Shown in pieces: positions 1 to 25,086 of a DNA stretch of 25,086 nt. The first letter of the stretch is position 1. Each line of letters starts with the position of its first letter. Position numbers and translations under genes: made by a program. The notes beneath the pieces were generated by a model. It was given only the letters and a program-made list of their open reading frames with translations. It was not told where the DNA came from and ran no database searches. The stretch is from positions 1 to 25,086 of IMG/VR virus record IMGVR_UViG_3300030103_003423. One strand, written 5' to 3'. Source of the stretch: a virus.

Positions 1-66
1 GAACTTAGAAGAAAAATTGGACATATTTTAAATAATACTTACCTTAAAAAAATTAATTTCAACTGA
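1..66 (+). CDS. C-terminal tail of an upstream gene (partial)
   Basis: The first frame is open from base 1 to a TGA at 64-66 and encodes 21 residues with a basic, mixed composition (ELRRKIGHILNN...). The next gene starts 18 bases later, which fits the tight packing of this strand, so this may be the end of a gene that begins left of the window. It is too short to assign, and a chance open frame cannot be excluded. Confidence 0.3.
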   Translation, partial: ELRRKIGHILNNTYLKKINFN

Positions 67-70
67 GAAT

Positions 71-82
71 TTCGCTAGCGAA
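71..82. promoter_or_regulatory. 12-bp perfect palindrome just before a start codon
   Basis: TTCGCTAGCGAA is self-complementary and ends 2 bases before the ATG at 85, where a ribosome-binding site would normally sit. No Shine-Dalgarno sequence is seen for that gene. The palindrome could be an operator or an RNA hairpin covering the start. The sequence is seen directly; the role is inferred. Confidence 0.35.
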
Positions 83-84
83 TT

Positions 85-381
85 ATGATTGACAACCCTT
101 TACCAGATCAAGTTATGCAGGAGAAGGAAACGCTCCAAAATAACCAAGACTTTGAATTTTATTGCAACCACCATTCAAAAGAAATCGCTACTCACTACAA
201 AGTTCATCCTGATTTACATGAAGACTTTGCAGAGTGGTTTCAAGATTATATGTCCCAAAATCCTGATCTATTCGATCATACTTGTATCATGCTTGATGAT
301 ACTTACATTAAGGATTGGTGGGAGTGTAATGGAGAATACTTTGATGACTTCGATACACCTTATATGGAGATTACAAAATGA
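85..381 (+). CDS. Small acidic protein of unknown function
   Basis: This 98-aa protein matches no family I recognise. It is strongly acidic: about 23 Asp/Glu against 5 Lys and no Arg, with a C-terminal stretch rich in D, W and Y (DDTYIKDWWE, then FDDFDTP). It is soluble, with no signal peptide or membrane segment. The start is ATG at 85, just after the palindrome at 71-82; a later in-frame ATG at 115 lacks a better ribosome site. Its stop overlaps the next gene by ATGA, so the two are probably translated together. Small acidic early phage proteins sometimes mimic DNA or inhibit host enzymes, but nothing here proves that. Confidence 0.6.
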   Translation: MIDNPLPDQVMQEKETLQNNQDFEFYCNHHSKEIATHYKVHPDLHEDFAEWFQDYMSQNPDLFDHTCIMLDDTYIKDWWECNGEYFDDFDTPYMEITK

Positions 382-581
382 ACAAAGATCAATTTATTGA
401 AGAAATTTACGAAATCGCTTTTGGTGATAATGCTATTAATCGCAACTTTAAATATGAAGAAGTAATTGCTGAATTAAAAAAGTTTAGTGATGAAGCTCTC
501 AAATGGGAAGATATTCCACACTCAGATAAAGTAAGACTAGATCCTGATTACGAACCAACAGATCAAGAAATCTTATCATGA
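378..581 (+). CDS. Small hypothetical protein
   Basis: This 67-aa soluble protein is not recognised. It is mildly acidic and predicted largely helical in its first 40 residues (QFIEEIYEIAFGDN, then YEEVIAELKKFSDEALKWEDI), with an extended acidic end. It starts at an ATGA overlap with the gene before it and ends at an ATGA overlap with the gene after it. It is therefore the middle member of a three-gene translationally coupled chain. I see no motif that suggests a function. Confidence 0.6.
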   Translation: MNKDQFIEEIYEIAFGDNAINRNFKYEEVIAELKKFSDEALKWEDIPHSDKVRLDPDYEPTDQEILS

Positions 582-766
582 CTGATAATAGGTATCACGA
601 ATACCAAATAAAAAGGGCATCTATTGATGATGCCTTTCTTTCTAACGATATTGATTCGTTCCAGTATAAAAAACTTTCCTTAGAACTAGATCTTCAATAC
701 GAAGATGTTGTTAAACAAAAAATTTTTAAAGATAAATTAAATAACTATATACACGATAAAGATTAA
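578..766 (+). CDS. Small hypothetical protein
   Basis: This 62-aa soluble protein, likely helical, has a tyrosine-rich start (RYHEYQIKRASIDDAF) and a Lys-rich end. It is the last gene of the coupled chain 85-766, and its ATG overlaps the previous stop (ATGA). Its stop overlaps by 4 bases the stop of the convergent exonuclease gene on the other strand, leaving no room for a conventional terminator between them. No family is recognised. Confidence 0.55.
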   Translation: MTDNRYHEYQIKRASIDDAFLSNDIDSFQYKKLSLELDLQYEDVVKQKIFKDKLNNYIHDKD

Positions 767-1602
767 ACCGCTACTAATTGATCTTGTCGTACCATCTCTT
801 GAAACTCTGCTACCTTTTCTTTAAATAATGCACCACAACCTATCAACTCCATAGCTGTTACCCAACGGAGTTGTAGTCCATTTTTTCTTATTATACATAC
901 TAATCCTCTTTTCGCTCTTACTCCAGTCTTTTCATATAACCCTTCGTTATACGCTCCAATCTGTAATAAATGATCCTGTAAATATTTTTCTGGTTTATCT
1001 ATATCTTTTCCATAAGTTTTAAAATCTACTATCGTCAGTTCTGAATGGCCGTCAGGGTTTTCTGTATCTATTAAAGCGTCACATTGTCCTGCATATCCTG
1101 ATGAATGGTTAATATTAAATTCACTAAGATGAATCGCTTTTATGTCTTCTAAAAAGGGTTGTATATTTCTGGTGTACTCACTACACGCCCATTGTTCCTC
1201 GACTTTATTTTTTCCATGAATGGCGTTTTGTAATGCCCATGTTGTAATTGCTTGACTAGGCCGTGCCAAACCATCTTCGTAAGTTTTCCAACCATTCCTT
1301 TTGTTCGCTGAATTTATTGCCAGTATAGACGCTCTTTTTAATATTTTCTCGCAATATGAATGAACCGCAGTTCCAATACTACACGCTAAATCTCTTTGCT
1401 CTATAGAACCTGGACGTTTTGCCCATTTCATTAAAGCCGTTTTTTGTTCTAATGGTGCAGTATGTCTAAGTATTGATGTTACTGAATGGTATTCTTTCTC
1501 TTCTTCATCTCGATAAACTCTATGAGTCCCAGAATCATCTCTTGTTAAAGATGAATGGCGTAAACCTGCTAATAAGTTTTGTTTTTCGCTTATCAGCGTC
1601 AT
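763..1602 (-). CDS. PD-(D/E)XK exonuclease, RecB-like
   Basis: This is probably a phage recombination or DNA-degrading exonuclease of the PD-(D/E)XK superfamily. I place the start at ATG 1602 (279 aa) rather than the upstream ATG at 1635, because AGGAGAG lies about 11 bases before 1602. In this numbering the visible motifs are: SVTSIL near residue 40; GTAVHSYCE with His81; the metal-binding Asp175 in AGQCDALI; Asp193-Phe-Lys195 in TIVDFKT; and a downstream Q-x3-Y motif (Gln214, Tyr218) in LLQIGAY. These match the catalytic D...DxK plus QxxxY pattern of RecB-type nucleases. It is the last gene of the apparent minus-strand operon 3443-763. Its strand carries five CCATTCA motifs. Whether it is part of a recombination pair is unknown, since no annealing protein is visible. 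Confidence 0.85.
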   Translation of the reverse strand: MTLISEKQNLLAGLRHSSLTRDDSGTHRVYRDEEEKEYHSVTSILRHTAPLEQKTALMKWAKRPGSIEQRDLACSIGTAVHSYCEKILKRASILAINSANKRNGWKTYEDGLARPSQAITTWALQNAIHGKNKVEEQWACSEYTRNIQPFLEDIKAIHLSEFNINHSSGYAGQCDALIDTENPDGHSELTIVDFKTYGKDIDKPEKYLQDHLLQIGAYNEGLYEKTGVRAKRGLVCIIRKNGLQLRWVTAMELIGCGALFKEKVAEFQEMVRQDQLVAV

Positions 1603-1659
1603 AGTTAATATTTCTCTCCTATTTGAATATACCATGAATGTTTTTAGTGTCCATCTACG

Positions 1660-2439
1660 TTAATTTAACTGCAATTTAGGTTGATAGTCTGTTTCTAATC
1701 CATAATCCTCTATATATTTTTCTGGTGCACTTAAAATTCCTACAGCTACAAAAGCTCTTCTTTCATAAGGCGTATTTCCAATAATAATATAAGGATTTTT
1801 ATACTTATGAATGTTTTGAGTTAAATCTAAATCTCGACCCTGCCTTTCTGCTTCAAAAACATCTCTTGCAATTAAAGTTTTTTCAAAGTTTTTCTCTTCT
1901 TTATTTTTAAACCAAATGTTTTTTTCTAATTTTTTACCTGCAATTTTATATACATATTCAGAATGATATAAACCATCTTGATTCATTTGCTTCTTCCTCT
2001 CTACCTCTTTAGGACAAAGCTCTCTATATATTTTTAAAGATGATTTTCTAGGAATTAAAATACCAATACTTTTCTTGTCTTCATTCAATTTTTGCTCACT
2101 ATTATATTTAGAATAAGTACTTAAAATATTTTTATGGAGATCGTTTCTTTCTGTTGTATTTAATTTTATATGGTCAGTTCGTAAACTTGAATTGTTTATA
2201 CCCCAAGTTTCTTCTCTTGTATCTCCTGTAATAATATTCATCTTATCACCCCAAAAAGAAAACTTCTCCCATCTTTTTAAAGGTTTCTCTTTCTTGTAAA
2301 AAGGACAAGTAATTCTAATAAAAATATTATCTGTTAAATCCCAAATAATATTACAAATATGAGGAGGAGTCTTTTTCCCTTCAATCACTCTAGCTTGAGC
2401 TATTACAACACAGTTTTTAAAATATTTCGTCTGTTCCAT
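1660..2439 (-). CDS. Hypothetical protein coupled to the DUF4326 protein
   Basis: This 259-aa protein is Lys- and Asn-rich and soluble, and I do not recognise it. The N-terminal third looks beta-rich (NCVVIAQARVI, NIFIRITCPFY, RWEKFSFWG), the middle is helical and basic, and the C-terminal part has another strand-like segment (NPYIIIGN). Its start lies 23 bases inside the end of the upstream gene 2417-3202, so it is translationally coupled to the DUF4326-containing protein and may work with it. It precedes the exonuclease gene by 57 bases. The very low GC content matches its neighbours. A nucleic-acid-binding beta-barrel fold is possible, but I cannot show it. Confidence 0.6.
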   Translation of the reverse strand: MEQTKYFKNCVVIAQARVIEGKKTPPHICNIIWDLTDNIFIRITCPFYKKEKPLKRWEKFSFWGDKMNIITGDTREETWGINNSSLRTDHIKLNTTERNDLHKNILSTYSKYNSEQKLNEDKKSIGILIPRKSSLKIYRELCPKEVERKKQMNQDGLYHSEYVYKIAGKKLEKNIWFKNKEEKNFEKTLIARDVFEAERQGRDLDLTQNIHKYKNPYIIIGNTPYERRAFVAVGILSAPEKYIEDYGLETDYQPKLQLN

Positions 2440-3202
2440 CTGCTAATTTTTTTAAATAATCTCCATGACATCTTTCTGGATAACACCAACAACCTAAGAC
2501 TTTGCCTTTTATATCCATCAGTTGCTGATGTAAAGATAGTTTTTTCTTGAAATAATATATATGTGAATCGCATACTGTCTCTCTATTTCCATCTTTCCCT
2601 AACTCATAAGGATTACCCCATTGAGAATTACGATCTATTCTTTGAAAATACCCGTTTTCTTTTGCCCAACTTATAAGTGCTTCATCTTTTCCATCCCTCA
2701 TATTAGCTACAACTGTTCCTCCAGCTTTTACAGTTAACTGACGCTCCAATTCATCTTGAGTCCACTTTTTTTCTTTGGTTAGTTCTTTTGCCCTTTGACT
2801 AATTTCATTTGTTAATATTCCATCATTCTCTTCATCAGCTATTTCTGTTGCTTTAACAAAAGTTTCATTTAACAATTCAGGATTATCATTTAAAGATCTA
2901 AATGGTCTTAAAGATTTTTCAGATAACTGGGTGCCCGCGGGCACCAGATTTAAAGATTTTAAATGGTCCTCTGTTTTTATAGCAGATAAAACTCTTGCTA
3001 TGTGTTTACTTGTGACATCTTTAAATTCTTTATCACAACATTCTTCAAAAGATTCATAACCTAAAGATTTCCAACCTTCTCTATCTTTTAACATGAGAAG
3101 TTTTTGACGTATAGAATTTACAGCATTTTTTATTTCATGAATAAGACTTAAGGCTTCGTCTTTATTCATTAAATCTTGAGAGTTCTGAGAACTAATTGTC
3201 AT
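2417..3202 (-). CDS. Helix-rich N-terminal domain fused to DUF4326
   Basis: This 261-aa protein has two parts. Residues 1 to about 150 are helical, with a ParB/plasmid-protein feel: a segment YESFEECC...VTSKHIARVLSAIK that could be a helix-turn-helix, then VPAGTQLSEKSLRPF. Residues about 165-258 match my recollection of DUF4326: VVANMRDG, SQWGNPYELGKDGNRE, and the ending GKVLGCWCYPERCHGDYL. The Cys-Trp-Cys and Cys-His pairs may bind metal or form an active site. The biochemical role of DUF4326 is unknown to me. The gene sits 13 bases after a ribbon-helix-helix gene and overlaps the next gene by 23 bases. It carries an exceptional GC-rich palindrome inside the VPAGT codons. The DUF4326 call is fairly firm; the N-terminal DNA-binding role is inferred. 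Confidence 0.75.
   Translation of the reverse strand: MTISSQNSQDLMNKDEALSLIHEIKNAVNSIRQKLLMLKDREGWKSLGYESFEECCDKEFKDVTSKHIARVLSAIKTEDHLKSLNLVPAGTQLSEKSLRPFRSLNDNPELLNETFVKATEIADEENDGILTNEISQRAKELTKEKKWTQDELERQLTVKAGGTVVANMRDGKDEALISWAKENGYFQRIDRNSQWGNPYELGKDGNRETVCDSHIYYFKKKLSLHQQLMDIKGKVLGCWCYPERCHGDYLKKLADGTDEIF
2927..2947. repeat. GC-rich palindrome within coding sequence
   Basis: GTGCCCGCGGGCAC (2931-2944) is a perfect 14-bp palindrome; flanking CTG and CAG extend the symmetry with one extra G. It encodes LVPAGTQ using only G- or C-ending codons (CTG GTG CCC GCG GGC ACC CAG) inside a gene whose other codons are mostly A/T-ending. This points to selection on the DNA or RNA, for example as a protein binding site, rather than on the protein alone. 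Confidence 0.6.
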
Positions 3203-3215
3203 AATTATCAGATTT

Positions 3216-3443
3216 TTACTCTTTAACTAAATGAATTTCGGGTGCTTCTTTCATTTTATTTGCTTCTTCTTCAGCCTTATCTATGATAGGTGCGAACATA
3301 TCATCTATAGACCTTCTTATCATTGAAGATATAGAAATTCCAGGGCGGGAATATTTTTTTAATAAAGCATACTGAGATTTTGTTATTTGAATGGAAATTC
3401 TATGCAATGAATGGTCTTCTGATAAAAGGTCAGGTAAAGGCAT
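3216..3443 (-). CDS. Ribbon-helix-helix-like DNA-binding protein
   Basis: This 75-aa protein has the pattern of a ribbon-helix-helix (CopG/Arc-type) regulator at residues about 14-50: a short alternating strand HRISIQI, a helix SQYALLKKYS, a turn at RPGIS, and a second helix ISSMIRRSIDDMF. An acidic Lys/Glu tail follows. Such proteins dimerise and bind short repeated DNA sites. It is the first gene after the SSB terminator, with a promoter candidate just upstream, and 13 bases separate it from the DUF4326 gene. It is probably the regulator of this operon. The family assignment rests on pattern only. Confidence 0.5.
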   Translation of the reverse strand: MPLPDLLSEDHSLHRISIQITKSQYALLKKYSRPGISISSMIRRSIDDMFAPIIDKAEEEANKMKEAPEIHLVKE

Positions 3444-3468
3444 TAGCTTAAATATAAGTTATAGCATC

Positions 3469-3497
3469 ATTATTACATAATATATACACTTTTACAA
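3469..3497 (-). promoter_or_regulatory. Sigma70-like promoter candidate for the RHH operon
   Basis: On the minus strand TTGTAA (3497-3492) and AATAAT (3474-3469) are separated by 17 bases, matching 4/6 and 5/6 of the consensus. They lie between the SSB terminator and the start of the gene at 3443. In AT-rich DNA such matches are common, so this is only a candidate. Confidence 0.35.
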
Positions 3498-3511
3498 CAA
3501 TATCTTCACAT

Positions 3512-3543
3512 AAAAAAACTGCCAGAGTGCAATCTGACAGTTT
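3512..3543 (-). terminator. Rho-independent terminator after the SSB-like gene
   Basis: On the minus strand an 11-bp stem AAACTGTCAGA / TCTGGCAGTTT (one U-G wobble, 6-base loop) is followed by a run of T residues (plus-strand A run at 3512-3518). It begins 26 bases after the stop of the gene 3569-4171. The wobble becomes a mismatch on the other strand, which supports minus-strand use. Confidence 0.8.
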
Positions 3544-3568
3544 ATGGCTATGAACTTAATCTTCCTTA

Positions 3569-4171
3569 TTATCCTCCAAAAGGGTCTTCATAAGTAAGTA
3601 ATTTCTTCAAATCGAAACCTTTCGACTTAACCTTTTCCCAAGCTGCCTCAACAGCATCTTGATCTTCTTCGTCTTGTGGTTCTATTTGAACATCATAATT
3701 CCAACGACCTCCTTCTCTGTCTAATGAAAGAGAAAGATCCCATGCCATTAGGTTTTTGTACTTCCTGTTCAAAGATAATTTTCTTATTTTGCTTAAGATT
3801 TGATACTGATCGGCTTCTAAAATACGAACCATACTGTTCTTGTAATCGTAAATAGGCCAAACATAGGTTTCTTTAGCTTCTGCTGGTTCTGTACTTTGAA
3901 ACTTTGTTCCTCTTGTGTACGAACCTCCCATTTCTGCAAGGATCTCTTCTTCACTTGGTTTGTCAACAAACCTAAATGATTTACCTTTCTCTCCATGCAC
4001 AGATTCACCATAAATCTTCCAAAAAATTAGGGGATCTTCTTCCAGTAATGCAAAAGAAACTGGCTCTTTTGGATCGACTTTTGATGGGTTTAGGTATGAA
4101 GAAACAAGTGGACGATCCCCCTGCTCTTCTGCTTTTTTGACTTTTTCTTCAAAAGTGGCTGAAAATTTCAT
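3569..4171 (-). CDS. Single-stranded DNA-binding protein (phage type)
   Basis: This 200-aa soluble protein resembles phage ssDNA-binding proteins in layout. A central segment holds YVWPIYDYKNSMVRILEADQ (about residues 103-122), then LSKIRKLSLNRKY and a strand NYDVQIEPQ. The last third is acidic (DEEDQDAVEAAWEK) and the C-terminus is EDPFGG, similar to the acidic tip ending near Pro-Phe by which SSBs recruit partners. It would coat single strands made by the divergently transcribed helicase. It is a single-gene unit with its own terminator at 3512-3543 and shares the control region 4172-4344 with the primase-helicase gene. The assignment is by overall pattern, not by a diagnostic catalytic motif. 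Confidence 0.6.
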   Translation of the reverse strand: MKFSATFEEKVKKAEEQGDRPLVSSYLNPSKVDPKEPVSFALLEEDPLIFWKIYGESVHGEKGKSFRFVDKPSEEEILAEMGGSYTRGTKFQSTEPAEAKETYVWPIYDYKNSMVRILEADQYQILSKIRKLSLNRKYKNLMAWDLSLSLDREGGRWNYDVQIEPQDEEDQDAVEAAWEKVKSKGFDLKKLLTYEDPFGG

Positions 4172-4242
4172 AAGCTTGAAATTGTTAAATAGCGTTTGTA
4201 ATCAATGGGCAAAATATATTTGCACAATCTCATTCTAATAGC

Positions 4243-4271
4243 TTGACCCTGATTTGTAAATGGCTTAAACT
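4243..4271 (+). promoter_or_regulatory. Sigma70-like promoter candidate for primase-helicase
   Basis: TTGACC (4243-4248) and TAAACT (4266-4271) are spaced by 17 bases and match 5/6 and 4/6 of consensus. The predicted start of transcription falls near 4278, at the beginning of the hairpin 4276-4321. It lies between the two arms of the inverted repeat, as expected of a repressible promoter. Confidence 0.5.
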
Positions 4272-4275
4272 AAGA

Positions 4276-4321
4276 AAACCTCCGAAATCTGTTCAGATAC
4301 AAAACAGAAGTTCAGAGGTTT
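4276..4321. promoter_or_regulatory. Hairpin in the primase leader
   Basis: AAACCTC pairs with GAGGTTT, then GAA with TTC and TCTGT with ACAGA around a loop of roughly 10 bases, with single mismatches between the blocks. It would form the 5' end of the primase mRNA. On the minus strand it is followed by TTTTC, so it could also stop antisense transcription. There is no T run on the plus strand. Confidence 0.5.
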
Positions 4322-4344
4322 CACTTATCCTATTAGAATGATAC

Positions 4345-6477
4345 ATGACTATTATTAATTTCGTCAAGACTCTTCCTGAAAATTTAGTTTACGCTCCGAT
4401 ATATAAAAAAGATTCTTTCATGAAATCAGGCCGAAAGGCTACTGGTAAGAACCCTTTAGAAGAATCATGGGAAAGAGATTTTGATAGGCATGATGTTGAA
4501 TTGGCGATAGAAAAGAATCCTGATCTTCAGGCTATTGGTATATATACAGGCATAAGAGGTAAAGGGATTGTAATTCTTGATATTGATAAAGACCATTCAA
4601 TATTAAGAAAGAAATGGGCTAAGACGCTTGTAGGTGCTCCTAAGATTACTTCTACTAAGAAAGATGCAGCAAAGTACATCTTTACCGTTCCAGAGGCTTT
4701 ATGGGGAGAAGTGAAGGGGCATGGGCTTCGTAAAGAAGAAGGAGGTAATTATGAAATTCTTTGGGGAAGAAGGCAAGGTGTTATATATGGTGCTTACCCT
4801 GGTGGACATAGTTCTGAAGAAGGTGTTTATACCTTAACTGGAAGTCTTTCTAATATTCCTGTTGCTCCTGCTTGGTTAATAGCAGAGATGAAAGCTCCTC
4901 CAAAACCTGTTCAGAATAAAAAAGATTTAGATTTCAGTGATAGGACAGAGGACGAAATAGCTCAGATAATACATGAATGTCTTTCTGTTATATCTCATCA
5001 AGGGCTTGGCAGTAGAGAGCATTGGATAAGAGTTGGAATGGCTATTCATTCTGCATTGCCTAACGATCTTGGGTTGTCTTTATGGTCATTCTGGTCATCT
5101 CATGATCCTGACTTTGCTGCTGAATGGGAAGATGCTGGTGATTACGATACTCCCTGTACTGCTTCTTGGTATTCATTTAAAGGCGGTGGTATTGGTTTAG
5201 GTACTTTAATCTGGCTCGCAGACAGAGAAGATCCTGAAAGGCATAGGTTCTCTGCTGAGAATAAAAAGATTGTTAAACAAGCAGAAGAAAAACAGGTTCA
5301 GGAAATCAGGGCTTCTACTCTTGATTTTGATGAAGTCATAAAACGTGCCAAAAAAATACTCGATCTTGATAACCCTGCTGAGATGAATTACAAACTCAAT
5401 ACTTTGGCTTTGAAGTCTGGTTATAGAGATCAGTCTTCTTTAGAAAAACTTATTGTCGATCAGATTCAATATGAAAGTCAGAAAGGTATTCTTGATTTAG
5501 CAGATCTTTATGCTTTAGATATTCAGAGAGAGTACTTGATTCCTGATATTCTTCCTACCCCTTCAGTTGTTTTAATCTACGGAGCAGGTGGTGATGGTAA
5601 ATCTATGAGTGCTTGGACTATGGCAAGACATATTGCTACTGGTTCTCCTTTCTTAGTTAGAGGTAGTGAAGTGCCTGTAGAACAGGGAACAGTTCTTTTG
5701 CTTAATGGAGATCAACCTCTTACTCAACTCAAAGAGCAATTAGAAGAAGTCAATATTCCTTTGAACAGTAAAGTTAAAATTCAGACTGATTGGCAACTTC
5801 AGAGATATGCTCAGTTTATAAAGCTGATGGATCAATACGAACCAAAATTAGTTGTTATTGATTCACTTATTGGTTGTAGTGGTGGTAGAGCTTTTGATGA
5901 AAATAAATCAGATTTTGCTCAACCTCTTTATTGGCTTACTAGAAATAATGGTGTTCTTTTTCCTAAAACAACTATTCTAATTATTCATCACGCTAATAAG
6001 AATGGTGGTTTTAGAGGTACTTCTGCTATTAGAGATGCTGTTGATGAAACTTGGAAACTATCTAAACCAACTCAAGAACAGGCTAATAAGGTTGGTCGTT
6101 CCAGTAGATTTATTACTATCGAAAAATCTAGGTCTGGAAGAATGGGGACTCAAATGATTATGAAGATGAAAGAAGACCTTACTTTTTCTATTGAAGATTT
6201 TACTCCTGAAGTTTCTAACGATCCTTCTTCTCCTACTAGCGTTCAAGATAAAGTTCTTCAAAAGTTACGTTTAATTCACCCAGAAACTTATACCATCAAT
6301 CAAATGATTCACGATCCAATGGTTGATGGTAAAGACGCTGCTATAAGAAAATCGTTCCAGAGATTATTAAAGAGAGGGTTAATAGAAGTAGTAGAAGATG
6401 GAGAGTCTAATAAATCTTATAAAGCTATCCTCGCGCGGGGAGAGGATGCATATCTTGTCCCATTAGAAGAATCGTAG
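4345..6477 (+). CDS. Bifunctional primase-polymerase / RecA-fold helicase
   Basis: This 710-aa replication protein combines priming and unwinding. Residues about 1-180 form an archaeo-eukaryotic-type primase (Prim-Pol) domain with the metal-binding pair Asp79 and Asp81 in VILDIDKDH. Residues about 205-300 resemble a PriCT-type domain (SREHWIRVGMAIHSAL, then WYSFKGGGIGLGTLIWLA). Residues about 395-620 are a RecA/RepA-like ATPase: Walker A GAGGDGKS (413-420), Walker B LVVIDSLIG with Asp506, and the motif HHANKNG...GTSAIRDAVDE. A winged-helix-like end (about 630-695) follows. The start lacks a clear ribosome site and sits directly after the inverted-repeat arm 4330-4341. An ordered site array begins inside the last codons and continues downstream. 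No DNA polymerase is visible nearby. Confidence 0.9.
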   Translation: MTIINFVKTLPENLVYAPIYKKDSFMKSGRKATGKNPLEESWERDFDRHDVELAIEKNPDLQAIGIYTGIRGKGIVILDIDKDHSILRKKWAKTLVGAPKITSTKKDAAKYIFTVPEALWGEVKGHGLRKEEGGNYEILWGRRQGVIYGAYPGGHSSEEGVYTLTGSLSNIPVAPAWLIAEMKAPPKPVQNKKDLDFSDRTEDEIAQIIHECLSVISHQGLGSREHWIRVGMAIHSALPNDLGLSLWSFWSSHDPDFAAEWEDAGDYDTPCTASWYSFKGGGIGLGTLIWLADREDPERHRFSAENKKIVKQAEEKQVQEIRASTLDFDEVIKRAKKILDLDNPAEMNYKLNTLALKSGYRDQSSLEKLIVDQIQYESQKGILDLADLYALDIQREYLIPDILPTPSVVLIYGAGGDGKSMSAWTMARHIATGSPFLVRGSEVPVEQGTVLLLNGDQPLTQLKEQLEEVNIPLNSKVKIQTDWQLQRYAQFIKLMDQYEPKLVVIDSLIGCSGGRAFDENKSDFAQPLYWLTRNNGVLFPKTTILIIHHANKNGGFRGTSAIRDAVDETWKLSKPTQEQANKVGRSSRFITIEKSRSGRMGTQMIMKMKEDLTFSIEDFTPEVSNDPSSPTSVQDKVLQKLRLIHPETYTINQMIHDPMVDGKDAAIRKSFQRLLKRGLIEVVEDGESNKSYKAILARGEDAYLVPLEES

Positions 6478-6624
6478 TTGTGGAGCGTGATCTCAGTGGG
6501 ACAACACTATGGGACAACTAAGATTGTCCCACACTTTTAGGACTATGGGACAATTATGCTTGTCCCACTACCTTGTCCCATACCAAATCAATGTTGTGGA
6601 ACGGGATTACAAGAAATGGGACAA
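6455..6624. repeat. Eight TGGGACAA sites in a symmetric array (origin, centromere or operator candidate)
   Basis: Exact TGGGACAA lies at 6497, 6510, 6546 and 6617 (plus) and as TTGTCCCA at 6455, 6524, 6560 and 6573 (minus). The inner six are perfectly mirror-arranged about 6538.5: steps of 13, 14, 22, 14 and 13 bases. They include two identical 22-bp units (site, 6-base spacer, inverted site) at 6510-6531 and 6546-6567. The outer pair (6455, 6617) is mirrored to within one base. The array lies directly behind the primase-helicase and before a ribbon-helix-helix-like gene. A replication origin, a partition site or a multimeric operator would all fit. Each 22-bp unit could also form an RNA hairpin. 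Confidence 0.8.
6477..6607 (+). repeat. Direct repeat flanking the array core
   Basis: GTTGTGGAGCGTGAT (6477-6491) recurs as GTTGTGGAACGGGAT (6593-6607) with two differences, and each copy is followed within about 5-9 bases by a TGGGACAA site. The two copies bracket the symmetric six-site core. They may be part of the same binding platform or the trace of a local duplication. Confidence 0.6.
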
Positions 6625-6681
6625 TTTAAGGCACTCTCCCCAGGAGGAATCTACTAATTAACATTATTAAAATATCATTTT

Positions 6682-6786
6682 ATGAAGACTCAAGAAAAGA
6701 TTAAAGCTGCACAGCAAAGGATTAAAGAACTAAAAATTTTAATAGAATTATGGACTAATAAAAAAGTTAATACAAAGATATTATGA
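6682..6786 (+). CDS. Possible 34-aa helical peptide
   Basis: ATG at 6682 opens a 34-codon frame ending in TGA at 6784-6786. The peptide is a Lys-rich, heptad-like helix (MKTQEKIKAAQQRIKELKIL...). A strong GGAGG (6642-6646) lies about 35 bases upstream, too far for a normal ribosome site. It sits between the site array and the gene at 6814, where other small genes are tightly packed. Short low-complexity frames like this arise easily in AT-rich DNA, so it is only a candidate. Confidence 0.3.
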   Translation: MKTQEKIKAAQQRIKELKILIELWTNKKVNTKIL

Positions 6787-6813
6787 TAATATATTTTTAG
6801 AGATTGAATATCA

Positions 6814-7101
6814 TTGGAACGTGAAAACAAATCAAGAGGTAATAAGAAGTATTACCATGTATTAATAGATATAAATAGAGGTAAATTATTTGATAAATAC
6901 ATTAGAGAAAACTTAAAAACTAAGCCTACATCTTGGATTCGAGACATTATTTATAATTTTTTACAAGAAAACATAGACCAAGAAGTGTATAATGAAGCTT
7001 TGAAGAAAGACCAAGAAAATTGGAATCAAGTTATTCAGAATCGCCTACAAGGAAGAGCTTTATCAAAAATACTGAAGGCAATCAGGAAGATCCCAGAATA
7101 G
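6814..7101 (+). CDS. Ribbon-helix-helix-like small protein, TTG start
   Basis: This 95-aa basic protein has a strand KYYHVLIDI (about residues 12-20), a helix FDKYIRENLK, a turn, and a helix SWIRDIIYNFLQEN, which fits a ribbon-helix-helix domain. Helical Lys/Gln-rich segments follow. TGA at 6805-6807 closes the frame upstream and no internal ATG exists, so a TTG start at 6814 (or a rarer codon nearby) is forced. It is the first sizeable gene after the TGGGACAA array and is a natural candidate for the protein that binds it, as such proteins usually recognise repeated short sites. That link is inference. Confidence 0.55.
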   Translation: MERENKSRGNKKYYHVLIDINRGKLFDKYIRENLKTKPTSWIRDIIYNFLQENIDQEVYNEALKKDQENWNQVIQNRLQGRALSKILKAIRKIPE

Positions 7102-7184
7102 TTTTTGATGGAACGTATCATTATAAAATCATAAACGGAAAACGTCATTGGATTACACAACCTCCTTCTACCTACGAAAGATGA
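7020..7184 (+). CDS. Possible small protein overlapping two genes, TTG start
   Basis: A 54-aa frame runs from TTG at 7020 to TGA at 7182-7184. Its C-terminal half is well composed (VFDGTYHYKIINGKRHW, then ITQPPSTYER), and its stop forms an ATGA overlap with the next gene at 7181, the same coupling used throughout this region. Its first 27 codons overlap the end of the 6814 gene in another frame. The start is uncertain; the region 7102-7184 is the more convincing part. No family is recognised. Confidence 0.4.
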   Translation: MESSYSESPTRKSFIKNTEGNQEDPRIVFDGTYHYKIINGKRHWITQPPSTYER

Positions 7185-7471
7185 AAAGAAAAGATACTCC
7201 TTCTTATAACAAACTAGCTTGCCTTCAAGAAATCAGAAGAAAAGGACTACTTAAGTTATTACTTGATGTTGAACTTCGTGGTGTAGAACATAGAGTTTAT
7301 ATCACCAGTGATTCAAGAGCAGACCTTACAGTTAATGATGGGGATTGGATCAATGATCATATAAGGACTGCTATTGTAAAGCATAACTATGAAATTAATA
7401 AGATCCCTAAATTACAGGTGAAAGATTTCACCATAAAAGAAATTAAAGAATACGAAGAATCACTCGAATGA
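7181..7471 (+). CDS. Hypothetical protein
   Basis: This 96-aa soluble protein of mixed charge is not recognised. I prefer the ATG at 7181 over a TTG at 7148 because 7181 makes an ATGA overlap with the stop of the preceding small frame. Visible features are a helix KLACLQEIRRKGLLKLLLDV, a strand-rich middle (HRVYITSD, ADLTVNDGDW) and an acidic helical C-terminus (IKEIKEYEESLE). The stop overlaps the next start (ATGA at 7468), so the genes 7020 to 7689 form a coupled chain. Confidence 0.6.
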   Translation: MKRKDTPSYNKLACLQEIRRKGLLKLLLDVELRGVEHRVYITSDSRADLTVNDGDWINDHIRTAIVKHNYEINKIPKLQVKDFTIKEIKEYEESLE

Positions 7472-7689
7472 AAACACCAGTAGGACAAAAATTTGAACTT
7501 AATCAGGTTGTTAAACGAAACACAACAGTTGGTTATTCAGCCAGTAAATATGCACAATATACTGGCAAGATTACAGAAGCTTTTACAAGAAAAAATAAAC
7601 TAGGAGTTTCCCAGTATTACTACAAAGTTTTCTGGGAAGATGGAAGATCATCTGAGCACGCCCAACATAGTCTTAAGTCTTTTCCATAA
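7468..7689 (+). CDS. Hypothetical small beta-rich protein
   Basis: This 73-aa basic protein is rich in short strands and aromatic residues (VGYSASKYAQYTGKI, then QYYYKVFWEDG), reminiscent of small SH3-like barrels that bind nucleic acid or proteins, but with no diagnostic motif. It starts at an ATGA overlap with the preceding gene and is last in the plus-strand chain. Its final 42 bases overlap the end of the convergent gene 7648-7944. Confidence 0.55.
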   Translation: MKTPVGQKFELNQVVKRNTTVGYSASKYAQYTGKITEAFTRKNKLGVSQYYYKVFWEDGRSSEHAQHSLKSFP

Positions 7690-7944
7690 AGGTTTTTTCA
7701 TACTCTTCATTTCCTTCTTCATTTCATAGAGTGCTAGTAAAGCTTCAAGCTCTGCAAGCCGACCCAACATACCTGTGAGAAACAAATCCTGTCGCATTTG
7801 ATGACGTAATAAATTTGTGCAGTATCTTTGTAATTCTTCAGTGTTTTTATTGTTCATTATTTCTCTGCAACGCATCTCAACTGACAATTCCAGTTCTGGT
7901 GTAGGTTTTTCAAAATCTATATTGAATAGTTTGTCAGTGTCCAT
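7648..7944 (-). CDS. Hypothetical helical protein
   Basis: This 98-aa protein is probably all-helical, with Glu/Leu/Met-rich helices (LELSVEMRCREIMNN, TEELQRYCTNLLRHQM, LGRLAELEALLALYEMKKEM) and a basic C-terminus (KKPLWKRLKTM). A good ribosome site (AAGGA) precedes ATG 7944. It is the only minus-strand gene between two plus-strand blocks. It diverges from the membrane-protein gene at 8049 across an inverted-repeat region, and overlaps the end of gene 7468-7689 by 42 bases. I recall similar sequences in marine cyanophages, but cannot check. Confidence 0.6.
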   Translation of the reverse strand: MDTDKLFNIDFEKPTPELELSVEMRCREIMNNKNTEELQRYCTNLLRHQMRQDLFLTGMLGRLAELEALLALYEMKKEMKSMKKPLWKRLKTMLGVLR

Positions 7945-7992
7945 TTCCTTATGTCATCCTTTCCAAACATAACAATATTTGCTAGATTTGCC

Positions 7993-8043
7993 ATAACTAG
8001 CCTGTAGCTTCAACGCTATCTCCTCACACAAAGGGCTAGTTAT
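7993..8043. promoter_or_regulatory. 10-bp inverted repeat in the 7944/8049 divergent region
   Basis: ATAACTAGCC (7993-8002) and GGCTAGTTAT (8034-8043) are exact reverse complements around 31 bases that hold a smaller TAGC/GCTA hairpin. The right arm ends 5 bases before the ATG at 8049 and contains part of the only purine-rich stretch (AAAGGG) that could serve as its ribosome site. Pairing in RNA would hide that stretch; as DNA it could be a two-half-site operator for both divergent genes. Confidence 0.55.
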
Positions 8044-8048
8044 CTAAA

Positions 8049-8453
8049 ATGGAAGAACAAAAAAAGAAAAACCCCATACAAAAAATAAAAGAGACTATTG
8101 AAGATAAGGAAGAACAATTAGCTTTTATATCAGTAGTAGTCCGTTTGGTTGTAGTGGGTTGGAGTGGTTTTATAGTTTCCTTGAACTACATCACTATTCC
8201 TGGTTACAGCAATGAACCAAAAGATATCACGTTTCCTGCTTCGTTACTTACGGGGGCACTTGCCAGCTTTGGTTTGGAGGGTGCTAAGAAACGTGGTGAT
8301 GGTACATACAAACCTGATGAAAAACCTCTTAACAAAAAAGAAGTAGAAGAGTTACTAGCATCACAGTCTGGTGGTTATCAAACCGTTAGAATTGAAACAC
8401 CGATTAAGATTATTGGTGCGGAAATTGTAGATCCCGATTCTCCTAAAAAATGA
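8049..8453 (+). CDS. Small membrane protein, holin candidate
   Basis: This 134-aa protein has a charged Lys/Glu N-terminus (about 25 residues), a hydrophobic segment near residues 25-50 (AFISVVVRLVVVGWSGFIV), a second weaker one near 60-75 (FPASLLTGALASFGL), and a soluble charged C-terminal half. The arrangement suits a small inner-membrane protein such as a class II-type holin, but no lysin gene is seen next to it to confirm this. It is first in a plus-strand cassette and overlaps the next, exported, protein by ATGA. The inverted repeat at 7993-8043 lies immediately upstream and may control it. Confidence 0.55.
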   Translation: MEEQKKKNPIQKIKETIEDKEEQLAFISVVVRLVVVGWSGFIVSLNYITIPGYSNEPKDITFPASLLTGALASFGLEGAKKRGDGTYKPDEKPLNKKEVEELLASQSGGYQTVRIETPIKIIGAEIVDPDSPKK

Positions 8454-8971
8454 AAAAATTCTTAACTTTGATTTTACTGGCATTTCCAACAGCTAGTTTT
8501 GCAGACATCACTCATTCTATCCAATCTGTAGCGTCAGTCTCAACAGTCGCAGCTTCAGCTACATCAGAAAGAATCGCAGCTTCAATTAGTGTAGCTGGTA
8601 CGAATGTAACACCAAAAGCAAACGATACGGCTGGTTTAATAGGTTCATTAGATTTAGCGGATAATGGTATCACTAACGGTGTCCCAACTGTGGATTACGA
8701 CACTAGCTTTAACGTAGTCAATACTGGTGATGCGTTCTCAGTATCGGAAACTTATTTACAAGCGGATAGTACAAGTACTACAGCAGCGACAGTTGCAAAT
8801 GGTGTTGCTGCCTTGCCTCTTTTAGGGTCATATACGGTTGTGTCTGGTGGAGATCCTGGTTCTGTTGCTATCACGCTAGATAGTGGACAAGGTTTAACTG
8901 TAAATCTATCTGATATGGGTGCTGGTACAACTGCAACGCTCCAATCAACAATCACACTTGGCTTGGATTGA
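8450..8971 (+). CDS. Exported Ser/Thr/Ala-rich protein
   Basis: This 173-aa protein has a typical Sec signal peptide (MKKFLTLILLAFPTASFA, cleavage expected after residue 18). The mature part is rich in Ala, Ser, Thr, Val and Gly, with few charges and no Cys, which suggests an extended beta-rich envelope protein or structural decoration. It is coupled by ATGA overlaps to the membrane protein before it and the exported protein after it, so the three are likely made together at the cell envelope late in infection. I recall comparable genes in marine cyanophage genomes. The function is unknown. Confidence 0.65.
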   Translation: MKKFLTLILLAFPTASFADITHSIQSVASVSTVAASATSERIAASISVAGTNVTPKANDTAGLIGSLDLADNGITNGVPTVDYDTSFNVVNTGDAFSVSETYLQADSTSTTAATVANGVAALPLLGSYTVVSGGDPGSVAITLDSGQGLTVNLSDMGAGTTATLQSTITLGLD

Positions 8972-9396
8972 TGAGATGGTTATTGCTTCTGTTTATAGCT
9001 TTTCATAGTTCGTATGCACAGGCTACCACTCCTAGATTCAGTGCTAATCAAATGCAATCTACAAGCAAAAGTGTTTCTACTATCAATGAAACTATTGTTA
9101 CTGAAAACTACAGGACAGGTTATAGCTACAGTGTTTCTGGAACGAATATCCGTGTTAAGGAAGGCTCTGTCATATCACCTGATGCCACATATACTACAAG
9201 TCAGAATACAGGAAAGGTTAGCTTTCAATGGGTGACACCAGATCTACCTACCAAACCTCAGTGGGAGATGATTCCAGGCTCTTCAGACTTTTCAATAATG
9301 GAAAACTTTCTCGCTCCAGGACTAGACGCAGTTTCAATCATTACAAGAAATCAAACTATAGAAACTGTGCAAGACTCTGTAACGCTATTTCAATAG
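8968..9396 (+). CDS. Exported protein of unknown function
   Basis: This 142-aa protein has a signal peptide (MRWLLLLFIAFHSSYA) followed by a Thr/Ser-rich domain with motifs such as ENYRTGYSYSVSGTNI and a C-terminal IETVQDSVTLFQ. It is coupled by ATGA to the preceding gene. Its last 169 bases also encode the N-terminal extension of the next protein in another frame (-1 relative), a long overlap that is unusual here. It is probably part of the same envelope-acting set. The start is well supported because the signal peptide begins directly at the ATG. Confidence 0.65.
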   Translation: MMRWLLLLFIAFHSSYAQATTPRFSANQMQSTSKSVSTINETIVTENYRTGYSYSVSGTNIRVKEGSVISPDATYTTSQNTGKVSFQWVTPDLPTKPQWEMIPGSSDFSIMENFLAPGLDAVSIITRNQTIETVQDSVTLFQ

Positions 9397-10004
9397 CTTT
9401 ACTATGTTCTACACCTGTATATGCAAACACCACAATAAGCTCACCTAGCAGTTCTTCACAGGGCACAGTTATTAATAATGGCTATCAAACGATAAATGGA
9501 AACTTCCCAACTCATAGATTTTCAAACGGAATACAATGTCAGTTACCAACATTGGCTTTCACTCCTTTTGTTACTAAGGGAGAAGGGTATAACACTCCAA
9601 GAATTACTACATCACGAACCAATATATATGACACTGCAACGGACAGCGAAACAGGCCAGTTGCTTAATCCAGGGAAAATTTTATATGTCGCAGAACAGGA
9701 AAGAATAGATCAGACGAACCATAACTTATCTTATGGGGCGACTATAAGTTTACAGGTTCCATTAGGTAAAAGGTTTAACAGTGAATGTCTGAAGGCTGCA
9801 CAGGCTTATAGAAAGACGCAGGAGTTTATGTTAGAAGCCAAGCGTTTAGAGGTTAATCTTAATCGTGCCAAGGTATGTGGTGCTATGTTGAGGGAGGGTA
9901 TTAAGTTTGTAGGAGATGATGCTATATCTTGTAGAAATATCGTTCTTACTACAATTCCAGATCAGATATTACCGCATACGCACGAAATAAAGACAAAAAA
10001 ATAA
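9228..10004 (+). CDS. Exported protein with long out-of-frame overlap
   Basis: This 258-aa protein starts at ATG 9228, which has GGAAAGG about 10 bases upstream, and runs to TAA at 10002-10004. The first 169 bases lie inside the preceding gene and give a very basic stretch. Then follows a signal-like segment (AISIALLCSTPVYA, cleavage near residue 66). The mature domain contains FSNGIQCQLPTLAFTPF and a helical C-terminal part with three cysteines (NSECLKAAQAY, AKVCGAML, ISCRNIV). No in-frame ATG, GTG or TTG lies closer to the signal segment, so either the long overlap is real or a -1 ribosomal frameshift joins the two frames. It ends exactly where the structured block 10000-10273 begins. Confidence 0.6.
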   Translation: MGDTRSTYQTSVGDDSRLFRLFNNGKLSRSRTRRSFNHYKKSNYRNCARLCNAISIALLCSTPVYANTTISSPSSSSQGTVINNGYQTINGNFPTHRFSNGIQCQLPTLAFTPFVTKGEGYNTPRITTSRTNIYDTATDSETGQLLNPGKILYVAEQERIDQTNHNLSYGATISLQVPLGKRFNSECLKAAQAYRKTQEFMLEAKRLEVNLNRAKVCGAMLREGIKFVGDDAISCRNIVLTTIPDQILPHTHEIKTKK

Positions 10005-10273
10005 GCACTGGTCCTGGGCTTCACGTCCACTTTTTCCAGTGGGGGCTTTCAGGTTGCAATGCTTATTAATAATCATCAACCCTGAACTCGCTACCCATAC
10101 AACGGCATGGAGGTTTACAGGTAAGTGATGATTAAAAAGCAACTGACGCTCTGACAGTGAGGAGGTGGAACTTAACCCACTCTTTATCAGGTCTGGTTGC
10201 TTAACAAGGGATAATAGAAGGGCAGTGGATCGTGGCACACGCAATGCTTCCGAACATACCTTACTCTCCTTGT
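10000..10273 (+). ncRNA. Candidate structured RNA: four tandem complex hairpins
   Basis: Four hairpins follow each other with 1-2 base linkers. H1: AATAAGCA (10000-10007) with TGCTTATT (10060-10067), inner CCTG/CAGG (10013-10016, 10050-10053), GGC/GCT, apical CCACT/AGTGG. H2: TAATCATCA (10070-10078) with TGATGATTA (10126-10134), inner CCTG/CAGG (10081-10084, 10118-10121), AAC/GTT, apical CCAT/ATGG. H3: AAGCAA (10137-10142) with TTGCTT (10197-10202), inner CTGA/TCAG. H4: ACAAGG (10204-10209) with CCTTGT (10268-10273), inner GAAG/CTTC and CGTG/CACG. H1 and H2 share identical loop lengths (7-nt left, 2-nt right, 2-nt bulge) with compensatory changes. G-U pairs (10017-10047, 10210-10267) favour the plus strand. 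Confidence 0.6.
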
Positions 10274-10297
10274 GTTATTTATTATATACAAAATTAT

Positions 10298-10329
10298 GGG
10301 CAAGTCAACGAACCTTGTTTTTCTTGCCC
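10298..10329 (-). terminator. Hairpin across the stop of the 10305 gene
   Basis: GGGCAAG (10298-10304) and CTTGCCC (10323-10329) are perfect complements around an 18-base loop that includes the stop codon of the minus-strand gene. On the minus strand ATAATTTTG follows, only a weak T run. It could help end transcription converging on the structured block, but as a terminator it is weak. Confidence 0.3.
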
Positions 10330-10988
10330 TTGAATAGATTAGCAACACGTTTTACAACTTGCTTGGTTAATGGCTTTACAACCGCAAGAAGGAGAGGAAC
10401 AGTTGCAGCCACACCTGCAATAAGAGCAGTAGACACAGTAACACTAGCACTTGGAATAAATTGATCGACCCAAGGGACTTCTTCCCATACCGCATTGCAA
10501 GATCCGTCCAATAATCCACGCTCATATTTTAACAAACGCTCCAACCTTAACTCATTACGCCAATCTCCCTTCCTATATGGTGCGTTTTTAGGTGGACATA
10601 ATGGATAAAACTCTTCTGCTTTTTCTTCCTTTCTAGGTGGCACAAACACACTGTTCAGTTTTATGCCTGATGAATATTGTGATGAGCTTTCTGTTTCTAT
10701 CGTGTCATTTGGATCATAAACAATAGATCTGATCTTCTGTTTTTCTGCCTTTGGTGCAGTAGTTTTCTCCTCTTCAACAGGTGCAGTAGCAGTTATCGGC
10801 CCTTGAGGACAGGTTGCATATTGCTTACGGTTATAAAAAACTATTGTTGGATTTCGTGTTATCTTAATATCTCTATCAACTAAATCACAGGCAGGTTGCA
10901 CACCTGTTAAAACAAATTCAGTGACAAAAGGAACAGAAGGAATATCAACAGTTGGTATCTTTATCTCTGGTACTTTAATCGTTGGCAT
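10305..10988 (-). CDS. Membrane-anchored proline-rich protein, unknown
   Basis: This 227-aa protein starts with a Pro/Ile/Val repeat-like stretch (MPTIKVPEIKIPTVDIPSVP), continues with a central soluble region containing four or five Cys (PACDLV, YATCPQG, YPLCPP, GSCNAV), and has a single strong hydrophobic segment near residues 182-203 (VSTALIAGVAATVPLLLAVV). A short very basic tail follows (KRVANLFKGKKNKVR), consistent with a C-terminal inner-membrane anchor. Its start lies inside the end of the zinc-ribbon gene (14-base overlap), so it belongs to the minus-strand chain 11357-10305. No family is recognised. Confidence 0.6.
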   Translation of the reverse strand: MPTIKVPEIKIPTVDIPSVPFVTEFVLTGVQPACDLVDRDIKITRNPTIVFYNRKQYATCPQGPITATAPVEEEKTTAPKAEKQKIRSIVYDPNDTIETESSSQYSSGIKLNSVFVPPRKEEKAEEFYPLCPPKNAPYRKGDWRNELRLERLLKYERGLLDGSCNAVWEEVPWVDQFIPSASVTVSTALIAGVAATVPLLLAVVKPLTKQVVKRVANLFKGKKNKVR

Positions 10989-11142
10989 AGGTTGGTAAAT
11001 AAACCTCTACATCTGTATGACATTTAGGACAGGAAAGGTTTGTAACCATCGTATATTGATCCTGTAGATGTGGAAAGCAGTCTTCATCAACACTATGATC
11101 TCCGCCCCAGATTAATTCTGTTTTACAGTGCCAACAGTTCAT
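10975..11142 (-). CDS. Small zinc-ribbon protein
   Basis: A 55-aa gene runs from ATG at 11142 to TAA at 10975. Two CxxC-type knuckles are visible: MNCWHC at residues 3 and 6, and SCPKC at 38 and 41, followed by a short strand ending DVEVYLP. This is the spacing of a four-cysteine zinc ribbon. The start overlaps the upstream stop by ATGA and its end overlaps the next start by 14 bases, which strongly supports it as a gene. From memory, tiny proteins beginning MNCWHCKTEL are common in marine cyanophages. The role is unknown; protein or nucleic-acid binding is likely. Confidence 0.8.
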   Translation of the reverse strand: MNCWHCKTELIWGGDHSVDEDCFPHLQDQYTMVTNLSCPKCHTDVEVYLPTYAND

Positions 11143-11357
11143 TTACCAAAAGGTATTGAAATACCTGTGCTGCCAGGCATTGCTTTATCTAACGCTTTTG
11201 GCATGAGTCCTGATACTTTACCCATAACCTTTTCCATCATCATCTTTTCAAACTGTGGGCTGGTTATGTAACGATAACCTGCATAAGCTCCACCTAAAGT
11301 TGAAATACTGATTACAAAGGATACGATGGAAAGGATAGAAGAAATCTTATTTAACAT
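11139..11357 (-). CDS. Small membrane protein
   Basis: This 72-aa protein has a hydrophobic segment at residues about 8-30 (ILSIVSFVISISTLGGAYAGY), then an amphipathic Met/Lys-rich helix (SPQFEKMMMEKVMGKV) and a Pro/Gly-rich tail. It is probably a single-pass inner-membrane protein with the helix outside the bilayer. It is followed by the zinc-ribbon gene with an ATGA overlap, and its leader contains the nested hairpin 11369-11430. Function unknown; a holin or antiholin role is possible but not supported beyond size. Confidence 0.6.
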   Translation of the reverse strand: MLNKISSILSIVSFVISISTLGGAYAGYRYITSPQFEKMMMEKVMGKVSGLMPKALDKAMPGSTGISIPFGK

Positions 11358-11368
11358 AAAAAATGATA

Positions 11369-11430
11369 AGAGGTGTATTCGTAGTTATTTATATGTTAGT
11401 CATAACTACAGTGTGTGTAAGCACACCTCT
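11369..11430 (-). promoter_or_regulatory. Nested hairpin between two minus-strand genes
   Basis: AGAGGTGT (11369-11376) pairs with ACACCTCT (11423-11430), and inside it GTAGTTAT (11381-11388) pairs with ATAACTAC (11402-11409), both 8 bp and perfect. A competing GTGT/ACAC pairing exists at 11413-11426. On the minus strand the stem is followed by TATCATTTTTT and then the ATG at 11357, so it may act as terminator, attenuator or leader structure. A TATAAATA box lies in its loop on the minus strand. Confidence 0.55.
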
Positions 11431-11464
11431 CTTCATATTAAGTTATATATGTAGAACTAATTAT

Positions 11465-11821
11465 TCAAAAAGAGTACTTAAGTCCTAATTTCGTACCATA
11501 GGTATTCACGTCATCTGTAACAACAGCGAACTCACCATAGGCATTTAACTTATCGCTTAGGTCATAACCACCACCAGCTTTGGCTGACAACCTAGTATCA
11601 GAATCTACCGTACCATTAATAAAGCTAGGGCCACCTTGTAGGTAGAACGATCCGTTTTCTCCCACGCTGTTTTCGTAGCCGATGTGAAGGTCTATTGCAT
11701 TACCACCCCACTCAGAGCCTACGTTAGTTTGATTAAATTCTGGGTTTAAATACCACTGTGAATAAGCTGGAACGCTAAGAGCTACAGACGCAGCAGATAG
11801 TGTTAAAACTTTTTTTAGCAT
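11465..11821 (-). CDS. Small outer-membrane beta-barrel-like protein
   Basis: This 118-aa protein has a clear Sec signal peptide (MLKKVLTLSAASVALSVPAYS). The mature part alternates hydrophobic and polar residues in short strands and ends with Phe (YGTKLGLKYSF), the hallmark of Gram-negative outer-membrane barrels. Strand candidates include AIDLHIGYEN, GSFYLQGGPSF, RLSAKAGGGYDL and NAYGEFAVVTD. At about 97 mature residues it could form a small barrel or part of one. It sits between a coiled-coil gene and the hairpin 11369-11430. A role in modifying the host surface, such as blocking superinfection, is possible but inferred. Confidence 0.65.
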   Translation of the reverse strand: MLKKVLTLSAASVALSVPAYSQWYLNPEFNQTNVGSEWGGNAIDLHIGYENSVGENGSFYLQGGPSFINGTVDSDTRLSAKAGGGYDLSDKLNAYGEFAVVTDDVNTYGTKLGLKYSF

Positions 11822-11839
11822 AATTTTTAAAAATTAAAG

Positions 11840-12049
11840 TTATATGCTAGTTGATTCTAAAGCTTTTTCAAGTTTAGGTGTACAAGTTTCAAACTGACTT
11901 TCTTTCTCTGCCTCTGCTCTATCTTCCAATATTGCATTAATTGCTAATGCTCTATTTTGAATATTTTTTTGTACTTGTACAGCTTCTTCGTAATTTTTCT
12001 GTAAAGTTTCCAGTTCTTGTTTTAGTTCTTCTGTTGTTTTACGAGCCAT
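11840..12049 (-). CDS. Small coiled-coil protein
   Basis: This 69-aa protein has residues 5-50 forming a continuous charged heptad pattern (TEELKQELETLQKNYEEAVQVQ, shown here only in part) and a short polar C-terminus with one Cys. There is no signal peptide or membrane segment. It lies 17 bases after the end of the tail chaperone gene and 18 bases before the beta-barrel gene. A structural spacer or scaffolding-type role is possible. No Shine-Dalgarno is seen; an AT-rich leader precedes the ATG. Confidence 0.55.
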   Translation of the reverse strand: MARKTTEELKQELETLQKNYEEAVQVQKNIQNRALAINAILEDRAEAEKESQFETCTPKLEKALESTSI

Positions 12050-12066
12050 AAATTTTTGTTTTTATT

Positions 12067-12501
12067 TTAACTAGGTTCTGTAGGCCATGCAATGTTATAT
12101 GGATCTGACTGTGTTGGTACGTCACGTAAAGCCTGTCTATAAGTCTTCCAATCATCAGACAAGGTAAGATCGCTACTAGCTCTCCAATCTGTTTTTGCTA
12201 ATAATTCATCTCTTGTTTTTCGTACAGTTTTCCATTCCTCGTTTATAAGAGCAGTTTGTTCATCTGTTGTTGTAGATTCTACCTTTACTGTATAAGCCTT
12301 CCCACTTTCAAGGTAAGCATCTACAGTTGATAACTTTTGTGTTGGTGTTGTATAGCTAATAGTTTCTATAAGTTCAACTACATTATTTGCTGTTAAAAAA
12401 TCTGTATTTGGACCAGCAGTGGTAAAACTTGTATTAGGAAATAATTCTTTAAGAGTACCAGTGCTTTTAACAGTAGTACCATCAATGATTGCGTATTTCA
12501 T
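12067..12501 (-). CDS. Phage tail assembly chaperone-like protein (fibre cassette 2)
   Basis: This 144-aa protein has a C-terminal half matching the tail-assembly-chaperone pattern I know from phage fibre genes: EEWKTVRKTRDELLAKTDW, then DWKTYRQALRDVPTQ and a final WPTEPS. Residues about 1-75 form a separate beta-rich part (MKYAIIDGTTVKSTGTLKELF). Such proteins assist folding or attachment of the neighbouring fibre. It follows the two-ORF fibre 13854-12536, and its last 60 codons share a near-identical DNA stretch with the other chaperone gene at 13890-14159. Confidence 0.7.
   Translation of the reverse strand: MKYAIIDGTTVKSTGTLKELFPNTSFTTAGPNTDFLTANNVVELIETISYTTPTQKLSTVDAYLESGKAYTVKVESTTTDEQTALINEEWKTVRKTRDELLAKTDWRASSDLTLSDDWKTYRQALRDVPTQSDPYNIAWPTEPS
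12110..12192 (-). repeat. Repeat copy A shared by the two chaperone genes
   Basis: Bases 12110-12168 are identical (59 of 59) to 13933-13991, and identity continues to 12192 with two mismatches. It encodes the region around TDWRASSDLTLSDDWKTY to RQALRDVPTQSDP. The identity includes silent sites while the flanks differ, which suggests recent duplication or gene conversion. Confidence 0.8.
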
Positions 12502-12535
12502 AATTACAAATCAATATATAAACATATTAGCTTAT

Positions 12536-13249
12536 TTAATAGTCAGTACCACCAACATAGAAATCAGAGTGTTTAGTCCACGAAGTTCCAGTTGAATTTC
12601 CTTCATATACAAAAGAACGATCCTCTAAAAGTATATTATTAGTTGTATATGCTGTAGATGAACTTGCATTAAAATTTTTACCAGATGAATTATTACTCCT
12701 ACCATGAGTACCTATTAAAACTTCAACTAATTGATTCCCTCCAAATAATGAAGGGTCGAAAAATGTTATTTCCCATACTATGCCAGGGGAACCGAGTGTT
12801 CCTGAAGTCGCTGAATTACCCTCAAATCTAATCCGATAATAAAACTGCCCTCCAGAAGTATTTTGTATATGATAAAGTCTTTGATGAGAATTATCCATAG
12901 CACCTATAAAAAATTTTGGAACATTCGGACTAGATGCGGAAAGACCAGAATACTGGGAATAACCTCCACCAAAAGTTACATAGGAATTTGATGAAACATA
13001 AGTGCTTGTATAATTAGCACCTGCTATATAAAATCCTAATCCTGTAGGAAAACTAAACTGCCGAGCAGAATCGTCTTCACTACTGTTTAATACATTAGTC
13101 CAACCGTCATATTGACCTGTAAAACTATTGTAAGTAGCGTTACCAGTATTACTATTTCCAACACGACCTGCTGTTGGAGCTTTATTTCCACTTGTAATAG
13201 AATATCCACTACTGTTACCAGCAGCAGCACGAAGTCTATGCGATCTCAT
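12536..13249 (-). CDS. Putative receptor-binding fibre tip protein
   Basis: This 237-aa protein is rich in Ser, Gly, Asn and aromatics and predicted mostly beta (QFSFPTGLGFYIAG, SNSYVTFGGGYSQYSG, FYYRIRFEGN, IVWEITFFDP). There are no membrane segments. Its ATG overlaps the stop of the preceding fibre base (ATGA at 13246-13249), so the pair probably forms one two-chain fibre, with this as the distal, host-contacting part. The start MRSHRLRAAAGNSSGYS resembles a linker segment. I cannot name the fold with confidence. Confidence 0.55.
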   Translation of the reverse strand: MRSHRLRAAAGNSSGYSITSGNKAPTAGRVGNSNTGNATYNSFTGQYDGWTNVLNSSEDDSARQFSFPTGLGFYIAGANYTSTYVSSNSYVTFGGGYSQYSGLSASSPNVPKFFIGAMDNSHQRLYHIQNTSGGQFYYRIRFEGNSATSGTLGSPGIVWEITFFDPSLFGGNQLVEVLIGTHGRSNNSSGKNFNASSSTAYTTNNILLEDRSFVYEGNSTGTSWTKHSDFYVGGTDY

Positions 13250-13854
13250 GAAAGATCTCCTACTGTTGCACCATATAACTGACTACCAACTTTAAATAAT
13301 TCTATTGCTGTAACATCAGTATTACTTAAAGTAGGGGCAGAACCGCCATTCCACTTAATAGTAGGCCAAGTTAATGTGTAATTATTTGAAGCACTTGTTT
13401 GAACTAATAAAAGCATTGATTGACCTGTAGTTAAACTATCGGTTGCAGTTCTATGGTCACTGATTGTCCAAGTCTGTACCATTCCGTTATCAGGATCTAA
13501 GGCAACAGAAGAAGCATCAGTTATAGCAAATACATTTTCATTTATAGCATCTTCAAAAACAACAGAACCTGTGAACGTACCACCTGCTAATGGCATTTTT
13601 GTTGCATCTGAGGCTGATAGCCCTGTAAGTGCTGATCCATCAATAGCGGGTAAAGCACCTGTTAAATTAGATGAAGCTAATGATCCAGAAAGGGTTGTGG
13701 CAGCACACGTTCCAGTGACACTTACACCAGTTGATGTAGTTGCCAGCTTTGCAGATCCGCTATGTTTCAAGCTGACACTGGAATCTGATGCAATAGATAC
13801 TGCGTTATTAGAGTTGGACGGATGTTGTATTTCTTCTACTTTTATTGTTGACAT
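13246..13854 (-). CDS. Tail fibre base protein (cassette 2)
   Basis: This 202-aa protein has an N-terminus (MSTIKVEEIQHPSNSNNAVSI...) paralogous to that of the 14159-15013 fibre: KVEEIQ, SDSSVSLKHSGSAKLATT, STGVSVTGTC. A repeat-like segment DGSALTGLSAS follows, then a domain ending QTWTISDHRTATDSLT...NNYTLTWPTIKW. The short N-terminal KVxxIQ module recurs in several fibres here and likely docks them to the tail. The gene is followed by an ATGA-coupled tip gene, so the fibre is split into two polypeptides here, whereas its paralogue is a single chain. Confidence 0.65.
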   Translation of the reverse strand: MSTIKVEEIQHPSNSNNAVSIASDSSVSLKHSGSAKLATTSTGVSVTGTCAATTLSGSLASSNLTGALPAIDGSALTGLSASDATKMPLAGGTFTGSVVFEDAINENVFAITDASSVALDPDNGMVQTWTISDHRTATDSLTTGQSMLLLVQTSASNNYTLTWPTIKWNGGSAPTLSNTDVTAIELFKVGSQLYGATVGDLS

Positions 13855-13889
13855 AATAATTAAAAACGCATTATTTGTATTTTACCCTT

Positions 13890-14159
13890 TTAACTAGGCT
13901 TTGTCGGCCATGTAATATTATCTGGGTCGGATTGTGTTGGTACGTCACGTAAAGCCTGTCTATAAGTCTTCCAATCATCAGACAAGGTAAGGTCACTACT
14001 AGCTCTCCAATCTGTCGCAGCTAGTTTTGCATTGCGATCTGCCCTTATAGATTTCCATTTTTGTGCAAGAATTTCGGCATCTGTGGGAAGGTTTGCATTG
14101 TATTCTACAATTTCCTCATCTGTCATTTTAATGGTGACACCATTTACGTTTTTGTACAT
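13890..14159 (-). CDS. Phage tail assembly chaperone-like protein (fibre cassette 1)
   Basis: This 89-aa protein shows the same C-terminal pattern as the chaperone at 12067-12501: KSIRADRNAKLAATDW, DWKTYRQALRDVPTQ, ITWPTKPS. Its N-terminus is short and unrelated (MYKNVNGVTIKMTDEEIVEY). It starts at a TAATG overlap with the fibre gene 14159-15013, so chaperone and fibre are co-translated as one cassette. A purine-rich AGAGAG precedes the start, one of the few ribosome sites in this region. The repeat copy B lies inside it. Confidence 0.75.
   Translation of the reverse strand: MYKNVNGVTIKMTDEEIVEYNANLPTDAEILAQKWKSIRADRNAKLAATDWRASSDLTLSDDWKTYRQALRDVPTQSDPDNITWPTKPS
13933..14015 (-). repeat. 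Repeat copy B shared by the two chaperone genes
   Basis: Partner of 12110-12192, about 1.8 kb apart in the same orientation. The first 59 bases are identical and the rest differ at two positions. The genes are unrelated upstream of the shared segment. Confidence 0.8.
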
Positions 14160-15013
14160 TAACTCTCTTTATATTTGTAAAGTAAAATTTTTGTTCCAAC
14201 ATCAAAAGTATAACCTGAACCATGAGCTACTGTTAATCTTACGCCACCAAGTTGTGTAGATGTATCATTAAAATGACCCCAAATTTGATATCGTCCAAGA
14301 TCATCTTTTGAATTCGTACCGTCTAGCTTAAACCAAACTTGATCTGCTTTTGTATTAAATTCAAATGTAAAACCCAAACCTCTAGTATTAGTATTACCAA
14401 CAGTTATAGTGTTTATTCCAGTCGTGTGGGGATTGTATTGGTTTTGATAAGATCTATTTGAAGACCCTGATGTATCTCCATATCCAATAACTCTATTATA
14501 AAAAACAATACCATTATTTAAAATGTTATTACTGCCATCCATCAAAGACATTATTACAAAGCTATCATTATTTAAAACTAATTGTCTAGCAACCATACGA
14601 TACATTGCGTTACTATCAAATCCTGTCAAATCTATCTGAGATACGGAGCTTGAAGGCTCAGTTTTTGAAACAAATTCTAATGATCCTCCACCGCCAGGTA
14701 CAGTAATTGTTTTAGAAGCTCCAGTGCCAGATGCAGTTACACCAGCACCAACAAAATTTAAAGTAGTTCCAGCAGTAGATAATGAACTGCCTTCTTCTTG
14801 TACAGTTACACCGCTAGAAATACCAGTTAATGCTGAACCGTCACCACTAAAAGCAGTGGCGGTACACGTTCCAGTAACGGTTACCCCTGTGCTTGTCGTT
14901 GTTAACTTAGCGGATGCACTGTGTTTTAAAGAGACTGAAGAATCAGACGCAAGTGATATTGCATCATCTGTACTTTGCCTTGATTGTATATCATCTACTT
15001 TTAGTGTTGACAT
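14159..15013 (-). CDS. Tail fibre protein (cassette 1)
   Basis: This 284-aa protein has an N-terminal docking-like module (MSTLKVDDIQSRQ, then SDSSVSLKHSASAKLTTT, STGVTVTGTC, GDGSALTGIS) closely related to the 13246-13854 fibre. Its C-terminal domain is beta-rich and lectin-like in composition (MYRMVARQLVLNNDSFVIM, RGLGFTFEFNTKADQVWFKLDG, SGYTFDVGTKILLYKY). The distal half is unrelated to the other fibres, as expected if the docking module is kept and the receptor-binding part is swapped. It is directly followed by its own chaperone gene. The leader has no Shine-Dalgarno but contains TTTAAGTATTATG. Confidence 0.7.
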   Translation of the reverse strand: MSTLKVDDIQSRQSTDDAISLASDSSVSLKHSASAKLTTTSTGVTVTGTCTATAFSGDGSALTGISSGVTVQEEGSSLSTAGTTLNFVGAGVTASGTGASKTITVPGGGGSLEFVSKTEPSSSVSQIDLTGFDSNAMYRMVARQLVLNNDSFVIMSLMDGSNNILNNGIVFYNRVIGYGDTSGSSNRSYQNQYNPHTTGINTITVGNTNTRGLGFTFEFNTKADQVWFKLDGTNSKDDLGRYQIWGHFNDTSTQLGGVRLTVAHGSGYTFDVGTKILLYKYKES

Positions 15014-15040
15014 AATACTTAAATGTACATTGTTTTAAGT

Positions 15041-16402
15041 TTACCCTCCTTCAAGGGTTTTTACTCTAGCTGATAACTCTTTTATAGCATTAACAAGAAT
15101 AGGTACAAGTCTTTCGTATTTCATTCCGTAGCTCATACCATCATCTGTAAGGTTAAGAATTAAAGAATCATCATTGTTCGTTCCATAGCCGTTAGCCTGT
15201 TCCACTGCAAGTGCTTCCTGTGCTAAGAAACCAATATGTAGTCTTTGTCTTTTCTTTGATCCATCTGGTATACCGTAAGGCTCTTCATCTGTTCCATACC
15301 AAGTTCTTCTATCCCATCTGTAGGTAACTGGTCTTAGTGCTTCAATCCAATCTAAACCTTTAGTAAAGTCAGTTACATCTGTTTTATCTCTTTGGTCTGA
15401 TGAAGATATTGAAGTATCTGCACAATAAAGATTAGAAATACTATTGTTACCTAAAACCACATTGTTTGAACCAGTAGTAATTGATCCTGATGGACTAGAA
15501 GAAGCACCAGCACTACTACCTATACAAACATTATTGTCACCAGTTGTTATGTCATATCCTGCTGCATAACCGAAACTTTCATTATACTGTCCAGTAGTAA
15601 GAGCATAGTTAGTATAAGCACCACACCCAGTATTATATAAACCACTTGTTAGGGTGTATAAACTAGCCCAACCAACACCAACTGAACTATTGCCTGATGA
15701 CCTAGAGAAACCTGCTCTATAACCTACAAAAACATCATAATTGCTTGTTGATACTGGGCCTGACCCCCCACTACCATCACCATATCCAGCAAATTGTCCA
15801 ATACAAGTATTATTACTACCATTCATTTTATATCCTGCATCACCACCAATAAACGTGTTATTATCACCAGACGTTAGATTATAGCCAGCATATTTACCAA
15901 AAAGTTGATTAGCACCACCACTACTAAGGACAAAACCTGCTTTATAGCCAAATATACTATTAACAGATCCAAAACTTACAACTTTGCCAGCATCAACTCC
16001 AATAATTACACTTCCACCACCAGCATTAGGATTAGGTAACAATGAACCAGCGTTAGTACCACCAAGAACATTATCGCCTGAATCAGTAGACAATCCAGCA
16101 GCCACATCTCCAAATTCCAACTGTCCTACAGCGTTATTTCCAGAGCCTGTAATGCTTTTTACTTTTAAAACTTTATCTGCTGCAATTTGATTATCTGGCA
16201 AGATCATTGTATATGACTGACCAGCACTATGATTAGGAGATTTTATCTTTACACCATGTGATTGTGCAGAGCAGTTTAACTGGAGCATTGCGTCATCTCC
16301 ACCCGCACCCTTTACTTCTAACTTACCTGTACCATTAGGAATAATTCTTACATTTCCATTACTGGTATCAGTTTGAATTTCATCAACAATAACTTTTGAC
16401 AT
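15041..16402 (-). CDS. Tail fibre with C-terminal S74 intramolecular chaperone
   Basis: This 453-aa protein has an N-terminal docking-like module (MSKVIVDEIQTDTSNG), then repeats of about 25-30 residues between roughly 115 and 325 (NNTFIGGDAGYKMNG, NNTCIGQFAGYGDG, YNTGCGAYTNYALTTG), typical of a trimeric beta-roll shaft. Residues 334-453 are a peptidase S74 chaperone: SDQRDK holds the catalytic Ser335 and Lys340, followed by WIEALRPVTYRW, IGFLAQE and a coiled-coil ending (LVNAIKELSARVKTLE). In this family the chaperone folds the trimer and then cuts itself off before Ser. The neighbouring fibres lack the domain. Confidence 0.9.
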   Translation of the reverse strand: MSKVIVDEIQTDTSNGNVRIIPNGTGKLEVKGAGGDDAMLQLNCSAQSHGVKIKSPNHSAGQSYTMILPDNQIAADKVLKVKSITGSGNNAVGQLEFGDVAAGLSTDSGDNVLGGTNAGSLLPNPNAGGGSVIIGVDAGKVVSFGSVNSIFGYKAGFVLSSGGANQLFGKYAGYNLTSGDNNTFIGGDAGYKMNGSNNTCIGQFAGYGDGSGGSGPVSTSNYDVFVGYRAGFSRSSGNSSVGVGWASLYTLTSGLYNTGCGAYTNYALTTGQYNESFGYAAGYDITTGDNNVCIGSSAGASSSPSGSITTGSNNVVLGNNSISNLYCADTSISSSDQRDKTDVTDFTKGLDWIEALRPVTYRWDRRTWYGTDEEPYGIPDGSKKRQRLHIGFLAQEALAVEQANGYGTNNDDSLILNLTDDGMSYGMKYERLVPILVNAIKELSARVKTLEGG

Positions 16403-16423
16403 AATTTTTAAATAAGAAACAAG

Positions 16424-19150
16424 TTAAACAAAGGTCATAGTAGAGTTTGCACTCACTGTTAGGGTAGCACCAGAAGCAACAATCATTGGACTAGCTGCTA
16501 CATAATTAAAGTTTGCTGTTGTAGTAAAGCTGTTATCCATTTGGTTTTCTGCTTCTACAAATAATTTTTCATTACTACTACCAACCAACCCACTAGCAGC
16601 AGCAGCCCAAGTTAACCCACCAGCATTACCTGACTGAGCAGTTAACACATAACCGTTAGTAGGTGAATTACTTACTTTTAGATTAGCTTCATCAACTACA
16701 TCATCTGCAATAGTTAAAGCAGTACTACCTGTAACTTCTCCTGTATGTGTTGCGTTTGCTGTTGGTTGATCTACCCAGCTAGTACCACCCGATCCATCTG
16801 ACTTTAAGACCTGTCCGTTAGATCCATATCCTGATGGTAAGGTGTAAGTGATATTACCAGAAAAATCAGCATGAGCAGGGGCTTTTATACTTGCATAATG
16901 AGCATTACTTACTTCACAGTAAAGACGTAACTCAGATTGTGAACCTGTATTTTTTATACCTAAAATACCACTTGATATAAACTTACTATTCATATCCAAG
17001 TCACCACCTAGTTGTGGTGTTGTATCTTCGCTTAAATTCTGTAAATAACTGGATGGTATAGAAGTTAAATATGTACTTGTATCAACGGTATAACTACCAG
17101 CACCAGTGCGTTTCATAAACCCATTGGAGGTAAAATCACCATCCATGATCGCACCAGCACTGGCAACATTAGTTGCATCTGTTACATCAGCACTTGTCTC
17201 AATACCAGATAACTTTGTCTTTTCAGCGTCAGTAAATGCATTAGTATCGCTTTCTCCCTCATACAAACTCTTGATCTCAGCACCAGTTTGATCGGCTGTT
17301 GCTGATGCCTCAATACCTGATAGTTTTGTCTGCTCTGCGTCTGTAAAAGCATTGGTATCACTATTACTTTCGTATGCTGTTTTTATTTCAGTGGCAGTCT
17401 GATCCGCAGTCGCTCCACTCTCTATTCCATCCAATTTATTATGATCTGAGTCTGTGAAAGTATTAGAATCTGAAGCTGCCTCTACTGCTGCTGCTATCTG
17501 TGCAGCCGTTATGGCTCCTGTATTACCATTAACAGATAAAACTTGATCTGTAGGAGTTAATAACTCTGTGAAATCTGCCATTGTTCCAGCAGTTCCACTG
17601 TTTCTTACATAAGATTTATTCTGATCTGATCTGACAACAATATCTCCTTCTTGGGTCGTAAGTGCTAACTGTGCAGATTCATTTGCTGCTGTCTGTACAG
17701 TGGTAAGTGCTATCTGATCGACATTAAATGTAGTACCAGATAAACTTAGACCCGTTCCAGCAGTGTAAGTTGTATCACTACTGTTAGCATCTACATAAGC
17801 TTTAACTGATTGTTGGCTAGGAACTTTGGTAGCAGAATTACTAGCCATATTATCTTCATCAAGTAAATCAGAAGATATTGAATAGTTATTAGCTGAAGTT
17901 GCTATACCACTTAACTTAGTCTTTTCAGCATCAGTAAAGGCATTTGTATCACTTTCTCCTTCGTATAAAGATTTTATTTCTGAACCTGTTTGGTCAGCAG
18001 TAGCATTATCCTCTATTGCGTTTAGCTTTGTATGATCTGCATCAGTAAATACATTAGAATCTGTAGCTGACTCTACAAGAGTTCTTATCTCACTAGCTGT
18101 CTGATCTGCGGTAGCACTAGCCTCCACCCCTGCTAATTTTGTCTTTTCTGCATCAGTGAAAGCGTTAGTATCTGAGTTGTTTTCGTAGGCAGTCTTAATC
18201 TCTGCGTCAGTTTGATCAGCAGTGGCAGAAGCTTCAATTCCATCTAGTTTACTTTTATCACTGGCTGACATAGAACCAGCAGCAGATGTTGTAGCTGCGG
18301 AAATACTTATAGCTGGAGTTGCACCACCAGAAGAGACTATAGGAGTTGTGCCTGTAACTGAAGTAACTCCACCAGCAGAACCAGATGAAGCATTTGTTAT
18401 CCTTCCCTGTGCATCAACTGTAATATTTGTGTTTGTATAACTACCAGGAGTAACAGAAGTATCAGCCAATTTAGCAGCCGTAACAACATCATCATCAATA
18501 GTAAAAGTCGAACCAGAGTTGCTTACAACAATATCTCCCTTGTCTCCATCACTGATCGCTCCGTCTGCACCATCATCTCCTGCTGGACCTTGTGGCCCTG
18601 TATCACCTTTTGGTATTACGAAATCAAATGTTGCAGCACTTGATGATCCTGAATTAGTGATAGTAGCACTTGAACCAGCAGCACCAGTAGTAACTGTCCC
18701 AACAGCAATAGTCGCAGAAGTTCCGTCATTACCAGCAGCACCAGTAGCTCCCGTATCACCTCTAGGAATTGTAAAGTTTAAAGTTGCTGCATTAGACGTT
18801 CCAGAGTTTGTTACTGACGCATTAGTTCCAGCATTTCCAGTTGTAGTAGAACCCACTGATACTGTTGCAGCAGCACCGTCAGATCCGTCATTTCCAGCAA
18901 CACCTTGTATTCCCTGACTTCCAGTATTTCCAGTATCACCTCTAGGAATCGTAAAATTTAATATAGATGCTGTTGTAGTACCGCTATTAGTAACTGTCGC
19001 AGAAGAACCAGCGTTTCCTGTGGTTACTGTACCTATAGCTACTGTTGCAGAACCTTCTCCCTGTGGCCCCTGTGCTCCGTCTGCACCTGCTGGCCCCTGC
19101 GGTCCTTGAGTAACAATTTCTACAATGGTTATAGGATTTGATGAACTCAT
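16424..19150 (-). CDS. Long repetitive tail fibre with collagen-like start
   Basis: This 908-aa protein opens with Gly-X-Y collagen-like repeats (GPQGPAGADGAQGPQGEG, residues about 12-29). Three repeats of about 48 residues follow (pattern ATVxxGxVTTGNAGSSATVTNSG...FTIPRGDTG), then two blocks of a 40-residue stalk repeat (ATADQTxxEIKTAYExNSDT, NAFTDAEKTKLSGIE). A beta-rich distal end begins near residue 700 (TPQLGGDLDMNSKFISSGILG). These are features of trimeric phage fibre shafts. The start is at an ATGA overlap with the 113-aa gene before it. It is probably the main long fibre; no S74 chaperone is present at its end. Confidence 0.85.
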   Translation of the reverse strand: MSSSNPITIVEIVTQGPQGPAGADGAQGPQGEGSATVAIGTVTTGNAGSSATVTNSGTTTASILNFTIPRGDTGNTGSQGIQGVAGNDGSDGAAATVSVGSTTTGNAGTNASVTNSGTSNAATLNFTIPRGDTGATGAAGNDGTSATIAVGTVTTGAAGSSATITNSGSSSAATFDFVIPKGDTGPQGPAGDDGADGAISDGDKGDIVVSNSGSTFTIDDDVVTAAKLADTSVTPGSYTNTNITVDAQGRITNASSGSAGGVTSVTGTTPIVSSGGATPAISISAATTSAAGSMSASDKSKLDGIEASATADQTDAEIKTAYENNSDTNAFTDAEKTKLAGVEASATADQTASEIRTLVESATDSNVFTDADHTKLNAIEDNATADQTGSEIKSLYEGESDTNAFTDAEKTKLSGIATSANNYSISSDLLDEDNMASNSATKVPSQQSVKAYVDANSSDTTYTAGTGLSLSGTTFNVDQIALTTVQTAANESAQLALTTQEGDIVVRSDQNKSYVRNSGTAGTMADFTELLTPTDQVLSVNGNTGAITAAQIAAAVEAASDSNTFTDSDHNKLDGIESGATADQTATEIKTAYESNSDTNAFTDAEQTKLSGIEASATADQTGAEIKSLYEGESDTNAFTDAEKTKLSGIETSADVTDATNVASAGAIMDGDFTSNGFMKRTGAGSYTVDTSTYLTSIPSSYLQNLSEDTTPQLGGDLDMNSKFISSGILGIKNTGSQSELRLYCEVSNAHYASIKAPAHADFSGNITYTLPSGYGSNGQVLKSDGSGGTSWVDQPTANATHTGEVTGSTALTIADDVVDEANLKVSNSPTNGYVLTAQSGNAGGLTWAAAASGLVGSSNEKLFVEAENQMDNSFTTTANFNYVAASPMIVASGATLTVSANSTMTFV
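17174..18262 (-). repeat. Stalk repeats inside the long fibre gene
   Basis: About six copies of a repeat of roughly 40 codons occur in two blocks, near 17174-17450 and 17900-18262, separated by non-repetitive sequence. The encoded core is SATADQTxxEIKTAYE followed by NSDTNAFTDAEKTKL and SGIE. Copies differ at many silent positions, so the repeat is old and kept by protein selection, although length change by recombination remains possible. Confidence 0.75.
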
Positions 19151-19488
19151 GTTGTGTAACCTTGACTTACAAATAGTGTACCTTCTAAATAATACATTTT
19201 ATCTCCACTGGGATCTGTTAACAAAACATCATATCTAAGTATATTGACAGAAAAATTAGCAGTATCAGTATCACTTAATTTTAAATCCACTGTTCCATTG
19301 GCTCTATCGGTATAAGTGACAGAAAAATCAGCAAATTTTGTACTACGATCATCGTTCCAAACCTGTGCTGCAACCGTAAACCCAGTAATGTTAACAGCCG
19401 TACCATTAGCATCTTTAAATATAAGACGCATGGGAAAGTCTGCTCTACGTTGGATCGTAAAGTTTTTAACAGCAGTTTTAGCGGTCAT
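19147..19488 (-). CDS. Small tail/baseplate-associated protein
   Basis: This 113-aa protein is all-beta in appearance: QRRADFPMRLIFKDANGTAVNITGFTVAAQVW, shown here as DFPMRLIF, VNITGFTVAAQVW, GTVDLKLSD, LRYDVLLTDPSGDKMYYLEG. The pattern is like small immunoglobulin-type or upper-baseplate adaptor proteins found before fibres in many phages. A ribosome site GAGG precedes the ATG. It overlaps the long fibre gene by ATGA, suggesting they are made in a matched ratio and that it helps attach the fibre. Confidence 0.6.
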   Translation of the reverse strand: MTAKTAVKNFTIQRRADFPMRLIFKDANGTAVNITGFTVAAQVWNDDRSTKFADFSVTYTDRANGTVDLKLSDTDTANFSVNILRYDVLLTDPSGDKMYYLEGTLFVSQGYTT

Positions 19489-19519
19489 TGTTTGAACCTC
19501 ACAAATCGAATTAACATAA

Positions 19520-20644
19520 TCAAGTCTTTATTACATACATCATAGCTATGTTGCGAGGTCTAGTTTCTCCTCCTCCATCATTGCCTATAGAAGTCGCAAC
19601 TGTCACTCCTGTTGTTGCACTGCTCATACTAAAAGTATCGGCTGGGTAATTACCTGCACCACCATAGGTAATTGTTGTTGAACCTCCACCTGGAAAGTAT
19701 TTTTTATTATCAAAGGTTGTTCCATGAACGTGACCTGAATCATTAACACTTGAAGAAGCTGTGTGATTATGCTGTTTGTTTTGATCTGATTGAGGAGTAG
19801 CACTAATATTTCTACCACTATCAATACCTCGCCCATGATCATAACCCCTTACAAATTCACCCCTTAAATCAGGTAAATTAAATGTGGAGCTTCCATTACC
19901 TGCTCCATACTGCGTACCAATAACAGCAAACAAAGCTGCATAACCAGTTCTGCTAACTGCTGCTCCATTACATTCTAAATATCCAGAAGGAACAATAGCT
20001 ACTGCCATACAAAATACAGCCCCAGAAGGTACACCTCCCTGTGCTCCTCCTGCTGCTGAAAAACTTAAATTACCAGAACCATCAGTTTGTAAAAACTCTC
20101 CAGCATTACCATCTGATGCAGGTAAGCTAAAAGTAATGTTACTACTTACTGAGGTTGGAGATTTTAAACCAACAAAAGGAGCACCGCTAGAATCTTGCAA
20201 TCTTAATGGCAATCCATTCGTAATATCTAAACCAGAATTACTTATAACAACTCTTGACGTTCCAGCAGTAGAAAACCCTATAGCGTTTGGTCCTGATCTA
20301 AACATTCCAGTATCAGCATTATTATCAAAGGCAAAAGCTGGACTGCCAGAACCAGAAGCATCATCACCTATTAATTGACCTGTCATAGGAACAGACGTAC
20401 CACCTGACCTTGGTAAAAGACCTAGATTATCTTTGTTAACCTCTCCTATGGGTCTAAATTGCGAGCCATCATATATTTTTAATTTATTATCACCTGAATC
20501 ACCATACAACATAAAATCTGTTGGATTGGGAGGGTCATTCGGTCCTGAGTTACAAGTCTTTACTGCATCAAATACTAAATTAAGGTCACTTCTTACAGAA
20601 GCTCCCGAAGCATTAGCTATATCGTAATCTCCTACTTGACTCAT
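19520..20644 (-). CDS. Tail fibre with tail-collar domain
   Basis: This 374-aa protein contains a fibre-like N-terminal half (residues about 40-200, with GDNKLKIYDGSQFRPIG and a repeat-like DNNADTGMFRSG). A phage tail collar domain at about 205-272 follows: VPSGAVFCMAV, PSGYLECNGAAVSRTGYAAL, STFNLPDLRGEFVRG. The C-terminal part has His-rich motifs (HNH at 292-294, HVH at 305-307), which in short tail fibres can bind metal along the trimer axis. It ends with GGETRPRNIAMMYVIK, the usual collar-fibre ending. It is the first fibre gene after tail tip protein J. Confidence 0.85.
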   Translation of the reverse strand: MSQVGDYDIANASGASVRSDLNLVFDAVKTCNSGPNDPPNPTDFMLYGDSGDNKLKIYDGSQFRPIGEVNKDNLGLLPRSGGTSVPMTGQLIGDDASGSGSPAFAFDNNADTGMFRSGPNAIGFSTAGTSRVVISNSGLDITNGLPLRLQDSSGAPFVGLKSPTSVSSNITFSLPASDGNAGEFLQTDGSGNLSFSAAGGAQGGVPSGAVFCMAVAIVPSGYLECNGAAVSRTGYAALFAVIGTQYGAGNGSSTFNLPDLRGEFVRGYDHGRGIDSGRNISATPQSDQNKQHNHTASSSVNDSGHVHGTTFDNKKYFPGGGSTTITYGGAGNYPADTFSMSSATTGVTVATSIGNDGGGETRPRNIAMMYVIKT

Positions 20645-20666
20645 TTAACTAGCAATTTCTTTTATT

Positions 20667-23600
20667 TTACACTCCTTTACCATAACCGACAGCTTGAAAT
20701 GTAAATGTCCTATTAACAAAAGTTTCATTACCTGATGTGTCTTTATTTTTTATCGTAATAGTAAATCCCGTCCCAGATACATTTGTTACGGTAAAAAAGT
20801 CACCGCCTTGAGCATTTTGTATTGTGATGCCAACACTCGGCAAGAAAGCATTTGAACCTCCTAAAGTTGTGCTTATACCTACAAAAAATGGAGTTCCGAA
20901 TGTTACAGTTTTTGCTGAAGTACCCGATTGTTGTGGTGCGGTAGAAGTGCCACTTCCTGTTTGATAATTTTGTTCCGTCCTAGATTGAAACTCTGCAAAA
21001 TATCCTGCTTGCTGCACATTCATGTTTTGAGTACTACTTGTAGAAATTAAAAGTAATCTAAATTTAAATCTATGACCTTTATATGTACCATTAGCAAAAT
21101 TATTAAAAGGACCAAAACTACCTGACCCTGTTTGTGATGTTGCAACTTGTATTTGGCAATTAGCTTCATTAGCTACTGCTCCATCAAAGTTTCCATCAGT
21201 AGCGTAATTATCCCAACCTCCATCAGCAGGACCACCTAATTCTGGAGGATCATTTGGAATTAAACTTTCTATATCAGTTCCTATACTAAAACCTACAGAA
21301 CGTATAACTCTTTTTAAATCAAGAGAAAATACTCCTTGTAAATTTAATATGTCTTTAAATTCATATTCTCCTGTTGCATTTGTGGCAGGATTAGTAAGTT
21401 GCAAAGCCGTTGTTGTTGAATTAAAACTTGTATTTGTATCATTACCTTGAAATGGTGGATTATCTAAATCCTCTCTATCTTCTAGTATCACCTGAGTATC
21501 TACAAGATCAGGTAGGTCTTGAATGACACTGGTTTCTTCAGTACTGAAGTTTCCTTGGTCATCCTGAAATTTTAAAATATATTCTCCGTCTAAGCTTGGC
21601 ACTATAGCATCAGTACTATTTCCAGGTAGTGCAGTTACAAGATCAACTGAATTTTGAAAATTTCCACTACCATCAGTCAAATTACTGTGCCTTACATAAA
21701 CACGACCACCATGTATGACGTCAGCATCAATAGATCTATTCCACCTTAATCGTACTAATTTATTAGTAATAGGTTCTAAAGATAAATTTTCAACATTACC
21801 TGGTGGGTCTATCTTACCTCTAGCATTAACAACCACATCATTTGAAGTGGCAGATAATTGTAATGCTGCATTATATGAAAAAACTTTAAACTCATAAGCA
21901 CCAGCTTCAGTATTTAATAATTCAAAATCTGGCCTAAAAACAATTTCACTTACCCAGTTTGTATTATTAAACCTATATTGAACAAGATATTGACTGACAC
22001 CTGTAACAGAAACCCAAGATACTATTATTTTTGGTACGGCCAAAGCATTTACAACAATAATTCTTTCTTCTCCTTTTACACCTGTTGGAGGATTTTTGGG
22101 TTCATTTAAAAGCGAAATATTTCTTGGAGGTAAACTTATTCCCTGTTCAATATTATTGTATTTACCATCAACATAAGTAAGGGCTGTTATTGCAAAGTTA
22201 ATACCGTCTTGTTCTTCAACAGTGATAACTCTAAAAGTTTGTGCTTCTAAAGTTGAACTTTGTATAAGCCAAATGCTATTTTCATTAGGTGTTGTAGATA
22301 AAGCAGAATCTAAACTAATTACTCCACTTACAACACTGAGTATATTTTTTGTTTCTACTGATCCATCTGGTAATATTACACTGCATTTTTTATTTGTGCC
22401 TGTAAAAGTATCAAGATCCTTTATGTTATCTACTGTTATAGAAGTGGTTGTAGCAGATTTTATACGACCACTTCTTCGCTTCTCACTTCTAACTGGATCA
22501 TTGACAGAAATAACAGATCCAGGTCTTACAATCGCTCCAGCATCTATTGATGTTGTAAAATTAACTACCTCGGTTTCCTGTTGTTCACTGAATAGTATCG
22601 CTTTACCTAATCTTTGAGCTTGACCACGAGAAGTACAGGCAAAAGCTTTTACATCCTTCTTTATTACTCCTAATTTATTTTGTGCAGTTGTATCTTCTAC
22701 AACTTCATAATCTATCTCTCTGCTATCCATATTGAAATAGCTAACATTTATTACTGTATGCCTTTGTTTTAAACTGCTGCCTGAATAACTAAACCCGCCT
22801 TCTCCTACATTTGCCAAGCTAAATAAATAACTTGGGTCGGTAGGCCTATCTTGTGAAAGTGTTACAGAACCCTCAGACCAAATAGGAAAACATCTCATCA
22901 CTCCTGCTAATTCATTTATCAAAGTAAATGCTTCTGTTGATCCCTGTATATTTACATTGCAACTAAATCTAGCTTCCTGACTTCCAAAACCATCATCTAC
23001 TAACTCATTAGCATACTTACTGGCAGCAATAAAACTAAATAAATCTAAATTGCTGTCTGTGATATGCGTTCCAAATCCATATCTTTCGGTAGTAAGAAGA
23101 TCAAGCAATATTAAAGCAGGACAAGAACACCATTGAGCAGCACCCATAGTACCGTTAAAAATATAACCACTTGGATAAATTATTCTTCCTGTCTGTAAAT
23201 CAACAGTAGGAGTTCCAGAACTAGAAGCACCTGCACCTGGGATTCTTACCTTTACACCACGAATACGAAAAGCTCTTTTTGGTATAGAACTAAACTGTTC
23301 AGAATCTATTCTTAGATTTGTGTAAGCACTATCTAAATATCGTTGTTTATCATCAACAATTTCACTAATACTAGTCCATGTAAAAGCATCAACAAGATTT
23401 GATTCCGTACTATCTGCTGTGACTCTTACAACTCTGATATCAACAGGAAAAGAACCTGTAAATGAGACACGGTATTCTTTTTGGTACGCATCAGCAGTCC
23501 TACCTGTAATCGTGTCATCTATTACATCTGTAAAACCACCGTTATTATATTGAACTTGTACTTTTAGATTGACAGAAGAACCTAATAAATCACCTTCATC

Positions 23601-24071
23601 AGTAGCTTTCTGTAGCTGCGGAAATGTAATCGTAACTTTTGCAGCATCAACAGCAGTATTAGTTATCTGACGAGTGACAGGAGAAGAATTTGTAACTGTA
23701 ACTCCAACAGCAGTTGTTGATTGACTACTTTCAATACCTGGAATATGTTGTTGACTTGACGTTCCAAAACGAGGTGTAAATTCTACGTTCTGAAAATTAA
23801 AATCTGCTGTCTGTGGGCTTGAATTATTAGCATTAGCATTTAAAACAGGGGTGTTATTTAAAAATATATCTTTCAATGCAGCATTGTTATAAGCTGTAGT
23901 TCCTTTTGTTAATCCTGCTTTTGAGGGAGTGGCAAAACCCTCTATCTCTCCTTCAGAAATAAGATCTTGTATTGATGCAAACTGTCTGCTATTTAATGTA
24001 TCTGGTGCTCTGGTAGGAGAAGGTGGAGTTGGGGGAGGACCACCTGCTCCTCTAATAATTTTATCCGTCAT
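20667..24071 (-). CDS. Tail tip / host specificity protein J-like
   Basis: This 1134-aa protein, about the size of lambda J, starts with the family signature near residues 25-45 (NSRQFASIQDLISEGEIEGFA), followed by the large tail-hub region containing the segments ERYGFGTHI and LINELAGVMRCFPIW. Residues about 655-750 and 755-850 look like two fibronectin type III modules (PPTGVKG...KIIVSWVSV; PPGNVENL...LVRLRWNRS). The C-terminal 280 residues are Asn/Ser/Gly-rich and probably surface exposed. J trimers form the tail tip, contact the receptor and carry fibres. It starts by ATGA overlap with the gene I homologue, the classic K-I-J order. Confidence 0.9.
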   Translation of the reverse strand: MTDKIIRGAGGPPPTPPSPTRAPDTLNSRQFASIQDLISEGEIEGFATPSKAGLTKGTTAYNNAALKDIFLNNTPVLNANANNSSPQTADFNFQNVEFTPRFGTSSQQHIPGIESSQSTTAVGVTVTNSSPVTRQITNTAVDAAKVTITFPQLQKATDEGDLLGSSVNLKVQVQYNNGGFTDVIDDTITGRTADAYQKEYRVSFTGSFPVDIRVVRVTADSTESNLVDAFTWTSISEIVDDKQRYLDSAYTNLRIDSEQFSSIPKRAFRIRGVKVRIPGAGASSSGTPTVDLQTGRIIYPSGYIFNGTMGAAQWCSCPALILLDLLTTERYGFGTHITDSNLDLFSFIAASKYANELVDDGFGSQEARFSCNVNIQGSTEAFTLINELAGVMRCFPIWSEGSVTLSQDRPTDPSYLFSLANVGEGGFSYSGSSLKQRHTVINVSYFNMDSREIDYEVVEDTTAQNKLGVIKKDVKAFACTSRGQAQRLGKAILFSEQQETEVVNFTTSIDAGAIVRPGSVISVNDPVRSEKRRSGRIKSATTTSITVDNIKDLDTFTGTNKKCSVILPDGSVETKNILSVVSGVISLDSALSTTPNENSIWLIQSSTLEAQTFRVITVEEQDGINFAITALTYVDGKYNNIEQGISLPPRNISLLNEPKNPPTGVKGEERIIVVNALAVPKIIVSWVSVTGVSQYLVQYRFNNTNWVSEIVFRPDFELLNTEAGAYEFKVFSYNAALQLSATSNDVVVNARGKIDPPGNVENLSLEPITNKLVRLRWNRSIDADVIHGGRVYVRHSNLTDGSGNFQNSVDLVTALPGNSTDAIVPSLDGEYILKFQDDQGNFSTEETSVIQDLPDLVDTQVILEDREDLDNPPFQGNDTNTSFNSTTTALQLTNPATNATGEYEFKDILNLQGVFSLDLKRVIRSVGFSIGTDIESLIPNDPPELGGPADGGWDNYATDGNFDGAVANEANCQIQVATSQTGSGSFGPFNNFANGTYKGHRFKFRLLLISTSSTQNMNVQQAGYFAEFQSRTEQNYQTGSGTSTAPQQSGTSAKTVTFGTPFFVGISTTLGGSNAFLPSVGITIQNAQGGDFFTVTNVSGTGFTITIKNKDTSGNETFVNRTFTFQAVGYGKGV

Positions 24072-24676
24072 GCTGATACCTGATTAGTGTCAATTCCTGC
24101 TGAGATAACAACCGATCCAGTAACTATCTCTCCGTAAACTATTGGGTGGCTAGTTCCTGCTCTTGATGTATTTTGCACTCCAGAAAAACTAAATGATATT
24201 CTAGGATCTTGTTCGTTACTGAAATCAGGAGTATCAGGAAGAGGAAATAACATATCCTGTACTCCACTCAATAACAATGCTCCTCCTATTCCAAATAAAC
24301 CTTTTTGAACTAAACCTACTTTGGCAAAACCTTTAGCAAAAGCTACTCCAAGCCCTGCTGAAGTACCAAAAGACGCAAAGGACAACGCAATTAATCCAGC
24401 CCCTAAAAGAAATTTTCCTGCTCCTCCACCAGCACCAGTAATGACAGGAACAATACTAATGTCTGATTGTCCTATTGGATTATGAATATCTTCTTCTCCT
24501 ATTTCATAATCGTCAACTAGCACTTGGTAGTGACGATCTGCCATGTGTGCTTCTAGTCCTGGAAAATTACTAACTAGGAACCTAATAGCATCTCCAGTAG
24601 AGTTAATTACTGCATCTAATTCTTTATGTCCAACAAACTCTGCCAGTTCTCCATAAAGTCTAACTGTTCTGAGCAT
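24068..24676 (-). CDS. Tail assembly protein I-like
   Basis: This 202-aa protein has a ubiquitin-like N-terminal domain (residues 1-75: MLRTVRLYGELAEFVGHKELD, here MLRTVRLYGELAEFVG, then YQVLVDDYEIGEEDI). A Gly/Ala-rich hydrophobic region at about 80-140 follows (GAGGGAGKFLLGAGLIAL, GLFGIGGALLLSGVQ), then a C-terminal domain with RISFSFSGVQNTSRAGTSHPIVYG. This is the layout of lambda gene I, which is needed for tail-tip assembly but not found in the finished virion. It overlaps the K-like gene by 17 bases and the J-like gene by 4. Confidence 0.9.
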   Translation of the reverse strand: MLRTVRLYGELAEFVGHKELDAVINSTGDAIRFLVSNFPGLEAHMADRHYQVLVDDYEIGEEDIHNPIGQSDISIVPVITGAGGGAGKFLLGAGLIALSFASFGTSAGLGVAFAKGFAKVGLVQKGLFGIGGALLLSGVQDMLFPLPDTPDFSNEQDPRISFSFSGVQNTSRAGTSHPIVYGEIVTGSVVISAGIDTNQVSA

Positions 24677-25085
24677 AGCGATACCTCTTACCAGTACATT
24701 TTAACAACCACTCAGAATATGGTTCTCTACAAGATAGTCTATCTGCTAAATGATGTAAAACCATATCTCCTAGAAAAATAGCTACATGATTTAAAGTTGG
24801 GTGCATTATAGACATTAATAATACATCTCCTTTCTCTAACTTTTCATCGCTTCTAAGTTCTCTGAATCCTGTCCTCCAAGCGTAGCTTTCAAACAGAGGA
24901 TTATCTAAGAACTCCTGTGGTGTCATAGTTCTTTCGTAATCTTTCAATTCAATATTTTTTTCCTGTTTATACCAATCTCTGACAAGTGACCAACAATCAG
25001 TGACACCCCAAACCCAAGAACGACCCAATAAATCTGGAACGTAACCTTCTGGAATACATTTTCCCCACTCTTCTGTTTTTGGATT
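24660..25085 (-). CDS. NlpC/P60 tail-assembly peptidase, K-like (5' end outside window)
   Basis: The frame is open to the right edge, so the gene is partial here. An in-frame TTG at 25028 is not the start, because conserved-looking sequence continues upstream (EEWGKCIPEGYVPDLLGRSW). Visible residues are the catalytic Cys in WGVTDCWSLVRDWY, the His in HPTLNHVAIFLG and a further His in MVLHHLADRLS, the Cys-His pattern of NlpC/P60 cysteine peptidases. The lambda K-like protein acts in tail-tip assembly and may cut peptidoglycan during entry. It ends 17 bases inside gene I. Lambda K also has a JAB-type N-terminal domain, which would lie outside this window. Confidence 0.85.
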   Translation of the reverse strand, partial: NPKTEEWGKCIPEGYVPDLLGRSWVWGVTDCWSLVRDWYKQEKNIELKDYERTMTPQEFLDNPLFESYAWRTGFRELRSDEKLEKGDVLLMSIMHPTLNHVAIFLGDMVLHHLADRLSCREPYSEWLLKCTGKRYRYAQNS

Positions 25086-25086
25086 A

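Follow-up and report, generated by a model that had tools for sequence, protein, structure and literature searches.

The stretch of DNA analysed here (the window: 25,086 nt, positions 1-25,086 of IMG/VR record IMGVR_UViG_3300030103_003423) contains four adjacent compound hairpins at about 10000-10273, which probably belong to an array of exchangeable small structured RNAs under the control of a promoter, with a predicted transcript from the minus strand. At the level of sequence comparison, homologues from other phages establish the structure of these hairpins, their modular nature, their exchange, their fixed orientation, their minus-strand polarity and the conservation of a promoter-like sequence beside them.

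The window and its flanking genes

The window comes from an uncultured tailed phage, an ocean virus whose hosts are probably photosynthetic bacteria. For its lambda-like tail tip gene the nearest complete isolates are the Prochlorococcus siphophages MED4-117 and MED4-184/P-HS2 (41-42% identity), and a cyanophage outer-membrane-like protein is also encoded in the window. Part of the DNA in another module-bearing IMG/VR record (L405, 41,291 bases) is shared with Marine virus AG-345-A17, which was derived from a single cell (81% over 28% of the query), and with MED4-117 (73%), a possible link to a host.

The hairpins occupy the junction of two convergent genes belonging to families with no assigned function. 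The plus-strand gene (9228-10004, phrog_848 family) ends in a TAA stop codon that forms the first bases of the H1 module, and the minus-strand gene (10305-10988, phrog_570 family) is the last of the minus-strand tail-gene cluster. The two open reading frames are separated by 300 nt (10005-10304) rather than by the 274 nt given in the initial annotation. The phrog_848-family gene also overlaps a DUF6322 gene (8968-9396) by about 170 nt in a different frame; MED4-117 and T4-like cyanophages have a comparable annotated overlap.

Structure and covariation of the hairpins

The presence of four adjacent compound hairpins, proposed initially from the window alone, is borne out by folding of the whole region, with z values of -2.2 on the plus strand and -3.2 on the minus strand. 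Read on the plus strand the modules have the order A-B-C-D, and all four are assigned to the minus strand. H1 (10002-10065, with an outer stem extending to 10000-10069) and H2 (10070-10134) are the type A and type B modules of one family, AB; model R1 finds them with 75.7 and 71.5 bits, respectively, and both show covariation. H3 (10137-10203) is a module of family C/K with the outer stem AAGCAAC/GTTGCTT, and H4 (10204-10277) is a family D module whose outer stem ACAAGG/CCTTGT pairs 10204-10209 with 10268-10273. Membership of H1 and H2 in one family agrees with the common architecture and paired changes that had been noticed in them, and the paired change GGC/GCT versus AAC/GTT recurs over 20 homologues (GC in 15, AU in 5). 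To treat the four tandem hairpins as one RNA class was too narrow, however: the hairpins are real, but they fall into three families and form a shuffled array whose modules are exchanged horizontally.

On the minus strand 96.5% of cells in the AB alignment (19-20 sequences) are paired, compared to 90.7% on the plus strand, and 11 of the 21 pairs show two-sided changes. The covariation value of 0.390 compares with 0.188 after shuffling, none of 500 shuffles reached as high a value, and slid controls were paired in only 26-45% of cells. The compensatory changes thus go beyond both the shuffled and the slid controls, as is expected of a conserved structured RNA. The apical stem of this family has six pairs on the minus strand, and in many members its cap is GAAA or CAAC. 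The inner helices of C/K are 97.6% paired, with two-sided changes in 10 of 12 pairs, a count limited to the inner helices because MAFFT misaligned the outer stem of the K modules. For family D the consensus fold comes from 29 sequences and covariation is weaker than in the other families. Unpaired core positions are conserved and inner helices covary. Covariation across homologues, which the initial annotation had named as decisive, is strong, and this comparative evidence shows that the four hairpins exist and that their structures are conserved.

A conserved protein frame had been named as the finding that would overturn an RNA reading. Members of one module family are 64, 65, 67, 68, 69 and 70 nt long, and since they differ in length by 1-6 nt, a conserved reading frame is ruled out. 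A competing pairing, CACTGG/CCAGTG, does exist in the window as had been suggested, but is confined to that copy, the other family members having CATCGG or similar.

Strand polarity

The initial annotation favoured transcription of the plus strand and cited the G-U pair at 10017-10047. The A-type members do conserve this pair, but the remaining polarity evidence favours the minus strand. Read on the minus strand, the AB family has 28 G-U versus 2 A-C pairs, and the D family 65 G-U versus 5 A-C, although the structure of the latter was itself predicted on the minus strand. When strand-neutral pairs of all families are read on the plus strand, A-C outnumbers G-T by 22 to 4, and the union of pairs gives 45 to 13 (p = 3e-5, which is indicative only, as the cells are not independent events); both counts point to the minus strand. 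The consensus folding energies on minus and plus are -21.0 versus -14.5 for AB, -20.7 versus -8.1 for C/K and -22.0 versus -13.0 for G; in alignment folding most families are more stable on minus, with plus slightly better in C, E and N. Taken together, G-U polarity and consensus folding energies favour the minus strand, as do the position of the promoter and the U-run described below, and the plus-strand assignment was accordingly given up.

Predicted transcription unit

A predicted sigma-70 promoter lies on the minus strand at 10281-10308, with the -35 box TTGACT at 10308-10303, a 16-nt spacer and the -10 box TATAAT at 10286-10281, so that 11 of 12 positions match the E. coli-type consensus; it ends 7 nt before the H4 stem. 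Scored by consensus matches with a threshold of at least 9, a promoter-like sequence on the minus strand is found in 82% of 49 distinct junction arrays, compared to 8% for shuffled sequence and 0% for the plus direction, and in 74% of 138 distinct arrays, compared to 6% of shuffles; in these 138 the distance between the -10 box and the nearest end of the array is mostly 1-8 nt. In many relatives the convergent gene shares its final codons (..LTKKKDKVE*) with the promoter-like sequence, and coding may explain part of the conservation of this sequence, which is also present in 57% of the module-less junctions. In the window-like group and a number of further contexts the -10 box lies outside coding sequence, yet it remains directly next to the array. 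A hairpin also occupies the corresponding junction of the isolates MED4-117 and MED4-184; that of MED4-117 comes after TTGACT-16-TAGAAT.

After H1 the minus strand carries a terminator-like run (TTATTTTTTTG, with seven U; 9995-10001, minus strand) that falls within Lys codons of the plus-strand gene. Among the arrays the 13 nt of minus strand that follow the distal module hold a mean of 8.05 T, compared to 5.16 after inner modules, and U-runs of at least 5 occur in 34% of arrays compared to 8% of shuffles. Some T7-like loci have a run of 8 or 9 T after the distal module on the same strand. From the positions of the promoter and the U-run we infer an RNA of about 280 nt (9995-10275, minus strand): the host-type sigma-70 promoter would start it at the edge of H4, and it would pass through H4, H3, H2 and H1 and end at the U-run, at about 9995. 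Such a transcript would presumably be processed, and its modules would act in trans on their ligands.

Module families and arrays

Homologues of the junction were collected from IMG/VR contigs by means of both flanking proteins; the records surveyed are mostly genome fragments. Junction content proved very variable, consisting of overlapping genes, a short hairpin, a canonical terminator or one to five compound hairpins. These hairpins are discrete modules with sharp ends, present in 56 of the 180 distinct junctions with 106 copies in total. Wider pattern scans of viral contigs brought the total to 220 arrays and 368 module copies. Of the arrays 156 are distinct, there are 67 family orders, and not one of the 220 arrays is of mixed orientation. 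The module families were set up by hand (AB, C/K/J, D, I, E, G/M, N, O, P, Q, S, T, U and others).

The arrays are found mostly at one convergent gene junction. The D pattern matched in 45 viral contigs and the C/K pattern in 109, and of these 154 matches 140 lie at the phrog_848/phrog_570 junction, 5 near contig ends and 9 elsewhere. The last include one chance match of the C pattern inside a gene (L386), one at what is apparently the same junction (L369), one at another intergenic site (L337) and six in T7-like phages, whose modules follow an exonuclease-like gene or separate two genes taken to encode the scaffolding protein and the major capsid protein. The S family was seen in one further gene context (L416). 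Restriction to a single locus is thus contradicted by the same modules at other junctions of T7-like phages, and what we observe is a strong preference, not a rule. Matches to the AB pattern were due to chance in 15 of 21 cases, lying in unrelated sequence, and searches of whole records with the AB model returned no copies beyond the arrays.

Several further features were seen in these junctions. On two T7-like contigs (L325, 2638-2918, and L321) the modules lie between the presumed scaffolding and major capsid genes, and there the minus, functional strand has the sense of the genes. Two modules are oversized, a K-type module of 146 nt (L032, 3803-3948) and an E-type module of 103 nt (L002, 3861-3963); in both the extra sequence is inside a loop, as if one element had been inserted into another. 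A hairpin of about 30 nt with the conserved loop ACAAGCTACGGGTATCCACTTGT directly follows the stop codon of the plus-strand gene in many records (L026, L107, L162, L197 and others). Many arrays have it at their distal end, and elsewhere it is the sole element of the junction; it may be a minimal module or a terminator.

Exchange of modules between phages

The same module is 93-100% identical across phages whose 240-nt upstream flanks are 60-67% identical, against a median of 66% for random pairs and about 61% for shuffled sequence. In one case (L034 and L141) the first module is identical over 65 nt and the flanks are 65% and 58% identical. As the flanks of near-identical modules are no more alike than those of random pairs, the modules move independently of them. 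One outer stem may also enclose different cores, since N and Q both occur with TACTGG..CCAATA and with ACAAAGG..CCTTTGT. The reverse, one core closed by different stems, was also seen, and the outer stems of E and E2 differ. This suggests that cores and stems are exchanged separately, by recombination inside modules. In the model we propose, each hairpin of the window is an exchangeable small-RNA module of about 60-75 nt made up of a closing outer stem and a family-specific core, and the slot gains, loses and reorders modules of more than 12 families, passed between distantly related marine phages.

Comparison with known systems

The search of the window against Rfam 15 at the gathering cut-off gave no matches, in keeping with the earlier remark that the hairpins matched no familiar RNA class by sequence. 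Weak snoRNA matches below the cut-off (E 0.6-9) were set aside as chance, and ARAGORN found no tRNA or tmRNA in the window. None of the isolate phages searched carried the modules. The exact core of the E family is absent from a cellular genome collection of 84,980 species, where a protein scan returned only three metagenome-assembled contigs. Arrays of this kind were not described in the literature, which is weak evidence as coverage was limited to open-access papers. As far as these searches reach (among cellular genomes, for one core), we thus found no family, isolate phage or paper to which such module arrays belong, and the initial description of a candidate new phage structured RNA gains from this, from the covariation between homologues and from the variation in length within a family.

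Phage tRNA gene arrays are clusters of different small structured RNAs that vary between relatives and are co-expressed, but the window has no tRNA, and the module families, lengths and closing stems are unlike tRNA. In T4-type phages, Arbiol et al. 2010 reportedly described small mobile promoter/stem-loop cassettes that are shuffled from one phage to another in intergenic gaps; they are said to have read them as regulatory, with simple terminators between many genes. The arrays reported here differ from such cassettes: their RNA cores are complex and covary, stand in tandem and for the most part lie at one junction. In function the closest precedent comes from phage PhiTE, whose pseudo-ToxI repeats mimic the type III antitoxin ToxI and neutralise a host toxin, at a locus that changes by unit expansion and by recombination with outside copies (PMC3475682). 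In both cases small structured RNAs are arranged in tandem in a phage intergenic region, and the number of units changes. ToxI units, however, are near-identical 36-nt pseudoknots of one family, whereas the modules here are 57-110-nt hairpins or junctions of many unrelated families that have no Rfam match to ToxI; near-identical tandem pseudoknots of the ToxI type were not found.

Alternative explanations

Could the hairpins simply be bidirectional terminators or stabilisers of the mRNA 3' ends of both convergent genes, with their internal sequence irrelevant? The convergent position of the genes, the seven U after H1 on the minus strand and the canonical terminator hairpin with a T-run in the corresponding gap of some relatives all fit such a role. 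It leaves unexplained why unpaired core positions are conserved while inner helices covary and why up to five modules stand in tandem; a fixed orientation in 220 arrays would be needless for a bidirectional terminator, and promoter-like sequence faces the array. We therefore regard this explanation as unlikely. Less likely still, in our estimation, is the case of selfish DNA hairpins moved by a recombinase, such as integron attC sites, REP elements or the ends of IS200/IS605, in which any RNA is incidental. Sharp ends, uniform orientation, transfer independent of the flanks and a preferred site are what such elements would show, but the cores are three-way-junction-like and internally structured, unlike attC and REP, and promoter-like sequence and U-runs are present. 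Moreover, of 21 records, often fragments, only one encodes the Phage_integrase domain expected of an IntI-type attC system and none a Y1 transposase above the cut-off, as REP or IS200/IS605 elements would require, though a host enzyme could act in trans.

A structured RNA of the plus strand, for example a 3' untranslated element of the gene at 9228-10004, would account for the start of the modules at the stop codon of that gene, the conserved G-U pair and the slightly better plus-strand folding of the C, E and N families. With polarity at 45:13 and 22:4 in favour of minus, and promoter-like sequence on the minus strand only (82% versus 0%), we hold it to be very improbable. The poorest candidate is an RNA-guide array such as the TIGR stem-loop array. 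TIGR arrays are likewise tandem hairpins with variable palindromic stems and occur in phages (PMC12045711), but the Nop-domain Tas protein is encoded in none of the 21 records, in a search that included positive controls, and the cores, which should be the variable guides, are here the conserved part.

Implications

What the exchangeable small RNAs of the array might do can be addressed by analogy. Because pseudo-ToxI of PhiTE is the nearest functional precedent, we rank first the possibility that the modules are decoys or antitoxin-like ligands for a host protein, for example a defence nuclease or a toxin, and so form a swappable counter-defence set; this is a tentative reading. Ranked second, and a little more doubtful, is that they are RNAs which stabilise or regulate phage transcripts. 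If the modules prove to be antitoxin mimics, the system would be a novel form of an already known kind. We lean towards a kind of viral locus that has not been described: marine phages would use a slot driven by a promoter to accumulate, rearrange and exchange with one another small structured RNAs of many unrelated families, with cores and closing stems exchanged separately. It would be a modular RNA toolbox, probably for counter-defence or host takeover. The proposal can be tested directly in the cultured Prochlorococcus phages MED4-117 and MED4-184/P-HS2, which have promoter-like sequence and a hairpin at the corresponding junction.

If this is true, more than 12 families of small structured RNA would be added to those of ocean viruses, and viral evolution would include a mode, for which we found no description, in which whole RNA modules are traded horizontally and shuffled within an expression slot of their own. 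As swappable loci of phages often concern conflict with the host, each module may point to a host target.
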